The notes under the pieces were generated by a model that had not been told where the DNA came from, ran no database searches, and worked only from the letters and a program-made list of their open reading frames with translations. 63,090 bases of DNA from a virus, in IMG/VR virus record IMGVR_UViG_3300036398_001095, positions 1-63,090 of that record; one strand, written 5' to 3'. The position numbers and the translations under genes are program-made. This document shows, one piece after another, positions 1 through 63,090 of this stretch (the stretch's first letter is position 1; each line of letters starts with the position of its first letter).

Positions 1-166
1 CGCCACAAATTGCTCGAAATATTTCTGATCAACAGGCGTTTCTGTGAAGATTTCTGGCGGTACTTGATAGCCAACACTTGAAGGTTGTGGCGTAAGTGCT
101 TGATCTGTAACAATGTCAGGGGTAATTCCGCCAGCTGGCGGGATTTGATACTTTAGTAGGGTGTCG
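1..166. repeat. 166-bp terminal direct repeat (circular-assembly overlap)
   Basis: Bases 1-166 recur at 62925-63090 with a single difference (T at 127, C at 63051). One gene reads without interruption across the join, so this looks like the overlap of a circular assembly, or a circularly permuted genome, rather than a packaged terminal repeat. The mismatch lies inside the palindromic element described separately. Confidence 0.9.
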
Positions 167-1227
167 TCAACAGCAGGCTGTGTAACTTGTGGCTCGGCAA
201 CAGCGGCTTGCTGAGCAGGTGCTGGTTGCTCAACAGGCATACCAATACGCTGAATACCACGGCTAGCAGCACCAAGCGCACCACCACCAACAGCACCGGA
301 TAGACCTGCTTCGATATACTGTTTAATACGCTCTGGCGAGAATAGATCGCCACTGCCACGCACAAAGTCTACGGCTGCATTGCCGATGACCTCTTGGGCA
401 GCTTCAGTAAGACCTTCTTTAGGTGCAGTCTTAGCAGCCGCAATCGCAAGATCCTTGGCGGCCTCGGTAAAGCCAGCACGCTTGGCAACTTCTTCGCCAG
501 CCTTAAGCTTGCCAAACATACCAAGCTTACTTAGGAAGGCTGATGGCGCTACTAGGTCTAAGAGCGTCTGCCCAATTGCGGCAGTGGCAGCAACACCAGG
601 GCGCAGTTCACCAGTTTCTTCTGCAATCTTGGCAAAGGTTTCGGGAGCGTTTAGCGCATAGCCTCCAACACCAGCACCTCCCAATCCTGCGCGTTGCATA
701 ACTTGTGTTGCACGAGCTGCGCCAAGAGATTCAGCAGCCGCAGCAGGCAAACCTCTGGCAAGGGCAGCTTCTGTAGCAGCGGTTCCAGCCCTTGCTGCAA
801 TACCTCTAGCACCAGCAGCAGCGGCGCCCCCAGGTAACAACATAGCAAGTCCATAAGGTAAGGCCTCCCCAGCACGCTCATAGGCAAAACCCAGAGCAGA
901 TAGCGGACCTGTCACATCCTCATAAGACTGGTACATCCTTGGAAGACGCTCTGCACGTTCAGCGTATTCCTGCTTTGCTTCTTGTAAAAACTCTTTGGCT
1001 TTGTCATCAAAGCCTAAAAACGCAAGCCCCATGGCTGGGAGCTCTTTGGTAACCGATGTTCCAATGTTCCCAAGGGTACGCGCAATAGGCATACCCGCAC
1101 GTTGAGCGACTGAGAATTCAGGTTTGAACTCTGACTGCAAGCTTTGCAACACCCTTTGATATTGCTCTTGCGTATACCCTTCAGGAAGCTGAACAGGGCC
1201 GCGCCCCGGAACATTGAAGATTGGCAT
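1..1227 (-). CDS. Giant polyvalent virion protein, N-terminal part (continues at 62924)
   Basis: The ATG at 1227 opens a frame starting MPIFNVPGRGPVQLPEGYTQ that stays open to base 1 and continues, through the 166-bp overlap, into the frame that ends at 57927. The full product would be about 2074 residues. This part is alanine/glycine-rich, with hydrophobic helical stretches around residues 120-150 and 190-215. It carries the in-frame palindromic insertion, read as KYQIPPAGGIT, at about residues 359-369. The start directly abuts the stop of the preceding gene (TAAATG). Large multi-domain proteins of this kind in phages are usually packaged in the head and ejected into the host. That role is inferred. 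Confidence 0.85.
   Translation of the reverse strand, partial: MPIFNVPGRGPVQLPEGYTQEQYQRVLQSLQSEFKPEFSVAQRAGMPIARTLGNIGTSVTKELPAMGLAFLGFDDKAKEFLQEAKQEYAERAERLPRMYQSYEDVTGPLSALGFAYERAGEALPYGLAMLLPGGAAAAGARGIAARAGTAATEAALARGLPAAAAESLGAARATQVMQRAGLGGAGVGGYALNAPETFAKIAEETGELRPGVAATAAIGQTLLDLVAPSAFLSKLGMFGKLKAGEEVAKRAGFTEAAKDLAIAAAKTAPKEGLTEAAQEVIGNAAVDFVRGSGDLFSPERIKQYIEAGLSGAVGGGALGAASRGIQRIGMPVEQPAPAQQAAVAEPQVTQPAVDDTLLKYQIPPAGGITPDIVTDQALTPQPSSVGYQVPPEIFTETPVDQKYFEQFVA
122..161 (-). repeat. Palindromic in-frame element, copy 1
   Basis: A core CCGCCAGCTGGCGG (128-141) is followed on the plus strand by TGATACTTTAGTAGGG. Read on the minus strand inside the giant protein it gives KYQIPPAGGIT. Other copies lie at 25484, 38342 and 45726, and the terminal duplicate is at 63046. 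In this copy the outer arms of the palindrome do not match perfectly (T at 127). Confidence 0.9.
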
Positions 1228-2682
1228 TTAGGCCCCGCGTTTTTTCATTTCTTCATCTGAAATAATTTCTGGGCTTAGCAATTGCGGCGCATTCTGCATG
1301 TACACTTCCCTAATAATAGCCTTTTGTTGGTCTTTATACTCAGGGCTTTGCTCCCAGTTAGCTGGCTTAAACCACTTCTTTCCCCACTCCGCCTTAAGTT
1401 GAGCCAATTTTGGCGCTGCAAGCGCCTGTAACTCCATCTGCAACTTGATGCGGTCTTTCAAGGGTAATGGTTTTTCACCGGCAGCACCTGCCTGTTTTGC
1501 CATCGCACCAGCCAAACCTAAGCCGACCTGTAATGGCATCATTGCTTGCTCTTGCGCTAGCTTCTGCGTTTGCAGTCTATATGTACGCTCTTCTCTTGCC
1601 GCCCTGTCAGCCGCATCGTAATCCCCACGACGCACAGCATCTTGGTACTTGGCATGAGCCAACTGCGCCTGCAATGAAGCTTGTTGCATCGCACGATTCT
1701 CGGCACCCATGGACTTCTTAACATCCTCACCGGCCTGCAACCCGCCAGCCAAACCAGCAAGGAAGTTACGATCTTTACTACCCAACATGGATAGAGCGAT
1801 CTGGCGATTAGCAGCTTTCTGGATGTCTTCCTGACTGGGTTGCTGACCATAGAACTTCTTTAGCTGCTCCATGATTGGAGACATCTGGTCTGGAAATGCC
1901 GCCTGCCTTTCTTTCAAAATTTGTTGCGACCGACCGGCGGTTTCGTAAGGCTCTTCGGTTTGAATCTGTGGAACCCCTGCCATGGCTTTCTTGCCCATAG
2001 CAATGATCTGCTCAATACCCATGGGAGCCTGAGCGGCAGGGGCTTGCTGCGGTGCAATAACTTGCGGTCTTTGTTGCGGTTGTGCAGGCTTAGCTGGCGG
2101 TTGAGCGGCTGGTTGGGCAGGCTTGGGCGCAGCTTCTTTCACGCGTTGCTGAATCGTAGACTCAGGATAGCCCGCCGCACGTAATTCCGCTGGTGTAGCC
2201 ATAACACGCTGGCCATTGATGATGGCAGGGACGCGGACCTCTTTCTCTTCCTCGACAACAGCTTCACCGCCAAACTCTGCGCCAACACCACCACCAAACT
2301 GAAATGCAACAGGACCACCACCGGCCATGCGCTGCTCAGGCATTAGCCCAGCAAGACCGGCTTGTGGCATTTCTTGTTGCGACGGAGCCATTTGCATAGG
2401 CTGCTGCTCTTGCGGAGCATTCATACCAGGTGGCACCATGGGCATACTTGGCGCCATGGACTCAGCCAACTGAGCAATAACAGGCTTGTTAGGCTTCTGC
2501 GCTCTCTGGCTGTAACGCTTACGCATATCCTCCCGGCGAGCCATTTCCGCCGCGGCAAAGATCGCTAGCTTAGGATCTTGTGCGTACTTAGGCAGCACCT
2601 GATCAGGCACTGCCTTGAACATCTCCATGGCCTCAAGGATATTGACATCCCCGCCAAGGCCGGTATTTGCTTGTGCTTGCAT
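1228..2682 (-). CDS. Internal virion / ejection protein candidate
   Basis: A 484-residue protein rich in Ala, Gln and Met. Residues about 60-230 are low-complexity Pro/Gln/Ala, with an AGGGPVAFQFGG segment near residue 120 of a type common in small virion proteins of aquatic podophages. The C-terminal half is mostly helical and charged, with long Gln/Ala stretches likely to form coiled coils. It lies between another Gln-rich helical protein and the giant polyvalent protein, so a T7 gp14-16-like ejectosome role is inferred from position and composition only. No catalytic motif is seen. Confidence 0.65.
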   Translation of the reverse strand: MQAQANTGLGGDVNILEAMEMFKAVPDQVLPKYAQDPKLAIFAAAEMARREDMRKRYSQRAQKPNKPVIAQLAESMAPSMPMVPPGMNAPQEQQPMQMAPSQQEMPQAGLAGLMPEQRMAGGGPVAFQFGGGVGAEFGGEAVVEEEKEVRVPAIINGQRVMATPAELRAAGYPESTIQQRVKEAAPKPAQPAAQPPAKPAQPQQRPQVIAPQQAPAAQAPMGIEQIIAMGKKAMAGVPQIQTEEPYETAGRSQQILKERQAAFPDQMSPIMEQLKKFYGQQPSQEDIQKAANRQIALSMLGSKDRNFLAGLAGGLQAGEDVKKSMGAENRAMQQASLQAQLAHAKYQDAVRRGDYDAADRAAREERTYRLQTQKLAQEQAMMPLQVGLGLAGAMAKQAGAAGEKPLPLKDRIKLQMELQALAAPKLAQLKAEWGKKWFKPANWEQSPEYKDQQKAIIREVYMQNAPQLLSPEIISDEEMKKRGA

Positions 2683-2685
2683 TGC

Positions 2686-3429
2686 TTAGCCCCCGTACAA
2701 GAGACGTGCTAATCCTAACCCTTGGGTTAGTGGATTACCAGAAGACTGATAAGCAGACTGTGTGGCATAACCTGGTAAGCCAAAGATGATGTTCCTGTAA
2801 CGCTCTGCCTGCTGCGCCGGATAATCCCGCTGCTGCTGGAACTCTTGATACATAGCATCCAAATCGCGCTGACGGCGTGCTTCATCCGTAAGCCCAAGCT
2901 GCTGCAAGGTCTGAGCCTTCTGCATCTGGTTCTGCAAGTCTTGCTGATACAACTGGCCAGCCTTGTCATAGGCCGCAGCCGACCCCTGCATCTGAATATT
3001 AGATAGCTGAGATCCAAGATTACGCATGAGATCTGATTCAACAATCGCCTGACGCGAGCCACCAAATGCACCGCGCTGGCCGGCTTGTGCTTTCAGGTTT
3101 TGTAATCCCTGTGTGTAATCACGCACCGCGGCAGCCTTGGCCACATCCGTAACACCTTGCTGGTACGGATTCATGTAAGCCTGCATGACGCCCATCTTCT
3201 GGCCGCCCACGTCAATCTGACCAAGCAGACCCGGCGAAGAGGCAGCTTGCTGAGCAGCTTCAACACCTTGCTGGTACAAAGGCGCCGTCTCAGCATATCG
3301 CTGCTGAGAATAAGGCGTATAGGGGGTATACGCAATCTGCTGCCCCATGCGGAACACATCAGATATGTAAGGGAGTTGGAACTCCGGGGGCATTTGCGTG
3401 ATTGTTTGCGACGGGCCGCCCATACTCAT
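2686..3429 (-). CDS. Internal virion protein (gp14-like) candidate
   Basis: A 247-residue Gln/Ala-rich protein. Residues 40-210 are strongly helical (QQGVEAAQQAASSPG, AQAGQRGAFGGSRQ, then Gln-rich coiled coil to about 205), with a hydrophobic C-terminus GLGLARLLYGG. AGQRGAFGGSRQAI resembles a conserved patch in podophage internal or DNA-ejection proteins. It overlaps the upstream gene by 4 nt (ATGA) and is followed 3 nt later by the 484-residue protein, giving a cluster of three helical virion proteins that ends in the polyvalent protein. Function is inferred. Confidence 0.6.
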   Translation of the reverse strand: MSMGGPSQTITQMPPEFQLPYISDVFRMGQQIAYTPYTPYSQQRYAETAPLYQQGVEAAQQAASSPGLLGQIDVGGQKMGVMQAYMNPYQQGVTDVAKAAAVRDYTQGLQNLKAQAGQRGAFGGSRQAIVESDLMRNLGSQLSNIQMQGSAAAYDKAGQLYQQDLQNQMQKAQTLQQLGLTDEARRQRDLDAMYQEFQQQRDYPAQQAERYRNIIFGLPGYATQSAYQSSGNPLTQGLGLARLLYGG

Positions 3430-3779
3430 TTGGACACCTCTTCCATCAAAGTTACTGTTTTCAATCGTTGCGGGTATATCTTCTGCCAGCCAGGACGCCC
3501 TTGCAACATGATGGCATCACAGTCTGCTTGCTTGGCGAACAATCGTATGTACGTCACGATATGCTGAATCTCATCTAAATTGCCCCCTGCAAGCCACACA
3601 TTACAAAGCCTTTTGCGTGGGTACTGCTTAATCTCTGTTACTAGCGCACATTCCTTACCGGGCCAAAACTGCGCCTGCCCTTGCTGTATTGCTTCTAACA
3701 CATCCTCTAGGGAAAACAAATTGCCGGCTTGGTCCAAGGCCGCTTGGATCCATGCACTGCAACGCTCCCATTCATTCAT
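3426..3779 (-). CDS. Small acetyltransferase-like virion-cluster protein
   Basis: A 117-residue soluble protein. FSLEDVLEAIQQGQAQFWPG, then CALVTEI, then NVWLAGG and AIMLQGRPGW follow the order of a small GNAT-like fold found beside tail and internal-protein genes in many short-tailed phages. No classical acetyl-CoA loop is evident, so enzymatic activity is doubtful. It overlaps both neighbours by 4 nt, so it is translationally coupled with the ejection-protein cluster. Confidence 0.5.
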   Translation of the reverse strand: MNEWERCSAWIQAALDQAGNLFSLEDVLEAIQQGQAQFWPGKECALVTEIKQYPRKRLCNVWLAGGNLDEIQHIVTYIRLFAKQADCDAIMLQGRPGWQKIYPQRLKTVTLMEEVSK

Positions 3780-4753
3780 GCAGGCATAGCCTTATCTGTC
3801 TTCACTGCCGGAGGCTGCTTGCTTGTTCCATGCCTCGCCTTGCGGATCTTCTTCATCATGTCGTAGAGCTTCTGCGCCCCAGCATTCGATGAGCCATTAC
3901 CAAGATCGGATACCACATCAGCAGGTACAACAAACTCACCACGGGCTAACCTGGCAGGCTGAGTCTTACCACCGCCATGGTCAATCTGTGCTGTGATGCT
4001 ATCTGACATTCCGTCGCCCGGACCTTCTAGGTATCTTCCGGCTGCTGCGTATACATCACCGCCTTCGTTATAACCAACGAAGATGTCATCTACAGAGCCG
4101 CCCGATGCGCCACCTTGAACTGTGTCGCTTCCAGAACTGCCTACTACCGTGCTGTTTCCCGCACCACCCGCTACCGTGTCGTTTCCGGCGCCACCAGTTA
4201 CCGTACTTGCGCCTTGGAAGGTTATGGGTGTAATTGTCATTGGCTTATACAAAGAAGCCAATCCTGCTTCGTATCCTGCCTGTCCCTGAGCAATCTGTTC
4301 TTGCGTAGGGCCATAACGCTTAGCGGCTTCCGTAGGATTGAACTGAAATGGATTCGGGTTGAAGAACAGGGGCATACCCTTCATGGGCGTGTAAATGTTC
4401 TGGCCAGACGCGGACTTTTGTTGCGCTGGCTGAGGAGGGAACATGGGGGCGGTAAGCGCACGGTTATAAACAGGAGCGGCCGCATATACAGGCTGCTTAA
4501 CCGCTGGCGCTTGTTGGCGTGAAAGAGCGGCTGCTAATGCCCCAAGACCCAAGGCAAGCCCTGCTCCAGTCCCACCAGACGCCCCTGCGTTTCCGCCAAG
4601 CAATGCGTTCAGTACATTGTTAAATGTATCCGACCAGCTAGAAGATCCACTAGCTGATGTATTACCTGTAGATGTATCTACAGTTAGACCGGTTATTGGG
4701 TCAAATACATTCCCAGAAACATAATCAATCTCTGTATTGCTTGATGTCGACAT
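3776..4753 (-). CDS. Virion-cluster protein with RTX-like glycine/aspartate repeats
   Basis: A 325-residue protein. Residues about 40-80 form a hydrophobic Gly/Ala/Leu segment that could span a membrane. Residues about 185-225 carry repeats of the form GGAGNDTVAGGAGNSTV, resembling RTX calcium-binding nonapeptides. The C-terminal third contains DGMSDSITAQIDHGG followed by RLARGEFVVPADVVSDLGNG, a signature seen in small virion proteins of aquatic podophages. The repeats are short, so calcium binding is uncertain. Context suggests an internal or tail-associated protein. Confidence 0.55.
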   Translation of the reverse strand: MSTSSNTEIDYVSGNVFDPITGLTVDTSTGNTSASGSSSWSDTFNNVLNALLGGNAGASGGTGAGLALGLGALAAALSRQQAPAVKQPVYAAAPVYNRALTAPMFPPQPAQQKSASGQNIYTPMKGMPLFFNPNPFQFNPTEAAKRYGPTQEQIAQGQAGYEAGLASLYKPMTITPITFQGASTVTGGAGNDTVAGGAGNSTVVGSSGSDTVQGGASGGSVDDIFVGYNEGGDVYAAAGRYLEGPGDGMSDSITAQIDHGGGKTQPARLARGEFVVPADVVSDLGNGSSNAGAQKLYDMMKKIRKARHGTSKQPPAVKTDKAMPA

Positions 4754-4778
4754 GGCTTACTCCGCTAAGTAGCCCATT

Positions 4779-6161
4779 TTATTGGGTTAAGTCATAGAAG
4801 GAAATGGACCCGACGCCATCTCCTTTAGTTGCACCAGATACAGTCCTTACACCTAGCGTATAAGTATCACTTGTGCCTGAGATGGTTGCACCAAGTTGTA
4901 AGTCCCAGTTATAGCCCGTGGCCGTGGAGGTATTAACCGTACCGCCACTGCCTGTTGATGTGACGTAATCTGTTTGAACAATTGTTCCACCGCTCATCGC
5001 TGTAGCGTCAACATCATAATCAACGTTGGAATCAGACGGCACAGTTGCCGCCCAAGTTGCTCCAGTAAGCGTGGTGTTTTTTATTAACGCCACTTCATAG
5101 TTCTGGCTGGTTAGTGGCAGAAACTGTGTACGGTTGGGTAGCACCACCGCCCCAGTGCGTCCTGAAGCAAGCCGGATGGACACGATAGGATAAAACGCTG
5201 CCGTATCAATATTAGTAAACGATGTGGTGCGCCTTGCTACATGGTCAATAGAGGTCTGTTCAAACCCACCCTCGGAAACAACCGAGCAGCAAATAGACTT
5301 CATGCTGGCAGCAACGGCTGATGTAACCGTGCTGATCTCATATCTAACCGGCAAAATGGCCGTGGTCATATAAACATTGGAGATGTCGTTTGCATTGTTA
5401 AACGTATGACAAACGATGTACTGGCCATTAATAATGAACCCACACCGAATTGACCCAACGCCGAGCCACTCAAAATCCATCCAAAGAATCTGCGCCTTGC
5501 TTGGATCAAGCGTCAAACCTGAAGGCCCAGAACCGTCTAACTTGTCGCCGTTCCAATTAGCTTGGGTTACCGTTCTTGCATCAGATGCCGTGCCTGTAAC
5601 GTAAGACCGTAAAACAAATGAATAGGTTCCATCTACTCGTTGGAAGAACACACCGTTTTGATCGTTGTAGTAACCAACCCGCTGCGTTAGATTTAAGCTT
5701 TGGCTGCTATCCATCACAAAGGTTGCAAGCACCAGCAAGCCTTTTCCTGGCTGGTACGGGAAGGACCGATAAGACTGACGGATGACTGAGCCGACACCCG
5801 CACCTGTAACTTCCATCTTGACGGCTGCTTCGTTGGGCAGGAAAGAAGTTGTACCTGTACCCGTGGTTGAAACATCAAACTGGTTGTCAGCAGCGTATCT
5901 ATTCTGGCTATCAAAAAGGGTATAAGGCTCACTAACCCGTTGACGGCCAAACGCATCAAAGTACGTCCCGGGAAGTGTTACTGGGATCGTTGAAGTGGTA
6001 GCCATAAGATTCGCCAGAAAATTATCAAGACGGTTGAAATACAGACGCAAGACATTGCTGTACTGGTCTTGGTAAAACGCAGAATATTCCTGCGGCGCCA
6101 TAGGGAGGCTAGGCGCAACAACCCTTGTAAACTCATAATCTGTTGTAACAATTAAGCTCAT
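4779..6161 (-). CDS. Tail-associated structural protein, possible receptor-binding component
   Basis: A 460-residue, Thr/Ser/Gly-rich, mainly beta protein with no signal peptide. The N-terminus (VTTDYEFTRVVAPSLPMAP, then a helix with YNRLDNFL-like spacing around residue 40) resembles the attachment end of tail proteins. The middle and C-terminus are lectin- or jelly-roll-like in composition. It starts 4 nt inside the preceding nozzle-like gene. No enzymatic motif is visible. A tail fibre or spike role is inferred from position. Confidence 0.5.
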   Translation of the reverse strand: MSLIVTTDYEFTRVVAPSLPMAPQEYSAFYQDQYSNVLRLYFNRLDNFLANLMATTSTIPVTLPGTYFDAFGRQRVSEPYTLFDSQNRYAADNQFDVSTTGTGTTSFLPNEAAVKMEVTGAGVGSVIRQSYRSFPYQPGKGLLVLATFVMDSSQSLNLTQRVGYYNDQNGVFFQRVDGTYSFVLRSYVTGTASDARTVTQANWNGDKLDGSGPSGLTLDPSKAQILWMDFEWLGVGSIRCGFIINGQYIVCHTFNNANDISNVYMTTAILPVRYEISTVTSAVAASMKSICCSVVSEGGFEQTSIDHVARRTTSFTNIDTAAFYPIVSIRLASGRTGAVVLPNRTQFLPLTSQNYEVALIKNTTLTGATWAATVPSDSNVDYDVDATAMSGGTIVQTDYVTSTGSGGTVNTSTATGYNWDLQLGATISGTSDTYTLGVRTVSGATKGDGVGSISFYDLTQ

Positions 6162-8293
6162 GCGCCACGTCCAGTTGCCCTGCCATCCGGCCTGATGTCA
6201 ATTCGCGGCGATCCTAGCTGCCATGCACATCCAAGCTGATTAGACTCTACCTTAAAGATCATCTGCCGGCCGCGCACACGGACATAAACCTGGCCCGTAA
6301 ACTGTTCAATCTGCGTGGTTGATGTACGCACCACTGAAGCTGAAGATGAGCCGCTATTAGACTGAGGATTGTTGTAACCAGATCCTGAGTTCATCATGGG
6401 AATCAGCGTCATGGTAACGGCAGGTGAATCAGCAGACGATCCATCAAACGTGATGTCAGGCAATATCCTGTACACATAGCCCAAGCTATGGCCATCCTGA
6501 ATATCAAACTCAGCTGACTCTATGTAAGCATTGATTGGCAGCGCCGTACCAGTCTCATTGTCATCCAGACCGCGCTCATGGTCCACGATATTGTAGTTGT
6601 AAGTCGCAGCCTGTGGGTACTGTCTCAGACCCGAATCACTCCACGCCGTACGTGCCATGGTTCCGTAGTACCAGACATTCTCTGCGTAGTTAAACACCAC
6701 ATACCGATCGATGGTCGTGGAATTAGCCGAGCAATAGAACCACCAAACCTCGTTGAAACCTTCATTGGTTCCAGCAAATACCTGGAAGTTTTGGTAACGA
6801 TTTATATCATTAAAGATATATCTGCGTAGGTCACAGTTAAGCGTCTGTACACGTCCGTTGTACAGATAGAACTTATCCACGCCCATCCAGTAGGTCACAC
6901 CAGAAGCATTAGCCGTGGCGTTAGGGCCAATGATGGACGTGTTATCCGCAAGGATTTGGGAGCCAAAGACCAGTGGCGGCCCAAGATATTGAATGGAAAA
7001 GAGGGCTGAGTCAGTCCACGCAAGGATCTCTTGGCGGGTTTGCTGAACCGTGATGATCTGCGACCCATGGGAAAGCCTGATTGATCCTGCGGTATTGGTC
7101 GATGACGGAAGCCAATCCACCAAGGATTCCTGGTCACACCAGCGAATAAGCATAGGATCAGCCACGGTACTTCCGATGTCATTACATCCAAAGACCATGA
7201 GATACCGTAAGGCATCAGAGATGATTAGTGAGTACTGGTACTTTGGTACATCCTCAAGAACCATAGAATGCGTACCTGACTGAGTACCAGTTGTCGTGAT
7301 CACCGAACCCGTTGGCGTGGAAGAAAGGTTTGCAGACAGCCCAGATACATTACGCAAGTAGTACGTTGTGCCTACAGATAGACCCGTTGGAAGCGCCCCA
7401 GTCGTTGTAAACGATACAGAAGTACCCTCTGCAAGAACCACACCAAACGTGACAACAGCCGGCGATGCGATCGTAATCGTTACCGTGCCGCCAAGGCTAT
7501 TGAGTGCTACGCCACGGGTCGATATACCGTTGGTTGCATCCCAGTAATAAATACCAGCCGCCCTCGGTCCAAATACAAGGTCTTCGCCCCAGTTGCCTGC
7601 GTTCCATATCCTCAGTGGATCTGTAACCTGTGGCGTAACGCCCCATGACCCAGAACCCCAAGCACCTGCGCCCCAACCAATCAGAGGAACCTGAGCAATA
7701 CCAGGCCCAGTATTGACCTGAAAAGCACCAACAGAAGATCCCCCGCCATTACCAACATCCGAGGCATTAGAAGTGACAGGCGCACCCGTGGAAGGATCTT
7801 TAGCCGTAAAGGTAAAAGTATTTTGTGTAGGTACAGAATCTATTTGATACTGTTGATTAAGCACCGCTGCCGTGATGTTTCCACCAAGACCTACCGCCCC
7901 TGAGAAGGTAACAAAATCCCCGGTAATCGCCCCATGGTTTGCCGATGTGACCGTGATGGTCGAAGAGAAGGGGGAAACAGTCACCGCAGCAAAAGTGACG
8001 GACTGTGTTTTCCTGATAGGCGTAATATCTGAGTAAGCACCACCCTGCTCAATGTAATACTTGAGGTTGGTGCCTACGCCAAGCAGGTTAGAATTGGAAA
8101 GCGTTACCCAGTTCCATAAGGATCGGCAGATACCAAGGAACGTAGCTTGTGAGATGCGTAGCCAGCCACCAATCTTTTCTGGTGTACCTTGGCGGAAACG
8201 AACTTTCTCTGAGACATACCATCCCGCTTCGTTGGTGTACCGCGTATTTTCACGATTCGTTCCGGGTCTCGCTATAATTTTTTGCAAGGGCAT
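6158..8293 (-). CDS. Tail nozzle / tail tubular B-like protein
   Basis: A 711-residue protein. The N-terminus (RPGTNRENTRYTNEAGWYVSEKVRFRQG) and the later segment WCDQESLVDWLPSSTNTAG are typical of the large tail-tube or nozzle protein of podophages, a beta-propeller-like protein that closes the short tail. A Thr/Ser/Gly-rich inserted domain lies around residues 95-300. It has no enzymatic motif. The homing-endonuclease gene on the opposite strand begins 34 nt upstream of its start codon, so the two 5' ends face each other. Confidence 0.6.
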   Translation of the reverse strand: MPLQKIIARPGTNRENTRYTNEAGWYVSEKVRFRQGTPEKIGGWLRISQATFLGICRSLWNWVTLSNSNLLGVGTNLKYYIEQGGAYSDITPIRKTQSVTFAAVTVSPFSSTITVTSANHGAITGDFVTFSGAVGLGGNITAAVLNQQYQIDSVPTQNTFTFTAKDPSTGAPVTSNASDVGNGGGSSVGAFQVNTGPGIAQVPLIGWGAGAWGSGSWGVTPQVTDPLRIWNAGNWGEDLVFGPRAAGIYYWDATNGISTRGVALNSLGGTVTITIASPAVVTFGVVLAEGTSVSFTTTGALPTGLSVGTTYYLRNVSGLSANLSSTPTGSVITTTGTQSGTHSMVLEDVPKYQYSLIISDALRYLMVFGCNDIGSTVADPMLIRWCDQESLVDWLPSSTNTAGSIRLSHGSQIITVQQTRQEILAWTDSALFSIQYLGPPLVFGSQILADNTSIIGPNATANASGVTYWMGVDKFYLYNGRVQTLNCDLRRYIFNDINRYQNFQVFAGTNEGFNEVWWFYCSANSTTIDRYVVFNYAENVWYYGTMARTAWSDSGLRQYPQAATYNYNIVDHERGLDDNETGTALPINAYIESAEFDIQDGHSLGYVYRILPDITFDGSSADSPAVTMTLIPMMNSGSGYNNPQSNSGSSSASVVRTSTTQIEQFTGQVYVRVRGRQMIFKVESNQLGCAWQLGSPRIDIRPDGRATGRGA

Positions 8294-8301
8294 GCTATAA
8301 T
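8273..8301 (+). promoter_or_regulatory. Putative promoter of GIY-YIG gene (two TATAAT boxes)
   Basis: Two perfect TATAAT hexamers occur at 8273-8278 and 8296-8301, upstream of an AAGGAG ribosome binding site and a GTG start at 8328. Neither has a clear TTGACA at 16-18 nt, so the -35 contribution looks weak. Either could start transcription of the plus-strand homing endonuclease, against the surrounding late genes. Confidence 0.5.
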
Positions 8302-8327
8302 TCTCCTACTTTAACAAGGAGAACACC

Positions 8328-9017
8328 GTGTACGTATACATCTGGAAAGACCCAAGCGGCATCCCTTTTTACGTCGGGATGGGCAGCACCCTTGGAAGGA
8401 CAAATCCCAAAGCAAAGTGCCATCGCAATAAAGCTTGCTTGCAGAAACTTGTTGAAATTGGAGCTGATGCTGTAATTGTTGAGATACATAGTGCGGCCAC
8501 CGAAGAAGATGCTAAGTCTATGGAGCAAATGTTCATAGCAAAATTTAAGCGCATCCGTGACGGAGGTACCCTCACTAACATTTCTTCTGGTGGTGAGTTT
8601 CATAGGTCTAGCGAAGAAACCAAACAAAAACTTGTTGAGTTATGGAAGACCGAAGAGTATCGATCATCGACCGTCAATGCTAGGATAGGTAAAAAACGCG
8701 ACCTACCTGAATCCACCAAAAACACTTTGCGAGAAAACTTACTAGCTAACCCTGGGATGAAATCTTGGGCAGAACGCAACGGCAAAGACCCGGAGTTTGA
8801 TGCCAAACGGATTGAAGGCATCCGAGCTGCACAAGGTAAGCGCCGAGAAAAAATGTCCGACCCAGTAGCCCTAGCCCAGCGTAAAGAACGCTTAAGAGCC
8901 ACGATGGCTTCCCCTGAGTATGCTGCTAAACGCGCTGCTTTTGATACGCCTGAATACCGAGCCAAGTTAGCTGCGGCAAAGAAAGCGTATTGGGACAAGC
9001 GCAAAGGACTCATTTAG
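8328..9017 (+). CDS. GIY-YIG homing endonuclease
   Basis: A 229-residue protein with a GTG start and AAGGAG ribosome binding site. The N-terminus VYIWKDPSGIPFYVGMGS is the GIY-YIG-type active-site entry (Y-I and Y-V-G motifs), with E and R residues following in the expected 90-residue catalytic domain. The remainder is basic and helical, with NUMOD3-like SSEETKQKL and repeated TPEYRAKLAAAKKA segments likely to bind DNA. It stands alone on the plus strand between the endolysin and nozzle genes, typical of a free-standing homing endonuclease that invades intergenic sites. Confidence 0.85.
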   Translation: MYVYIWKDPSGIPFYVGMGSTLGRTNPKAKCHRNKACLQKLVEIGADAVIVEIHSAATEEDAKSMEQMFIAKFKRIRDGGTLTNISSGGEFHRSSEETKQKLVELWKTEEYRSSTVNARIGKKRDLPESTKNTLRENLLANPGMKSWAERNGKDPEFDAKRIEGIRAAQGKRREKMSDPVALAQRKERLRATMASPEYAAKRAAFDTPEYRAKLAAAKKAYWDKRKGLI

Positions 9018-9019
9018 AT

Positions 9020-9538
9020 TTACCCCGCGAGATACAGAGCTTTTTCAGCTTTGCGGCGGCGCACCAATCCCGGTAACACTTTGCCGCCACCCATAGTCCA
9101 CATCATAAACGCTTCCGCCGCACCTTCATAGTCGCCGCGATTGTTTTTCATCCTTATCGTAGAACTCTGGTACCGCCCAGGTCCAGCGTTGAAAGCAAAA
9201 CTGACCACAGCGTCGAAGCTTGACTGACGGCCAGCAAGATTAGGAGACATTCTAAGTACACTGCGTTCAAAACGGACGAGATCATCCTCAAAAAGGCGAT
9301 CAATCTCCTCCTGCGTCCAAGTACGATTATCTTGGGCTGCGAGCGGGTAGTCCTTGCGAAGGATGCCGGTATAGCCATCTTTCCTCAATACGGGTAACTT
9401 GATCTGATCTTGGTATAGCACATGGCCGTAGCCAATCGTCCAAATATGAGCAGGGCATAAGTAAGGCTTGAGGCTTTTACCCTCAAATCGGTGCATCAAA
9501 TCAATGCCTGCCTGCCCTGTTTTCACTTCTTGTTCCAA
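9020..9538 (-). CDS. Endolysin, GH24 lysozyme
   Basis: A 172-residue muramidase-type endolysin that cleaves peptidoglycan at lysis. The catalytic signature is near residues 17-35: HRFEGKSLKPYLCPAHIW followed by TIGYGH. The catalytic Glu and Thr are present. The position often held by Asp is Cys, a substitution seen in the E-x8-(D/C)-x5-T form of this family. FNAGPGRYQSSTI and the late WTMGGGKVLPGLVRRRKAE match the GH24 C-terminal half. No signal peptide is seen, so a holin is needed. The gene overlaps the 3TM holin candidate by 16 nt. Confidence 0.88.
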   Translation of the reverse strand: MEQEVKTGQAGIDLMHRFEGKSLKPYLCPAHIWTIGYGHVLYQDQIKLPVLRKDGYTGILRKDYPLAAQDNRTWTQEEIDRLFEDDLVRFERSVLRMSPNLAGRQSSFDAVVSFAFNAGPGRYQSSTIRMKNNRGDYEGAAEAFMMWTMGGGKVLPGLVRRRKAEKALYLAG

Positions 9539-10026
9539 CTTCTAGAACCGAACCAAAATCCAATAATGCCGCCAAGCATTGCCATCTCATCGTCCGAGAA
9601 GATAATCTCAGCAACCTTGATAAGGTCGTCCATGGATTGCACAAGATGGGGGTGCTGCCAAACGTAATACGCAAGCACCGCATTAACGGCGATGAGTTCT
9701 AGGATTAGCAAGTAAGTGACATTAGGACGTACCGTGCCAATGTAATTAACCACCCACCTGCTGGACTTCTCAATGATTTGTTTGTCATGATCCAGCGCGG
9801 CCACGGTCATTTGCGCATCAGTCTGCATGGCAATCTGATCGGTGCGTATCTCTTCCACCCGCTGTTGGGCTATATACCCTTCCTTGGCAAGTGCTATCTC
9901 CCTCTCAGACTGCATCCGTGCAAGCTCAAGCTCATGAGCCTGGTCAGCTTTGTTTTGGAAGTAATCAAGCAGCTTGGGTAGGCCGGAGATTAAGAGTCCA
10001 CCCAGCGTAGATAGTAACGAAAGCAT
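9523..10026 (-). CDS. Holin-family membrane protein (3TM-type)
   Basis: A 167-residue protein with a hydrophobic N-terminus (LLSTLGGLLISGLPKLLDYF), a long charged coiled coil (residues about 25-90), a hydrophobic segment NVTYLLILELIAVNAVLAYYV (split around residues 104-124), and a last hydrophobic stretch MAMLGGIIGFWFGSRSW. This matches the three-helix phage holin family found next to endolysins. It would permeabilise the inner membrane and release the endolysin. Confidence 0.75.
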   Translation of the reverse strand: MLSLLSTLGGLLISGLPKLLDYFQNKADQAHELELARMQSEREIALAKEGYIAQQRVEEIRTDQIAMQTDAQMTVAALDHDKQIIEKSSRWVVNYIGTVRPNVTYLLILELIAVNAVLAYYVWQHPHLVQSMDDLIKVAEIIFSDDEMAMLGGIIGFWFGSRSWNKK

Positions 10027-10028
10027 GA

Positions 10029-10445
10029 CTACCCCTTAGCTGTTACAACGTCTTGGCCTTTCTTAACCGTTACTTTGGAGCCTTCAACGTCAACTTGCAT
10101 AGGCTGCTCGGCTCGGTCCAGCTTATCAAGACGATGGATAAGATCCTTGATAACTTCAAACTCTGGCTTCTCCTGCTTAGGCGCAGTGCCAGCAATACCA
10201 TTTAGCATCTGAATCAGCGCAGTTAGTGATGCGCCAAGAAGACCCATGACGGCAGCAATTTTTTCTCCCTCAAGAAAGAGAGATGCGCCAACACCTACAA
10301 GAACAATTAAGAAGATATAAAGCAGCCCATCTTCGCCAATCGCTTTACCAGCAACTTCCTTGGCAGAATCTTGGGCCTTTAGCTCTTCAAGCCTGATCTT
10401 GGCTTGCGCTTTGAGGACTGCTAGCTCGTGGGTCTTATCATCCAC
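10029..10445 (-). CDS. Two-TM lysis-cluster membrane protein
   Basis: A 138-residue protein with a charged coiled-coil N-terminus (residues 1-35), two hydrophobic helices (LLYIFLIVLVGVGASLFL near 40-58 and IAAVMGLLGASLTALIQML near 63-81) and a polar C-terminus containing a second short coiled coil. It sits directly upstream of the holin and endolysin and has the look of a second holin or antiholin. The role is inferred from topology and position. Confidence 0.55.
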   Translation of the reverse strand: MDDKTHELAVLKAQAKIRLEELKAQDSAKEVAGKAIGEDGLLYIFLIVLVGVGASLFLEGEKIAAVMGLLGASLTALIQMLNGIAGTAPKQEKPEFEVIKDLIHRLDKLDRAEQPMQVDVEGSKVTVKKGQDVVTAKG

Positions 10446-10447
10446 AA

Positions 10448-10600
10448 TCAGGACTCAGCCTTCTGTTCCTCAAGCTGGGCTACAGCCTGTGACTTGATCT
10501 TCTCAAACAGTACTGCGATCTGCTTATAAGGAAGATTCCCCAGCGTATCTAGCACTGTATTGACTTCATCAAGGGTGAGTTCAAGCTTGAGCGGGTTCAT
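10448..10600 (-). CDS. Small conserved phage protein (50 aa)
   Basis: A 50-residue acidic helical protein (MNPLKLELTLDEVNTVLDTL...) preceded by GGAAAGTGA before ATG. It overlaps the 3' end of the upstream gene by 20 nt in another frame and ends 3 nt before the next gene. Similar small proteins beginning with a short strand then a DEVNxxLxxLGxLP helix are common in phage tail/lysis regions. The function is unknown. Confidence 0.7.
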   Translation of the reverse strand: MNPLKLELTLDEVNTVLDTLGNLPYKQIAVLFEKIKSQAVAQLEEQKAES

Positions 10601-10949
10601 TCACTTTCCATGAGGTAGTGGCTTCATCCCAGCTATACATCTGACCATCGGTCGGCATAGCCACCGGCGCTTCCCATTGTGCGTTGGCATTCAGAATCCA
10701 ACTTGCATAAGGCTTTGGTGCCACGAAAGCATCAATGTCAGCCCTGTAGGTATAACCAATCCCGGCGTAGTTCTTTCTGATATTGCCGTTATACGAAGTC
10801 TGCTTCCAGGTGCCACCAAAGAGTCGTTCGCAAAATGCTGCACCGATGTGTTCCTTCTCCACACCGCTGGCATCTGCGGTATCCCGATTGTCAATGACCA
10901 CTACTTGGGTCACAACATTGTTTGCATCAAGCTGGGCATAGTGGGCCAT
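10581..10949 (-). CDS. Conserved tail-region protein
   Basis: A 122-residue protein beginning MAHYAQLDANNVVTQVVVID, with later GTWKQTSYNGNIRKNYAGIG and a C-terminal SWDEATTSWKV tryptophan motif. This arrangement is widespread in tail-fibre regions of aquatic phages, where it may be a small virion or fibre-tip protein. No enzyme motif is seen. It lies between the 2OG oxygenase gene and the lysis genes. Confidence 0.65.
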   Translation of the reverse strand: MAHYAQLDANNVVTQVVVIDNRDTADASGVEKEHIGAAFCERLFGGTWKQTSYNGNIRKNYAGIGYTYRADIDAFVAPKPYASWILNANAQWEAPVAMPTDGQMYSWDEATTSWKVNEPAQA

Positions 10950-10950
10950 G

Positions 10951-11553
10951 CTAAACCTCCAGTTTCAATCCGGTTAAATCCATCTCTTCGCCAACCGTTC
11001 CGGCAGGGAAGGTATTAAATGACAAGCTAACACGAACATCTTCACCTTCCACCGTCGGCACCATGTGCGTCAAACTTGATGGGAAAAGAATCAGCCTGCC
11101 CGTGATTGCTTCAAACCACCATGACTCACTGTTCCAGCTATTCCACTCAGCAGGGGGGAACTTAATCTGGCTGTAGCCGTCACGGTAGAAAAAAATCTTA
11201 TCGTTGGGGTTGGTCTGGATATAAAACACACCAGACACAAATGAATTAGGATGCGCGTGTTTGTGGTGATACTGCCCCGGCTCCGAGTAATTCACCCAAG
11301 ACTGTGTGAGCCTTAGCGTGACATCGTGCTTAGGATTGGTTGTGGCTTTGAAATACTCAGCCACGCAGTCTTCCATCCAGCCGCGCAGGCTCGTCATCAG
11401 CTTATCGCGCAGGACAAAGTTGTTTGCACTTGTGCGGTTGCCCATGTTGGGACGCTGTTCTAACTCCATGAGGAAGAACTTCTCCTCATCAGACAGCGGT
11501 CTACCGAGATCAAAGAACCCAACCGGCTGGGCGAATAGACCGTGCAAATTCAT
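10951..11553 (-). CDS. 2-oxoglutarate/Fe(II)-dependent oxygenase-like protein
   Basis: The ATG at 11553 (ATGA overlap with the upstream gene) gives 200 residues. HKHAHPNSFVSGVFYIQ, then TGRLILFPSSLTHMV, then VRVSLSFNTF match the strand order and metal-binding histidines of the prolyl-4-hydroxylase-like 2OG-Fe(II) oxygenases often found in tail gene clusters. It may hydroxylate a virion protein or a host target. The substrate cannot be told from sequence. The Arg of RVSLSFN is the likely 2-oxoglutarate contact. Confidence 0.75.
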   Translation of the reverse strand: MNLHGLFAQPVGFFDLGRPLSDEEKFFLMELEQRPNMGNRTSANNFVLRDKLMTSLRGWMEDCVAEYFKATTNPKHDVTLRLTQSWVNYSEPGQYHHKHAHPNSFVSGVFYIQTNPNDKIFFYRDGYSQIKFPPAEWNSWNSESWWFEAITGRLILFPSSLTHMVPTVEGEDVRVSLSFNTFPAGTVGEEMDLTGLKLEV

Positions 11554-11801
11554 GCCGCCGCCTTGTTGATCATGTCTGTCCAAGCGTTATGCTCTTTGAT
11601 CTGCTCTTCGGTGTAGATCGTGTTGATGGAATCCTCAAAAGCTTTGATCTTTTCCATCGTGTCTTGCACTTCCTGCCATGTCGGGCAAGGACGTGGATCA
11701 TCCCAGCGTGTGAAATGAGAGTTACTGATTTCCCACTTGGCACCGGGACGAAGCAGTGCCATTGCTGTATCTACACCGTAGAGTCTGTATGTTTTGGTCA
11801 T
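11550..11801 (-). CDS. Small tail-fibre assembly-like protein
   Basis: An 83-residue protein: beta N-terminus (KTYRLYGVDTAMALLRPGAKW), then DDPRPCPTWQEVQDTMEKIKAFEDSINTIY, a helix-rich half. Proteins with the P(C)PTWxEVxxTxxKIKxFEDSINT pattern occur directly downstream of tail-fibre genes in many phages and may be fibre chaperones. It is translationally coupled to the oxygenase. Confidence 0.6.
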   Translation of the reverse strand: MTKTYRLYGVDTAMALLRPGAKWEISNSHFTRWDDPRPCPTWQEVQDTMEKIKAFEDSINTIYTEEQIKEHNAWTDMINKAAA

Positions 11802-11805
11802 AGGA

Positions 11806-13503
11806 TTATGAGTAGTTAGTTTTTAGGATGACGATACCAGAGCCACCAGCGCCGCCGTTACCATTACTACCGCCACCACCGCCACCACCAGTGTTGGCAG
11901 TACCTGCTGTGCCTGCGCCGCCGTTGTACGATGCGCTTGCTCCACCACCACCAGACCCCCCAGCGGCTGAACTTGAAGTAGTTGAATGGGGGCCGCCACC
12001 GCCACCTCCAGCATAGGTTACCGATGAACCAGAAATTGAAGATGCCGTACCGTTACCACCCGTTCTTACGTTGGCGCTTCCTCCTGCACCACCGACCGCA
12101 CTAGCGCCACCGCCACCGCCACCTCCATAAAACGGAGCAGTAGCATTATTGGCTCCACCAGCAAAACCCTGACCAGACGTTCCGCTTGAACCTATAACAG
12201 ATGTCCCGCCAGAACCACCGCCACCACCTGAGCCAAATGGTGAGCCAGACGTTGGTCCGGGTTGATCTGAACCAGCTCCACCACCGCCACCACCATATGA
12301 CGTTATTGAAGAAAATACCGAGTTACCTCCGCGACCAGCATTGTTAAGAGAACTAGCTCCTGTACCACCAGTTCCGCCGCCACCTACAGTAATTACATAA
12401 GCGTCGCCTGCGCTAACAGAAAGTCCAGTTCCTGTACGGTATCCCCCCGCACCTCCACCGCCACCGCCTTGATTAGTGTCACCAACACCACCCCCACCAC
12501 CACCAGCAACGACCAAGTAATCCACCGAAGTCACACCAGCAGGACAAACCCACACGGTACTGCTTGTGAATGTAAGAATGCCAACTGTTTGGGTAGATGG
12601 GTTTATGGTGTAACGAAGAATGACAATACCGGAGCCGCCTGAACCGCCTGCTCCAGCAGTTGGTGATGTACTACCCCCACCGCCTCCGCCTCCGCCTAAA
12701 TTTGCAGCACCATTTTGCGCGGCAGTTGATGAATTAGACCCATTTCCACCGCCACCTGAACCGCCTGCTCCAGCAGTTCCAGAAGGAGCATTAAAAGTGC
12801 CACCACCTCCACCACCAGCATAGGTTACGCTTGATCCGCTAATAGTAGATGTATTCCCATCCCCACCTTTACCTCCCGCACTTCCTGTTCCGTTAGCACC
12901 AGCTTGACTGGCCCCACCACCTGCACCACCTCCAAAATAAGGACCAGAAAGGGTACCGTTACCGCCAGCATATCCCTGAACGGATGGGCCCGGAATTGAT
13001 GGTGTATTACCAGCCCCACCTGTCCCAGATCCAGTACCTCCGCCTCCAGACCCTCCGGCTACACCATTTCTGCTTGCGTTTGCGTCCCGTCCGTTACCGC
13101 CTCCTGCGGATACAACCCCCGGTGAGGCAAAAGGTGAGGGCGAAGAACCTCCAACAATAGACGAATTACCGCCTGCCGTGACACTCGCATCAAGTGCCGC
13201 TCCTGTCCCGCCACTTCCTACGGTAATCGTATAAGCAACTCCAGCCGAAACAGTTTGAGCAGAACCTATTCTAAAACCTCCGGCGCCACCACCTGACCCG
13301 CCATTTCCGCCAGCCCCACCGCCACCAGCGACAATTAAGTAATCCACAGCCGTGACACCTGTGGGGCAAGTCCATGTCGTGGATGACGTGAAAATCTCTA
13401 CAACCGTAACCGGCCCAGGCCAGTTATTGCCCATCCGAGCAACAAACTGATCCCTCAGCGACCAGATACCCGTCGCGTTATAGTTAGATGGAAATTGAGC
13501 CAT
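11806..13503 (-). CDS. Glycine-rich tail fibre protein with internal duplication
   Basis: A 565-residue protein. After a 30-residue N-terminus there are two homologous halves, each beginning with an aromatic strand and VDYL(I/V)VAGGGG (about residues 50 and 325), running through long polyglycine blocks, and ending GGSGIVIL. Polyglycine helix-bundle receptor-binding tips of this type occur in tail fibres, including adhesins of T-even phages. The duplicated halves suggest recent expansion and possible recombinational diversification. It is probably host-recognition related. Confidence 0.75.
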   Translation of the reverse strand: MAQFPSNYNATGIWSLRDQFVARMGNNWPGPVTVVEIFTSSTTWTCPTGVTAVDYLIVAGGGGAGGNGGSGGGAGGFRIGSAQTVSAGVAYTITVGSGGTGAALDASVTAGGNSSIVGGSSPSPFASPGVVSAGGGNGRDANASRNGVAGGSGGGGTGSGTGGAGNTPSIPGPSVQGYAGGNGTLSGPYFGGGAGGGASQAGANGTGSAGGKGGDGNTSTISGSSVTYAGGGGGGTFNAPSGTAGAGGSGGGGNGSNSSTAAQNGAANLGGGGGGGGSTSPTAGAGGSGGSGIVILRYTINPSTQTVGILTFTSSTVWVCPAGVTSVDYLVVAGGGGGGVGDTNQGGGGGGAGGYRTGTGLSVSAGDAYVITVGGGGTGGTGASSLNNAGRGGNSVFSSITSYGGGGGGAGSDQPGPTSGSPFGSGGGGGSGGTSVIGSSGTSGQGFAGGANNATAPFYGGGGGGGASAVGGAGGSANVRTGGNGTASSISGSSVTYAGGGGGGPHSTTSSSAAGGSGGGGASASYNGGAGTAGTANTGGGGGGGSNGNGGAGGSGIVILKTNYS

Positions 13504-13513
13504 GATCTATGCC

Positions 13514-13897
13514 TCAAGAAATCGTCGTGTAAGAACAGGTGTAAGTCAGTTTAGATGCCGTGGAGCTTGTTACCCATAAGGTTGATGCCTCGCCCGTCAC
13601 GCTTGTATCCAGTAAGTACAACGAAGTTCCCGTGGTAATCACCTCAACCGTGCCGCCAACTGGAACCGTCACCGATGTAATGATAGACCGATAAGTCGTT
13701 CCATCCGCCAGCCTCAACTCTACCGTGGCACTGTAAGGCGATGCCGTGTCTATGTTAGACACTAACAATGAATTGACCTTATGCGTTGCCCCTGTCGCAG
13801 GTGCCGTCACCAAAGCATTTCGTGAGGTATCAGCAGGGGTAATAGACACCGTATGCGGTACGATGCTCGTTACAGAAACTATATTTGGGGCCGCCAT
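13514..13897 (-). CDS. Small structural protein next to fibre genes
   Basis: A 127-residue, Thr/Val/Ser-rich beta protein (VSVTSIVPHTVSITPADTSR...). The segment KVNSLLVSNIDTASPYSATVELRLADG resembles small trimeric virion-associated or fibre-connector proteins of phages. It lies between the two large fibre genes with short spacers. No catalytic motif is visible. Confidence 0.6.
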   Translation of the reverse strand: MAAPNIVSVTSIVPHTVSITPADTSRNALVTAPATGATHKVNSLLVSNIDTASPYSATVELRLADGTTYRSIITSVTVPVGGTVEVITTGTSLYLLDTSVTGEASTLWVTSSTASKLTYTCSYTTIS

Positions 13898-13898
13898 A

Positions 13899-16298
13899 TT
13901 AACCTCCGAAAACTAAAGCCATAGCTATAGCAAAACCTGTTGTAGAAAGAGTTCCAGACGTTGGCAACGTCACGTTCGTTGCACCAGTTGACGTTAAGGT
14001 AATACTGTTTGCACCCGATGTCGCCAAGGTAGAACCGTTAGCCAGTGTTAGCGTGGCGCTTGTTGCCGGTGCTGTGATAGCAACCTTGTTAACACTTGTT
14101 GCCGTTGCTACACCAAGTGTTGGTGTCACTAGCGTGGGGCTGGTAGCAAATACCAGAGAACCTGACCCGGTTTCATCCGTGACTGCCGCTGCAAGGTTAG
14201 CCGATGATGGCGTACCCAAGAAGGTCAGAATACCCGCCGCCGTGGACGTTGTACTTGGTGCAACCCCTGCGCCACCACCAATCACAATTGCATTAGCAGC
14301 CAACGCACCAGAGCTTGCCCAAGTTGTACCGCTTGAGAAGTATGGAATACCACCTGACGTACCAGCAATCGTAAATGCCGGTGTGGTCGTCGCTGTAGCT
14401 ACAGAAACAATACCGCCCGTCCAGCTAACGCTAGTAACCGTTCCCGATCCACCGCCACCCGATGCAGCAATAGTGATGCCGCCAGAGGAGTTAGTAACCG
14501 TGATACCCGAACCAGCAGTCAACGTAGCAAGACTAAAACCCGATCCATTACCAATCAGTAACTGACCATTCGTTGGTGTGGCCGTATTGCCTGTACCACC
14601 GTTACCCGTGGGCAGCGTACCTGTAACCTGAGAGGCTAGGTTGATATTGCTGATCGTATTGTTAGCACCATTGATGGTCTTGTTGGTCAGGGTTTCTGCC
14701 CCTGCCAGCGTCGCTAACGTGCCTGTCGTTGGTAAGGTAACCGATGTATTGCCGTTTAAGGTCAACCCAAGACTGTAGTTACCTGTGAAGGTAATCGTAT
14801 TCAGTGCATTGTTAGATACACCCGTACCGCCATTCGCAGGACTTAAATTACCCGCAACCGTTACTGCACCACCTGTTGCCGTGCTTGGCGTTAGACCTGT
14901 CGTACCAAATGAGATCGTTGCTACGGTATTACTTGTGGTTGCCAAGGTTCCCGATGTGGGAAGCGTGACGTTTGTGGCACCCGTGGAAGTCAACGTGATG
15001 CTATTAGCACCAGAGGTTGCAAGCGTAGATCCATTTGCAAGTGTCAGCGTACCCGTGGTCGTGGATACCGTTAGACCATTCAAACTTGTTGCTGTAGCTA
15101 CACCAAGAACAGGTGTGGTAAGCGTAGGTGATGTTGCCCTAACGACATTCCCCGTACCGGTATTCGCTGTCCAAGTCGGCGCTGTTCCTGTGGAAGTCAG
15201 AACATAGTTAGACGTACCGATGGATAAGAAGCTTGTCGCACCTGATGCTGTCTGATAAGGAACCGATCCCGCTGCACCACCTGCAAGATTCGTAGCCGTC
15301 CCAACCGTCACACCTGATGCAGCACTCCACTGCGGTGCTGTTCCTGAAGACGTAAGGATGGTCGTGCCTAAACCAATCGCAAGCTTGGTAAACGCTGTAC
15401 CCGTGGCGTAGTAAATTAAATCACCAGCGGTGTAACTAGACTGACCTGTGCCACCCTGATCCGTGGCTAGCGTACCTGTAGAGGTAAGTGCCTTAGACCC
15501 ATCCGTAAAGACTGCTTTACTTGCCGTGGCCGAAGATAAAATCGGTGCCGAACTAAAGGTCTGTATGCCCGTAAATGTCTGAGCCGCATCCGTCCGTGCA
15601 ATCGTTGCACTGGTCCCCGGAAAGGTCATCGTGGTGCTATCAGTACCTGCTAGCGTCAGGCTATTACTAGCCGTAAGTGTCTTGCCATCAGCAATGGTCA
15701 GTGTTGCACTAGATGCTGGAGCAGTGATCGTAACTTTGTTGTAAGCCCCGGCTGTGATGTCACCCGTGGTATCAGCGACAAATGCTGCCGAGTTCTGAAT
15801 AACTTTACCCGTCAGACCGTCAAATCTTGCAATTGCGTTATCAGTAGAAGACGCAGGCCCATCTACATCACCCGAAGCAATCTCTTTGAAATCACCGGCA
15901 TTCGTGTCCCAGGCTACCCAAGTCTGTTTACCCGGAGCAACCGAAATACCTGTCGTAGGCCCAGTGCTTCCCCGGATCGTGACATTGAACCCACCAGAGG
16001 TGTTGTTCATCACAATGTAGGCTTTACTGCTATTGGGTACGTTTATGTAGCGTAGTTGCGACCTGGAACCGGTACAGTTCAGGATCATGTACTGGGCTGA
16101 CGTAGACCCAATATTTGTTGCTGCATTCGTGCCTTGAGTATTTACCAGCGTTACATCAGCATCTGTACTTAATGTCTGTGTACCTGCAATTGCAATATCA
16201 AGATAAGCCGTTAGGCCACGATTGACCGCATCACCCCAAGTTCCCGATTCGGTTCCTTGGACTGGGGTAATTAAATCTAATAGACTTGTATAAGGCAT
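13899..16298 (-). CDS. Long Thr/Ser/Gly-rich tail fibre
   Basis: A 799-residue protein. The N-terminus has LDLITPVQGTESGTWGDAVN, a common start of phage tail fibres that joins the virion. The rest is a repetitive Thr/Ser/Ala/Gly beta structure in which the phrase LANGSTLATSGANSITLTST occurs near residue 420 and again near the C-terminus, and GTGQSSYTAGDLIYY-type linkers separate modules. It likely forms a trimeric fibre. The near-identical repeats could recombine. Confidence 0.75.
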   Translation of the reverse strand: MPYTSLLDLITPVQGTESGTWGDAVNRGLTAYLDIAIAGTQTLSTDADVTLVNTQGTNAATNIGSTSAQYMILNCTGSRSQLRYINVPNSSKAYIVMNNTSGGFNVTIRGSTGPTTGISVAPGKQTWVAWDTNAGDFKEIASGDVDGPASSTDNAIARFDGLTGKVIQNSAAFVADTTGDITAGAYNKVTITAPASSATLTIADGKTLTASNSLTLAGTDSTTMTFPGTSATIARTDAAQTFTGIQTFSSAPILSSATASKAVFTDGSKALTSTGTLATDQGGTGQSSYTAGDLIYYATGTAFTKLAIGLGTTILTSSGTAPQWSAASGVTVGTATNLAGGAAGSVPYQTASGATSFLSIGTSNYVLTSTGTAPTWTANTGTGNVVRATSPTLTTPVLGVATATSLNGLTVSTTTGTLTLANGSTLATSGANSITLTSTGATNVTLPTSGTLATTSNTVATISFGTTGLTPSTATGGAVTVAGNLSPANGGTGVSNNALNTITFTGNYSLGLTLNGNTSVTLPTTGTLATLAGAETLTNKTINGANNTISNINLASQVTGTLPTGNGGTGNTATPTNGQLLIGNGSGFSLATLTAGSGITVTNSSGGITIAASGGGGSGTVTSVSWTGGIVSVATATTTPAFTIAGTSGGIPYFSSGTTWASSGALAANAIVIGGGAGVAPSTTSTAAGILTFLGTPSSANLAAAVTDETGSGSLVFATSPTLVTPTLGVATATSVNKVAITAPATSATLTLANGSTLATSGANSITLTSTGATNVTLPTSGTLSTTGFAIAMALVFGG

Positions 16299-16307
16299 AA
16301 CTATTCC

Positions 16308-16784
16308 TTACGTCGTTATCTGCGACCAACCGGCGTTTTGTGTTGTATTGATCTGCTCCCAGAACAATACAGCAGAGATGCTATCAGCACCAGATGCGTT
16401 TTCAAGTACAGATAGCTGCATTTCCACGTTGATTGAAACAAGGTCATTACCAGCCGCATTCTCAAGCACAGAACTAATAAAGCTTGCTGAACCTGAAATG
16501 CTGTCTGCACCCGCAGATGTTTCAATAATCGTTCCACCAAAATCAGCAACCCCTGCAATTGTATCTGCACCACTAGCTGCTTCAATAATATCGGTGGCAA
16601 AGTATGGGTTGCCTGCCATGAGGTCATTGCCCGATGCGGCTTCAAGAATAGATGCTGGATATTCAACCCCCGGCACAGCAACTGTGTCGTTTCCTGAAGC
16701 CAGTTCAAGAACAGAACGATCATAAGCTGACCTGCCCCAAGGCCCAAATCCCCATGCACCTGATCCCCAGCCGCCTTCACTCAT
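16308..16784 (-). CDS. Repeat-containing tail-region protein
   Basis: A 158-residue protein starting SEGGWGSGAWGFGPWGRSAY and then a tandem motif of about 22 residues of the form (I/V)LE(A/N)ASG(A/N)D(L/T/S)(V/I/M), repeated about six times. The periodic acidic Gly-Asp repeat suggests a beta-solenoid or linker. It is coupled to the upstream gene by ATGA. The function is unknown. Confidence 0.6.
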   Translation of the reverse strand: MSEGGWGSGAWGFGPWGRSAYDRSVLELASGNDTVAVPGVEYPASILEAASGNDLMAGNPYFATDIIEAASGADTIAGVADFGGTIIETSAGADSISGSASFISSVLENAAGNDLVSINVEMQLSVLENASGADSISAVLFWEQINTTQNAGWSQITT

Positions 16785-17362
16785 GTTGCCGTGAGTCGGA
16801 ACTCATAAGTAACTGAGATCACATCCCCGGATACCACAGACCGATCTCCGGGTGATTGGAAGTCTGCGGCACTGAATAACGTACCCGTCGTTCCTAAGAT
16901 CGTACTATTACTTGTCAGAAAGGCACCACCCACCGTTGCGGTTGCGTCAATATTAAACACAGCCTTATTAGACGTGTTCGTTACTACCGAAGGATTGGCG
17001 TTTGTTGATGCGGCAAAAGTTGCCGCTGGTCTGGTTGCATTGCTGTAGCAATCAATCTCTGTCCAGCCAGAGTGGGAAGACATCGTATCCGAAGCAGCCG
17101 GTGTGTTACTTGCAGCAGCACCGTATAAGCCCACATACCAAGTTGTGATCTGCGCTGTTGAGTTTGCCAGTGCCGTGCCAGCCATGTACTGAAGACCGAC
17201 GTTGACCACCAAGTTATCACCCTCAGCAGTCCACTTGAGGTTGCCATCTTTGTCATGGCACTCTGCATAGTACCTACCGCAGGCCACAGCCGATTCACCC
17301 CAAGATGTTTTAGCGGCTAACCCGCTAGAAACTTGATCACCCGCTTTTGCTTTTTCCATCAT
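16781..17362 (-). CDS. Phage tail structural protein, beta-rich
   Basis: A 193-residue protein. WYVGLYGAAASNTPAASDTM, then CYSNATRPAATFAAS, then VISVTYEFRLTAT are typical of a widely distributed phage beta-sandwich protein encoded next to fibre genes (YxGLxG...A(S/G)DT). It is probably a virion decoration or fibre-connector protein. It has ATGA overlap on both sides. Confidence 0.6.
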   Translation of the reverse strand: MMEKAKAGDQVSSGLAAKTSWGESAVACGRYYAECHDKDGNLKWTAEGDNLVVNVGLQYMAGTALANSTAQITTWYVGLYGAAASNTPAASDTMSSHSGWTEIDCYSNATRPAATFAASTNANPSVVTNTSNKAVFNIDATATVGGAFLTSNSTILGTTGTLFSAADFQSPGDRSVVSGDVISVTYEFRLTAT

Positions 17363-17787
17363 GCAATCCTTAAAACGGCGTTGGTAGCATCATTAACCGG
17401 GAATGTAATCACCAAGTCCTGTGCGGTTTTAGTGATATTAACCCCGAAGTTTAATACTGCAACGGAACGATTTCCATTAGTTGAGTTGTAAATAAGCGCC
17501 CCATTGGTCGTTAACGTGACGTTTGTGAATGTCGCATTTTGGAAAGACCAATAAGAAGTAGTTCCTTGAAAGCTTGGCGTGATGTTTGTGAGGATAATTC
17601 CTCCAGCGGAATAATTGGTTCCACTGACTTCACCTGCCGTCGTGTAAGCAGTCGTTGAGGCACCGAGATCCGCGTTGGCGGTGTATAGGGCCAGCTTAAA
17701 GACATCGCCCGTTCCCGTGGTGAAGTTATGAAGACCCTGCGCCACTTCAACCTTGAAGCTTGTCGTCAGGGTTTGAATGATCGCCAT
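17359..17787 (-). CDS. Phage structural protein, beta-rich
   Basis: A 142-residue protein: KLALYTANADLGASTTAYTT, then GTNYSAGGIILTNITPSFQG, then VAVLNFGVNITKTAQDLVIT. The spacing of these short strands resembles small phage head-tail or fibre-associated beta proteins. It overlaps the next gene by 4 nt and the upstream gene by 1 nt, so it belongs to the adaptor/fibre operon. The role is inferred. Confidence 0.6.
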   Translation of the reverse strand: MAIIQTLTTSFKVEVAQGLHNFTTGTGDVFKLALYTANADLGASTTAYTTAGEVSGTNYSAGGIILTNITPSFQGTTSYWSFQNATFTNVTLTTNGALIYNSTNGNRSVAVLNFGVNITKTAQDLVITFPVNDATNAVLRIA

Positions 17788-18470
17788 TACACCACCTTAT
17801 CCCGAACTTGGCCAGTCCTGTACGCATCCTGGCGCTCCAGTCCATCACCAAGTCGTTTGGCTAGTATTAATGCTTCTTTGTACTTGCCATTGATATTGGC
17901 CATCAAGTCGGGCTCAAGCTTCAAGAATGTACTTGCTTCAACCAAGCATCCGTATAAAAGCACCGAGTCAAAGTTGTCACTGAGCCATGTGGTCGTTGCA
18001 TCCACATTACCTGCACCAATGGAAGACGGGTAGTAGAAGTAATGAAGCTCTACCGAGTAACCCGAATTAGGCGTTGGCCCAATAATGAACGTCAGTTCTT
18101 TCGGAAATGTCGGATAGTCTGGGCCAAATAGTGCGTAACAGTATGGGAAGCCTGTATCCGTGGGCGATGGAAATGACTCACGTATGAAGTTCACATCCTT
18201 ATTCAGGAGATACCTATACGATCCATCCGTATCAATCACCGCCATGGAATAGACGGCCAAGAAATCTGACGGGCACTGAAGATACTTATTGCCGCTAGTC
18301 AAACTCCCGGTCACGTTCTTGCGAAGCGATGGGAATTGAATGGTATTGAAGATGCGCTGTTCAGTTTGCTGAGCAAATGTCTGGAGCGTCGACGTCTCAA
18401 ACGTCGTCTCAAGATAGTCCTGAATAGCTGTCTTCAGCTCACCCCAGTTCACGCCATCGGCCCCCGGCAC
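17787..18470 (-). CDS. Head-tail adaptor / tail tube protein candidate (227 aa)
   Basis: Residues 10-60 are helical (ELKTAIQDYLETTFETSTLQ, TFAQQTEQRIFN), then comes a beta region with FPYCYALFG, and the C-terminus has VLLYGCLVEASTFLKLEPDL and KYKEALILAKRLGDGLERQD. This helical hairpin flanking a beta core is the pattern of podophage adaptor proteins (T7 gp11-like or gp8-associated). It is one of two such proteins in the cluster. The other is at 19320-20294. Confidence 0.65.
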   Translation of the reverse strand: MPGADGVNWGELKTAIQDYLETTFETSTLQTFAQQTEQRIFNTIQFPSLRKNVTGSLTSGNKYLQCPSDFLAVYSMAVIDTDGSYRYLLNKDVNFIRESFPSPTDTGFPYCYALFGPDYPTFPKELTFIIGPTPNSGYSVELHYFYYPSSIGAGNVDATTTWLSDNFDSVLLYGCLVEASTFLKLEPDLMANINGKYKEALILAKRLGDGLERQDAYRTGQVRDKVV

Positions 18471-18709
18471 ATAACACCCTTGGTTGCTGCCCCTGCGCCA
18501 CGCATTTTAATACCAGTCGTCTTGACTTGGCTATTAGGATTGATGGCCACCCCATGTGTGGGCTGCCAATCCTTATCCATGTTGTATGGCATTTGCTTGC
18601 CTGGATTAGGCGATGCAACAACCTTGGCGCCAGTCATCGTATGCGGCTCTGCGTAAACAGACGCCGGACCGACTTCCTTGCCGCCCTGCTTCATGGAATA
18701 TTTGGCCAT
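18449..18709 (-). CDS. Small conserved basic protein (86 aa)
   Basis: MAKYSMKQGGKEVGPASVYA and the C-terminal GIKMRGAGAATKGVMCRGPM are the visible conserved ends. Proteins ending in an MRGxGAATKG motif recur in podophage structural clusters. The start overlaps the upstream stop (TAATG) and the 3' end overlaps the adaptor gene by 22 nt. It could be a minor capsid-associated protein. The function is unknown. Confidence 0.7.
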   Translation of the reverse strand: MAKYSMKQGGKEVGPASVYAEPHTMTGAKVVASPNPGKQMPYNMDKDWQPTHGVAINPNSQVKTTGIKMRGAGAATKGVMCRGPMA

Positions 18710-18885
18710 TACTTGCTCCTTTGGTTGGCAACCCTTGCAAGATTGCGGCCCATCTTTTTCATCATCTCTGATGTAGGGCCACCCTTACGCATTTTGGTTA
18801 GGGGCTTGCCTGGGTGCATGGCCTTCTCATGCTTATGCACAGCAGCCGCTGCCGTCTTTTTGTCCTGCTTGATGTCGTCCTTCAT
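18709..18885 (-). CDS. Small lysine-rich virion-cluster protein (58 aa)
   Basis: The ATG at 18885 follows a strong AGGAGCTGAC site. The 58 residues begin MKDDIKQDKKTAAAAVHKHE and include HPGKPLTKMRKGGPT, strongly basic and helical. The stop overlaps the next start (TAATG). Very basic small proteins in this position occur in many aquatic podophages and may bind DNA in the capsid. Confidence 0.75.
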   Translation of the reverse strand: MKDDIKQDKKTAAAAVHKHEKAMHPGKPLTKMRKGGPTSEMMKKMGRNLARVANQRSK

Positions 18886-18893
18886 GTCAGCTC

Positions 18894-19319
18894 CTATGAT
18901 GCTGTGACACTGTTCAACAATGCTTGACCCACAAGGTGATTAGGGGTCATGCCGGAATCGTATGATCTTGCACCGCCAACAGGGTTGAAGCCCCATTCAA
19001 TAACTCGGCTTCCTTCAGATGGAACTCCCGTGTAAAGCGGGCTTGTTCCTACCGTGTTGTTCGTCTGCATCCCGTTGTAACCTGACTGGTAATACGAATT
19101 GGAATCGGGACGAGGATTCCGTACGGCCTGCGGGTCATTCACGGGAAACATGCCTAGCTGCAATTGCGGCTGGTCAGGCTCCCAGCAAGTCGGACATACT
19201 AGTATATTGACATTTTTTGTCTTGATTGTCAGCGGCTTTAGCTGTTTAAGCTTATAGCGGAACCCGCAGCGATCACACTGCGATATAGCCCACTTACCAC
19301 TGGCAAACTGATTGGGCAT
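18894..19319 (-). CDS. Zinc-ribbon virion-cluster protein
   Basis: A 141-residue protein. CDRCGFRYKLKQL near residue 15 and VCPTCWEPDQPQ near residue 42 give two CxxC pairs of a zinc ribbon. The rest is Asn/Pro/Gly-rich, with NPRPDSNSYYQSG. The same zinc-ribbon head protein is found beside adaptor genes in related aquatic phages. It starts 1 nt before the end of the next adaptor gene, so it is cotranscribed. Confidence 0.7.
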   Translation of the reverse strand: MPNQFASGKWAISQCDRCGFRYKLKQLKPLTIKTKNVNILVCPTCWEPDQPQLQLGMFPVNDPQAVRNPRPDSNSYYQSGYNGMQTNNTVGTSPLYTGVPSEGSRVIEWGFNPVGGARSYDSGMTPNHLVGQALLNSVTAS

Positions 19320-20294
19320 TTAGAACCCACCCGTTCCTAAGAATGACTGCCTTGGCACAAACCTAATTGGTGCCTTTTCACGATCTTCAGAAGATGCAAG
19401 ATCCCATGCTTCATCGTACTGAGCCTTCAACATCCCCATGCGCTCTAAGCCACCTTCTACCTTCATGGATAGCTTGTATGCCAATCCAGCAATCAGAGCC
19501 TCTTGGAATCTGAATGGAATGTCTTCCACGTTCACACCATTACCGGCGTCTTGCAACCTTCTCATGCGCCAGTAAACCAACGTGTAATAAGGACTGCTGA
19601 TAGATCCTTGATCCGGGGCTGGCCATACCGTGACGTTAGGGAACTTGGTATTACTTACCTCTGCGCCCGACGAATGACTTGCAGCCGTTGTGTTGTTCTG
19701 CCCACGGACCACATTATCCAGCGTTGCATAAGCCGAAGCACCTGTTGCCACATTCTCGGCTTGGGTTGAAGTACCGTAGTAATAAACCGTCTCCGAACCA
19801 ATGTTTGCATATCCTGCATATGGTATCCCCGCGAGGCTAGACATCGGTATTGTTGTAGCAGATGATGTGATGTTAGCCGCAAGCGTCCCAGTAAAGACAT
19901 ATGTTTGACCGCCTTGCCTGTCAATGTAGATCTGAATAGGCCGCCCCGTGGCAAGCTTATTAGGAATGGTTGAGTAAGTACTTACCGAGATCCGACTGAT
20001 ATTGATATCCGTCTGGTTCTGGCTTTCCCCTGTGCGGATAACCGTTTCAACAAGATCGACCGTATTAATCGGTAACGGATAGGTAATCTGATTGGCATAA
20101 AGCTGGATAGCACCCTGCTCCATGGTCCATAAGTTAATCCCACGATTGGCCCAATCTGTAAGCAATAAATTTAACGATCGACGCGCTGTGCGTAAGTCAT
20201 AACCTGATCGCAACTCCCGGCCGCAACGCTCGTATGCCTCTTCGACCAGCTCATTCAGGTTGGGATTAAAGTTTGTTGTTCCCGTGGTTGTCAT
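19320..20294 (-). CDS. Head-tail adaptor / tail tubular A-like protein (324 aa)
   Basis: The helical N-terminus LNELVEEAYERCGRELRSGY with RRSLNLLLTDWANRGINLWT, a beta middle domain and the C-terminal FRFQEALIAGLAYKLSMKVE with MLKAQYDEAWDLA follow the layout of the podophage tail-tube/adaptor A family, which forms the ring between portal and nozzle. The central part (residues about 130-215) is a Ser/Thr-rich immunoglobulin-like insertion with ITSSATTIPMSSLAG. It overlaps its upstream neighbour by 4 nt. Confidence 0.7.
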   Translation of the reverse strand: MTTTGTTNFNPNLNELVEEAYERCGRELRSGYDLRTARRSLNLLLTDWANRGINLWTMEQGAIQLYANQITYPLPINTVDLVETVIRTGESQNQTDINISRISVSTYSTIPNKLATGRPIQIYIDRQGGQTYVFTGTLAANITSSATTIPMSSLAGIPYAGYANIGSETVYYYGTSTQAENVATGASAYATLDNVVRGQNNTTAASHSSGAEVSNTKFPNVTVWPAPDQGSISSPYYTLVYWRMRRLQDAGNGVNVEDIPFRFQEALIAGLAYKLSMKVEGGLERMGMLKAQYDEAWDLASSEDREKAPIRFVPRQSFLGTGGF

Positions 20295-20536
20295 TTGCCC
20301 ACCTTTCTAAACGGTGCAACCTTTTTGGCAATAGTCTTTGGCTGCGCTACAAACTGCTTACCCTTAGCCTTACCTTCACGCTTTGCCCTAGTGGTCGCAG
20401 CATACTCCTGTGGCGATAACGATTTGATTGCTGACTCTGGGAGATAACGCTCCCCTGTATCAGACGATCGTTTACCACTCTTGGTGGTCCATTTCTGGTC
20501 ACCCCAAGCTTTCAAGGATTGCTGCGGAGCCTTCAC
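20291..20536 (-). CDS. Small conserved phage protein, WxTKSGKxSSDTGERYLP type
   Basis: An 81-residue basic protein with WTTKSGKRSSDTGERYLPES, then LSPQEYAATTRAKREGKAKG and a basic tail. This signature recurs in cyanophage, pelagiphage and other aquatic phage genomes and in giant viruses. I do not assign a family number. It is encoded directly before another basic protein with the SARKAQLLAKRYK signature, and the two occur together elsewhere too. Virion-internal or chromatin-like roles are guesses. Confidence 0.75.
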   Translation of the reverse strand: MKAPQQSLKAWGDQKWTTKSGKRSSDTGERYLPESAIKSLSPQEYAATTRAKREGKAKGKQFVAQPKTIAKKVAPFRKVGK

Positions 20537-20772
20537 TTGTATCCGCCTCCAGCAGCTTTATATCGCTTAGCGAGTAGCTGTGCTTTGCGGGCGCTCCACT
20601 GGCCTGCACCAGTCCCCTGCACCGCGGCAGCTTTGATTGAATTAAACAAACGCTTTCTCATGCCAGGCTTGGTGTAATTACCAGCTTCATTGACCTTTGA
20701 TACTTTCCCGCCTTCTGCGTACTGAATGAAATCAGTATCGTCACGTCGGGATCGTAATTTTGGGCGCGGCAT
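20533..20772 (-). CDS. Small conserved basic phage protein, SARKAQLLAKRYK type
   Basis: The start is chosen at 20772 (MPRPKLRSRRDDTD); a further ATG lies upstream at 20814 but within the large neighbour. The protein has 79 residues with VNEAGNYTKPGMRKRLFNSI and GQWSARKAQLLAKRYKAAGG, a highly conserved pair of motifs in aquatic phages and large viruses. It is basic and may contact DNA. The 5' end overlaps the 1258-residue gene by 32 nt. Confidence 0.75.
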   Translation of the reverse strand: MPRPKLRSRRDDTDFIQYAEGGKVSKVNEAGNYTKPGMRKRLFNSIKAAAVQGTGAGQWSARKAQLLAKRYKAAGGGYK

Positions 20773-23700
20773 TTTGGAGGGATTGATAATCCCCATACCC
20801 CGGCTTTTGAGCATTCATCGCCTCCATCAGTGCGGCTAATCCCATCGGCAAATAAGGATCCAAGGGACGTAGGTAATTAGGATACGGCATACCGTAATAA
20901 GTTGAAAGTTCTGGACCTAAAACCGTGGGTTGCTGGAAGTCCATCGTGTTATCAGTACCAGTTCCGGGGCCAACGGGCTTGTTAACTGTTATGCCAGGTT
21001 CTAGCGTTATTGGTGGAATAGTTATTGGCGGGGTAGGTGTTACGGGTGTCGTAGTCGTTCCACCTGTTGTTGTGGTCGTAGTAGTTGTACCGCCAATATC
21101 CAAAGGATCATCTGTAGGCAACTCTTTTGTTGACTTAACCTCTACCGTTGGTGTGCCACCGACAAAGATGCCACCTTTATCGACGTTAACGTCCGGTATC
21201 AAGGTGTCAATATCAAGCTTTGGTTCATCTACTATTGGTTTAGAAGTAACTACTACAGGAGCAGTCCCGCCTTCTGTGGTGGTATCAGCCTTCGGAACAG
21301 CAGACTCAACGGTTAACTTAGCTGCGTTTGGATCTTCTGATTTTGCTGCCACATTCACAGTGCCTGCTTTTTGTATTTCACCGGCACCTGGGATGATTGT
21401 GTTGATGTCCGTGAAATCTACGACCTCAGAAGGCTTTTGACTAGTCACTGTAACGGTTGGCGTACTTGCCATTACATTTGTAGCGCCTAGTCCCAACCCT
21501 GGAGTAAGAGCGTCGATTGTTAATTGATCGCCTATGGGTGTTGAAGGGCTAGAAACTGTAACGGATGGTGTTGTTGATCCAGGAGGTATTACGTCTATTC
21601 CTCCCGCTCCCATGGCTGTATCAGCAGCACCCGTTACTGTTACAGGATTAGATGCAAGCTGTGATATGTCGCTGCCCGTTTGACTATCCTTGGCAAACGC
21701 CTGTTGCTGGTCTGACGTTAGTCCGCTAAGGGTAATTTTGTTCGTAGCATTTGATACACCAGAAGCGATCTCATCAATTAGCTTGGAATTGTTGGTAATG
21801 AAATTCATGACAGCCATCGGGTTTTGGGCCATCGATGTTATGTTCTGCGCTCCAGAGAGAACGGTTTGAGTAATAAACTTTGCTTGTGCAGGCGTTATAG
21901 TTTTACCGCTAGCATCAACAATGGCCTCGGTTACCAAGGGCGTCACAGCTGTTGTAAGTGTTTTGGTTAAATCAATCTTTCCATCAACAATTAACTGACT
22001 TACCGCACTACCTACAGATCTTGCTGCCGTAGTCGCTATATCCACACCAAAATCAACATCTCTTAAGCTAGGAAGCATTAAGTCATAAGCCTGCTTTGCC
22101 ACCATTGTTCCTATAACAGGGGCAACTCCAGACACAAAGCCTTTGTTAAAATCTCCGCCGGCAGCTTCGTTGACCAGACCTTGGTATGTTCCACGAACAA
22201 TTGCTGTTGCCGTAGGCCCAGCTATGGCGGCAGGCATACCGGCAGACATCAGCATCCCCGTGAGTCCCGTTCCGGCCGTCATTTCTCCACCAAGTGCAGC
22301 AAGCTCAACACCACCGACTGCGCCACCAATAAGCTCAGGCAGTAAGTAAGGTGCGGCAAATGCCGCAGCTACAGCAAGAGGAAGGGCATACTCTTTCGCG
22401 CCATACTTTTCCTCCCAATTACTAGCTATACCAGCGCCACCACCAGACGTTTGCCCAAGGAAGTAGCCTGTGCTTCCCTTGCCTTCACCCTCAGATCCAA
22501 AGCGCCACATACCGTTATTCTCTGACTGAGGTACAGCTTGCAACTCTTTGCCTGTCTTCTTGTCAAAGTAAACAACGTAATTGGTAGCTTGCTCGCCTTC
22601 AGTAGCGCGGAAATCCTCGCCCGGTATCGCTTGACCAGTGGCCGGTAAATTCCTTGTCTCAACACGCGTGCCAATCTGATTCAGATCCGTAATACCGTAT
22701 TGGGTTAGGTAATCAACCATCTTCTTAGAGTGATGGTCCCAACCTTGGTTCTTATCCCATACGCCCGCGGTAGTACCGCCCTTGGTAATTTCATTAAGCT
22801 GATTGGTTAAACGCTCTTGGCCGGTAAGCTTTGCATCAGCTTCTTTGGCAGTTACATAGCCTTGAATACCGGTTAATAAATCTTTGCGGCTTTCCGGGGT
22901 GCCTATGTAATTCACAACATCAGCAAGATTCATCTTGTTGTCTGAAGCAAACTTGATGATCTCGTCATAACTCAGTTGCTTATCTTCACCGGCCGCAAGA
23001 TCCAAGCCCGATTTAATCTTGGTATCTGTTTGATACTGTGTAAGCTGATCAGGCTTAACGCCAATATAGCCGGCCAAGTCTTCGATCGACATGTTATTTG
23101 TCGATGCGTACTGAAGAGCCTTGTCAAAAGCAATCTGGCCTTTATCATCCGCAAGCTTATTCAGATCAGAAGCTATAGCCTGATCTTTCTGATATTTGAA
23201 TATCTGCTCAGGGGTTACCTTCAAATAACCTGCAAGCGCATACGGACCGACATTATTCTTTGATGCGTAATCAAGCGCTTTATCAAATGGGATATTCCCC
23301 TTTGTATCAGCCAGCTTGTTTAGGCCAACAACAAAGTCTTGGCTCTTCATGGCCGAATTAGTTGCAGCCTGGTCTATACCAAGCAAGTCAGCCAAACCTA
23401 CCGGTGCATTAGTGCCAGAGTCCCGAATAGCCGTGGCGATCGTACCCAGGTTATCTGATACAAGCGTCTTGAATTCATCTGGCGTCTTGTTAAAGAACTT
23501 GGCCAGATTGTCTAACTCAATACCTTTATCAATAGCCAACGCCAAAGCCTTGGGCAATCCAACCGCCCCTGCTGCATCTGCTACTGAAGCAATCTGCTGC
23601 CGGTCCTTTTCATAGACCAACATGTCTGTCGTAAGCTTGGGGAACTTTTCTTTCAGCGCGTCTTGAACATCTGCATACGCAAGCTTATTGCCATCTGCGT

Positions 23701-24517
23701 ATTCAACAATCTTGGTCATGCTGACATTACCGTCCTTATCTAAGAACTTGGTAACGTCTGCTTGGATAGCACTTACTTCCTTGGTTTTTATCGCAGTACT
23801 AATAGCTGTATTGGCGGTCGTTTCATCAACGCCAATAGTTTTAGCTATCTGCCTTACCTCATCTGCCGTGGCGCCATTCTGTACAAGTTTGGTAATTGGA
23901 TCTTGCAACACCTTGGACATTGCCGTGGTGTAATCATTAACCGTTTTGCTTGTACCAAAAGCCGTATTCACCATGTCCACGGCTAACTGCGGGGACCATG
24001 ATTTCTCTAGCGTTATCTCAAGCAATCGCTGATCCATCAGCAAATCACTTGGGCTTCCTGCCGTTAGACGAGTCTTAAACTCATCAGCCGTCATCCCAAA
24101 CTTTGACCTTTGCGAATCAGCTATCTGCTGTGGCGTTGGTCCTGATGGCGGAGGTGGAGGTGGAGGCGGCGGAGGTGGAGACGGTGGTTCTGGCGCAGGA
24201 GGCTCTGGCGGGGGTGGGGCGTAAATATTACGAATCTCACCTGCCGAGTAACCAGCATTTACTAAATTAGCAACAAGAAACTTTGGCAAACCTAACTCGG
24301 AAGCTAGGTCTGCTATGGGGTCAGAAGGCTGCGCCTGTACTTCTTGGACGGTTTCTTGAGGAGGTTTCCACCCACCCTCTTTAATCATCCATTGAATGGT
24401 TCCTTCGTCGGCAATGCTTCTTAATTCATCAAGCGTTGTACCGGCAGCGGTAAACCGCTCAATTTTGTCAGCCGCACCTAGACCAAACCATTCACTATCA
24501 AATACAGGAAGTGCCAC
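20741..24517 (-). CDS. Large internal virion protein with helical repeats (1258 aa)
   Basis: GTG start at 24517 behind AAGGTG. Residues 95-125 are a Pro-rich linker. Residues 130-560 hold repeats of about 50-60 residues (for example ALDYASKNNVGPYALAGYLK and ALQYASTNNMSIEDLAGYIG), each a helix-turn-helix ending in a Y-x-x-D/K motif. Residues 700-800 are hydrophobic Gly/Ala-rich and could insert in a membrane. The C-terminal third is Thr/Val/Pro-rich with VTVTS repeats. The composition suits an ejected or internal-core protein. No tape-measure-like coiled coil dominates. The function is inferred. Confidence 0.6.
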   Translation of the reverse strand: MALPVFDSEWFGLGAADKIERFTAAGTTLDELRSIADEGTIQWMIKEGGWKPPQETVQEVQAQPSDPIADLASELGLPKFLVANLVNAGYSAGEIRNIYAPPPPEPPAPEPPSPPPPPPPPPPPSGPTPQQIADSQRSKFGMTADEFKTRLTAGSPSDLLMDQRLLEITLEKSWSPQLAVDMVNTAFGTSKTVNDYTTAMSKVLQDPITKLVQNGATADEVRQIAKTIGVDETTANTAISTAIKTKEVSAIQADVTKFLDKDGNVSMTKIVEYADGNKLAYADVQDALKEKFPKLTTDMLVYEKDRQQIASVADAAGAVGLPKALALAIDKGIELDNLAKFFNKTPDEFKTLVSDNLGTIATAIRDSGTNAPVGLADLLGIDQAATNSAMKSQDFVVGLNKLADTKGNIPFDKALDYASKNNVGPYALAGYLKVTPEQIFKYQKDQAIASDLNKLADDKGQIAFDKALQYASTNNMSIEDLAGYIGVKPDQLTQYQTDTKIKSGLDLAAGEDKQLSYDEIIKFASDNKMNLADVVNYIGTPESRKDLLTGIQGYVTAKEADAKLTGQERLTNQLNEITKGGTTAGVWDKNQGWDHHSKKMVDYLTQYGITDLNQIGTRVETRNLPATGQAIPGEDFRATEGEQATNYVVYFDKKTGKELQAVPQSENNGMWRFGSEGEGKGSTGYFLGQTSGGGAGIASNWEEKYGAKEYALPLAVAAAFAAPYLLPELIGGAVGGVELAALGGEMTAGTGLTGMLMSAGMPAAIAGPTATAIVRGTYQGLVNEAAGGDFNKGFVSGVAPVIGTMVAKQAYDLMLPSLRDVDFGVDIATTAARSVGSAVSQLIVDGKIDLTKTLTTAVTPLVTEAIVDASGKTITPAQAKFITQTVLSGAQNITSMAQNPMAVMNFITNNSKLIDEIASGVSNATNKITLSGLTSDQQQAFAKDSQTGSDISQLASNPVTVTGAADTAMGAGGIDVIPPGSTTPSVTVSSPSTPIGDQLTIDALTPGLGLGATNVMASTPTVTVTSQKPSEVVDFTDINTIIPGAGEIQKAGTVNVAAKSEDPNAAKLTVESAVPKADTTTEGGTAPVVVTSKPIVDEPKLDIDTLIPDVNVDKGGIFVGGTPTVEVKSTKELPTDDPLDIGGTTTTTTTTGGTTTTPVTPTPPITIPPITLEPGITVNKPVGPGTGTDNTMDFQQPTVLGPELSTYYGMPYPNYLRPLDPYLPMGLAALMEAMNAQKPGYGDYQSLQNAAPKITIPT

Positions 24518-24525
24518 AAATCACC

Positions 24526-24903
24526 TTAGCAAGAATAGCCGCCCTTGGCCATCTTAACCATGGTTCCCTTGGTCTTGCCCTTCACGGCAACGCCATCTTT
24601 GGAAGGGGCGGCAGTTTTTACTGCACCCATCTTAGTTTGGCCAACTGACCCACCTTTCTTCATGCCCTTCATCTCGGCCATTTCATGCTTGACCATAGAC
24701 TTGGGTGCGCCCTTAGCTTTCATAAAGGCAACTTCTTTTTTGACCATTGCCTTGGGCTCACCGCCCGCTTTGTAACCTTTCATAGCTCTTTGCTCCGATA
24801 GTCCAATCGCAATTGCTTGCTTGGGGTTAGTAACTTTCTGGCCAGAGGAAGACTTGAGTTTACCTTCCTTGAATTCACGCATAACGCGTTTTACCTTATC
24901 CAT
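24526..24903 (-). CDS. Small Lys/Met-rich virion-cluster protein (125 aa)
   Basis: Basic, with repeated (K/H)EMA and KMGAVK segments. The conserved phrase KDGVAVKGKTKGTMVKMAKG at the C-terminus is shared in form with the next two upstream genes. Such GK(T/G)(R/K)G-ended proteins recur in podophage structural clusters. The function is unknown. DNA condensation or capsid interaction is possible. Confidence 0.65.
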   Translation of the reverse strand: MDKVKRVMREFKEGKLKSSSGQKVTNPKQAIAIGLSEQRAMKGYKAGGEPKAMVKKEVAFMKAKGAPKSMVKHEMAEMKGMKKGGSVGQTKMGAVKTAAPSKDGVAVKGKTKGTMVKMAKGGYSC

Positions 24904-25478
24904 CAGATAATCCTTCCGCGTGTTTTGCCTTTAGAAGCTATACCGTCGGCACGCTTTGATGCAGAACCTACCTTGCCACCAGCCTTAAAGCCTTCTTTCA
25001 TCCGGCGACGTGCTATGTACATATCTGGCTCCATGCCAAACCTATCCTTGCGTAGATAGCTGACATTGGTAGATCGTGCCGCACGAGCATCAGGGGCAAA
25101 CGATGACATGGATGGTGATTCTGGCTTGACAGGCTTTGCCGCGGGCTTAGCTGCCTCTCCTCTGCGGGTCAACCCTTTTTGAGCATTCATGTAATCACGC
25201 AGGTTATCAAAACCGGCTTTTTTCATCTGCTCTTTGGTGACTACGGGAGCCTTAGTAGCAGTCTTTGTAACCGTCCGACTGAAACCAGCGGAACCAGGCT
25301 CTTCCATTTCTGATACAGAAATGCTTTCCTTAACCTTGGGTCTTTGCTTTTCTTCCTCGGCAGCTTCATTAATGCGCTCTTGGATAGTTCGCGGACCCAT
25401 CTGACCAAAGCCTTGGTACTCAGAAAACGAGTCAACCAACTCGCCTTCATTGAATCGCTTGACTCTACGCTTCTTCAT
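24903..25478 (-). CDS. Small basic virion-cluster protein (191 aa)
   Basis: The C-terminus has ADGIASKGKTRGRII, the same motif as in the two neighbours. The middle is rich in Lys, Pro and Ser (AAKPAAKPVKPESPS). The ATG at 25478 follows the GTAGGGGG end of the palindromic element, which appears to supply the ribosome binding site. The gene has no recognisable enzyme motif. It is coupled to the next gene by a 1-nt overlap. Confidence 0.65.
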   Translation of the reverse strand: MKKRRVKRFNEGELVDSFSEYQGFGQMGPRTIQERINEAAEEEKQRPKVKESISVSEMEEPGSAGFSRTVTKTATKAPVVTKEQMKKAGFDNLRDYMNAQKGLTRRGEAAKPAAKPVKPESPSMSSFAPDARAARSTNVSYLRKDRFGMEPDMYIARRRMKEGFKAGGKVGSASKRADGIASKGKTRGRII

Positions 25479-25483
25479 ACTAC

Positions 25484-25523
25484 CCCCTACTTTAGTAGCA
25501 AATTCCGCCAGCTGGCGGAATTA
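25484..25523 (+). repeat. Palindromic element, copy 2 (intergenic, inverted)
   Basis: CCGCCAGCTGGCGG (25505-25518), with perfect outer arms, is preceded on the plus strand by CCCCCTACTTTAGTAGCA. Relative to the minus-strand genes this copy is inverted compared with the three in-frame copies. It supplies the TAA stop of the upstream gene and a G-rich Shine-Dalgarno for the downstream gene. The CTAC-TTTA-GTAG part can itself form a small hairpin. Confidence 0.85.
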
Positions 25524-25772
25524 CTTCATCACGACCATCGTGCCTTTAGTCTTGCCACGCTTGGCGCATCCATCAGCGGCTTTCACGTAACCACCGGCTT
25601 TGAACATCTTGCCAAGGTTAGGGCGCTGATCCATCTTGCGGAGCTTGGCATCCTCTACTTCTTGTTGCATCGCACCACGTTCTTTCTGGGTGGGTACAAG
25701 ATCGTAGTTAGGGTTGTAGTTCGTGTCGCCATGGCGCCCACGGCCTTTACGGGGATCATTTTCCATCATCAT
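25521..25772 (-). CDS. Small basic virion-cluster protein (83 aa)
   Basis: MENDPRKGRGRHGDTNYNPN at the N-terminus and AADGCAKRGKTKGTMVVMK at the C-terminus. The latter is the third copy of the DGxAxxGKTKG motif in this cluster. The stop codon is formed by the edge of the palindromic element. It overlaps the upstream gene by 4 nt. The function is unknown. Confidence 0.65.
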   Translation of the reverse strand: MMMENDPRKGRGRHGDTNYNPNYDLVPTQKERGAMQQEVEDAKLRKMDQRPNLGKMFKAGGYVKAADGCAKRGKTKGTMVVMK

Positions 25773-26020
25773 TTCCTTTCAGCGAGGGCATCAATTTTTG
25801 CTTCCAACCTGCCAATACCTGCGTCAAACCTTTCCATGATTCTTTCAAGGTCTGCACGAACTTCTGCGCGAGTGATGTGATCACGGGCAATTTCCTCCCG
25901 AGTTCTGTTAAGTAGGATCTGGATGCGCTTCTGTTCATCTGAAGCTTGCTTAAGCATGAACATCACCAGACCTACAAAGAATGATGTGATGAGATTCCAA
26001 ATAAGAGCGCCCGTATCCAT
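25769..26020 (-). CDS. Small membrane protein with coiled coil (83 aa)
   Basis: One N-terminal hydrophobic helix (LIWNLITSFFVGLVMFML, residues about 6-23) is followed by a charged coiled coil through the C-terminus (DEQKRIQILLNRTREEIARD and later heptads). The topology is like that of small holin- or spanin-like phage proteins, but it is placed among capsid genes rather than at the lysis cluster. It could be a membrane-bound virion assembly factor. The stop abuts the next gene. Confidence 0.6.
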   Translation of the reverse strand: MDTGALIWNLITSFFVGLVMFMLKQASDEQKRIQILLNRTREEIARDHITRAEVRADLERIMERFDAGIGRLEAKIDALAERK

Positions 26021-26275
26021 TCAACATTTCCATGCGCGTAGACTTTTGTTAATACGGCTATTGGGATCTTTGGCTGTTTTGGCCGACGTAAGTTTCTTTT
26101 TCATCCCTTCCATTCTGGCGCAGAATGATTTCTTACGTGAACCGCCCTCGGGTTGAGGAGCCTTAAGACCGGGCTTATCGGGATTGGCTGCGTTATAAGA
26201 AGCCCGACCCTTGGCGTTTAAGCCACCGGCCGGGTTTTTACCTTCTTTGCGTTGCCAAGCCGGCGTCTTAGCCAT
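26021..26275 (-). CDS. Small conserved basic phage protein (84 aa)
   Basis: TPAWQRKEGKNPAGGLNAKG, then GGSRKKSFCARMEGMKKKLT and DPNSRINKSLRAWKC. The PAWQRxEGKNPxGGLNxKGR signature is highly conserved in aquatic podophages and myophages near capsid genes. It has two Cys residues and a very basic charge. The function is unknown, but conservation in virion clusters suggests a structural or packaged role. Confidence 0.75.
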   Translation of the reverse strand: MAKTPAWQRKEGKNPAGGLNAKGRASYNAANPDKPGLKAPQPEGGSRKKSFCARMEGMKKKLTSAKTAKDPNSRINKSLRAWKC

Positions 26276-26540
26276 AAAACACCGTGACTTTGGCGTTAGT
26301 CAGTGTGGCGTAAGCACTTGTCTTACACCAAACGCCATTGGCAGGAATGAGTACAGCAAAGGTTTCACCATTAGCAACTGTGTTAATGATGAACTTGCTT
26401 GTGCCGCTCGATCCGCCGTCTTTAATCTCAACACTGCCAGTAGATGTACCCGGTTCAACAACCAACCCGCGGACACGAGTTGGTGTAGCCGAGACATCAC
26501 CAGACGCAGCAAGAGACTTGCCTAGGACGTCTGTGTCCAT
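26268..26540 (-). CDS. Small beta-rich structural protein (90 aa)
   Basis: The product is a Ser/Thr/Val-rich protein of about ten predicted strands (VEPGTSTGSVEIKDGGSSGT, AVLIPANGVWCKTSAYATL). A compact beta sandwich of this size beside a capsid-cluster decoration candidate is typical of phage head or tail accessory proteins. It overlaps the next gene by 8 nt. No better assignment is possible. Confidence 0.6.
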   Translation of the reverse strand: MDTDVLGKSLAASGDVSATPTRVRGLVVEPGTSTGSVEIKDGGSSGTSKFIINTVANGETFAVLIPANGVWCKTSAYATLTNAKVTVFYG

Positions 26541-26552
26541 GTGACACTCCTA

Positions 26553-27092
26553 TTAGGACGTTGCGAATGGTGTAGCGACAGTTCCTGAGCCAAGGGCAAT
26601 ACCGTTGACCATGTACTTGTTGGCTGCGATCGCAACGATCTGGACCCATGATCCAGCAACGCCACCGGTCGTTGTGCCATTAAAGTTAATGAAGTCATCG
26701 CTTGCACCGGCTGTATAAGCCACAAGCGCATTGGAAGAGTCAGTATCAACACCAAGGATCGTACCGACAAACTTGTCAGTGCCATCCGTACCAATCTTCA
26801 GTGAAGATGTAGCAATCGTGGTTGGAACCCAGATCGTATAAACAACGCCTTCGTTGTTGGCCGTATTGGGATCATTGCCAGGGCCAGACGAGGATACGTT
26901 AGCTGAGGTATTGATTGCAGGAAGCGTCAGAACCACGTTAGCAGCAAGTGTGCCGCCCACGGAAATAATCCGACCGGCATGGGCCACGGGATTCAGTGTA
27001 GTACTGGAAGTGATCTCAACAATGGTCGATGGACCCTGCTGATAGATACCGCCAAGCGAACGGACTGGGCCGTCAAAGGTAGAAATAGCCAT
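26553..27092 (-). CDS. Beta-rich structural protein (179 aa), possible head decoration
   Basis: AISTFDGPVRSLGGIYQQGP at the N-terminus resembles the P-V-R-S-L-x-G-I start of small head or tail proteins seen next to major capsid genes in aquatic phages. The remainder is Thr/Val/Ala/Gly-rich with VGGTLAANVVLTLPAINTSA. The gene lies after the homing-endonuclease insertion that separates it from the capsid gene. Confidence 0.6.
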   Translation of the reverse strand: MAISTFDGPVRSLGGIYQQGPSTIVEITSSTTLNPVAHAGRIISVGGTLAANVVLTLPAINTSANVSSSGPGNDPNTANNEGVVYTIWVPTTIATSSLKIGTDGTDKFVGTILGVDTDSSNALVAYTAGASDDFINFNGTTTGGVAGSWVQIVAIAANKYMVNGIALGSGTVATPFATS

Positions 27093-27183
27093 GTTAACTC
27101 CGCGTAGTAGCGCATCCCCATACCGTCTCTACTAAGTCTGCTAGGCCAGTCGGTATGAGTTAAATCCTAGTAGGGTGGTTGTA

Positions 27184-28104
27184 TCAGTTATTAGGGTTGG
27201 AGTCAATCAGCTTTGCGCGGATTAATGCAAGATCGTTTTCAGTGGGCTTTGAATCAATGCCGCCATATCTAAAACTATACCCAGCTAAACGCCCTTTTGT
27301 TAAATGTTTGCCGGATACCAAAGCCCTACGAAGGGTTGGCATTTTCATTCCGTAGTGGCTCAGCACCGCAGTGAGGCTTGGGAATAAAATGCCATCAGGC
27401 ATAACAAATACAGTTTTGCTCATCTTTTCTTTTGCCTCTTCGGTATGTTTACGTCCTAGCCAGTGCTTATGGCTACGCCCTGATTCAATATTTTCACGAA
27501 TCTTTAAGAGCCCTTCTTCTGAAACCTTGCGACCTTCTACTTTTGGCTTGCCCCGCTGCGCCGCACCAATCTTTGCTTTTGTCTCGTCTGATAGCGTTTT
27601 ACCGTATCGGTAGTGGTTTTCCCCGGCGGTGGGAACCCTGTTTTGTTTAATCTTTAACTTGGTTTCTTCGGTGTGTTTTTTCCCGACACGCGGGTGGTTA
27701 AAGTAATCAGCAGCGTAAAACTCTCGTAGGGTTTTAGATATTTGTTCCTTTTGCATAGGCGTGACAGGAACGCCAAATTTAGGATGCTCTGGTCCAATTA
27801 CCCCGCGCCAAGGCGCAACTGCCGCGTATCCACTGTTATAGCAATGCTCTTTACCTACATGTTGTTGCAACCAATTATCTTCGACTCTCCAAAGCTCTAT
27901 GTCTTGAGCAACCTCTTCAACAACTACAAACTCAAATTTATCTTCGCCGTATTTGTTCCACGATGCTTGCAGGTGCTTGCAATGGTGCCTGTTACCTCGA
28001 AGCAACTTACGGTGTTGCCTGAAGCGAACCTTCTTGTTTGTCGTGCTACCTACATAAAACTTGTTGTTGACCACGTTGATGATTTTATAAATGACTTGCT
28101 CCAT
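27184..28104 (-). CDS. GIY-YIG homing endonuclease with NUMOD3 repeats
   Basis: The start is set at 28104 (MEQVIYKIINVVNNKFYVGS) because GGAGGAAAC lies just upstream; the longer frame has no ribosome binding site. The 306 residues hold the GIY-YIG domain (Y-K-I and Y-V-G, residues 5-95), then NUMOD3-type basic repeats (RVGKKHTEETKLKIKQN, YRYGKTLSDETKAKIG, WLGRKHTEEAKEKM) and a C-terminal DNA-binding segment. It has its own promoter and follows the capsid terminator, so it is a free-standing mobile gene inserted between head genes. Confidence 0.88.
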   Translation of the reverse strand: MEQVIYKIINVVNNKFYVGSTTNKKVRFRQHRKLLRGNRHHCKHLQASWNKYGEDKFEFVVVEEVAQDIELWRVEDNWLQQHVGKEHCYNSGYAAVAPWRGVIGPEHPKFGVPVTPMQKEQISKTLREFYAADYFNHPRVGKKHTEETKLKIKQNRVPTAGENHYRYGKTLSDETKAKIGAAQRGKPKVEGRKVSEEGLLKIRENIESGRSHKHWLGRKHTEEAKEKMSKTVFVMPDGILFPSLTAVLSHYGMKMPTLRRALVSGKHLTKGRLAGYSFRYGGIDSKPTENDLALIRAKLIDSNPNN

Positions 28105-28132
28105 GTTTCCTCCGTTACAAAGCCATAACCGT

Positions 28133-28161
28133 AATGTACCGAAAGGAACTAACAATGTCAA
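28133..28161 (-). promoter_or_regulatory. Sigma70-like promoter upstream of GIY-YIG gene
   Basis: Read on the minus strand: TTGACA, 17 nt, then TACATT. It lies between the capsid terminator and the start at 28104. It probably drives the homing endonuclease and possibly the virion genes after it. Confidence 0.6.
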
Positions 28162-28162
28162 C

Positions 28163-28193
28163 AAACAAAGAAAAAGCCACCCGAAGGTGGCTT
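28163..28193 (-). terminator. Rho-independent terminator after the capsid gene
   Basis: On the minus strand an 8-bp stem AAGCCACC/GGTGGCTT with a TTCG tetraloop is followed by a T-rich run. It lies 34 nt past the capsid stop and just before the homing-endonuclease promoter, so it should end or attenuate the capsid transcript. Confidence 0.85.
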
Positions 28194-28226
28194 CCAAACC
28201 AAGCTAAGTGCTTGATTTTATTGGTA

Positions 28227-29135
28227 TTAGGCGCCTTGCGAGCCGAAGATACCGAGCGGATCCGAGACTCCAAACGAGTAGCGCTCTCTCGCTTTATATC
28301 TGACGTTCCCCGTGTCAAAGTCACCGTCCATTCCAGTACTCATCGGTGTCCGCACAAAGTGCTTCAATCCGTTGGGTACATCGGTGGTGAGGAACCAGCC
28401 GTTCGTGTCGGTCAAGAAGTGGTTGATCGTATAGCCTTCTGGGATCGAACCGTTGTTCTTGATGGCGTTGATGTCGTTGTTGTTGGTGCCGACACGGAGT
28501 TCGGTTTCCAACAGACGCGTTGCCACGAACTGGAGGTTAGGAGGAACGATGAGCTTGCGTGGGCGAGCTGCGATCAACAGATCACGTTCGTCGGTCCAAG
28601 CTGCGATTTGAATGACTGCGTTTTCCAACGAAGTCTCATTCAAGTCTGCCTGGGTCGCGGGCGTGTTGCTGTTAGTGCCACCCGATACAAGAGGATGTGA
28701 TGTAGAGAACAGAGGCTGGCCGTCACCGTAAGTAACGCTTGATGCCCATCCGTTGTTCAATACGGCTGCTGCTTTCACCTGCTTGGTGTATGCCATGGCG
28801 CGAGCAAGTGCCTTGGTATAACGTGAGCTGAGCGAGTCGTACAGGTTGTCTTCGATTGCCTCTTCGGTAATCGAGAAACCCATAGCGATCGTCTCATGGG
28901 TGTAGCGAGCTGTCCAAGCTTCCTGCGCGTTGTCATAACGAATCGCAGCGCCTTCGTTCTTGACCGGTGCGGCCGAGAATCCAGACAGCTTGGTTTCCTC
29001 TTCAAATGAACGCTCAGAGGTCTCGGTTTCATAGATCTCTTTGTGTTCTTCGCCATAACGAGCGTACTCAAGACCGAACAGTGCGTTCAGGCCGGGGAGC
29101 AGCTCTTTCAGTAGTTGTGCGCGTGAAATAGCCAT
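28227..29135 (-). CDS. Major capsid protein
   Basis: 302 residues. ISRAQLLKELLPGLNALFGL at the N-terminus, then ETSERSFEEETKLSGFSAAP, FSITEEAIEDNLYDSL (E-loop to spine-helix region), AARPRKLIVPPNLQFVA and ARERYSFGVSDPLGIFG at the end. The arrangement fits HK97-fold capsid proteins of the Mu gpT-like / aquatic podophage type. It is followed by a strong terminator, as expected for a highly expressed gene, and preceded by a probable decoration protein and scaffold. Confidence 0.85.
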   Translation of the reverse strand: MAISRAQLLKELLPGLNALFGLEYARYGEEHKEIYETETSERSFEEETKLSGFSAAPVKNEGAAIRYDNAQEAWTARYTHETIAMGFSITEEAIEDNLYDSLSSRYTKALARAMAYTKQVKAAAVLNNGWASSVTYGDGQPLFSTSHPLVSGGTNSNTPATQADLNETSLENAVIQIAAWTDERDLLIAARPRKLIVPPNLQFVATRLLETELRVGTNNNDINAIKNNGSIPEGYTINHFLTDTNGWFLTTDVPNGLKHFVRTPMSTGMDGDFDTGNVRYKARERYSFGVSDPLGIFGSQGA

Positions 29136-29147
29136 TTAAGTTTCCCC

Positions 29148-29816
29148 TTACAGTCCGACTGGGTTGTTGTACGCATGACCGCCCGTAACCACGCCCGTCG
29201 CCTGCACTACATAAGCTGCATTGAACTTAACGATGATTTCTGGGTAGTAAATCGTACTGCTATACGTGAATGCCGTATCAGGCACCACATCAATGATTCG
29301 CAACGGCAAAGTCTGGGTCGTTGCACCGGTTGCAATATCTACTGCGTAACGGCTGTCCTTGGTCGTGGTATTCAAGGTGTTTGCAACCATAGCCACGTTC
29401 AGACCGATATCTGTGTATTGGAAACCAGACGTGGTCGAAACTACCGTGGTTCCACTAACGCCACAAACTTGGAACAGCTGATCTGGATCTTCGCAGACAT
29501 AAGCAACGATATAAGTGTTGCTTGCTACTGCGGTACCAGAAATCCATGCTTGCGAAAACGTGGGTTGACCAGTTACAGCAGAAACAAACGTACATCCCAT
29601 GAACACACCAGCAAAGCCAGTGACAGGGGCGGCCGTCGTCTCGGTACAAACAACAATGCAACCATTGTTGTCAAACTTCACAGGGTCACCAAAACCAATG
29701 CTCGATGCGCTGGAGTTTACGATCCGACGCTGACGAGTGGCTCCGGCAAACACCTGACCGCCGATCAAGTTGATCGGACGCAGGCCATATGGGCCTGAAA
29801 TCGTCGGGTAAGCCAT
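29148..29816 (-). CDS. Capsid-associated structural protein (222 aa)
   Basis: AYPTISGPYGLRPINLIGGQ at the N-terminus is a common start of small beta-rich proteins encoded right before major capsid genes (P-Y-G-L-x-P-I-x-L-x-G-G). The rest is Val/Thr-rich, with FGDPVKFDNNGCIVVC and AGVFMGCTFV. It is probably a decoration or cement protein. It ends 12 nt before the capsid start. Confidence 0.7.
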   Translation of the reverse strand: MAYPTISGPYGLRPINLIGGQVFAGATRQRRIVNSSASSIGFGDPVKFDNNGCIVVCTETTAAPVTGFAGVFMGCTFVSAVTGQPTFSQAWISGTAVASNTYIVAYVCEDPDQLFQVCGVSGTTVVSTTSGFQYTDIGLNVAMVANTLNTTTKDSRYAVDIATGATTQTLPLRIIDVVPDTAFTYSSTIYYPEIIVKFNAAYVVQATGVVTGGHAYNNPVGL

Positions 29817-29836
29817 TTGAGTTACTCCAAATGAGG

Positions 29837-30277
29837 TTATCTTTTACCGAATTGGACCTCGGTGCGTCTGTCATTAAACAGTGGCATCCGTGGGTCGTTT
29901 TCGCGCATAAAGTTGCTGTCCACACTCTTCATCCAATCGTTGGCTTGCTTCAGGTAATGGGTATTACGCTGATCAACCATCTCAACGGGAGCGCGGCACA
30001 ACATTAATCCACCAATCTCAATATTGCCGGTTTGAGGTCCGGTTGCGAGCAGGGCTCGGGTTACCTCGGGATAGTCTTCCCACTTGCATGGTTCAAATCC
30101 ATCCTGATGACGGCTGGCTACATTCCTTGCGTCGGACTGCCCCAGTACTGCGGTGCGTACCCAACGATGTCTCCAACCTTCCCGCGGGAGAGGATCGGGC
30201 AATGAGCTGGGCGGCTTCCATTGCTTCGGACGTTCCGTGGTTTCACGGGTCTGTGCTTCTCTGGATTCGCGGCTCAT
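29837..30277 (-). CDS. Conserved head-cluster protein (146 aa)
   Basis: The N-terminus is charged and disordered (RESREAQTRETTERPKQWK). Then WRHRWVRTAVLGQSDARNVA, EDYPEVTRALLATG and IEIGGLMLCRAPVEMVDQRN are conserved-looking patches. The same protein order (scaffold, this protein, decoration, capsid) is common in aquatic podophages. The function is unknown. Confidence 0.65.
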   Translation of the reverse strand: MSRESREAQTRETTERPKQWKPPSSLPDPLPREGWRHRWVRTAVLGQSDARNVASRHQDGFEPCKWEDYPEVTRALLATGPQTGNIEIGGLMLCRAPVEMVDQRNTHYLKQANDWMKSVDSNFMRENDPRMPLFNDRRTEVQFGKR

Positions 30278-31209
30278 AACTTTCCTTCCATGCGTAGTTT
30301 TGCCAATTCCATGGCGTATTTTTCAAGCGGAACTCCAAGCCTCTTGGCCGTATTGGCTTCTGAGGTTGTCAGCTTCAGTTTTTTAGGTGGCGAGCTGCGC
30401 GTTGCCGGGGCAACCACCGAGGCAGGAGGCTTTGCTTTTTCCTCTGGCGGCTCCCGATCACCAAAGTACTCAGGGAATTTCTCCCTTACGCGAGAATTAA
30501 TCTTCTCGTAATACTCATCCGTCAATGCGTAATGTTCACCATTTTCCCGAGTAAGCTTTTTATGCAGGCCCATGGCAAAAAACGTCATCTCATCATCTAC
30601 CCCAGGCTCGCCTGATTGACCAAACCACTTATTATTGGCCTTCCAGGTTTCTGCTTTGCGGTCCTGATAAGTATTCTGCTGAACATTATAAGCAGGGTTT
30701 TGTTGCTGTGGCAACTCAGGTGCCGGTTCAGGCGCAGCAGGTTTGAAGTTTTTAACCCGATCAGCCTTCAACATCGCCACATTTAATGCTTTCTGGGCCG
30801 CCAATATCCTGTCAGATTCTTGGCTATCCAGTGCTTCTTTATAACTACGCTCTGCCTCAGCTACTTCTTTATCTGTGGCAAATTGCATCGTCTTTATTAA
30901 CGTGCTTTCACCCGTAGTTAGTTTCTCTTTCAGCTTTGCATTCTCTTCAGCAATCTGTTTTGCATAGGCAATAGCTGCCTCACGCTCACGCTGCGCCTCT
31001 TCCTTGGCCCTGCGCTCATCGTGATACCCATGCTTCAAATGCTGAATGCGTTTCTTTACATTATCTGAATACTGTTTGATTTCATCATCAGGTATCTCAG
31101 ATGGATCACCCTTTAATGGCGTCGCATTCCTATCCGCCTCGGGGCGATCGTCAACAATCTCGATCTCTGCCTCACCCTCGACTTCAAATTCAATCTTCTC
31201 TTCACTCAT
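30274..31209 (-). CDS. Scaffolding protein candidate
   Basis: The start is set at 31209 (MSEEKIEFEVEGEAEIEIVD), with AAGGGGAAGTC upstream. 311 residues: acidic N-terminus, a long charged coiled coil (about residues 55-130: KRIQHLKHGYHDERRAKEEA, then REREAAIAYAKQIAEENAKL), Pro/Gln linker near 165-185, and a basic C-terminal end with KLKLTTSEANTAKRLGVPLE. High charge, coiled coil and position before the capsid gene suggest a scaffold. Confidence 0.7.
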   Translation of the reverse strand: MSEEKIEFEVEGEAEIEIVDDRPEADRNATPLKGDPSEIPDDEIKQYSDNVKKRIQHLKHGYHDERRAKEEAQREREAAIAYAKQIAEENAKLKEKLTTGESTLIKTMQFATDKEVAEAERSYKEALDSQESDRILAAQKALNVAMLKADRVKNFKPAAPEPAPELPQQQNPAYNVQQNTYQDRKAETWKANNKWFGQSGEPGVDDEMTFFAMGLHKKLTRENGEHYALTDEYYEKINSRVREKFPEYFGDREPPEEKAKPPASVVAPATRSSPPKKLKLTTSEANTAKRLGVPLEKYAMELAKLRMEGKL

Positions 31210-31219
31210 GACTTCCCCT

Positions 31220-31585
31220 TTATGCGCGGCTATAGCCACGAGGATCTTGGACCACACCCTCTATGGTGTCGTCGTTGATCAAACGAAACTCCCGTCCGTG
31301 AATCTTGAACCGGGTTCCTGAATAAGCACGCACCAAAACAAAATCGCCTTCTTTGCACCATGGTCCAGTTGGGAACTTTGCCGCATCCTTATAGCAATCC
31401 GGCCCCATCTTCAGTACAAACAAAACAACCGTGCTGAACTCTTCAATTTTTGCAAGCGAATCAGGCTTGAATAAACCATTGGCAAACTTATCCTCTACCT
31501 CTGGTAAGGCGCATAACATCCGATAACCCGTGGGCTCTGGGAGTTGCGTTGCTTCCTGCTGAGAATCCTCAGTAATATCACTCAT
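31220..31585 (-). CDS. GroES-like co-chaperonin
   Basis: 121 residues with the Cpn10 beta-barrel pattern: PTGYRMLCALPEVEDKFANG, then VVLFVLKMGPDCYKD, WCKEGDFVLVRAYSGTRFKI and the last strand LINDDTIEGVVQDP. Phage GroES-like proteins (such as T4 gp31) help the host GroEL fold the capsid protein. Encoding it between portal and scaffold fits that role. The mobile loop is divergent, so GroEL binding is unproven. Confidence 0.75.
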   Translation of the reverse strand: MSDITEDSQQEATQLPEPTGYRMLCALPEVEDKFANGLFKPDSLAKIEEFSTVVLFVLKMGPDCYKDAAKFPTGPWCKEGDFVLVRAYSGTRFKIHGREFRLINDDTIEGVVQDPRGYSRA

Positions 31586-31766
31586 CGTATTCCTTCATTC
31601 GATTGGCAAGGTCTTCGTTGATGCGCCTTGCGACCAAAAGACCTTGAATCTGGCCGCAGACGAATTTGTACTCCTCAAAACTCTTCATGCTCCCTTGCGA
31701 GAGTTGTCCTTCTAAATACCTAATCTGCTTATCAATCTCTAGCTCTACCGCTTCGGCGTAATTCAT
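31578..31766 (-). CDS. Small head-cluster protein (62 aa)
   Basis: Charged all-helical protein (EAVELEIDKQIRYLEGQLSQ; NEDLANRMKEYDE). It is coupled by 4- and 8-nt overlaps between portal and GroES-like genes. Possibly an assembly factor. No family is recognised. Confidence 0.6.
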   Translation of the reverse strand: MNYAEAVELEIDKQIRYLEGQLSQGSMKSFEEYKFVCGQIQGLLVARRINEDLANRMKEYDE

Positions 31767-34165
31767 TTACCCATCCTTGCTAGTGACTGATCACGCTGAA
31801 TGTCTGCCGCCTTATCAATCATCTTGGCCGCTATATTCTGCTCAGCTATCTGGTTCAAGCTTTGAATGCGTTGCTGCTCAAGCATCACTTTGTCCTGCTG
31901 AGCCTGTGCTTTCAACATAATGTCAGCCTGATCCTTGGCGGCCTCACGCTGCTCCTTCTGCTGCTTAAGCGCCAACTCTGCCTGTTGCATCTGGATCAAA
32001 GGATCTTGTGCTTGCTGTTGAGCCTGCTGTTGCTGGGCCTCAGCCATGTGCTGCTGTAGTAACTGCTGAGCACCACGCGCTGCCAGCCTTGAGATTTCAA
32101 CCTCAAAGTCTTCAGGCAACGGCTGATCTGGAGGTGGCAACGGCACACCAAGCTGCTGCTCAATCTGCTTGCGGTACAAGAACGCCATATGCTCATTGAT
32201 GTGGGCCATGGCCGCGGCCATCATTACGCCACCTTGGGGATTCTGCTGCACCTGCTGTCTCAGCATGGGATCTTGGATAGCCGCCGTATGAACCGCCAAG
32301 TGAGCCTCATGATCTTGGTAGATAAAGGCTTTCACTGGCTGCATCGTCAGTATGGCCATGTTCTCCGATACCGGATCACGAGGTTGCTCTGCCTTGGCTG
32401 CTGGGATCAGCTTATCAATGTTCTTGATACCCAAGACTTCTAACATGCGCTTATGTAACTCAGGCATGTCATAGATCTGAGGAGCCTGTGCTGCCAACTG
32501 TAGTACTGCTTGATACTGAGTAACCCGCTGTGCAAGGGTTGTTGCATTAGGATCAGAGACTGGTATGACATCAACCAAGTCATAGTCAGCTTGTTTGACC
32601 AGCCTTCCACCGGGCGCATCTACGTCGTAGCTATATTCCGTAGGTGCATAGTCTCTAATAATAGAAGCAAGAAGCTTGAACTCCTGACGCATGGAGTAGT
32701 GAAGCCTTGCCTGCACCGCAGACATAACCTTGAGGGTTCTCTCCAATACGGCAAGCGTCGTACCAACCGGTGTATTCGCGGACAAGTCCGAAATCTGCAT
32801 ATCAGCCGTTGCTGCAAACCGGCGGCCTTCTGCAACAATTGTTTTAAGTAATTCAAAAAGAACCTGGCTCGGCTCTTTGTATGGAAGCGGAAGGATGTTG
32901 TCCCTAATAGAACCTGATGGCACATCCACATCCCTGAACTCACCCGGCGCAATCGGTGTGTCATCACCCTTGACTCGCAGGCCGCGGGACTTCAATCCAC
33001 CCGGCAGGTTCGATAACGTACCGGCATCCACCAACTGACGGATCAAAGACGTCCCTGACTTGGCAAATGCACCTACCAAGTGGATCAATCCAAATCCATA
33101 GAACCCAAAGCCCGGAATGTACGGGTAATGTACAAAGTGCATCCGCTTGAGCTTTAACGGATCCTCTTCATACCAGTTCCTACGGATAGCTAGTATCTTG
33201 TTCGTGCTTTCATCAATCGTGACCACATAAGGCAGTGCAATTTCCGTGGGGCCGTTCTTGTCAGTATCTTCAAAGCCTGGAAGATCTAGCTCTACGTGCA
33301 TCTCAAGAATGCGATACCTGTCATCCATCGTGGCTGACATACCTTCTTCTTCAGCCTTGCGCTTCTCTACCTCACTTAATACCGTGGATGGCTCACCTAA
33401 ATCCACATCTCGCCAGAACCCTGCGTGCTGAAGCTTCCTCACTTCATTCTGGGTCTTACGCATGATGTGCGTAATCCTTGGCGCCGACCTTAAATCGCTT
33501 GCACCAAAGGGAACCACAATATCCTCTGCCGGAATGAACATCGAAACCGGCCGGCCAAGCGAAGGATCGTAGTAGACCTTCTTAAATGCTGACCCTGCCA
33601 AAGCCAAAGACCAAAGCATCTTTTCGTGCTCAGGTCTGTACTCAGGCATCTCTTCCGTTAACCGATAGTTCATGTCATCTTTGACACGCTCTGCCGCATC
33701 CTCTTTCTCTTTGGTAAGCGCCCCAACAATCTGAGTCTTCACCGGCCCCGAGGCAGGGAAAGTCTCCATAATAGATTCAGCTTGGAACCTAACTGCCGCT
33801 TCTGACAGCAGCGGATAAAACACACCGCACGCACCAGGCCATGGTTCTGTACGCTCTTCGTACTTCAAACCAAGAAGCTTCAGCCCATCAGCGTAGGTAT
33901 CTACCCATTCCTTGCGGGATGACTTATCTGTCTCGTAGTCTTGGATCAGATCACTAGCAATAGAAGCCAGATCCCGGTCATCCATGTACTCAGCAAGATT
34001 GGCATCAAAATCTTCTGGGCTTTCACGTTCAGCCTCAAAGATAATCTCTACGCCATCTGCTGATATGGCTAACGAATCAGGGTTTTCAATCTCAATTTCC
34101 ACTTCCGTGGGTTCTTCCATGGCGGCATCAAGACCTAATGGCGCAGGATAAAGTGCAGGTTCCAT
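31763..34165 (-). CDS. Portal protein
   Basis: 800 residues, directly after the large terminase. An acidic N-terminus is followed by DLASIASDLIQDYETDKSSR and WVDTYADGLKLLGLKYEERT, the typical start of large podophage portals. Then SAFKKVYYDPSLGRPVSMFI and PYIPGFGFYGFGLIHLVGAF (wing/stem region) and the long Gln-rich helical C-terminus of residues about 690-790 (crown/barrel). The portal forms the dodecameric DNA channel at the packaging vertex. Confidence 0.85.
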   Translation of the reverse strand: MEPALYPAPLGLDAAMEEPTEVEIEIENPDSLAISADGVEIIFEAERESPEDFDANLAEYMDDRDLASIASDLIQDYETDKSSRKEWVDTYADGLKLLGLKYEERTEPWPGACGVFYPLLSEAAVRFQAESIMETFPASGPVKTQIVGALTKEKEDAAERVKDDMNYRLTEEMPEYRPEHEKMLWSLALAGSAFKKVYYDPSLGRPVSMFIPAEDIVVPFGASDLRSAPRITHIMRKTQNEVRKLQHAGFWRDVDLGEPSTVLSEVEKRKAEEEGMSATMDDRYRILEMHVELDLPGFEDTDKNGPTEIALPYVVTIDESTNKILAIRRNWYEEDPLKLKRMHFVHYPYIPGFGFYGFGLIHLVGAFAKSGTSLIRQLVDAGTLSNLPGGLKSRGLRVKGDDTPIAPGEFRDVDVPSGSIRDNILPLPYKEPSQVLFELLKTIVAEGRRFAATADMQISDLSANTPVGTTLAVLERTLKVMSAVQARLHYSMRQEFKLLASIIRDYAPTEYSYDVDAPGGRLVKQADYDLVDVIPVSDPNATTLAQRVTQYQAVLQLAAQAPQIYDMPELHKRMLEVLGIKNIDKLIPAAKAEQPRDPVSENMAILTMQPVKAFIYQDHEAHLAVHTAAIQDPMLRQQVQQNPQGGVMMAAAMAHINEHMAFLYRKQIEQQLGVPLPPPDQPLPEDFEVEISRLAARGAQQLLQQHMAEAQQQQAQQQAQDPLIQMQQAELALKQQKEQREAAKDQADIMLKAQAQQDKVMLEQQRIQSLNQIAEQNIAAKMIDKAADIQRDQSLARMGK

Positions 34166-34173
34166 CTCGGCTC

Positions 34174-37100
34174 CTAGTAATAAGCGACCTTGCGGCGATA
34201 CATCGGCTCACGGTCTTCATCGTCTGATTGCAGGCTCAAGAAACCGCCCGTCCTAAAGCGCAATAACGCTTGGGTCATCGAGTCTACTAGGTCATCATGC
34301 TCTCCTGAAGGAAAAGCTGCGACTTCCTCAATCAACTCATCCGCAAACTTACGCTCTGGCACCCAGATCCGCCCCGAGGCAAACAAATCCGATACGGCAT
34401 TTAGCCTCACGATCTTGTCGTTGCCTTTGGTTGGGCTGTACTCACTGACCGGAATACCCATCCTTCGGAGTTCAAAGACCAACGGGCTTCCTGCTGCCTT
34501 GGCTTCAACCAGAAATACATCCGGCTCCCACTCGCGGTAGGTTTCATAAGCCTTCTGCTTAAGTTCAGGGAATTCATATCGGTCCTTAAACGCATCCAGC
34601 AAGATGATATTCGTTTCTCCCTCCTCTGTCGTCCACACACCCCATGTAGTACAAGCAGAAAAGTCAGCCCTATTGTGCTTGAGAAACGCCGTGTCCCAAC
34701 TCTGAATCACAAAATCACATGGCGGCGGCCTATCACCCTCCCAAACCTTCCACCACTCTCGCTTAACAATCGCACCTTCCTCAGCCGTCGGCTGTTGCTG
34801 GTACTGAGCATTCCATTTACCTACCGGCAACTCCTCTTTAAGCGCCAGTAACTCCTCTAATTTCCAAAACTCAGGCCAAACCGGTTTACCAGACGGCATA
34901 ATCGCAGGTAATTCAATAACTTCCCACTCATCACCGCCTCTTGTTTGACTTGCTTTAATAACTTGACCCGTTAAATCCCTTAATGACCACCTGGTGTTGT
35001 GACTAACTACACCGTTTGCTATGAAATTTTCTGTGCGATCAATTTCAACGTCAAAAACTTCTTCCTGTCCATCGGAATCAATCGATATTATTGGGTCCAC
35101 TGTGAAATCTGAGATACGATGCAGCTCGTTCAAGTATGCCCGGAGTTTTTCCGTATCCAACTGTGAGGTTGCAGTCGTTACATAAGAGCCCTCGAACCTT
35201 TCCGGTATCGTGGCAGTGGTCAATGCACAATTTCCCATTCCAATGGGCGCGTGTATTTTTTGTTGATGGGGGCTCACCGCATACATCGCATTTGTTATTA
35301 CGCTCTGCAACCATTGCATCGTATTGATCGACAGTAATCCCGTATCTAGATTTAATCCGCGCCGCCCTGCTGGACTCTGCGTCTCTACGCCCCCTGCCTG
35401 AAGCCCAGTATTTTTTGGCGTAGTGGTCGTGGCATACCCCATCGCAGTGAACAGGCTTCTCGCAACCTTCTTCAGAACACGTTTTACCTTTCCATTTTCC
35501 GTGATACCCAAGCTCTCTTCGTGGTGCATCAGGGTTTTTTCGGTGGTAGCTTTCTTTTGATTGGCATGGTCCGCACATGCCAGGTTTTGTTTTTGACCTT
35601 GACGGCCTGCCGCACCCTTCAACGATACAAGTAAATCCCCGACCCTCAGTTGTTCCAATCTGGTCCATTCCAAGACTCCTTCATTCATAACAAGAAACGG
35701 ATGCCTCTTGTTTGCACGGAGTATTTTACCAGATCGTGTTTGTATTTTGTATATGGCATCAACACCACTTGATTGCCAATTATTGACTTTGCTTGTGGTT
35801 AGCAATCCTTTGTCAAAGGTAGCTACAAGATCATTTTTTCTTATTGCGCCTAGAGGCTTTTCCGTTCCGTCTGCCATCAAAACTGGGGTATCCCCAGTCA
35901 TGCACATTACAATAATAATCGCACCGCCAGGTTGTAATCGCTGCCGCGGACCTGACGTATACCATTCATATACTGAATCAAATATATCTGGTTTATGAGC
36001 CGCTAATTTAGCTTCTTGTTCTGAATGCGGATCATCAATAATTAATAAATCAGCACCTTTACCCGTTACAGAACCACCAACACCGATGGAAAAATACTCA
36101 CCACCCTTATTAGTAGCCCATCGCCCAGCCGATTTATTATCTGCTTTTAGTTTTACATCAGTAAATACTTGATTATATTCTTCTGAATCAATTAAGTTTC
36201 TAACTTTACGTCCAAAACCCACCGCCAATTCAGCAGTATGTGAGGTCTGTATTATCTTTTTATTTGGATTCTTACCCAAAAACCATGCAGGTAATAAATA
36301 ACTGGCAAATTCAGACTTGGTGTTGTGAGTGCATATGTAACCAGAGCCTGACAAAAACAGACCATCCTCTCGCGCCACTTTAATACACTGAGTATTCCCT
36401 GTTTGTTCTAGGCGTTTTATGCTTATATATCGGCCAAATGTTTCTTTTACTTGCTTAGTACGATCTTCTTTGCGCGGTAGTATCGCAATATCTTTTGCGT
36501 AAAACGATATTCTGTATGTTGGGCCGTAGCTTTTTTGACCTATCTTTGCTTCAGTAACCGATAGGCTGTTTTTAATACCCAGGCTAGCAAGCAATTCCCG
36601 AACATCGTCAATAATAAATCTGTTGCTTTGTGCAAATGAGCACTGACCGGCTTTGCTAACGCACCCATCAGTGTCCATCAAGCCTTTTAATAAATCTCGA
36701 CGTTGGTCCGGCGATCCTTCAAGATAGTTGCTCGGTATGTGTTTATCGCCTAATACACCAAGCTCACGCAATTTAACCTTCAGGCCTATAATGCCGAACG
36801 TCATTTTTGTCGATTGATCAGTGGTTTTGTACCCACGTCTTTCAATCTCTGCCCTTACAATTTTTGCATCTTCATTTTCCATGGTGATAACAGCTTGAGA
36901 TGAATGCCCGTCTCCAAGCCAAACACCAAAGACATACGGATCTATCAAAAATTCCTTTCGTTCGTATTCAACCGGGCTTACATCAGGAAGTCTTGGCAAA
37001 CGAGGATTTTTTTGTGTTTTCCCAGCTACAAACTCAACATCGCCGGAACGTTTTGTCCGTAATACCTCGCCGTTTTGACGCCTCCATAACTGCTCCGTAG

Positions 37101-37632
37101 TGTAGTCACGATAAACATTGACGCGCCTATTAAGCCTAACAGTCCATAGATGCTCACCGTCAACCGTAAGCGTTGCGCCGTCGTCAGTCTTTACTTCGTA
37201 CAAATCTCGGCCTTCAAATACTTCTGACTTGCCAAGCACCTGTGTCGGTTTCCCGTCTGGGCCAAAGACGAAATCTCCAATTCGGAGATCCAACATGCTT
37301 TTCCAGCCCTTAGTCGTAGGTATCATCATGCTAGTCATTATAGCATGACGTGGTGCCATATTAATAATAAGACGTTTATTATGTCCATTAACAACATTTT
37401 CAAACGCCTTAGCTACTACTTCATGATGTTTACCAGGAATAAACCCCGGCCACATGCGTTTTACAAACCCCATGAAATCATTTTGAGCGTGGGACTTAGC
37501 ATCTTCCCTCTCTTCCTCCTCTATCTCCTGAAGCAGTATCCGCTTCTCATCCTCAGTAAGTAGATGAAGCTTCCCGGCAGCTGCTTTGGCTAACTGCCTA
37601 ATGTCCAATTTTCTTCCTAACCACCCGAACAC
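34174..37632 (-). CDS. terL: Terminase large subunit interrupted by two inteins
   Basis: 1152 residues as encoded; removing both inteins leaves about 508, the normal TerL length. The ATPase Walker A (NMAPRH + TKSEFASYLL) is split by intein 1 (residues 97-437) and Walker B is LLIIDDPHS (residues about 529-537). Intein 2 (577-879) sits after IIIVM, before TRWSLRDLTG. The nuclease domain contains WDTAFLKHNRADFSACTTWG and later GEHDDLVDSMTQALL with acidic metal ligands. It packages DNA with the portal. Splicing must occur for the ATPase motif to form. Confidence 0.93.
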   Translation of the reverse strand: MFGWLGRKLDIRQLAKAAAGKLHLLTEDEKRILLQEIEEEEREDAKSHAQNDFMGFVKRMWPGFIPGKHHEVVAKAFENVVNGHNKRLIINMAPRHAIMTSMMIPTTKGWKSMLDLRIGDFVFGPDGKPTQVLGKSEVFEGRDLYEVKTDDGATLTVDGEHLWTVRLNRRVNVYRDYTTEQLWRRQNGEVLRTKRSGDVEFVAGKTQKNPRLPRLPDVSPVEYERKEFLIDPYVFGVWLGDGHSSQAVITMENEDAKIVRAEIERRGYKTTDQSTKMTFGIIGLKVKLRELGVLGDKHIPSNYLEGSPDQRRDLLKGLMDTDGCVSKAGQCSFAQSNRFIIDDVRELLASLGIKNSLSVTEAKIGQKSYGPTYRISFYAKDIAILPRKEDRTKQVKETFGRYISIKRLEQTGNTQCIKVAREDGLFLSGSGYICTHNTKSEFASYLLPAWFLGKNPNKKIIQTSHTAELAVGFGRKVRNLIDSEEYNQVFTDVKLKADNKSAGRWATNKGGEYFSIGVGGSVTGKGADLLIIDDPHSEQEAKLAAHKPDIFDSVYEWYTSGPRQRLQPGGAIIIVMCMTGDTPVLMADGTEKPLGAIRKNDLVATFDKGLLTTSKVNNWQSSGVDAIYKIQTRSGKILRANKRHPFLVMNEGVLEWTRLEQLRVGDLLVSLKGAAGRQGQKQNLACADHANQKKATTEKTLMHHEESLGITENGKVKRVLKKVARSLFTAMGYATTTTPKNTGLQAGGVETQSPAGRRGLNLDTGLLSINTMQWLQSVITNAMYAVSPHQQKIHAPIGMGNCALTTATIPERFEGSYVTTATSQLDTEKLRAYLNELHRISDFTVDPIISIDSDGQEEVFDVEIDRTENFIANGVVSHNTRWSLRDLTGQVIKASQTRGGDEWEVIELPAIMPSGKPVWPEFWKLEELLALKEELPVGKWNAQYQQQPTAEEGAIVKREWWKVWEGDRPPPCDFVIQSWDTAFLKHNRADFSACTTWGVWTTEEGETNIILLDAFKDRYEFPELKQKAYETYREWEPDVFLVEAKAAGSPLVFELRRMGIPVSEYSPTKGNDKIVRLNAVSDLFASGRIWVPERKFADELIEEVAAFPSGEHDDLVDSMTQALLRFRTGGFLSLQSDDEDREPMYRRKVAYY
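34996..35904 (-). other. Intein 2 in TerL (303 aa), hosts an out-of-frame endonuclease gene
   Basis: It begins with Cys at extein junction IVM/C (CMTGDTPVLMADGTEKPLGA) and ends IANGVVSHN before Thr, the standard C1...HN/T splice junctions. Blocks A (CMTGDTPVLM), B (around RANKRHPFLV), F (VFDVEIDRTENFIANG) and G are visible. The region where an in-frame homing domain usually lies has an unusual, low-complexity reading in the intein frame, and in another frame it encodes an endonuclease VII-like protein. Confidence 0.9.
35078..35668 (-). CDS. Endonuclease VII-like homing endonuclease nested out of frame in intein 2
   Basis: 196 residues in a frame different from TerL on the same strand. Its own AAGGAG site lies 7 nt before ATG. 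Zinc-finger-like CxxxC/CGxC pairs occur near the N-terminus (CIVEGCGRPS, MCGPCQ; CSEEGCEKPV, CHDHYA). The C-terminal nuclease domain has YGITVDQYDAMVAERNNKCD, CGEPP, LCIDHCHDTGKVRGLLCNDC and NLTVGYGKTPGIL, the classic endonuclease VII/HNH pattern. It fills the endonuclease slot of the intein, but as a separately translated protein. Confidence 0.9.
   Translation of the reverse strand: MDQIGTTEGRGFTCIVEGCGRPSRSKTKPGMCGPCQSKESYHRKNPDAPRRELGYHGKWKGKTCSEEGCEKPVHCDGVCHDHYAKKYWASGRGRRDAESSRAARIKSRYGITVDQYDAMVAERNNKCDVCGEPPSTKNTRAHWNGKLCIDHCHDTGKVRGLLCNDCNLTVGYGKTPGILERAASYLRFHSGPNNID
36322..37344 (-). other. Intein 1 in TerL (341 aa) with LAGLIDADG endonuclease
   Basis: It starts at Ala after PRH (AIMTSMMIPTTKGWKSMLDL) and ends SGYICTHN before Thr, so the first residue is Ala rather than Cys or Ser, as in class 2 inteins. 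Splicing blocks include VKTDDGATLTVDGEHLWTV (block B, with T-x-x-H-like core). The homing domain has the two DOD helices YVFGVWLGDGHSS and LLKGLMDTDGCVS. It interrupts the Walker A motif, a typical conserved target site. Confidence 0.92.
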
Positions 37633-37816
37633 TCCTAGGCTTACCAGGCGTTTTCTTCAAATACCCCTGCTTACACAGACTCTTCACCAGCCTATGCACA
37701 TTACTCTTACTATCCTGTAGCAATACAAACCGTATGTCGTCATACGAAGGACCAAAGTGATACAACTCCCACCAGGTCTTTACAGCCAGCAGGACTTTTG
37801 CCTCTGCCTGTGTCAT
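37598..37816 (-). CDS. Winged-helix DNA-binding protein (72 aa)
   Basis: The start is set at 37816 (MTQAEAKVLLAVKTWWELYH), with ATGA overlap to the upstream membrane protein gene. It resembles the LexA N-terminal winged helix: two helices, FGPSYDDIRFVLLQDSKSNV (recognition region), HRLVKSLCKQGYLKKTPGKP (wing), then a basic end. It may regulate the packaging/late operon, or form part of a packaging complex. It has 35 nt of overlap with terL. Confidence 0.7.
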   Translation of the reverse strand: MTQAEAKVLLAVKTWWELYHFGPSYDDIRFVLLQDSKSNVHRLVKSLCKQGYLKKTPGKPRSVRVVRKKIGH

Positions 37817-37962
37817 ATCAAACCTATCAAGATAAAACCAATACCCCACATCATCAAAACACCAGCAAAGTAATTCTGCGATGAATGCGATCTAGCCGGC
37901 GGCCCGTTCTCTGCCACCTTGTACCCAGCATACAGAAGCACAAGACCAACCACGATCTTCAC
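37813..37962 (-). CDS. Small two-TM membrane protein (49 aa)
   Basis: GTG start overlapping the upstream stop (GTGA) after AGGGAG. The 49 residues are KIVVGLVLLYAGYKVAENGP, a polar loop, then NYFAGVLMMWGIGFILIGLI: two hydrophobic helices. It is missed by simple ATG searches. Function unknown; position between TerS and TerL is unusual for a membrane protein. Confidence 0.65.
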   Translation of the reverse strand: MKIVVGLVLLYAGYKVAENGPPARSHSSQNYFAGVLMMWGIGFILIGLI

Positions 37963-38165
37963 TTCAACTCCCTAATCAACTCAGCACACACCTTCGCCCC
38001 ACGGTCCTTGGTATTCCTACCCCAGTCCTCACAGACCAAAGCACACCTCTCCCTCTCATGTATCTGTACTAACCTCATAAAGGTCAACAAATCCCCAGTA
38101 GTACCTATCCACCCACCATCCCCAACCTTCATACCAGCACTACTGGCCATCTTCACCAGATTCAT
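37959..38165 (-). CDS. Small hypothetical protein (68 aa)
   Basis: AGGAGG lies 4 nt before the ATG at 38165; a second ATG at 38150 is a possible alternative start. RLVQIHERERCALVCEDWGR looks like the RExCAxVCE helix of small phage proteins related to those at 48804-49270. It overlaps TerS by 26 nt. No function is assigned. Confidence 0.6.
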   Translation of the reverse strand: MNLVKMASSAGMKVGDGGWIGTTGDLLTFMRLVQIHERERCALVCEDWGRNTKDRGAKVCAELIRELK

Positions 38166-39063
38166 TCAACCTCCTCTGCACCTCTTCCCTAGCTTCCTCC
38201 CTAGGCTGCCACTCTATCTTCGGCACCTCCCCCATCGTCTCCGCATACCATCTCTTAGGATCCTCCCATATCGGCCTCTCCTTTTTTTTCCTACCCCCCT
38301 TATGGGAACCCACTTCTTCTTCTATGGGGGCCTCTTCCGTAGTAATCCCGCCAGCTGGCGGGATTTGATACTTTAGTAGGGGGTGGGGGTCTTCTTCGTC
38401 CGAGGGTAAATTTTTTGCAGATGGTTTGTGTGGATTATTGGACCTAGCGCCGCCCCCAGCCCCCTGGCCACTTTGCCCCTCCCCCCCTACCGTGGGGTCG
38501 CCCTCGTGCGCCTGCGCGTGCGCGGGTGGGTGCTCGCGCGTGTGCTCGTGCGCGTCCACGTCAATCACACCGCCGAGTCGGGCTAGCTTTTCCCGCAAGC
38601 GTGCCGTTGTATCGCCTGCGCGCTCATGGGTTATGACTGTGCGAGTCTGGAAGGCATCAACGTCCGCCAGCTTGCCGAGTAGCTCGAGCGCACGCAGCCG
38701 ATCGCCTGGCTTTTGAGCCGTCCGGGCCTCGTGCTGGAGAGAGTCCACGACAAAGTTTCGGATGTCTAGGGGGTTTTGCGAATACCTCAATCTGTTTACG
38801 CTCGTTTGCTGATCAATCCCTGCACGCACTTTTGGATTGGCTGCAATCCTGCTAGCCGTGCTGCTAATCGTGCTGCTACTGCCGCTCACGTCATACGCTT
38901 GCAGGTAAGCCTCTCGGTTAGTAGCTCCCGCTGCTACCGCTTGCACGAATTGTTTTTGCTTGGCTGTTAGGTCGACGTGAGGCATAAGCACTCTATCTGC
39001 TGGCACTCCGCGCCCTATAGCTCTCACTGCTGCCGGTGGTAGTTCGCTTGCTTCGCTTGCCAT
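38140..39063 (-). CDS. terS: Terminase small subunit with in-frame palindromic element
   Basis: 307 residues. LTAKQKQFVQAVAAGATNRE followed by AYLQAYDVSGSSSTISSTAS and RIAANPKVRAGI is the helix-turn-helix DNA-binding domain of terminase small subunits. GDRLRALELLGKLADVDAFQ is the typical oligomerisation segment. After a His/Gly-rich linker, the palindromic element adds KYQIPPAGGIT (residues 231-241), then an acidic/basic tail. It recognises packaging sites with TerL. It is divergently transcribed from the early gene at 39224. Confidence 0.85.
   Translation of the reverse strand: MASEASELPPAAVRAIGRGVPADRVLMPHVDLTAKQKQFVQAVAAGATNREAYLQAYDVSGSSSTISSTASRIAANPKVRAGIDQQTSVNRLRYSQNPLDIRNFVVDSLQHEARTAQKPGDRLRALELLGKLADVDAFQTRTVITHERAGDTTARLREKLARLGGVIDVDAHEHTREHPPAHAQAHEGDPTVGGEGQSGQGAGGGARSNNPHKPSAKNLPSDEEDPHPLLKYQIPPAGGITTEEAPIEEEVGSHKGGRKKKERPIWEDPKRWYAETMGEVPKIEWQPREEAREEVQRRLNESGEDGQ
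38342..38381 (-). repeat. Palindromic in-frame element, copy 3 (in terS)
   Basis: Core CCGCCAGCTGGCGG at 38348-38361, followed on the plus strand by the TGATACTTTAGTAGGG tail. On the minus strand it is read in the terminase small subunit as KYQIPPAGGIT, inside a variable linker. Confidence 0.92.
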
Positions 39064-39156
39064 GCCTTCCCCGTGTGAACGTTATGCGAACGCATGATAA
39101 CCGATCAACGGCAGATTACAAACGATGAGTGGTTGATTCTGGCTGCCATACGGTTA

Positions 39157-39186
39157 TTGTGTGACAATACAAAACACGCCTACAAT
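39157..39186 (+). promoter_or_regulatory. Putative early promoter
   Basis: TTGTGT, 18 nt, TACAAT, 38 nt upstream of the first plus-strand early gene and in the divergent region with terS. Confidence 0.5.
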
Positions 39187-39187
39187 A

Positions 39188-39203
39188 TGTTGCATGTTCA
39201 ACA
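39188..39203 (+). promoter_or_regulatory. Inverted-repeat operator candidate
   Basis: TGTTG...CAACA, containing the tight palindrome TGTT-C-AACA, starts 2 nt after the -10 box. A similar TGTT-GTG-AACA lies in the promoter spacer at 51280-51292, so both divergent regions may share a repressor. Confidence 0.4.
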
Positions 39204-39223
39204 AACAACCCGGAGCACATGAC

Positions 39224-39577
39224 ATGAAATTTACTTATGACAAGCAGTTTACTGACGCAATGACAACCGCAACTCAGTGCAGCCCTAAGTGGAGTAACCG
39301 TACAAAGGCCGCCTTCCATGCTTTTAACCCTAACGGCGTTATAGCCCTTCGCAATGCTTCAGATGATCGCATCAGGACGATGGTTGACTCTGGATTTGCA
39401 AAGACCGGGGCCCTGCTTGCCCATGGCTCGCTTAATGATTACCACGTTCGCAAGCTTTACGACTGCGCCATGAAATCCCGTGTTTCATCTTTCGATATCA
39501 ACTATTACGTAGAGCGCATTGAGCATGAGATAGCCGCTGCAAATGCCTTTATTGATTCCATCGCCGCCCGTATCTAA
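39224..39577 (+). CDS. Early protein (117 aa), function unknown
   Basis: The start at 39224 follows CGGAGCAC. The product is a helical soluble protein, KFTYDKQFTDAMTTATQCSP through IEHEIAAANAFIDSI, with no recognised domain. It is the first gene after the putative early promoter. Confidence 0.6.
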   Translation: MKFTYDKQFTDAMTTATQCSPKWSNRTKAAFHAFNPNGVIALRNASDDRIRTMVDSGFAKTGALLAHGSLNDYHVRKLYDCAMKSRVSSFDINYYVERIEHEIAAANAFIDSIAARI

Positions 39578-39599
39578 TCAACCCTTGGAGTTTTCAACC

Positions 39600-39824
39600 A
39601 TGCGCTTACTGATCGCAATCACCAACCAAGACCGCCGCGCCGCTGTTTACTTCAACCGTGAGCTTGACGAGTACACCGTGCGCTTTTATTCCCATGGCGA
39701 GCACCTAACCAATGCCGACTATTTCACCGACTGCAAATCAGACGCCTATAACACCATGAACCACTACGCCGCCGGCATTGATCGCCACATGGCCGCCTTT
39801 GGTGGTTTTCCTAATTCCCGCTGA
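39600..39824 (+). CDS. Early protein (74 aa), function unknown
   Basis: The ATG at 39600 follows TTGGAG. RLLIAITNQDRRAAVYFNRE then YTVRFYSHGEHLTNADYFTD suggest a small alpha/beta fold. No family is recognised. It is followed by a double-hairpin leader. Confidence 0.6.
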   Translation: MRLLIAITNQDRRAAVYFNRELDEYTVRFYSHGEHLTNADYFTDCKSDAYNTMNHYAAGIDRHMAAFGGFPNSR

Positions 39825-39838
39825 GAGCTTAGCCAATT

Positions 39839-39893
39839 GCCCCGGGCTCCGGGGCCTTTGGGTGCGCTTTTGCACCATAACCAGAGAGAACCA
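39839..39893 (+). promoter_or_regulatory. Double-hairpin leader with GAGAGAACCA motif
   Basis: A 7-bp GC-rich stem GCCCCGG/CCGGGGC with a GCT loop is followed by a GGTGC-N6-GCACC hairpin and then GAGAGAACCA at 39884-39893, just before the ATG at 39896. The same order of two hairpins and motif is repeated at 41630-41686. The first stem plus TTT could act as a weak terminator. The paired structure suggests mRNA processing or translation control. Confidence 0.55.
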
Positions 39894-39895
39894 AT

Positions 39896-40096
39896 ATGAG
39901 AAAACTATTCAACCGCTTAGCCCTCAGGCTTGCACCCTTCACTGTGCGCGTGCTTAGCTCAGACCGCACTTATACCCACAAGGCGCACTCATACGCCGAT
40001 GCGCTCTCATGGGCCCAGCAATATCCCGCCGACTGGGGGCGCGTGGTAATCACCGGCCGCTTTGGCCGCGCCATCGCAGAACGGGGGCAAGCATGA
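39896..40096 (+). CDS. Early protein (66 aa), function unknown
   Basis: RKLFNRLALRLAPFTVRVLS, then YTHKAHSYADALSWAQQYPA. Very basic N-terminus; might be a small nucleic-acid-binding protein. It has a double-hairpin leader and ATGA overlap with the next gene. Confidence 0.6.
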   Translation: MRKLFNRLALRLAPFTVRVLSSDRTYTHKAHSYADALSWAQQYPADWGRVVITGRFGRAIAERGQA

Positions 40097-40455
40097 AAAC
40101 CTCAGAGCTAACCGGTGCTGCCCTTGATTGGGCAGTAGCGAAGTGTGGAGGGAGAGGAATTGAGTTCGACGACCCAAGGGATCCGTGGCTTACCCGTGAT
40201 GGGATCGCCGATCAACCCCTGCACAGTTACACCCCATCAACCGACTGGGCACAAGGCGGGCCGATCATTGAGCGAGAGGGTATCTCTGTGGCACGGCGGG
40301 GTGAGCATTCATTTAGCCCGTGGGGTGCGGTGTTGCAAGGGTTTGAGTTTGATGAAGAAGGCCCAACCCCACTAATCGCCGCAATGCGCTGTTATGTCGC
40401 ATCAAAACTTGGCGATGATGTAACCCTTCCCCCTGAACTGGAGCAGACAGTATGA
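40093..40455 (+). CDS. DUF2591-like phage protein
   Basis: The start at 40093 overlaps the previous stop (ATGA). 120 residues with KTSELTGAALDWAVAKCGG, AQGGPIIEREGISVARRG and TPLIAAMRCYVASKLGDDV, the three conserved blocks of DUF2591 proteins, common in proteobacterial phages and prophages. Molecular function unknown. Confidence 0.8.
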   Translation: MKTSELTGAALDWAVAKCGGRGIEFDDPRDPWLTRDGIADQPLHSYTPSTDWAQGGPIIEREGISVARRGEHSFSPWGAVLQGFEFDEEGPTPLIAAMRCYVASKLGDDVTLPPELEQTV

Positions 40456-40754
40456 GCAAACCTTACACCGCACGCACATGGCCCGAACGCCTTGCCATCA
40501 TGAAAGACTTGGAAGCTTGCAATTCAATGATGCACCAGGGCCACGTTGGGAACGGCTTTGTTGCTGCCATTGGCCGCGATAGTTTCGCCGTGACCGATCA
40601 GGCCATGCGAGCCCATGGCTTTGAATGCGCCGAGCTTTACAACTTCCCGCTTGGCACTGATAAACCCGCCGAGCACCTACGCCACGACTCCCGCGGCTTT
40701 CCTTCCTGCTGCTGGCTGCTGGCTTGGTTCGAGCCGATCGGGGGGCAAGCATGA
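40452..40754 (+). CDS. Early protein (100 aa), function unknown
   Basis: Soluble protein with WPERLAIMKDLEACNSMMHQ and a C-terminal CCWLLAWFEPIGG. ATGA overlaps on both sides place it in a tightly coupled early operon. No family is recognised. Confidence 0.6.
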   Translation: MSKPYTARTWPERLAIMKDLEACNSMMHQGHVGNGFVAAIGRDSFAVTDQAMRAHGFECAELYNFPLGTDKPAEHLRHDSRGFPSCCWLLAWFEPIGGQA

Positions 40755-40945
40755 ACGCCGCACAATGCGCCGCCGTTTATCTTGCCGCCGTCGACTTGGC
40801 GCACGCAATCAAATCGCAAAGGGATTGCGAACCCATGGACGAAAAAGCCTTGTTGTTTACCCTGCAAGATTTGCGCGAAGCCTTCCCAATTATTTCCGAT
40901 CAGATCGCTTACGTAATCGAAACCCTGGACGAGGTGCAGTCATGA
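40751..40945 (+). CDS. Early protein (64 aa), function unknown
   Basis: NAAQCAAVYLAAVDLAHAIK then ALLFTLQDLREAFPIISDQI: an all-helical small protein. ATGA overlap with both neighbours. Confidence 0.6.
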   Translation: MNAAQCAAVYLAAVDLAHAIKSQRDCEPMDEKALLFTLQDLREAFPIISDQIAYVIETLDEVQS

Positions 40946-41286
40946 TGCTACTGAGCAAAACCTACGAAATAATCACGCCCGAATCCGCCGAGGATGGCGT
41001 AGTTGATCAATCGGGCTTTGAATTCGAGCGTGAGCCGTTCAGCTTTAGCGAATTAGTCCAGGCGCTGGAGGATTACTCGCACGTGAGCGATTCAACTTTT
41101 GGCGACCATAATTGGGCCATATCAGAGCCGGACATCAACTGGCGAACTGGCGCCGAGACGGTTTACAGCTTGCACTTCGTTGGGCCCGAATCGAAGCGTA
41201 AGTATTGGCTGAGAGCATTACGTAATCGCTTTCGCCCGAAAGTAGAGCCACGCAACCGCGGCCAGATGGCCCTTGATGGGCTTTAA
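40942..41286 (+). CDS. Early protein (114 aa) of DUF2591-neighbour type
   Basis: Start MMLLSKTYEIITPESAEDGV. Later FSFSELVQALEDYSHVSDST and WRTGAETVYSLHFVGPESKR. A similar acidic protein of this shape recurs in phage early regions. The C-terminus KVEPRNRGQMALDGL is basic. No enzymatic motif. Confidence 0.65.
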   Translation: MMLLSKTYEIITPESAEDGVVDQSGFEFEREPFSFSELVQALEDYSHVSDSTFGDHNWAISEPDINWRTGAETVYSLHFVGPESKRKYWLRALRNRFRPKVEPRNRGQMALDGL

Positions 41287-41288
41287 TC

Positions 41289-41456
41289 ATGCGCCCAATC
41301 CCTTTGTGGCAATACAACCCCATCACGGGCTACTGGAAACTGGCTCGTATGTGCGACCCGGCCACGGCTCACCAATGGCTGGCAATCTATCAGCGCGACC
41401 ATGGCGCTAACTTCATCGAACTAACTCACATCAAACCAAAGAGAGCACCAAAATGA
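41289..41456 (+). CDS. Small early protein (55 aa)
   Basis: RPIPLWQYNPITGYWKLARM with CDPATAHQWLAIYQ: aromatic-rich small protein. The last bases overlap the next start by 4 nt. It ends in the sequence GAGAGCACCA, which also forms the leader of the next gene. Confidence 0.6.
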   Translation: MRPIPLWQYNPITGYWKLARMCDPATAHQWLAIYQRDHGANFIELTHIKPKRAPK

Positions 41457-41617
41457 ACGATTACATCGCACAAGGATTTAAGAATCGCCGCGACTATCTC
41501 GAAGCACTGGCCGAGGAATACGACCGCGACAAGGTTTTTATGCTGGCCGCCATGCTTGGCCCTTCCGAGGACTTTGACGGGCTAGTGACCGCCCTCGAAG
41601 ATGACATGGATTACTGA
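41453..41617 (+). CDS. Small acidic early protein (54 aa)
   Basis: NDYIAQGFKNRRDYLEALAE then MLGPSEDFDGLVTALEDDMD: acidic helical protein. ATGA start overlap. A stretch with a double hairpin follows the stop. Confidence 0.6.
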   Translation: MNDYIAQGFKNRRDYLEALAEEYDRDKVFMLAAMLGPSEDFDGLVTALEDDMDY

Positions 41618-41629
41618 GGATGCAACCTC

Positions 41630-41686
41630 GGGCACTTTGCGAAGTGCCCAGGGGTGCAGCTTCGCACCGATCAACCAAGAGAACCA
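41630..41686 (+). promoter_or_regulatory. Double-hairpin leader, second copy
   Basis: GGGCACTT/AAGTGCCC (8-bp stem, TGCG loop) is followed by GGTGC-N6-GCACC and AAGAGAACCA at 41677-41686, then ATG at 41691. The order matches the leader at 39839, while the first stem sequence differs, so the structure rather than the sequence is kept. Confidence 0.55.
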
Positions 41687-41690
41687 AACC

Positions 41691-42131
41691 ATGGAACAAC
41701 GCAAGCAGCAAATTATCGACAGCCTTTATCGCTGGATTAAGCAGCGCCCCGGCCTTGAATACGGGAATTACGGCGACATTTCAGCTTACCGATCAGAGCT
41801 TCGCGGCATCACTAAAGACCTACACCACGCCCGCGAAATGCTCGCCTACGTTAGCCGCCGCCCAAGCATTACGGCCGACGATTTGATTGAGTCCACCTTT
41901 CGCGCTTACAGTGCCCGCTTGAGCATACGCGAAGGCATAGAACGCGCTGAGGTTGAATACTGCGCCGGCCAATACTGGCCCACTGAATACCGTGCAGCCG
42001 TTTGTGCTGTCCTGTCCTCAGCGATTTGGTTTAGATTTGCTGAAGATATGACTTCCCCCACAGGCGAAGCCATACGCAAGGCCGCACGCCGTGAGCTTCC
42101 CCGATCAGTGGCGGCCCGGTGGTTTCGATGA
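41691..42131 (+). CDS. Early protein (146 aa), helical
   Basis: Start at 41691 behind the double-hairpin leader. EQRKQQIIDSLYRWIKQRPG, then EYCAGQYWPTEYRAAVCAVL and a basic C-terminal helix. Soluble, no recognised family. Confidence 0.6.
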   Translation: MEQRKQQIIDSLYRWIKQRPGLEYGNYGDISAYRSELRGITKDLHHAREMLAYVSRRPSITADDLIESTFRAYSARLSIREGIERAEVEYCAGQYWPTEYRAAVCAVLSSAIWFRFAEDMTSPTGEAIRKAARRELPRSVAARWFR

Positions 42132-42421
42132 ACACTCGCCCATTTTTCACCTTCGCACCCGCTGGAGACTTCGAGCGGGAATTTTTCCGACTGGTCGACG
42201 AGTACCGCGCTCGCAAGCCGCGCGGACTTTCGGGAACCATAGGCGAGAAAGGCAGCTTTCAGGTTTTCACGCCGCCGAAAACGACTCACCCGCTACTGTT
42301 CGCCGCGCAGATGGTTAGCCGCAAGGATTACAGGATAGCCGACCCCTACGGGCCCGCTGGTATGGTCGAATGTGAAGGCAACTTGTTGTTTTATGGGCTT
42401 GCGATACACTCGCCCGGATGA
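42128..42421 (+). CDS. Early protein (97 aa)
   Basis: NTRPFFTFAPAGDFEREFFR then SGTIGEKGSFQVFTPPKTTH. ATGA overlaps on both sides. Alpha/beta; no match recognised. Confidence 0.6.
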   Translation: MNTRPFFTFAPAGDFEREFFRLVDEYRARKPRGLSGTIGEKGSFQVFTPPKTTHPLLFAAQMVSRKDYRIADPYGPAGMVECEGNLLFYGLAIHSPG

Positions 42422-42618
42422 ATCCTTACATCGAGATGAACGAAGGCATGGCCGAGATTTTAGCGGCCCTGCCCGATCAATTCGAGCACCCAGCCACAGC
42501 CGCCGCCGCACTGGCAGCGGCTTTTGTCGTCCACTGCCGGCAGTGGGGCATACCCGACGAGACCGCGCAGACGCTTATCACCGCCGCTCTAGCTGATTAC
42601 ACACTGACGAAGCATTGA
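42418..42618 (+). CDS. Early protein (66 aa)
   Basis: NPYIEMNEGMAEILAALPDQ then TAAAALAAAFVVHCRQWGIP: small, mostly helical, with an Ala-rich hydrophobic stretch that could be buried or membrane-touching. It converges with the primase gene, overlapping its 3' end by 30 nt. No family is recognised. Confidence 0.6.
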   Translation: MNPYIEMNEGMAEILAALPDQFEHPATAAAALAAAFVVHCRQWGIPDETAQTLITAALADYTLTKH

Positions 42619-43371
42619 CCGCACCGCACCGAGACCCGCTCTCATATGCAGATCGTTTGCATCATCGCCAAGTGTAGGGCTCATGCACCACGGCAACCCG
42701 CTAGCCTTCGCAACCCGCTGACCCGTACCGCTCGCGTCATGATCGGCAACGATGCGCCCGCCCGTAATGCGTGCCACATGCGCCAGATTGCCCGCGCTGA
42801 AGCACACCACCACCCGCACATCAGAAAACCGCAACGCCGCTTGCACGCTAAGCCCGGTCGCGTAGCCTTCGACTAGCCATGGCTCCCGACCCCGACCGAG
42901 CACGAACACCGCGCCTTTCGCACGCGTGCCTGGTATGAAGCGCTTTTCACCACTGACTTGGATTCTCTGGGCGCCCACCACCCGCTGCGTATTTACATCC
43001 CTCATGGGTACGATCAGCTCTTCACCAACGACTAGCCCCTTCGCATCTGGGAATCCCTTGGCTTTCAGATAGGGATGCTGCGCCATGGTTGCCTTGTTGA
43101 TCAGCTCCTGCGCTTGCTTGGCCGCCCGTGCGTGCTTGATACGCTCTTCACTATCGTCAAAGCATTTGATGAACTGGCTGACCTTCTCGCCATACCGGGC
43201 AAACGATTCCATGGTTGCCCAGTTCTTCACCACTCCTGAGTTGCCATCAAAGATGTAAGCACCATTCCTCTTGCGTGGCTTGTCTACCGTGGGTACCCGG
43301 TGCCACCTGCCATCAGGTATGGCATGGTTGATAATCAGACCATGGGCCTGTGCGTGTGCAACAAAACTCAT
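42589..43371 (-). CDS. TOPRIM primase-like protein
   Basis: 260 residues. The TOPRIM domain has EPWLVEGYATGLSVQAAL (catalytic Glu), VVVCFSAGNLAHVA and GGRIVADHDASGTGQR (DxD-type metal site). The N-terminal half (FDGNSGVVKNWATMESFARY, PYLKAKGFPD) resembles the DUF7146-type phage primases. It likely makes primers at phage replication forks. The zinc-finger part is missing here and may be supplied by the small CxxC protein next to it. Confidence 0.8.
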   Translation of the reverse strand: MSFVAHAQAHGLIINHAIPDGRWHRVPTVDKPRKRNGAYIFDGNSGVVKNWATMESFARYGEKVSQFIKCFDDSEERIKHARAAKQAQELINKATMAQHPYLKAKGFPDAKGLVVGEELIVPMRDVNTQRVVGAQRIQVSGEKRFIPGTRAKGAVFVLGRGREPWLVEGYATGLSVQAALRFSDVRVVVCFSAGNLAHVARITGGRIVADHDASGTGQRVAKASGLPWCMSPTLGDDANDLHMRAGLGAVRSMLRQCVIS

Positions 43372-43583
43372 GTGTTCTTCTCCCGCAGCTTGATTTCTAT
43401 TTCTTTGGCAAACCTAAACTGCATCGGACCAGTGATGATTGCATCTGCTCTATACATGGCTTGCGTCACCTCATCGTCTGTCAGCCCAATCCATTCAGCT
43501 TTACAACAATGACCACACCTTGGACACTCAAAGTCATCAAGATATGACCTTGGCTTCTGGTGCATGTTGTGATCCCCGCTCAT
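43368..43583 (-). CDS. Small zinc-ribbon protein (71 aa)
   Basis: The start at 43583 overlaps the upstream stop (ATGA). CPRCGHCC near residue 21 followed by KAEWIGLTDDEVTQAMYRAD and a charged C-terminus. It may be a partner of the primase, whose own zinc domain is not seen; this is a guess from neighbour position. Confidence 0.6.
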   Translation of the reverse strand: MSGDHNMHQKPRSYLDDFECPRCGHCCKAEWIGLTDDEVTQAMYRADAIITGPMQFRFAKEIEIKLREKNT

Positions 43584-43756
43584 ACCTTCCCCCCAAGTAG
43601 TAGCCTCAATGAATCCATGACCCAGTACTTCGGGCCTGTCGTTATCCCCGCGGCGATACGCCATATCGATGACTGCGTTACACCAATTGACTTGGCAATC
43701 TGGTGATGCGTCATACCCCTAGCTTCCAACGCTCTCACTATTTCCTGTGGCGTCAT
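43580..43756 (-). CDS. Small helix-turn-helix regulator (58 aa)
   Basis: The ATG at 43756 follows AGGAGATTGG. TPQEIVRALEARGMTHHQIA KSIGVTQSSIWRIAAG reads as a Cro/C1-like HTH (two helices with GVTQSSIWR recognition helix). The stop overlaps the next start. Likely a DNA-binding regulator of this operon. Confidence 0.7.
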   Translation of the reverse strand: MTPQEIVRALEARGMTHHQIAKSIGVTQSSIWRIAAGITTGPKYWVMDSLRLLLGGKV

Positions 43757-45276
43757 ACCAATCTCCTGCCAAACTTACTCTTTGCATACTTGATGACCTG
43801 CTGCTTGATCTTGTTCTGTGTAACCATCCTTGGCTCCACAAAGATCGCCTCGTGAAACTTCCACTTAGGCCAATCCCCCGTCAGGTTCTTGTACTGGGCC
43901 TTGGCAAATCGCTCAGCCGCCGCAAGATCCCCACGCTTCCTGTCCTTGCTGATCTGCACAATCTCCCACCAAACAAGACGCTTATCCGACATCCAATCCG
44001 ATGACTTGGTGCCGCCAAACTCCACCATCTGGCCAGCCGTATTCAGTACATTGCTTGCAGACCTGCGCTCTGCCCCGCACGATGGGCACACCCGGCCGCG
44101 GAACATGTACCCGCACGCCGTGCATTTGATCTCTGCCTTCTCTTTCTCAGTGGGCTCCTTGCGTACCTTGGCGTCTAGCTTTCCATCCTCTAATTCCTGT
44201 ACGCCATGGGCAAATACCTCTACCTGATCCTCCCAGAACCGAGTGAGGTTGCCTGCGTGATCCAGCCACACAGCGAAGTCCTTGCCGGGATGCGGGCGCA
44301 TAACCCTGCCCATCTGTTGAATGTGACCCGATAATGATTTTCTATATGGCCTGGCACATACACCGATTTTAATATCTGTAACATCAAATCCTTTTGCCAG
44401 CGCTTCACAAGATATTAATCCGATAATATCGCTGTCAGGTTTTCTGAACTCATCAATTAATTCCCTGCGTCGTTCGTTATTACCATCTTTATAACTGATC
44501 TGCTGAAAGTTATAACCCCTCTGTGCAAACTCTCTGCATAATTCCTCACCGTGTGCAACGGTTGCGCTAAATACAATGGTTTTAACTGGGCCATTAAAAT
44601 GTTTATTGGTAGCCTCGATCCACTCAGAGACGACATCGCCAACGATCTCAACCCCTTGTTTTTCCATGTCTTTTTCTGCCCACTCGCCATCGAACTTAAC
44701 CGCGGCGCCACGCATATCCATCTCAGACTTCGCTACAAACATTTTAACGGGCACTAACCAACCGTCATTAATTAGTTTATCGGTTGTCGTGCTATTTACT
44801 ACGTTAGTAAATATCTTTGATAATCCTTTTGTAAATGGCGTTGCAGTTAATCCAACAACAATTGCATCAGGATATTTTTCAATCGCATTAATTACTGAAC
44901 GGTGTAATACATGCGCTTCATCTACCACTATAAGCTTTGGAGCGTTATCTATCTTGCGTCTTGCCAATGTCTGTGCGGATATAACCTGCACATATTCATA
45001 TGGACGCCAGCGCCAGTGATCCGCCTGTATGACGCCATGAGGTACGCCATACCTATCCAGTGTTGTACTGGTCTGGTCTACCAGTGACACCCGATCGCAT
45101 ATGAACCAAGCTACGTTCTGCTTGGCCCTTGCTTCGTTCAGTAAGTAGCTGGCACTTACAGTCTTGCCCGCTCCGGTGGGCGCCACCAGGATCTGTGACC
45201 GGTGCCCTTTACGGACACCATCACGTAGCTCATCCAGTGCTTTGATTTGGTAGTCACGCAGACTTTCGATCAGCAT
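43753..45276 (-). CDS. SF2 DNA helicase
   Basis: 507 residues. Motif I is LVAPTGAGKTVSAS (residues about 30-43), motif II DEAH (VVDEAHVLHRSV), motif III GLTATPF and motif VI QQMGRVMRPHPG. The C-terminus has a zinc finger CTACGYMFRGRVCPSCG. It resembles phage RAD3/UvsW-type replication-repair helicases. It sits between the ParB-like and primase genes, with a 23-nt overlap upstream, so it is probably part of the replication module. Confidence 0.9.
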   Translation of the reverse strand: MLIESLRDYQIKALDELRDGVRKGHRSQILVAPTGAGKTVSASYLLNEARAKQNVAWFICDRVSLVDQTSTTLDRYGVPHGVIQADHWRWRPYEYVQVISAQTLARRKIDNAPKLIVVDEAHVLHRSVINAIEKYPDAIVVGLTATPFTKGLSKIFTNVVNSTTTDKLINDGWLVPVKMFVAKSEMDMRGAAVKFDGEWAEKDMEKQGVEIVGDVVSEWIEATNKHFNGPVKTIVFSATVAHGEELCREFAQRGYNFQQISYKDGNNERRRELIDEFRKPDSDIIGLISCEALAKGFDVTDIKIGVCARPYRKSLSGHIQQMGRVMRPHPGKDFAVWLDHAGNLTRFWEDQVEVFAHGVQELEDGKLDAKVRKEPTEKEKAEIKCTACGYMFRGRVCPSCGAERRSASNVLNTAGQMVEFGGTKSSDWMSDKRLVWWEIVQISKDRKRGDLAAAERFAKAQYKNLTGDWPKWKFHEAIFVEPRMVTQNKIKQQVIKYAKSKFGRRLV

Positions 45277-46072
45277 GTTTCTTCCAATACATGACTTGTT
45301 TCTTAAGCTCGGCGCACTCCCGCTGCCACTTGTCCCGGGCCTCGGTAAGGTTGTCGATCGTGGACTGCATCTGCTTCATGGTCTGGTAGTGCTCTGTATC
45401 CCTGAGCGCTGTAAGGATCGTGACTTCCTTGGCCAGCTCTTGGTAGTTATCAAGGATCTCTTGGTACTGCTCATTCAGCTCGTCATAGGCCACCTTCAGG
45501 GCGTCATACTTGTCCTGTGCCACGGCTGACTTCAAGACAGGCTTAACGGGCGCTGGAGGCACGTTCTCTGGCTCTTCCTTATCTACCGCCCTGATCGCCT
45601 CTGAAAGGCTCATAGCCCCTTTCTTGACCGCCTCAATGACCTCCTGGTCGCCTGACTGTGCAACCTTCTTGGCCCGCTCTACCGATCGCTTACCTACTCC
45701 AGCACGCTTAGCCATCTCATCTGAGGTAATTCCGCCAGCTGGCGGAATTTGATACTTTCGTAGGGGGGTACCCACGCCTGCCCATGTGCTGCAAGTGACC
45801 ACGGCCATGGCTTTTTGTGCTGGTGATAGATGGCGGCGATGAAGGTTCAGGTCGATGACATAGGCCACTGGGTCTTTGCCATCGTATTCATGGAAGGATG
45901 GATTGATGTCCAGCTGTAAGCAGGCACGGAACCGGTGCCATCCGTCCAGGATCTTGTTCTCGTATGTGGTGATGGGTTCACGCTGCCCGTGGGCTTTGAT
46001 GGATTCCAATAGGTCTTGGAAGTCCTCATCGGGCATGTCAGGGAATGCTGCTGATAACTGGTGTCTTTCCAT
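45254..46072 (-). CDS. ParB-like nuclease-domain protein with in-frame palindromic element
   Basis: 272 residues. ParB/Spo0J-like domain: FQDLLESIKAHGQREPITTY, then ILDGWHRFRACLQLDINPSF (the GxHR-type motif) and VIDLNLHRRHLSPAQKAMAV. The palindromic insertion, KYQIPPAGGIT at residues 106-116, lies exactly between this domain and the HTH (SDEMAKRAGVGKRSVERAKK). The C-terminus is a long coiled coil. The ATG at 46072 follows AGAGAGAG. It is the first gene after the guide array and may be cotranscribed with it. Confidence 0.85.
   Translation of the reverse strand: MERHQLSAAFPDMPDEDFQDLLESIKAHGQREPITTYENKILDGWHRFRACLQLDINPSFHEYDGKDPVAYVIDLNLHRRHLSPAQKAMAVVTCSTWAGVGTPLRKYQIPPAGGITSDEMAKRAGVGKRSVERAKKVAQSGDQEVIEAVKKGAMSLSEAIRAVDKEEPENVPPAPVKPVLKSAVAQDKYDALKVAYDELNEQYQEILDNYQELAKEVTILTALRDTEHYQTMKQMQSTIDNLTEARDKWQRECAELKKQVMYWKKHADRKSA
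45726..45765 (-). repeat. Palindromic in-frame element, copy 4 (in parB-like gene)
   Basis: Core CCGCCAGCTGGCGG at 45732-45745 with perfect AATT arms, then TGATACTTTCGTAGGG on the plus strand. The minus-strand reading in the ParB-like protein is KYQIPPAGGIT. Confidence 0.92.
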
Positions 46073-46089
46073 ATCTCTCTCTTAGTTAA

Positions 46090-47603
46090 TGACGCTCGGT
46101 GACTTTGGTGCTCACGATTTTTTTGACTCACTTCGTTGGCTTGGTTCTCTCAGCGATGGTGGTTCGTTCGTGTACTTTGGTTCTCTCAGCCTGGCTGACT
46201 CACTTCTCTATCCCGGTTCTCTTACCTGCGTTGGTTCGTTCTAGCTCCCTGGGTCTCTCGGCAGTTGCGACTCACTCTCTTACGGTGGATCTCTCACAAA
46301 TAGTGGTTCGTTCGCGTGATTTGGTTCTCTCAGTTTGCATGACTCACTCTCATACCAAGGTTCTATCGCAATCTCTGGTTCGTTCTGGACGATTGGTTCT
46401 CTCTCTTTTTCTGACTCGCTCGGCCGAATTGGTGCTCTTGGCCAACTTGGCTCACTCTCGATTTATGGTTCTCTTCCATTGCTTGGTTCGTTTACAACTT
46501 GTGGTTCTCTCCGTTAACTTGACTCACTCTGGGCGGATGGTGCTCTGGGCTCGAGTGGTTCACTCCAGGGGGATGGTTCTCTCGGGGGGCATGGTTCACT
46601 TGACCGATTAGGTTCTCTCTTCGCTCTAGGTTCGTTCGGCTGACCCGGTTCTTTCTGCGTCGATGACTCACTTGCCAGTCATGGTTCTCTCTAAATCGGT
46701 GGTTCGTTCGGCTGACTCGGTTCTATTCGCGTCGATGACTCACTTCCCGGCAATGGTTCTCTTGCTTGTTTAGGTTCGTTCCTGTTGGCAGGCTCTCTTA
46801 CCCGACATGACTCACTCTATCAACGGTAAAACTATCAGTGGTCTTGGTTCGTTCTGGTGCATTGGTTCTCTCTCGCATGTTGACTCGTTCACCTGCCTTG
46901 GTTCTCTCGGCAACATTGACTCGCTCTGCATATATGGTTCTCTCACGATGACTGACTCGTTCACGATGCGTGGTTCTCTTGGGCGCTATGACTCGTTCGC
47001 ATGAATTGGTTCTATCGGCTTCATTGACTCACTTCCTCAGCATGGTGCTCTTTATACCCCTGGCTCGTTCTGCGTGTATGGTTCTCTCGCTTTTAGTGAC
47101 TCGTTCTGCCACATTGGTTCTCTCTGGACGGATAACTCGTTTGATCTCCTTGGTTCTCTCGATGCTTGTGACTCGTTCTCGTGATATGGGTATCTCGGGC
47201 TTCTTGACTCGTTCGAGACCATTGGTTCTCTCAGCGTTCATGACTCGTTTGCCTCATATGGTTCTCTTCCATCCGCTGACTCGTTCGTGTCATATGGTTC
47301 TCTTCTCGCTATTGACTCGTTCCAAAACCCTGGTTCTCTCTTCACTGTTGACTCGTTCTGACTGATTGGTTCTCTCTTCAAAAATGACTCGTTCTCGCTA
47401 TATGGCGCTCTCGCAACTGATGACTCGTTCTCATGGGCTGGTTCTCTCTTGAAATTTGACTCGTTCGCTTTTGCTGGGCCTCTTTTGTCCTTTGACTCGT
47501 TCTCTTCTGTTGGTTCTCTCGCGCCGAATGACTCGTTCTATGGTTTTGGTTCTATCTTGTTCGATGACTCACTCAATCCATTTGGTGCTCTTGCAGAGCT
47601 TGG
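46090..47603 (-). repeat. TIGR (tandem interspaced guide RNA) array
   Basis: 83 ten-base cores occur at an exact 18-nt period from 46106 to 47583, with one +1-nt slip at 46826-46836. Cores alternate between type A (TGGTTCTCTC) and type B (TGACTCACTC, TGGTTCGTTC or TGACTCGTTC); between them are 8-nt variable spacers. The A-B pair is 36 nt, the reported tigRNA size. Stops fall in every frame, so it is not a protein repeat. A degenerate core lies near 46090 and a partial core abuts the tas stop codon at 47601. The minus-strand cores read GAGAGAACCA and GAACGAGTCA. Transcription probably runs on the minus strand from the tas operon. Confidence 0.93.
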
Positions 47604-48398
47604 TTAAACAGGTGAAGGTATGAAATGAGCATGGCCCATGTGTGCAATCGGATAAGGCAGCGGCGGCTTCGTACCAAAGTGCGTCTCATACCATGCGCCA
47701 TGGAGATGGCTCAGGAATAGCTTGACCGCATACCTTCTTGCCCTTGCATCGATCTGGCCCGGTGGCAGTACGCCATTGGACAGATGCTTAAAAGCTTCCG
47801 TGGTCTTGCCTACCTTCTCCTTCAGTTGCTCGGCCAGTTCCTTGTTATCACCACGCTCATTGCGGGCGATCTCAAAGTTCTTGCGCTCCCTGTAAATGTG
47901 ACCGTAGTAGCAGTCATCACGGCCAGAGAATTTCATGAAGGATTGGCCGGCCTTCCAGCAAAGCGTCTTCAGTCCTGCATTCCATGGGCGCTTCTGTCCC
48001 TTCTCCCATTTGCTTGTGGGATCTAATCCAGCATAGCGCCAGATATGCCCAACGGTAGGAGCCTTCTCAATATCAATGTGCGCTAACAGCCCCGCGGAAA
48101 TGACCGGGCCGATGCCAACGATCTGACGCATCCATGCACCCATGACATGCGACTCAGTGTAGGAATCAAGCGCCTTCTTGATCTGCTCTTCCAGCCCCTT
48201 GGATTGGGATGCTAGCCAGCCGATCACTGCATTGGGCTCCATGGATTCATCCAGCGCCCGGACTTGGTTGGTGGAGCGCTTACGGTCTTCTTGGGCGATG
48301 TAGTAGTAATCGACCAGGAATCTTGCCTCATCATCAGACAGCTTGGCGGCTGCGACTTTAAGGTCTTTGGTCAGCTTCATGATTGGTTCTAAGTTCAT
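47604..48398 (-). CDS. tas: Tas protein (nuclease-less, TasA-like): IS110/Nop-like RNA-binding protein
   Basis: 264 residues. Helical N-terminus with coiled coil (residues 10-90). MRQIVGIGPVISAGLLAHI (90-108) and GHIWRYAGLDPTSKWEKGQK (117-136) with PWNAGLKTLCWKAGQSF are the IS116/IS110-type C-terminal transposase pattern, a fold related to box C/D snoRNP Nop proteins. ARARRYAVKLFLSHLHGAWY (218-237) is the closing helix. There is no DEDD, HNH or RuvC domain, so it should bind guides and DNA without cutting alone. The start overlaps the wHTH gene by 4 nt; its stop touches the array. Confidence 0.88.
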   Translation of the reverse strand: MNLEPIMKLTKDLKVAAAKLSDDEARFLVDYYYIAQEDRKRSTNQVRALDESMEPNAVIGWLASQSKGLEEQIKKALDSYTESHVMGAWMRQIVGIGPVISAGLLAHIDIEKAPTVGHIWRYAGLDPTSKWEKGQKRPWNAGLKTLCWKAGQSFMKFSGRDDCYYGHIYRERKNFEIARNERGDNKELAEQLKEKVGKTTEAFKHLSNGVLPPGQIDARARRYAVKLFLSHLHGAWYETHFGTKPPLPYPIAHMGHAHFIPSPV

Positions 48399-48664
48399 AG
48401 TTTCCCCGCTAGGTTGAATGGGTCATGCCAACTAAATTGTTTATAGGTGTAAAGCAACTGATTAAATCGGACCGGGTGTTTGGTTGCTGTGACATAACCA
48501 AGCCCAGTCAGTAAACGCAAACGCTCTGCCGCCGTGGTTCTTGAGACGCCAAAGTGTTTTGCAGCATCCTCTGACGTGAAAGGTTCTTTACGTTCCTTTA
48601 TCCACGCCAGATAAGATTCATCGATGGGTTTCACTACTACCCCCTTGCCAAGTACCACGCCCAT
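48395..48664 (-). CDS. Winged-helix DNA-binding protein (89 aa)
   Basis: Residues about 15-70 form a winged helix: YLAWIKERKEPFTSEDAAKH, FGVSRTTAAERLRLLTGLGY, VTATKHPVRFNQLLYTY. It resembles MarR/ArsR-like or Tas-operon regulators. The gene is directly upstream of tas with ATGA coupling. It may control the operon or assist the guide complex; this is inferred. Confidence 0.75.
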   Translation of the reverse strand: MGVVLGKGVVVKPIDESYLAWIKERKEPFTSEDAAKHFGVSRTTAAERLRLLTGLGYVTATKHPVRFNQLLYTYKQFSWHDPFNLAGKL

Positions 48665-48807
48665 CGGCGCTTCTTGGCGATCATTTCTAAGTAACGCTTG
48701 ATGTAGGTTTTGATTTCAACGCCTAACGCCTTGGCGTAAAGCACGTCCGCCCGTGACACGATGATCTTGCCTACCCTGTCTTCACCTCTCACTTTGCGAA
48801 CTTTCAT
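48637..48807 (-). CDS. Small basic protein (56 aa)
   Basis: The start at 48807 overlaps the previous stop. KVRKVRGEDRVGKIIVSRAD then VEIKTYIKRYLEMIAKKRRW: basic helical. ADVLYAKALGV is found in other phage small proteins. No function is known. Confidence 0.65.
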   Translation of the reverse strand: MKVRKVRGEDRVGKIIVSRADVLYAKALGVEIKTYIKRYLEMIAKKRRWAWYLARG

Positions 48808-49016
48808 GCTTGCCCCCTTGCTCGTATGGCAGCGGCGCACCACGTTGCCAATACATCTTGACCTTCGTACTCGGTGTCGATGTCCTCACACGCCTTCGCA
48901 CACGCCTCACGCTCGGCAGCGGCAATGATGGTGGCGAACTCTGCGAGTGACTCTGCGGTAAAAGCATAAATGCCGTACTCGTTCCTCGCCATGCGGATGA
49001 TTTCGTCGCGATTCAT
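48804..49016 (-). CDS. Small conserved phage protein (70 aa), REACAxACE type
   Basis: NRDEIIRMARNEYGIYAFTA, then FATIIAAAEREACAKACEDI and WCAAAIRARGQ. It is paralogous to the next gene upstream. Proteins of this type appear beside Eaa1/Ead-like accessory genes in many proteobacterial phages. Function unknown. Confidence 0.7.
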   Translation of the reverse strand: MNRDEIIRMARNEYGIYAFTAESLAEFATIIAAAEREACAKACEDIDTEYEGQDVLATWCAAAIRARGQA

Positions 49017-49270
49017 GTGTTTCCCCTTGCTCGTATGGCGGTGGTGCACTGTCTTGCACCGCTTGCCATTCCTTGATCTTCTGGATATGCAAACTTGTCC
49101 CAAAGTTCTTCGGCTCGTGATTCAACTTCTTCACACGCCTCCGCACACGCCCTACGTTCATGCTCAGCAACAAGGGCAGCGAAGCGTGTTACAGAGCCTA
49201 GTGGCTTTTCGTCAGATCCGTAAGCCAATCCAGCCTCCCGCGCAAGCTTGATGATGTCTTGGTGGTCCAT
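49013..49270 (-). CDS. Small conserved phage protein (85 aa), paralogue of 48804-49016
   Basis: DHQDIIKLAREAGLAYGSDE, then FAALVAEHERRACAEACEEV and CTTAIRARGN. The same helix-AExxACAxAC-helix layout as its neighbour suggests tandem duplication. ATGA overlaps on both sides. Confidence 0.7.
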   Translation of the reverse strand: MDHQDIIKLAREAGLAYGSDEKPLGSVTRFAALVAEHERRACAEACEEVESRAEELWDKFAYPEDQGMASGARQCTTAIRARGNT

Positions 49271-49392
49271 CAGAACGGCGCCTCTTCAATAGGCTCCTCG
49301 GCCACGGGTTGCTTCTCAAGCACCTCTCCGTCTTCGCAGTAGTGGTACTTAAATGGCCATTTATCGCCAAGCTGTTTGATGATTTCGTCCAT
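49270..49392 (-). CDS. Small acidic protein (40 aa) at operon start
   Basis: AAGGAGATAACC lies directly before the ATG at 49392. DEIIKQLGDKWPFKYHYCED then GEVLEKQPVAEEPIEEAPF. The stop overlaps the next start (ATGA). It is probably the first gene of the tas operon. An inverted repeat ACCGTTC...GAACGGT (49447-49471) separates it from the HNH gene. Confidence 0.7.
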   Translation of the reverse strand: MDEIIKQLGDKWPFKYHYCEDGEVLEKQPVAEEPIEEAPF

Positions 49393-49470
49393 GGTTATCT
49401 CCTTGTCGGTAGGAGTATTTAACCACAGTTTTATGCGTTTGTGCATACCGTTCGTCAGGTCGATGAACGG

Positions 49471-50118
49471 TCAGAAGATGCGTAGCTTCACGTCCTTTAG
49501 ATGCACTTCTTGGGTCGGCTCGGCATCACGCCAGTCGGTCATGTCCCAATTACCCTTGCCATGGTTGCATGGACTGCAAAGTACTTGTAAATTTTGTAAC
49601 GATAATGCCAGATGAGGAAAGAGTTTGCGTGGCTTGATATGGTCAACATTGATACGCACACCATCGGCCGCGGTGGCACCACAGCACTGGCACCTAGCGC
49701 CGTATTTCTTCAGCGCTTCCATACGAACCCTGCGCCATTCATAAGTCTCAAGGAAAGCATCAGAAGCCGGGTTGACTTTGTTGGCCTGCCATTTGGCGGC
49801 TAGGTCATTGTTGGATAGCTTGGCATCCTGCTTAGCCTGTCGCGCTTTTACTTCCTTGTGGTTAGGTATAGCAACCTTGACCGACGGCATCTGAAAGCCA
49901 GCGCCATACAAAGCGTTCTTGGCGGTATCGTACTTCGCCCCCTTGTGCCTCATGAATGAAAGCAGCTGATCCGCCATGTGCTCAGTAACAAGCATATGCC
50001 CGTACTTGGCTAGCCATCCCTTCTTGGGCGGATACGGTATGCCAAATACCCTAGCCTCTACGCCAGATAGCGTTGAAGCGCATCCGTATTTTTTCAGCAA
50101 GTACGTTTTGATATTCAT
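49471..50118 (-). CDS. HNH endonuclease
   Basis: 215 residues. The C-terminal HNH domain has ARCQCCGATAADGVRINVDH (first CxxC and catalytic NVDH), IKPRKLFP, then LQVLCSPCNHGKGNWDMTDW (second CxxC and HNH end). The N-terminal 90 residues (GVEARVFGIPYPPKKGWLAK, HMADQLLSFMRHKGA) are DNA-binding-like. It is upstream of the nuclease-less tas operon; whether it acts with Tas is untested. It could also be a free-standing homing endonuclease. Confidence 0.85.
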   Translation of the reverse strand: MNIKTYLLKKYGCASTLSGVEARVFGIPYPPKKGWLAKYGHMLVTEHMADQLLSFMRHKGAKYDTAKNALYGAGFQMPSVKVAIPNHKEVKARQAKQDAKLSNNDLAAKWQANKVNPASDAFLETYEWRRVRMEALKKYGARCQCCGATAADGVRINVDHIKPRKLFPHLALSLQNLQVLCSPCNHGKGNWDMTDWRDAEPTQEVHLKDVKLRIF

Positions 50119-50588
50119 AACATTTAAGTTGTAGTTTCTAGAATGAAGATATTAACTTCTTAAGATCTTTATCTCTATCGGGGAGGGTTCCAAACGAAGG
50201 GAGGCCCAAGCCCACGTTGCGGTGTGCTGGACGGCCCCCCTAAGTAGCATCGGTGATGGGACACTTACTTTGGCCCAAGAGCGGGTGCGCTCAAAGGCTG
50301 GACTCTGCAACCCCTTGCACCAGGGTCAAATTCCCACCAGAGTCTTCGGCATGGTTACGGCTTGAATGGTCATCCTACCGTTCTCACACAGTGCCGGATC
50401 GTGCTATCGGACGCTTGTCTCACTGTGCCAGTTATCGGTTTCGGCTGGGTTCTGAGTCCCACTTGGCTTGCAGCTAACTTCGGTCTGCAATCCGTGACTT
50501 CAAAAACACAAAGGCCGCTTACTGCTGCTCCTGGTCGAAGTCCCTCGGTTAAGAGGGCAGAAGCATGAGTAAACGGCCTTCAGGTTTG
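50119..50588. other. Non-coding region with several predicted stems
   Basis: No convincing gene in about 470 nt. Visible stems: GGTGC/GCACC (50284-50321), CACAGTG/CACTGTG (50387-50427) enclosing an ATCGG hairpin, and a nested structure AAGGCCG/CGGCCTT (50511-50580) with TTACT/AGTAA and an inner CCCTC/GAGGG hairpin. Several independent stems suggest a structured RNA; the strand is undetermined. Confidence 0.5.
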
Positions 50589-50618
50589 TTGACTTCGACG
50601 ACAACGAAATCATGATAC
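50589..50618 (+). promoter_or_regulatory. Putative promoter with operator-like palindrome
   Basis: TTGACT, 18 nt, TGATAC on the plus strand. An imperfect 18-bp palindrome GTTG...TCGA...CAAC overlaps the -35 box. Transcription would run into the terminator at 50671 after about 70 nt, with no gene between. Confidence 0.5.
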
Positions 50619-50624
50619 CATGAA

Positions 50625-50699
50625 CTCCACGGCTAGTCCATGGTCGTGTCTCCTGGTTGTTTAGGTCTTCCCCCGGCTCCCCTCGCCGGGGTTTTTTTT
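50625..50699 (+). ncRNA. Possible small RNA (promoter-terminator pair)
   Basis: The transcript from the promoter above would be about 70-75 nt, ending in the strong terminator. An ACCATG/CATGGT hairpin around 50617-50645 lies at its 5' end. A 14-codon open frame from 50620 is present but looks incidental. Candidate sRNA, antisense to the 3' end of the 67-residue gene. Not proven. Confidence 0.35.
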
Positions 50700-50864
50700 G
50701 AGCCAGTTACTGAATGCCTGTGTATCAGCCAGTAGCTTGATGGACCTGATCTGCAACTCCAGTGCCGTGCGCTCTGCCACTTCCCGCCTCACCTGAAGTT
50801 TCACTGACTGAGGTATCGATTCGATCATGTCGTTCACGATCGCCTTGCGTATACGTGGATCCAT
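50661..50864 (-). CDS. Small protein (67 aa) overlapping the nuclease gene
   Basis: DPRIRKAIVNDMIESIPQSV then EVAERTALELQIRSIKLLAD: a well-ordered helical reading. It overlaps the 3' 140 nt of the PD-(D/E)XK-like gene in another frame. The terminator hairpin lies within its last codons (KKNPGEGSRGKT). Of the two frames, this one has the more natural composition in the overlap. Confidence 0.55.
   Translation of the reverse strand: MDPRIRKAIVNDMIESIPQSVKLQVRREVAERTALELQIRSIKLLADTQAFSNWLKKNPGEGSRGKT
50671..50699 (+). terminator. Strong rho-independent terminator
   Basis: CCCCGGC/GCCGGGG (7-bp stem, 50671-50677 and 50685-50691) followed by eight Ts (50692-50699) on the plus strand. It would stop transcripts from the promoter at 50589. 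Confidence 0.9.
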
Positions 50865-51249
50865 GGGTCATCCTCATCGTTGCTATTGCTACCTCAAAAG
50901 ATACCTGCATCCAATCATTTTCATCAAATGGGCCTTGGCCACCCCATACCACCAGAAACACACTGATCGGTAGATACACATCCCAGTACCGGGCATGGTT
51001 CCTTCGATGGAATAGGATCGGCATCAACCCATCCCGCCATGCACTATTCAATGCCTGCCGCTGCCATGCACGCCAGTCAGGATTCTCGGCTCGCTTCACC
51101 TCCACAGCCCAACCCCATACTTTCATGTCATAACCACCCGCCGCGGACTGGTCATAATTTAATTTCACTTGGAAATCCAACGCCTGCGATATGAGCTTGG
51201 CCACCTCCAACTCACCGCGCCGTCCCTTCTGTCTGCTATTGATTGCCAT
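50725..51249 (-). CDS. Restriction-endonuclease-fold nuclease, possible Holliday-junction resolvase
   Basis: The start at 51249 (MAINSRQKGRRGELEVAKLI) follows AGGAGG. Conserved E (GELEVAKLI), then AGGYDMKVWGWAVEVKRAEN (the EVK-type active site) and AWQRQALNSAWRDGLMPILF. This is the PD-(D/E)XK-like HJC/VRR-NUC pattern of phage resolvases. After about residue 130 the reading looks like a shadow of the overlapping 67-residue gene, so the natural end may be earlier. Confidence 0.7.
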   Translation of the reverse strand: MAINSRQKGRRGELEVAKLISQALDFQVKLNYDQSAAGGYDMKVWGWAVEVKRAENPDWRAWQRQALNSAWRDGLMPILFHRRNHARYWDVYLPISVFLVVWGGQGPFDENDWMQVSFEVAIATMRMTHGSTYTQGDRERHDRIDTSVSETSGEAGSGRAHGTGVADQVHQATG

Positions 51250-51272
51250 TGGTCGGATACCTCCTATATGTA

Positions 51273-51302
51273 TTGCCATATGTTGTGAACATAGAGTACC
51301 AT
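51273..51302 (+). promoter_or_regulatory. Putative promoter of the right plus-strand operon
   Basis: TTGCCA, 18 nt, TACCAT. ATGTT-GTG-AACAT (51280-51292) lies in its spacer as a candidate operator. The first gene starts at 51322. Confidence 0.5.
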
Positions 51303-51321
51303 TCTTTAACTGGAGAACACA

Positions 51322-51909
51322 ATGACTGCCGAACAACTTATACCTGAACAACGCGTTTTAATGGCTGCTATTAACGTGGCCATCTTTGACTCATGTAAGC
51401 AACCCATCATAGCCGGTGACTTGCTTACCAAATCCAAGAAGCACAAGGATTACAAGCTTCATACAGATGCACGCACATCCTTCCAGTTCATCTTTGGCGA
51501 AGGATTGGACAACTTCTGCAACTGGCTGCCGCTTGATTCGGGCTGGTTACGCAAGAAGCTTCTTGATTACATGTTTGATGACGGCCCCAAGAAACCAACC
51601 GCCAAGGATGTTGTGGTTCGTGTGGACGATAAGCAGCGCAGGCATTTCCGTATCAATTACAAACTTTACAAACTGGAGAAAGAAGCATGTTGGACATCAC
51701 TGGAAGAAGAAAGCCAAGAGCTACCCATCAAGCAGGTCATATCGCGCTTAGACCGGAAAGGCCGCGTATTGGAAGTCGATACGTCAGGCCGGCGCCTAAG
51801 TGGCAAACAGAAATTCCACCTGATCAACTCTGGATTCAAAACGTCTATCTCAACCAACCCGTCTCAGAATGGACCTGGCACGGCCGATGGTCAGGCGTCC
51901 TCCGAGTGA
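51322..51909 (+). CDS. Phage protein (195 aa), function unknown
   Basis: TAEQLIPEQRVLMAAINVAI, then GLDNFCNWLPLDSGWLRKKL, then DDKQRRHFRINYKLYKLEKE, a pattern seen in other phage early proteins that usually end about here. The remaining 70 residues overlap the next gene in another frame, so the C-terminus may be an accidental extension. Ribosome binding site CTGGAG is 8 nt before ATG. Confidence 0.7.
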   Translation: MTAEQLIPEQRVLMAAINVAIFDSCKQPIIAGDLLTKSKKHKDYKLHTDARTSFQFIFGEGLDNFCNWLPLDSGWLRKKLLDYMFDDGPKKPTAKDVVVRVDDKQRRHFRINYKLYKLEKEACWTSLEEESQELPIKQVISRLDRKGRVLEVDTSGRRLSGKQKFHLINSGFKTSISTNPSQNGPGTADGQASSE

Positions 51910-51986
51910 TCCTGATCTTGGCCCTTGTGTTTATTTTCTACCATGCCGGCCGATGGGTACATGCCGGTATGCCCACGGGATATTGA
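51687..51986 (+). CDS. Small single-TM protein (99 aa) overlapping the previous gene
   Basis: GGAGAAAGAAGC precedes the ATG. LDITGRRKPRATHQAGHIAL, then IRPAPKWQ-like basic region, then the C-terminal helix VLRVILILALVFIFYHAGRW. It overlaps the previous gene by 223 nt in another frame. The ordered basic/TM layout suggests it is real. Function unknown. Confidence 0.6.
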   Translation: MLDITGRRKPRATHQAGHIALRPERPRIGSRYVRPAPKWQTEIPPDQLWIQNVYLNQPVSEWTWHGRWSGVLRVILILALVFIFYHAGRWVHAGMPTGY

Positions 51987-51987
51987 G

Positions 51988-52212
51988 ATGCTGGCATCAG
52001 AACTTATTCAGAAGCAGATCGACGCGCTCAAGGAAGTAATTACCAAGTTAGAGCGACTCAAGGAAGACGTGGAACCCATGAAGCTTGATGAGGCAGAGGA
52101 GCTATGGGATTCGATTGATATGGATACCCTGAAGAATGCCCACAACTTTGGTGACTTCATAGAGATAGTGAGAAGGATATCCGCCTACTACAACATAGGA
52201 GCCAGGCGATGA
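51988..52212 (+). CDS. Coiled-coil protein (74 aa)
   Basis: The start at 51988 follows TGAG. LASELIQKQIDALKEVITKL ERLKEDVEPMKLDEAEELWD: long helix. ATGA overlap with the next gene. No family. Confidence 0.6.
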   Translation: MLASELIQKQIDALKEVITKLERLKEDVEPMKLDEAEELWDSIDMDTLKNAHNFGDFIEIVRRISAYYNIGARR

Positions 52213-52544
52213 GAAAGCACACACCGGGACCTTGGAAGTTAGAGCCATACGATTCTTGCTTGGCAGGTGAAGACTTTCAATGGGGCGGCATATGGGCTGG
52301 GCCGGTAATGCTTGATGGCATTAATTACGGGCAGCCACCATACACACCTATTAAACCTGATACGTTAGAACGAATGGAGGCTGATGCCCGCCTCATCGCC
52401 GCAGCGCCTGATCTGCTGGAAGCGCTGAAGATGGTTCGGGACGCTGACGATGACTGCAAGCGCGACGGGCTTCCGACTATTCCACCCGCCGCTCGCGCCA
52501 CGATCGACGCAGCCATCGCCAAAGCAACAGGGGAGAAAGCATGA
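52209..52544 (+). CDS. HTPGPW-type phage protein (111 aa)
   Basis: RKHTPGPWKLEPYDSCLAGE, then ADARLIAAAPDLLEALKMV. This signature is very common in phage and prophage accessory regions of proteobacteria. Function unknown. ATGA overlaps on both sides. Confidence 0.75.
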   Translation: MRKHTPGPWKLEPYDSCLAGEDFQWGGIWAGPVMLDGINYGQPPYTPIKPDTLERMEADARLIAAAPDLLEALKMVRDADDDCKRDGLPTIPPAARATIDAAIAKATGEKA

Positions 52545-52753
52545 CTGAAAACAAAAACGCAAAGACACCAACAGATGGTGGGGGAGCATTTCCCGTTGCA
52601 CACTCGTACCTAATCCAGCCAGGCATGTCCCTGCGCGACTACCTTGCAGCCAAGGCGATGCAAGCACTGGCTCGGCCTGGGAATTATTTTGATGCAACCG
52701 CGAGGCAGGCTTACATGATTGCAGACGCGATGCTGAAAGCGAGGGATCGATGA
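52541..52753 (+). CDS. Phage accessory protein (70 aa), GMSLRDYLAAKAMQAL type
   Basis: IQPGMSLRDYLAAKAMQALA then ATARQAYMIADAMLKARD. A related protein lies at 53979-54194. Small proteins of this form are common in proteobacterial phages near EWVGL-type genes. Function unknown. Confidence 0.75.
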   Translation: MTENKNAKTPTDGGGAFPVAHSYLIQPGMSLRDYLAAKAMQALARPGNYFDATARQAYMIADAMLKARDR

Positions 52754-53115
52754 GCAGAAAAGCTATGCAGGTGGCGCTTGAGGCGCTGGAGAGTGATCCA
52801 ATAAGTCATGCTGGACTTGTTATCAGAAAGCAAGCCATCACCGCACTACGCCAAGCACTGGAGACAGAGCCGTTTGAATACTGGAACGCAGTTGAAGGGT
52901 GGGTAAAAATAGATGAGGTGCGTGAGCATTTCGATGCTGTAGGGTGCGCAACTATTTACAAGTCTGCTGGCGAAGGTCGAGTTCCCCTCTATACCGCACC
53001 GAAGCAATGGGTTGGACTAACACTAAACGAAGCAGAAGATTTCTACGAGAAATACACTGACAGGGCGGAGCTTATAAACGCCATAGACAAGTTCCTTGAG
53101 GAGAAAAACACATGA
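52750..53115 (+). CDS. Phage accessory protein (121 aa), ALEALE/AITALRQALE type
   Basis: KAMQVALEALESDPISHAGL, then AITALRQALETEPFEYW, then TAPKQWVGLTLNEAEDFYEK. It shares modules with the next two genes: the AITALRQALE helix with 53492, and the TAP..WVGLT motif with 53112. ATGA overlaps link all of them. Function unknown. Confidence 0.75.
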   Translation: MSRKAMQVALEALESDPISHAGLVIRKQAITALRQALETEPFEYWNAVEGWVKIDEVREHFDAVGCATIYKSAGEGRVPLYTAPKQWVGLTLNEAEDFYEKYTDRAELINAIDKFLEEKNT

Positions 53116-53495
53116 GCGATTCATACGATGATTACGAGGCAAAAATGCAACTTGCGGAACACGAATGGGAAATGGTGAAAACTGAACACAACAAACAAAT
53201 CGAGATTGCACAGGCTTATGAGCAAGGATGGAATGCAGCATTAGCGCAGCAAGAGCCTGTGGCGTGGCTTTCAACTGACTGTATTGGGGAGAGGTATTTG
53301 TGTTTCACAAAACCAAAAGACAACGACCCAGTGCAACCCCTCTACACCGCACCACCAAAGCGTGAATGGGTCGGGCTGACTGATGAGGAAATCCAAAAAG
53401 TCGTAAGCAAAAAATGGTGGGACTGGGAAGATGCGTTTGATATTGAAGGCTTTAGTCGTGCCATCGAAGCCAAGCTAAAGGAGAAGAACGCATGA
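53112..53495 (+). CDS. Phage accessory protein (127 aa), paralogue
   Basis: EQGWNAALAQQEPVAWLSTD, then PLYTAPPKREWVGLTDEEIQ and RAIEAKLKEKN. It is a module-sharing relative of the genes on either side. Function unknown. Confidence 0.75.
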   Translation: MSDSYDDYEAKMQLAEHEWEMVKTEHNKQIEIAQAYEQGWNAALAQQEPVAWLSTDCIGERYLCFTKPKDNDPVQPLYTAPPKREWVGLTDEEIQKVVSKKWWDWEDAFDIEGFSRAIEAKLKEKNA

Positions 53496-53773
53496 GCGAC
53501 AGAGACCTAATGCAGCAGGCGCTGGAAGCGTTGGAAACAAACAATCAAGCATGGAAGCAATTAGCTGATTCCGGTGATGCTGGTTTTTGGGAAGCCGAAG
53601 AACAACCATTTTACGAACTAAGTGTTAAAGCCATCACCGCACTACGCCAAGCACTGGAGACAGAGCGTGAATGGGTTGGGCTGAATGCACCAGAAGTGCA
53701 AGAGTGCTACGACTTAAACCCTGCAAGATTTGCCAGCCGTATCGAAGCCAAGCTAAAGGAGAAGAACACATGA
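53492..53773 (+). CDS. Phage accessory protein (93 aa), paralogue
   Basis: LMQQALEALETNNQAWKQLA, then VKAITALRQALETEREWVGL, then SRIEAKLKEKN. A shorter member of the family, combining the AITALRQALE and EWVGL modules. Function unknown. Confidence 0.75.
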   Translation: MSDRDLMQQALEALETNNQAWKQLADSGDAGFWEAEEQPFYELSVKAITALRQALETEREWVGLNAPEVQECYDLNPARFASRIEAKLKEKNT

Positions 53774-53871
53774 GCACACAACCCGAAGCCTTGCGACTAG
53801 CGGAAGGTGCTCGCCAGGTCAATCGGAGCATTGAACACTACAACCTCGACGCCATCCTGTCGAACTATTAG
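53770..53871 (+). CDS. Short hybrid gene ending in a RhuM fragment
   Basis: 33 residues: STQPEALRLA (start of a common phage protein) joined to EGARQVNRSIEHYNLDAILS, a piece of the RhuM family. It ends at an inverted repeat. Probably a broken gene, although an in-frame product could be made. Confidence 0.5.
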   Translation: MSTQPEALRLAEGARQVNRSIEHYNLDAILSNY

Positions 53872-53986
53872 GAATTGCCTAATAGTTGCCTCAGGTTGGA
53901 TTTCGCCCTCGGCATATAGCCGTTTCAGGTGCTCGTTGATGGCCGAGCTTATTGAGCAAGCCTTAAAGGAGAAGAACCATGGCTAA
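53803..53986. pseudogene. Scrambled RhuM-family remnant with inverted junction
   Basis: On the plus strand EGARQVNRSIEHYNLDAILS (53803-53862). On the minus strand, just beyond, INEHLKRLYAEGEIQPEATI with RQFLIV (53866-53940). In intact RhuM proteins these two pieces are consecutive and on one strand. AACTATTAGG and CCTAATAGTT (53863-53872, 53878-53887) form a perfect 10-bp inverted repeat at the break. A short ending IEQALKEKN (53939-53986) is a remnant of the EWVGL-type family. Confidence 0.6.
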
Positions 53987-54194
53987 AACAAAATACGCAT
54001 TCCCACATGACGTAGGACATCTGCATGAGCCAAACACGGCAGGTATGGGGCTCAGAGATTTTTTCGCCGCGGCTGTAATTACCGGCATCTTTGCTGGCAA
54101 GTGGGGGCAAGTACCCAATCAAAAGCCAGAGGTTGCTTTTGCAGATATTGCATACCTTGTGGCGGACGAGATGCTTAAACGGAGGGAGCAATGA
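53979..54194 (+). CDS. Phage accessory protein (71 aa), MGLRDFFAAA type
   Basis: AGMGLRDFFAAAVITGIFAG then AFADIAYLVADEMLKRREQ: a divergent paralogue of 52541-52753. AAAGGAGAAGAACC precedes the ATG. ATGA overlap with the next gene. Confidence 0.7.
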   Translation: MAKTKYAFPHDVGHLHEPNTAGMGLRDFFAAAVITGIFAGKWGQVPNQKPEVAFADIAYLVADEMLKRREQ

Positions 54195-54337
54195 ACCATG
54201 AACGCTGGTTATACGAAGCCATCCTCGCGGCGGAGGACGTTATGTTCTGGATTCACCGTTACATTCAGGACCCTCGCCCAGACATCCTACAACTTTTGCT
54301 CGCGGCTATGGAGAAGTTTGAAGAGAGTAAGCCATGA
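54191..54337 (+). CDS. Small helical protein (48 aa)
   Basis: NHERWLYEAILAAEDVMFWI then PDILQLLLAAMEKFEESKP. ATGA overlaps on both sides show translational coupling to the exonuclease. Function unknown. Confidence 0.65.
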   Translation: MNHERWLYEAILAAEDVMFWIHRYIQDPRPDILQLLLAAMEKFEESKP

Positions 54338-55203
54338 ACATCACTAACAAATACAACCTGCCCGATGTTCTGCTGCGCTTTGCACGCAACAAGAACTACT
54401 CCAAAGGTGACGCCAAGCTATCTGTCACTGAGCTTATCGACAGCCCACGGGTCGTGGCACTCAAGCACAAGCACTTCGATGACATGGAGCAAGACGTATC
54501 CGATACCGTCTTCAGTCTATTCGGTACAGCCGTCCATCACATCCTCGATAAGTTTTCAGAAGAAGACGTGATCACTGAGCAGCGCTACTTCAAAGAGATC
54601 AATGGCTGGAAGATCTCTGGTGCGATTGACCGCCAGGTTGTCACGCCCCATGGACGGATCATCGAGGACTGGAAAGTTACGAGCAGTTTTGCAGTCATGC
54701 AAGGTAAGATCGAATGGGAATACCAGCTGAACTGCTACGCCTATCTTGCCCGTGCCCATGGCCATAACGTCGTTGGCTTGAAGATCAATGCGATCGTAAG
54801 AGACTGGGCTCGCAGGAACGTAGGCCGCCAAGCCGATTACCCAGAAGCACCGATCGTACAGATCGACGTACCACTGTGGACCTTTGAAGAGCAAGAAGCT
54901 TTTATCAAAAGCCGTATCGCACTTCATGCCGCAACAGTCATGGATGATCCGCCACTGTGTACACCAGACGAACGATGGGCCAAGCCTGAGACGTGGGCCA
55001 TCATGAAGCCGGGAGCCAAGCGAGCACTGAAGGTATTCCTGCTAGAGCAAGAAGCAAATGATGCAGTAAAGCCAGGGCAGGAAGTCGTTCACCGTCCTGG
55101 GGCCAATACAAGATGTACAAGTTTTTGTGATGTAAGGCAGTACTGTGATTTCGGTAGACAACTAGGAGAAGCAATTGAAGCAGATAGCAACAGCATTGGT
55201 TAA
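54334..55203 (+). CDS. Cas4/RecB-like PD-(D/E)XK exonuclease
   Basis: 289 residues. FGTAVHHILDKFSEED (motif I), ISGAIDRQVVTPHGRIIEDW followed by KVTSS (D...E-x-K active-site region), EYQLNCYAYL (QxxxY motif) and a C-terminal CTSFCDVRQYCDFG cysteine cluster that could hold an Fe-S cluster. It is followed by ERF, so it is likely the 5'-end-processing exonuclease of an annealing-based recombination pathway. Confidence 0.8.
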   Translation: MNITNKYNLPDVLLRFARNKNYSKGDAKLSVTELIDSPRVVALKHKHFDDMEQDVSDTVFSLFGTAVHHILDKFSEEDVITEQRYFKEINGWKISGAIDRQVVTPHGRIIEDWKVTSSFAVMQGKIEWEYQLNCYAYLARAHGHNVVGLKINAIVRDWARRNVGRQADYPEAPIVQIDVPLWTFEEQEAFIKSRIALHAATVMDDPPLCTPDERWAKPETWAIMKPGAKRALKVFLLEQEANDAVKPGQEVVHRPGANTRCTSFCDVRQYCDFGRQLGEAIEADSNSIG

Positions 55204-55825
55204 AGCGCAGAAAGAGTTTGGACCTGCACTTAAAACCAGCACCAATCCTCATTTCAGGTCAAAGTACGCAGACCTTGCCGCGTGCGTCGAGGCGGTCATC
55301 GATGCGCTCAACAACAATGGGATCTACCTCATGCAGATGACGCATGAGACACCTGATGGCGCCATGGCAGAGACAGTGTTTCTCCACGAGAGCGGCGAGA
55401 TGTTGTCAGCTGGCAAGCTATTCTTTCCAGCCAGCAAGCATGATGCTCAGGGGTATGCGAGCAGTTTAAGTTATGTGCGTCGGTACTCACTCATGGCAGC
55501 TTGCGGTATTGCACCAGAAGATGACGACGGTAACGCAGCATCTAAGCCGGCGCCTAAACCCGCACCAAAAGTAGAGCCAAAGCCTGAACCAAAGGTAGAA
55601 GCCAAGCCAGAACCAAAGCCGGTTCAAACGAATGAAGGCGTAGCTAACTTCGCTATGAACATGTTCATCGAGTTTCTACCCTCGGCTAAAACAGAGGCTG
55701 AACTAAACGCATTCTGGAAAGAAAACAAAGAAGCAGTAGCAAAGATCAAGGCCCACGATGAGTCGCTTTACGTGGACCTGTTAGCCAAGTTCAAAGCACG
55801 TAAGGATGAGATCAATGGAAACTAA
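55175..55825 (+). CDS. erf: ERF-family single-strand annealing protein
   Basis: TTG start at 55175 with AGGAGAAGCAA upstream. 216 residues: LVKAQKEFGPALKTSTNPHF, RSKYADLAACVEAVIDALNN, then AQGYASSLSYVRRYSLMAAC and GIAPEDDDGNAA, the ERF signature blocks. A Lys/Pro-rich repeat (KPAPKVEPKPEPK) separates a C-terminal helical domain. It anneals complementary strands in recombination and circularisation, working with the exonuclease before it. Confidence 0.9.
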   Translation: MKQIATALVKAQKEFGPALKTSTNPHFRSKYADLAACVEAVIDALNNNGIYLMQMTHETPDGAMAETVFLHESGEMLSAGKLFFPASKHDAQGYASSLSYVRRYSLMAACGIAPEDDDGNAASKPAPKPAPKVEPKPEPKVEAKPEPKPVQTNEGVANFAMNMFIEFLPSAKTEAELNAFWKENKEAVAKIKAHDESLYVDLLAKFKARKDEINGN

Positions 55826-56096
55826 ATACTACGATTCAACGAACCTATTCAGCCCCAGGGTAAAGACCGATCGATCGCCAGACTTCCGCGGGGACGTGGA
55901 ACTATCCGCCGAGCTATGTGCTTACATCACTAACAAAGTAAAGCATGGTGAAACTCCCAAGCTTTCTCTTTCTATGTGGTCCAAGGAAGGGCGCAGCGGC
56001 CCGTACTACAACTGCAAAGTACGCCAAGGCTGGGAGCAGGATAACGCACCAAAGCCTCCTCCGCCCCCAATCGACGACAGCGACATCCCATTTTGA
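55815..56096 (+). CDS. SSB-like protein with acidic C-terminal tail
   Basis: Start chosen at 55815 (METKYYDSTNLFSPRVKT), 8 nt after AAGGA. 93 residues. PKLSLSMWSKEGRSGPYYNC is the small beta region; the Pro-rich linker ends in IDDSDIPF, the typical SSB tail that binds partner proteins. It probably serves the recombination module with ERF. The OB fold is short, so the assignment is partial. Confidence 0.65.
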   Translation: METKYYDSTNLFSPRVKTDRSPDFRGDVELSAELCAYITNKVKHGETPKLSLSMWSKEGRSGPYYNCKVRQGWEQDNAPKPPPPPIDDSDIPF

Positions 56097-56098
56097 TC

Positions 56099-56557
56099 AT
56101 GAAGAAGATCAGAAGGCGGCGGCCAATAAAACGTAAGAGCTACAGACTTACCGACCAGGATAAAGAACAGCTGACCATCATGTATTACGAGGGATACCAT
56201 CCCATCGAAATGGCAGAGGCTTTGAAGATCTCTGACAAGACGGCTTACAAGTTCTGCTCCGATCGGTTCGCTCCTGTCAACGGCGGCTGGGCGCGTGGTG
56301 CGCCTAGCTCTGAAGAACGTGATCTGATCATGCAAAGGCATCATTTAGGCGTCAAACAACCGATGCTCGCCAGTGCTCATCGCAGACCAGTCTGGGTTAT
56401 CAACCGCATCGTTAACCCCAAGCCCGCTGGTATTGCAGCGATCGAGGGTGCGCCGGTTAATGCTAAGCCCGGAGAGATCTTTGTCGTTCCACCTCAACCC
56501 ACCTTCCTTGAAAAGGTAGGTCAATTCTTTAGGAGGCTCCTTGGTGGATCCCATTAA
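56099..56557 (+). CDS. HTH protein (152 aa)
   Basis: Start at ATG 56099. A basic N-terminus, then YRLTDQDKEQLTIMYYEGYH PIEMAEALKISDKTAYKF, a Hin/Homeodomain-like HTH. The middle (VNGGWARGAPSSEERDLIMQ) contains a second possible helix pair, and the C-terminus is Pro-rich. Possibly a regulator of the recombination operon. It overlaps the next gene by 14 nt. Confidence 0.65.
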   Translation: MKKIRRRRPIKRKSYRLTDQDKEQLTIMYYEGYHPIEMAEALKISDKTAYKFCSDRFAPVNGGWARGAPSSEERDLIMQRHHLGVKQPMLASAHRRPVWVINRIVNPKPAGIAAIEGAPVNAKPGEIFVVPPQPTFLEKVGQFFRRLLGGSH

Positions 56558-56966
56558 CTTTGAATGCGTCAAAGTATCCCTGCGCCAGAATAAAGAAGGC
56601 TTCATGCTGACGCTGGCCATTCATCCAGATGACCTTAACCAAGACCTTGTGCGTGACTTTGTAGGCTCACGTTACGCCGTGGCTATGGTTCGGATTGGTG
56701 AAGATGAACAGCCCTATGTCAGACCCAAGGTCAGTAGCTTTGTGCAGACCGCAGGAATACTGGCCAAAGATCCAGAGTTCCAGCGCTGGTGCGTGGATAC
56801 AGGTTGGTGCTTTTCTCACTCAGAAGATGACGCAGCACGGGCCATATGTGAGGCACTGAACATCGAGTCTCGATCGGAACTTGCTTCCAATACAGAAGCA
56901 CAAGGCGCATTGATTGATTTGCGTAAGGAGTTTGAAGAATGGAAGCGAAGTACAAACGAAAGCTAA
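56544..56966 (+). CDS. Phage protein (140 aa), function unknown
   Basis: GTG at 56544 has AGGAGG 7 nt upstream; TTG at 56541 is closer. DPINFECVKVSLRQNKEGFM LTLAIHPDDLNQDLVRDFVG, typical of a phage conserved protein (FxxVKVSLRxNKxGFxLTLxIHPDDxP) near recombination genes. Function unknown. Confidence 0.7.
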   Translation: MDPINFECVKVSLRQNKEGFMLTLAIHPDDLNQDLVRDFVGSRYAVAMVRIGEDEQPYVRPKVSSFVQTAGILAKDPEFQRWCVDTGWCFSHSEDDAARAICEALNIESRSELASNTEAQGALIDLRKEFEEWKRSTNES

Positions 56967-57271
56967 TCCCTTACCAAGTCTACCTGCGGCCCGATCAGGT
57001 TGAGAAGCTGCGCGAGAAACCTGGCATGGCTTCAGAACTTGTAAGGCAGGCGATTGATACGATCGGTGAAGCCCCTCTTGATTATCATGAGGGCTACCGC
57101 CAGGGTTTCGTAAAGGCTCAGACGGTTATTACCAAATCCACCAAGGGAAATGCCATCACCGTATTTGGCAAGACCCTTAGTGATCTTATGTGTGATGAAC
57201 TACAGGAACATATTGATGGATTATTCGGGCCACTTGATCAAAGCAGACCAACTGATGAATCGCGTGTATGA
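56939..57271 (+). CDS. Small DNA-binding-like protein (110 aa)
   Basis: KYKRKLIPYQVYLRPDQVEK LREKPGMASELVRQAIDTI: ribbon-helix-helix-like N-terminus. It overlaps the previous gene by 28 nt. Possible RHH regulator. Confidence 0.6.
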   Translation: MEAKYKRKLIPYQVYLRPDQVEKLREKPGMASELVRQAIDTIGEAPLDYHEGYRQGFVKAQTVITKSTKGNAITVFGKTLSDLMCDELQEHIDGLFGPLDQSRPTDESRV

Positions 57272-57410
57272 CCTTTGCGAAAGCCATGATTACATGACCG
57301 CCATGGGCCTATGCCTCGAAGCTATTACAGAAATCAAAATGGCCTACAACGTATTGAACCACCTTAGCGAACACAAGGACCAAATGATTGGTATATGGGA
57401 GAACAAATGA
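57216..57410 (+). CDS. Small helical protein (64 aa)
   Basis: The start at 57216 follows AGGAACATATTG. DYSGHLIKADQLMNRVYDLC then CLEAITEIKMAYNVLNHLSE. It overlaps its neighbours; no family recognised. Confidence 0.55.
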   Translation: MDYSGHLIKADQLMNRVYDLCESHDYMTAMGLCLEAITEIKMAYNVLNHLSEHKDQMIGIWENK

Positions 57411-57655
57411 AAACCTGCCCGCCATGCCATGGCGAATGTAACCAAGGGCGTGTATGTCCGGCAGAGAATCATCCTGCCTACGAACACTGGGAGAAGTGGT
57501 TCCCTAAGCACGGTATTGAACCGAGCAGATTTATCTTCTCTCGATCTAGCCATGGCAAGGCTTACCGTGCTGGGTATGACGCCGGCATGGAGGACGCCAA
57601 GAAGGTTGTAAATAATGGCGAGGAATGGAAGCTTTGGGACAATGATCAAGCATGA
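57407..57655 (+). CDS. Small Cys-rich phage protein (82 aa)
   Basis: The start at 57407 overlaps the previous stop (ATGA). KTCPPCHGECNQGRVCPAEN holds several CxxC-like pairs; then SHGKAYRAGYDAGMEDAKKV. Short zinc-binding or metal-binding protein typical of phage accessory regions. Function unknown. Confidence 0.65.
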   Translation: MKTCPPCHGECNQGRVCPAENHPAYEHWEKWFPKHGIEPSRFIFSRSSHGKAYRAGYDAGMEDAKKVVNNGEEWKLWDNDQA

Positions 57656-57945
57656 CCAGGAAAGCAGATAAAGCGCACATGGATCGCGTCGCCAGTATGG
57701 GGTGCATCCTGTGCAAACACTTAGACCTTGGGGCAACCCCGGCTCAGATCCACCACATCAGAGAAGGCCAAGGTATGAGCCAGAGAGCTAGCAACTTTCT
57801 TGTAGTGCCTTTGTGCCCAACCCACCATACTGGAAGCCCCGGCATCCACGGTCTTGGCGAGAGAGGTTTCTATACCCGCTACAAACTTAGCGAGTTAGAC
57901 CTTCTTGCCATGACCATTGAGCAGTTCTACTCTTCATCCAGATAG
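57652..57945 (+). CDS. DUF968/Ref-like HNH protein
   Basis: 97 residues. CILCKHLDLGATPAQIHHIR with PLCPTHHTGSPGIHGLGERG and FYTRYKLSELDLLAMTIEQF: the C-x-x-C...HH...C-x-x-HH pattern of P1 Ref / DUF968 recombination nucleases, which act with RecA on displaced strands. It closes the recombination module and converges with the giant protein gene, overlapping it by 19 nt. Confidence 0.8.
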   Translation: MTRKADKAHMDRVASMGCILCKHLDLGATPAQIHHIREGQGMSQRASNFLVVPLCPTHHTGSPGIHGLGERGFYTRYKLSELDLLAMTIEQFYSSSR

Positions 57946-60900
57946 ACTGTCTTCTCAAGCAAGTACTCTCGCTTGGGACTCACAATAATCCCGCGCTCTG
58001 CCCTCGATGCAGCCTTCTCACGCTGAGCAAACGAACGACGGATTGTCTTGTCATCGATTGCTTCACTGGGATTAGCAGCATTGAACTTCACAATCTCATC
58101 ACCAAGGTCCGCAAAGGCTTCATAGTCACCAGCCTGCTGCGCAAGCCATAACTTACCAAGCAGCCTTGACCTGCGCATATCCAGCGCCTTCTCAATACCT
58201 TTGATCTCGCCCATGGCCTCATAGGATCTGGCCACATCTTGCGGTGTAAACCCAACCGCCTGAGCAAAGATTCCAAAGAGCCCAACATCCGCCACGATCG
58301 GATCCCCGCGCAGGGTCGTCGCACCTTCTGTAGAGAATCGATAAGCCTTGAAGAAGTCCTTGATGATGGGCGGCATCATGGCTTCCATACCGCGGGCGTA
58401 GTGACCTTCGTTGATCTTCTTGATCGCATCACCCGTGTTGACCACAATGCCAACAGAAGGACCGAGCAAGTCAATCACCATGTTCTTGACCCACTCCTCC
58501 TCATCCTTGGCCGTTGCATCATCTCTAAACCAGATACCGTTCAAGCTGGTACGGCTGGCCAGGTCTATTTGCAGCAGTTCTGACATGGGGCCACGGCTCA
58601 TGGCTCTGGCGAAGTTATCGCCAAACAACTCGGCCATGGCAACCTTCATCTCTAGGCTGAAGTCATACGGCTCATCATCATCACCAAAGAGCGTATTCAT
58701 CACACCTTCAATCACCCAGTACAAAGGCAAGCCTTCATACCCGGCAAAGAGTGCCGTCATGCCCATGATTCCAGTGAACTTCTTGCGGGCCTCTTTACGC
58801 AACATGAGCGCATCATTGTAGACACGCTTGGCATCTGCACGCTCTTCGTCGCTAAGCCCTTCATCCAAGGTCTTAAGTCTCAGCAACTCTAAGTCTTTGT
58901 TACTTAGGAAAGCTTTGTTAAACGTATCCACAAGGAGATACGTCATCTGCTGTGCATAGTTCTTAAACTGTAAAGCCACCTGACCGATCGGCCCACGCAT
59001 GAACCTTGGCTTGGTCTCTGATGCGTACTCAAAATGAATCTGGTCTACAAGATCCCTTGCCAAACCAATGATCTCGCCATCACCGTACTTACGAACCCGG
59101 CCAGCCGCAACCTCTTGAGCGTTAATCTCTCTGGCCAAACGAATGGCAGCAAGCGCTGTAACCTGGCGGTTGAAAAGCTCGGCCTGGTTGAACATGTAAC
59201 CAAGCCCAAGCGATACCTTCTCAAAGATTCCAAGCCCCTTGGACTGCATGGCACCACGGATACCAGAGGCATAGAGCGCACTGGGCCGCTCTGCAATACC
59301 AGCAAGCGATAGCGTCTGTGTACGGTTGATCGTACTTTCCAAAGCCTTTAGTGCATCAGCCTCGAAGGTCTTACCGGCTTTACGCAACACACCCTCAAGA
59401 TCAAACTCCAAGAGCTTGGTGCGTGATGACATGAAGTCTTTTGATGCGCCATACAAGGCAGCAGAAGCCTTGGTAAATGACACATTGAACTTACCTGCCA
59501 AGGTAGGCATACCGATGATCGGTGTCTGCGTTAAGTTGACCAGCGCCGATGCAGGGGCGGTCAGGTAAAACATGAACGCAAAGTTGCTGATCTTGGACCA
59601 GATAGGATTTTGCTTCTGGGGCGCACTGAACTCTGCGTGCTGCTGCTTTAGTTCGTTCAGATACCGGCCGCGGGCATTCCCACCTCGCTCATTGAAATAC
59701 TTCTGAGCGTCACCAACGATCGCATCTAACGAACCACCATACTCAAGCCTAGCCAGATGGTAGGTGCTATGGAATACCGTCTCGGCAAAGGCACGCTTCA
59801 TGTCCATGCTTGCGCCCTTCACCTTCTTGGCATGGATGAAGTGCTTATGCACAGACAGATCCGGCATGATGCTCAGATAAGCCTGGTAGATGTCGTCCTT
59901 GAGCCTGGCCTTGGTATCCGTGGATACAAGATCGCCAACGTCTGTTTTGTCGATCGCATCAAAGATGTCGTTTAAGAAAGCTGACTTGATGACGCCCTGA
60001 GAGAACAGCTCCTTGGAATCAACGCCCGTTTTGAGGTTCTTTATCTTGCCGGACGCAATGTCCTTTTCAATACTTTGTAGGTGCGCCCGCTGGTCCGACT
60101 GAGATTCAAACATCTCATGGTAGGGGATCGTCTCACCGTTGGGCATCTTAATATCGTAGGCAACGAAGTAATCGCCAAAACGGTTGAGCGGGAAGTAGGG
60201 ACCGTCATTTAAGAACTTCTCGAACTGCTGACGCAATCCAAGTAAATTAGCTTGGCGCACAGGACCGTCCGGCAACGCAGTCATGAGCCGGCGCTCAATG
60301 ATGTCCTTCTTGCGCAAGAGCTGTGCTTTGTAAAAGTCACGGATCTTGATGAATAGCTTCTCGCCTTCCGTACCTTTGATCATCTCCCAGTTCTTGCGGA
60401 ACGATTCCTTCTTGATCTTCTCTGCCTTGATGGGATCAGTAGGATCAATGCCAGACATCCTTGCGTCTAGCATCACTTCATCCAGCGCCTTGCCTTGAAC
60501 TGGGTTCTTGTTAGACCAGTCCTGCCATTCCTGCAAAGTCTTTGCGGCCTCGGTCAGCTTGGCATCCCGGTCGTTCAACATGTTGGTGAGCACACGGTAG
60601 TACTCAGCAAACTGGGGCAACTCTTTCTTGGCTAGCTCTGATAGCTGACGCATGTTCAGGAACGACATCAGGTTCTTAGAGCTATTCATGCTTGCGTCGC
60701 CCACGAACTGGCGAAGCTTTTCCTTGGTAGCTTCAAAAGACGGCGTGTCTTTAATCATCGTATCCATGGACTTCATGCCTTCAGCAGGCGTGTCATCAAT
60801 CTTGTCCACGGCGTTGAACAAATCTTGCCGTTCATCTATTGACATGTCCTTGCCGGCATTCGTAGCGGCGCCAACACTGCTACTCATAAACAGCGGCATC

Positions 60901-63090
60901 TGTTCGGCGCTACCCAAAGGCTTTATTTTTTCAGGGGCGATGTCCCACGAATCAGCGGAAACTTTATCCAAGTATTGCTTGAAGGTTTCATTGGGGAGGT
61001 ACCTCTGATTCCGCAACTTCGCGTAGAAAGATTTCAACGCATCAGCTAAGCGTTTGAAAAACTTTTCTACAACCGTCAGTGGTTTAGCGGATGTGGTTGC
61101 CCAACGCGATACTTGGTCTGCGTACCATTCATGGAAGCTTGTCCAGTACGGGGCTAACTGCTCAGCTTTTAAGCCTTCACCGCCCTTTGTAACCTTTCCT
61201 ATGCCGCGAGGACGAAACGATTGGATAAATTCCCTGGCGTCTTTGCCCTTGCTGGACTTTATAAACTTGTTGAACTCTCTAACAATCTCGTTGTGTGTTT
61301 GAACATCAGTCTTTTCAAACACTTCATACATGTGGATGTGGCCCAGCTCGTGAGCTAGCGTCTCAAGCATCTTGCTTGTTGACATCCCGTCAGTAAAAGC
61401 TATGAAGTAGTTGCCGTCAGGCATACCCCCCATGCGGCCATACTCATTGTTTGAGCCAGCCGAACCAATCTTTCTATGTGGCCCCGTGTACTTCTCACGA
61501 TTGGCCTTGGCTTCAGAAATCGTAGTTACATAGATGTTGGGCTTGATCTTGAGCAGGTTCTTCCAGCCAAGCAACACTTGGGTTAGTTCCTTGGGAACAT
61601 TGGCTGAAGCGGTTACCCCAGAAGGATCAAACTTAATAAAAGGATTAGCGTCATGCTTTTTTTGTTCAGCGTCTTCAATAGCCTTCTTTGCGGCAATAAG
61701 CTTCGCACGCTGCTGAGTGGTTAATAAAGCTGTCGTGCCATCAGCAACATCAACATACTCATGCCTACTGCCATTCATTGCTAAGTACATGATGCTGCCG
61801 TACTTATCGCCGTAGGTGCGGATTAATGCAAGCGGGCCATCTTGGTAGGCAATCTCAAGCTTCGGATTATTTTTAACCAGGTCATCAAGGAATTTCTTCT
61901 CTTCATCCGTGCCTTTTCGTGACTGCTGCACAACCTGCTTTTGAAGCTCATCAACTTCTTTTTCAATGGCTTCTCTGTTTTCCACAAAGAAATCATAAGC
62001 CTCATCTGTATCAGGCAACGTACCATCCATCATCTGCTCCGCATAGGAGCGGGGCGTGAAGGTTACTTCAGCTCGGGCAGCTTCACGTTCAGGTCTGGCA
62101 GCTTCGCCAGGTTCAGCAACTCGCTCTTCGCCTTCGGGGATAGCTTGTTCCACTTGCTCATAAACAACTCTTTGCTCATCGGCAGCTTCCGCGGCTTTAA
62201 GATTGGCTTCAAGTTCACTGCGAAACTCCCTAATCATGGTTAACACTTCGTCTAGCTTGAGATCTAAATCAGCAAGCTCAGCCTTCGTCGTGTCGCTTAC
62301 ATAGTCGTAATTCAGGATGCGGTCTTTGAGATATTCAACCGCCTCGTTTTGCTTCATCTTCTGGTCAAACACATCCGCCTGGTCAACAGCAACAGATGAA
62401 AACTCCCCAAGCCATGGGTCCAACAGCCCGCTAACAACAGCCTTATCAAGGTTCTTATCAGATTGCGTCTTGCGTATATCCGCAACATCCTTGGCGCTTA
62501 CACCAGCTTTCTTCAGCGCATTAAGGAACGTATCTCCTTGCGTCTTACGCTTGCGCTCCCTAGCTTCAACGGCCTCTTTTTGCGTAGCTAGTTCAGCCGC
62601 TTGTTTCTCCAGCTGAGCTATTTCGTCTGTAATCCTTTGATCTTCTTCACTCAGCGGCGCCGGCCCTTCCATCGGGGGTGGCTCAACAAACTCAGGTGGA
62701 CCTTCTTCAACAACTTGCTCGGCAGCAACCTGATCAGGCGCAGCTAACTGAAGCACCTCTGCTTGAGGTACAGGGATATTCAAATCACCAGTGGGTTGTA
62801 CAGACGGCGCAGGTAACGCAGGTACAGCCTGAGCCTCACGCAAACGCTGCTCAATAGCCGGTGCATTATTGGCATAAAACTGCTGATCTTCTGGCGCCTG
62901 ACGAGGTACGCCAGCCATAATATCCGCCACAAATTGCTCGAAATATTTCTGATCAACAGGCGTTTCTGTGAAGATTTCTGGCGGTACTTGATAGCCAACA
63001 CTTGAAGGTTGTGGCGTAAGTGCTTGATCTGTAACAATGTCAGGGGTAATCCCGCCAGCTGGCGGGATTTGATACTTTAGTAGGGTGTCG
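57927..63090 (-). CDS. Giant polyvalent virion protein, main part (begins at 1227 across the join)
   Basis: This part carries most of the 2074-residue product. Its N-terminal section (62,9-62,0 kb) is Gln/Glu/Pro-rich coiled coil. A zinc metallopeptidase motif TLAHELGHIHMYEVF lies at about residue 934 (61337-61351). The C-terminal half is helical, with RFMRGPIGQVALQFKNYAQQ and a hydrophobic stretch FTGIMGMTALFAGYEGLPLY, as in large polyvalent (LPD-type) proteins found in podophages. It is probably ejected with DNA, where the protease may act on cell wall or host proteins. Function beyond the motif is inferred. Confidence 0.8.
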   Translation of the reverse strand, partial: DTLLKYQIPPAGGITPDIVTDQALTPQPSSVGYQVPPEIFTETPVDQKYFEQFVADIMAGVPRQAPEDQQFYANNAPAIEQRLREAQAVPALPAPSVQPTGDLNIPVPQAEVLQLAAPDQVAAEQVVEEGPPEFVEPPPMEGPAPLSEEDQRITDEIAQLEKQAAELATQKEAVEARERKRKTQGDTFLNALKKAGVSAKDVADIRKTQSDKNLDKAVVSGLLDPWLGEFSSVAVDQADVFDQKMKQNEAVEYLKDRILNYDYVSDTTKAELADLDLKLDEVLTMIREFRSELEANLKAAEAADEQRVVYEQVEQAIPEGEERVAEPGEAARPEREAARAEVTFTPRSYAEQMMDGTLPDTDEAYDFFVENREAIEKEVDELQKQVVQQSRKGTDEEKKFLDDLVKNNPKLEIAYQDGPLALIRTYGDKYGSIMYLAMNGSRHEYVDVADGTTALLTTQQRAKLIAAKKAIEDAEQKKHDANPFIKFDPSGVTASANVPKELTQVLLGWKNLLKIKPNIYVTTISEAKANREKYTGPHRKIGSAGSNNEYGRMGGMPDGNYFIAFTDGMSTSKMLETLAHELGHIHMYEVFEKTDVQTHNEIVREFNKFIKSSKGKDAREFIQSFRPRGIGKVTKGGEGLKAEQLAPYWTSFHEWYADQVSRWATTSAKPLTVVEKFFKRLADALKSFYAKLRNQRYLPNETFKQYLDKVSADSWDIAPEKIKPLGSAEQMPLFMSSSVGAATNAGKDMSIDERQDLFNAVDKIDDTPAEGMKSMDTMIKDTPSFEATKEKLRQFVGDASMNSSKNLMSFLNMRQLSELAKKELPQFAEYYRVLTNMLNDRDAKLTEAAKTLQEWQDWSNKNPVQGKALDEVMLDARMSGIDPTDPIKAEKIKKESFRKNWEMIKGTEGEKLFIKIRDFYKAQLLRKKDIIERRLMTALPDGPVRQANLLGLRQQFEKFLNDGPYFPLNRFGDYFVAYDIKMPNGETIPYHEMFESQSDQRAHLQSIEKDIASGKIKNLKTGVDSKELFSQGVIKSAFLNDIFDAIDKTDVGDLVSTDTKARLKDDIYQAYLSIMPDLSVHKHFIHAKKVKGASMDMKRAFAETVFHSTYHLARLEYGGSLDAIVGDAQKYFNERGGNARGRYLNELKQQHAEFSAPQKQNPIWSKISNFAFMFYLTAPASALVNLTQTPIIGMPTLAGKFNVSFTKASAALYGASKDFMSSRTKLLEFDLEGVLRKAGKTFEADALKALESTINRTQTLSLAGIAERPSALYASGIRGAMQSKGLGIFEKVSLGLGYMFNQAELFNRQVTALAAIRLAREINAQEVAAGRVRKYGDGEIIGLARDLVDQIHFEYASETKPRFMRGPIGQVALQFKNYAQQMTYLLVDTFNKAFLSNKDLELLRLKTLDEGLSDEERADAKRVYNDALMLRKEARKKFTGIMGMTALFAGYEGLPLYWVIEGVMNTLFGDDDEPYDFSLEMKVAMAELFGDNFARAMSRGPMSELLQIDLASRTSLNGIWFRDDATAKDEEEWVKNMVIDLLGPSVGIVVNTGDAIKKINEGHYARGMEAMMPPIIKDFFKAYRFSTEGATTLRGDPIVADVGLFGIFAQAVGFTPQDVARSYEAMGEIKGIEKALDMRRSRLLGKLWLAQQAGDYEAFADLGDEIVKFNAANPSEAIDDKTIRRSFAQREKAASRAERGIIVSPKREYLLEKTVYLDEE
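62925..63090. repeat. 166-bp terminal direct repeat, right copy
   Basis: Same sequence as 1-166 except C at 63051 for T at 127. The palindromic element in this copy has perfectly matched arms. Confidence 0.9.
63046..63085 (-). repeat. Palindromic element, duplicate of copy 1 in the terminal repeat
   Basis: The CCGCCAGCTGGCGG core with TGATACTTTAGTAGGG, same place in the gene as 122-161; counted once in the circular genome. Confidence 0.9.

What the first reader, a model, noticed from the sequence alone, without database searches (positions are those of the whole stretch)
46090..48398. TIGR-Tas RNA-guided system: nuclease-less Tas plus an 83-core guide array
Seen: a 264-residue protein with the IS110/Nop-like segments IVGIGPVISAGLLAHI and HIWRYAGLDP, directly followed by 83 ten-base cores at an exact 18-nt period with 8-nt variable spacers. 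Two core types alternate, giving a 36-nt unit. Known: TIGR-Tas systems (described in 2025 from phages and parasitic bacteria) consist of a Nop-domain Tas protein and an array with two repeat types and paired spacers, cut into 36-nt tigRNAs; some Tas lack a nuclease. Inference: this phage carries such a system, with about 41 paired-spacer guides. It could repress competing phages, plasmids or host genes.
Basis: partly seen in the sequence, partly recalled or inferred. Interest (0 to 1): 0.97.

Follow-up and report, generated by a model that had tools for sequence, protein, structure and literature searches.

The report
Phage TIGR-TasA guide-RNA array, nuclease-free
This phage carries a recently described kind of RNA-guided DNA-recognition system, a small guide-binding protein without a DNA-cutting part next to a long bank of 42 paired guides, and its relatives show how such banks change and that the ends of each guide RNA must match like lock and key.

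Summary
Window 45254-48664 (minus strand) encodes a TIGR-TasA system: a 264-aa Nop-domain protein without a nuclease (best sequence and fold matches in the PDB are TasR and TasH, ahead of IS110), then, 12 nt after its stop codon, an array of 83 ten-base cores on an 18-nt lattice, flanked by truncated edge repeats, giving 42 guides of 36 nt. A ParB-like gene follows, as in the TasA-TasParB subtype described in 2025. So the kind is known; this is a long member (published arrays mostly 5-15 units). New here: (1) edge repeats are not uniform but come in alleles. The 3' half of one edge pairs with the 5' half of the next in 41/41 full-length guides, against 18/41 within one repeat, giving a 72-nt superperiod and showing that selection acts on the processed 36-nt minus-strand RNA. 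(2) Thirty-seven related viral loci show guides gained and lost as whole units (62 of 65 clean indels). (3) Some guides recur in other phages with spacers A and B exchanged, as expected if both orientations read one double-stranded site. Targets remain unproven; one guide family matches a conserved terminase motif in other phages.

The parts
47604..48398 (-). tasA: 264-aa nuclease-less Nop-domain Tas protein
   Evidence: PDB sequence hits TasR/TasH; AF2 model and Foldseek; 27-member alignment A1
46093..47605 (-). TIGR array, 42 guide units (41 of 36 nt, one of 37 nt), from 5'-truncated edge overlapping the tasA stop to 3'-truncated edge
   Evidence: lattice and unit table; covariation
46850..47569 (-). 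tasA-proximal part: mostly uniform edge GAACGAGTCA alternating with loop GAGAGAACCA
   Evidence: unit table
46093..46849 (-). distal part: edges mostly alternate GAACGAACCA / GAGTGAGTCA (72-nt superperiod); contains the guides most often shared with relatives (units 30-35)
46813..46849 (-). irregular unit 22 (37 nt, degenerate loop GATAGTTTTA), conserved in L002 and L004
47174..47209 (-). guide 12: A=AGAAGCCC, B=TATCACGA; matches codons YHDWAS of terL in other phages, 2-nt gap
45254..46072 (-). ParB-like protein, 272 aa, candidate TasParB, 20 nt after the array
   Evidence: PHROG 4715 ParB-like E 2.5e-17; next to the array in ten of the related loci
48395..48664 (-). 89-aa helix-turn-helix protein whose end overlaps the tasA start by 4 nt; possible regulator of the operon
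   Evidence: Pfam HTH_11; kept upstream of tasA in L002-L007 and L038

Best explanation
A phage-encoded TIGR-TasA system of the TasA-TasParB type. The array is transcribed with tasA on the minus strand and cut in the middle of each edge repeat into 36-nt tigRNAs (half edge, spacer A, loop, spacer B, half edge). The two edge halves of one tigRNA pair with each other; TasA binds the RNA as a dimer and uses A and B to bind opposite strands of a split DNA site without cutting it. Most likely it blocks expression or replication of other mobile elements, probably rival phages, with the ParB-like protein as a DNA-binding partner. Shown here: family, anatomy, RNA strand, edge pairing, unit-wise turnover. 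Inferred from the described family: processing, DNA binding. Inferred only: biological purpose.
For: Tas fold and sequence. In the close group the array starts exactly 12 nt after the tasA stop in every locus. Edge halves of neighbouring repeats pair in 82/82 cells of 41 guides with 24 two-sided changes, 0/500 shuffles reach it; in 27 arrays 502/542 and 524/542 are Watson-Crick, the rest mostly G-U (45) and hardly A-C (5), which names the minus strand as the RNA. Clean indels between arrays remove or add whole A+B units in 62 of 65 cases. Spacers in collinear runs change at 1-5% per site while 4-fold sites of tasA change at about 11-30%. Guides recur with A and B exchanged: 6 pairs at 2 or fewer mismatches against 0 in three mispaired controls.
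Against: No RNA or binding data. No sigma-70-like promoter and no terminator on the minus strand were found. No target set found: 504 guides show no excess of split matches in TasA-locus, portal-relative, terL-relative or other viral DNA. The ParB-like gene is absent beside many related arrays, so it is not essential to the system. The AF2 model of the ParB-like protein is poor (pLDDT 63).
Confidence: 0.82

Rival explanations
1. The protein is an IS110-family transposase fragment (as databases annotate it) and the repeats are unrelated.
For: Pfam Transposase_20 22.3 bits; PHROG 4285 is labelled transposase.
Against: TasR and TasH match far better than IS621 by sequence and fold. No DEDD domain. 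The IS621 segment YESGS aligns with WEKGQ, so the serine that I recall as catalytic is missing. The family is kept with its array in dozens of loci at 47-100% identity.
Confidence: 0.02
2. The array is a set of double-stranded DNA-binding sites (iteron or parS-like) for the neighbouring ParB-like protein.
For: ParB-like gene lies directly beside it; periodic short cores.
Against: Pairing joins halves of different repeats across 26 nt of spacers and loop, not within a repeat (38/40 against 18/41); wobble G-U is 9 times as frequent as A-C, which has no meaning for duplex DNA; spacers are conserved; arrays occur without ParB.
Confidence: 0.04
3. The system regulates or assists the phage's own genome or the host (for example RNA-guided help to replication or integration) rather than attacking rivals.
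For: No nuclease; ParB partner; helicase and primase genes next door; Faure et al. raise DNA bending for integrases as an option (PMC12045711).
Against: No guide of the window has an exact split site in the window, and near matches do not exceed controls. Host unknown, so host targets could not be tested.
Confidence: 0.25
4. The guides target conserved genes of rival phages; guide 12 and its relatives target the terL nuclease motif YHDWAS.
For: Guide 12 read as A-NN-rc(B) exactly matches terL of two lineages about 46% identical, always with gap 2, 6 of 16 hits; two further arrays carry exchanged versions that still encode YHDWAS with other Tyr and Ser codons. A control pattern with the halves rearranged had 4 hits.
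Against: One guide family only. Other guides show no excess, guide variants show no codon periodicity (p 0.38), two other scanned guide families gave no diverged homologues. Some variants of the family no longer encode the motif. Only four guide families were scanned and the motif was recognised after the fact.
Confidence: 0.4

Closest known systems
TIGR-TasA with TasParB (Faure et al. 2025, PMC12045711)
   Same: Nop-only Tas, dual-repeat array with 10-nt repeats, 36-nt units, truncated edges at both ends, array between tasA and a ParB-like gene
   Different: 42 units instead of mostly 5-15; edge repeats vary within the locus in matched alleles whereas the paper says repeats are conserved within a locus; no terminator after the array, the ParB-like gene starts 20 nt on
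SpTIGR-TasH of Salicola phage CGphi29
   Same: 8-nt spacers, phage origin, detectable protein homology (30.7% over 112 aa)
   Different: TasH has an N-terminal HNH nuclease; here none
TaTIGR-TasR (PDB 9mty)
   Same: Nop fold, edge halves of different repeats pair in the processed RNA, box C ends in CA
   Different: RuvC nuclease and 9-nt spacers; boxes UG and CCA there, GA and (C/T)CA here
IS110 / IS621 bridge-RNA recombinase
   Same: shared Nop-like RNA-binding region (Transposase_20)
   Different: No DEDD domain, no IS621-like catalytic segment, array instead of a single bridge RNA
CRISPR arrays
   Same: array of repeats and variable spacers with turnover of whole guides
   Different: Paired 8-nt spacers, no cas or adaptation genes, gains and losses are internal and not confined to one end

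Membership tests
TIGR-Tas | Nop-domain Tas protein | tested here: met
TIGR-Tas | array of two alternating 8-12-nt repeats with two short spacers per unit next to tas | tested here: met
TIGR-Tas | array begins and ends with truncated edge repeats | tested here: met
   first unit starts AACCA, last ends GAGCG; both obey edge pairing
TIGR-Tas | edge pairing between different repeats of one processed guide | tested here: met
   82/82 cells paired; 27 arrays
TIGR-Tas | rho-independent terminator after the array | tested here: not met
   none on the minus strand; described as typical, not required
TIGR-Tas | repeats conserved within a locus | tested here: not met
   edges vary in matched alleles; descriptive rather than defining
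TIGR-Tas | processing to 36-nt tigRNAs bound by Tas | not testable with these tools
   needs RNA sequencing
TIGR-Tas | RNA-guided binding of both DNA strands | not testable with these tools
   exchanged A/B guides are consistent with it
TasA subtype | no HNH or RuvC domain | tested here: met
   264 aa, only a Nop-like region
TasA-TasParB | operon with ParB-like gene | tested here: met
IS110 transposase | N-terminal DEDD domain | tested here: not met
   absent
CRISPR-Cas | cas genes beside an array of 25-36-nt repeats | tested here: not met
   no cas among the six neighbouring proteins searched; 10-nt repeats

The most novel reading that the evidence does not exclude
TIGR arrays can be multi-allelic: each guide carries a matched pair of edge halves (at least four alleles, GT/AC, AC/GT, GC/GC, AT/AT), so a guide is a self-contained module that is gained or lost whole and must keep its own end match. 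In these phages the guide bank includes guides against conserved packaging genes of rival phages, recognised in either orientation with a 2-nt gap, which would be the first natural targets of a TIGR system.
Probability: 0.3. Interest if true: 0.88.

Novelty: new variant of a known kind. Interest (0 to 1): 0.66.

Why it matters
The 2025 description left open how TIGR arrays arise and change, what the nuclease-less TasA does and what any natural array targets. A family of closely related phages with different arrays makes all three testable: it shows whole-guide turnover, conservation of guides, exchanged A/B versions, and gives a first target candidate. The edge-allele code is sequence evidence that the paired-end 36-nt RNA seen in the TasR structure is what selection preserves in nature, for a TasA as well.

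Tried and rejected
Self-targeting and targeting among TasA phages: no excess at any gap or in either orientation model. Split matches in 80 portal relatives, 64 terL relatives and over 2 Mb of other viral DNA: no excess apart from guides used for selection. Codon periodicity of guide variation as a sign of coding targets: none. Exchanged guide family TTCGAGTC/TTGAAAGT and widespread guide 13: hits only in close relatives or unrelated genes. Guide TCAGTTGC/ATATATGA hits a structural gene in L099, L109, L147 and L169 with gap 2, but the site region is nearly identical there, so it is weak. Inheritance of an edge half with its own guide versus its neighbour: only a slight difference, 190/198 against 178/198. 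Host search: one bacterial relative only, a Ca. Propionivibrio aalborgensis contig with its own array upstream of tasA; host genome targets not searched. Rfam: nothing.

Full report
Observation. The minus strand of 47604-48398 encodes a 264-aa protein. Twelve nucleotides after its stop begins an array of 83 ten-base cores; 81 of 82 steps are 18 nt and one is 19 nt (one search also lists short spurious chains that were filtered out). A strict two-core pattern is found 33 times in the window, all in the array, and never in 100 shuffles.

Protein. Pfam sees only a weak Transposase_20 region. PDB sequence search puts TasR 9mty and TasH 21kl first (E 2e-12 and 2e-10) and IS621 at 0.0065; with a 27-member alignment 5e-20, 8e-12 and 6e-4. 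The AF2 model (pLDDT 84, pTM 0.81) matches TasR and TasH first (E about 2e-6) and IS621 only at 0.03. No nuclease domain is present. By the definitions in PMC12045711 this is a TasA.

Guide anatomy. The type-1 core (GAGAGAACCA) is the loop repeat and the type-2 core the edge repeat, for three reasons: the array starts with a 5'-truncated and ends with a 3'-truncated type-2 core, units are gained and lost with breakpoints in type-2 cores, and type-2 halves pair across units. This gives 42 units, 41 of exactly 36 nt.

Edge code. In the tasA-proximal part edges are mostly GAACGAGTCA. In the distal part they alternate GAACGAACCA and GAGTGAGTCA, which makes a 72-nt superperiod. Positions 7-8 of one edge pair with positions 4-3 of the next, that is, the two ends of the same processed guide: 38 of 40 neighbouring pairs have both Watson-Crick pairs and the other two have one G-U, against 18 of 41 within one repeat and 20.9 expected after shuffling (p 0.001, the floor of 1000 shuffles). 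On 41 full-length units including the truncated ends all 82 cells pair, with 24 two-sided changes. Over 27 arrays with clear parity, 502 and 524 of 542 are Watson-Crick at the two positions; the rest include 45 G-U against 5 A-C, so the RNA is the tasA-sense strand. The pairing between different repeats in one processed tigRNA was seen in the TasR structure (PMC12045711); the locked alleles within one array are, as far as the accessible text shows, new, and that text says repeats are conserved within a locus. Supplementary figures of that paper could not be read.

Relatives and turnover. 37 IMG/VR loci encode TasA at 47-100% identity; nearly all have arrays, of 9-128 detected cores, mostly starting 12 nt after tasA, some upstream. 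Aligning arrays of close relatives shows shared blocks and many unit gains and losses. Of 65 clean indels 62 remove or add whole A+B units, mostly one to four units; comparisons share ancestry, so these are not 65 independent events. Turnover occurs along the whole array, not at one end; units 30-35 are the most conserved. In collinear runs spacers change at 1-5% per site while 4-fold sites of tasA change at about 11-30%; run selection biases the spacer figure down somewhat. Spacer A changed more often than spacer B (31 against 9), unexplained.

Exchanged guides. Among about 500 distinct guides, 6 pairs match with A and B exchanged at 2 or fewer mismatches (three families), against 0 in three controls with re-dealt B spacers. 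Faure et al. found swapped tigRNAs functional (PMC12045711); here nature appears to have made both versions.

Targets. Local searches gave no excess. A scan of viral contigs with guide 12 gave 16 sites, 6 of them in large-terminase genes of two lineages about 46% identical, all with a 2-nt gap and all at codons Y-H-D-W-A-S; the motif is nearly invariant in the terL relatives with many codon variants, and arrays L014 and L018 carry exchanged versions encoding the same motif. Because only this family behaves so and other tests were negative, it is a lead, not a finding. The window's own terminase differs at that motif. The target order A-gap-rc(B) follows from the 3' overhangs reported for TasR; the reversed order was also tested.

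Neighbours. The gene after the array is ParB-like (PHROG 4715, E 2.5e-17) and sits there in ten related loci but not in others. An HTH gene overlaps the tasA start. No promoter-like or minus-strand terminator-like site was found and no Rfam family.

Verdict. A genuine TIGR-TasA system of the TasA-TasParB type in a phage, with a long, multi-allelic array. Kind known; variant features and comparative evidence new.

Noticed in passing
34174-37632 (-): The terminase large subunit appears to carry two inteins: a LAGLIDADG-type one around residues 100-430 and a second splicing domain at 600-879.
   Followed up: partly
35078-35668 (-): An endonuclease VII/HNH ORF (PF02945, E 7e-20) lies out of frame inside the second terL intein on the same strand, with both frames open.
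   Followed up: no
L021-L024, L030, L033, L037 (tasA): Some TasA relatives have insertions in the Nop region: 48 aa around the KW segment in L021-L024, and a cysteine-rich stretch after LAHI in L030, L033 and L037.
   Followed up: no
47604-48398 (-), PHROG 4285: The PHROG family labelled transposase matches this TasA over its full length (E 1e-49); the label is probably wrong for its members.
   Followed up: no
27184-28197 (-): GIY-YIG/NUMOD3 homing-type endonuclease next to the capsid gene.
   Followed up: no
46093-47605 (-) and arrays of relatives: Between close relatives spacer A changed 31 times and spacer B 9 times in the same runs; within guide families the 3' ends of spacers vary most.
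   Followed up: partly
L039: A TasA (69% identical) with an upstream array of the same repeats sits at the end of a contig assigned to Ca. Propionivibrio aalborgensis, a possible host clue.
   Followed up: partly
10951-11583 (-): 2OG-Fe(II) oxygenase-like protein (PF13759) among the structural genes.
   Followed up: no
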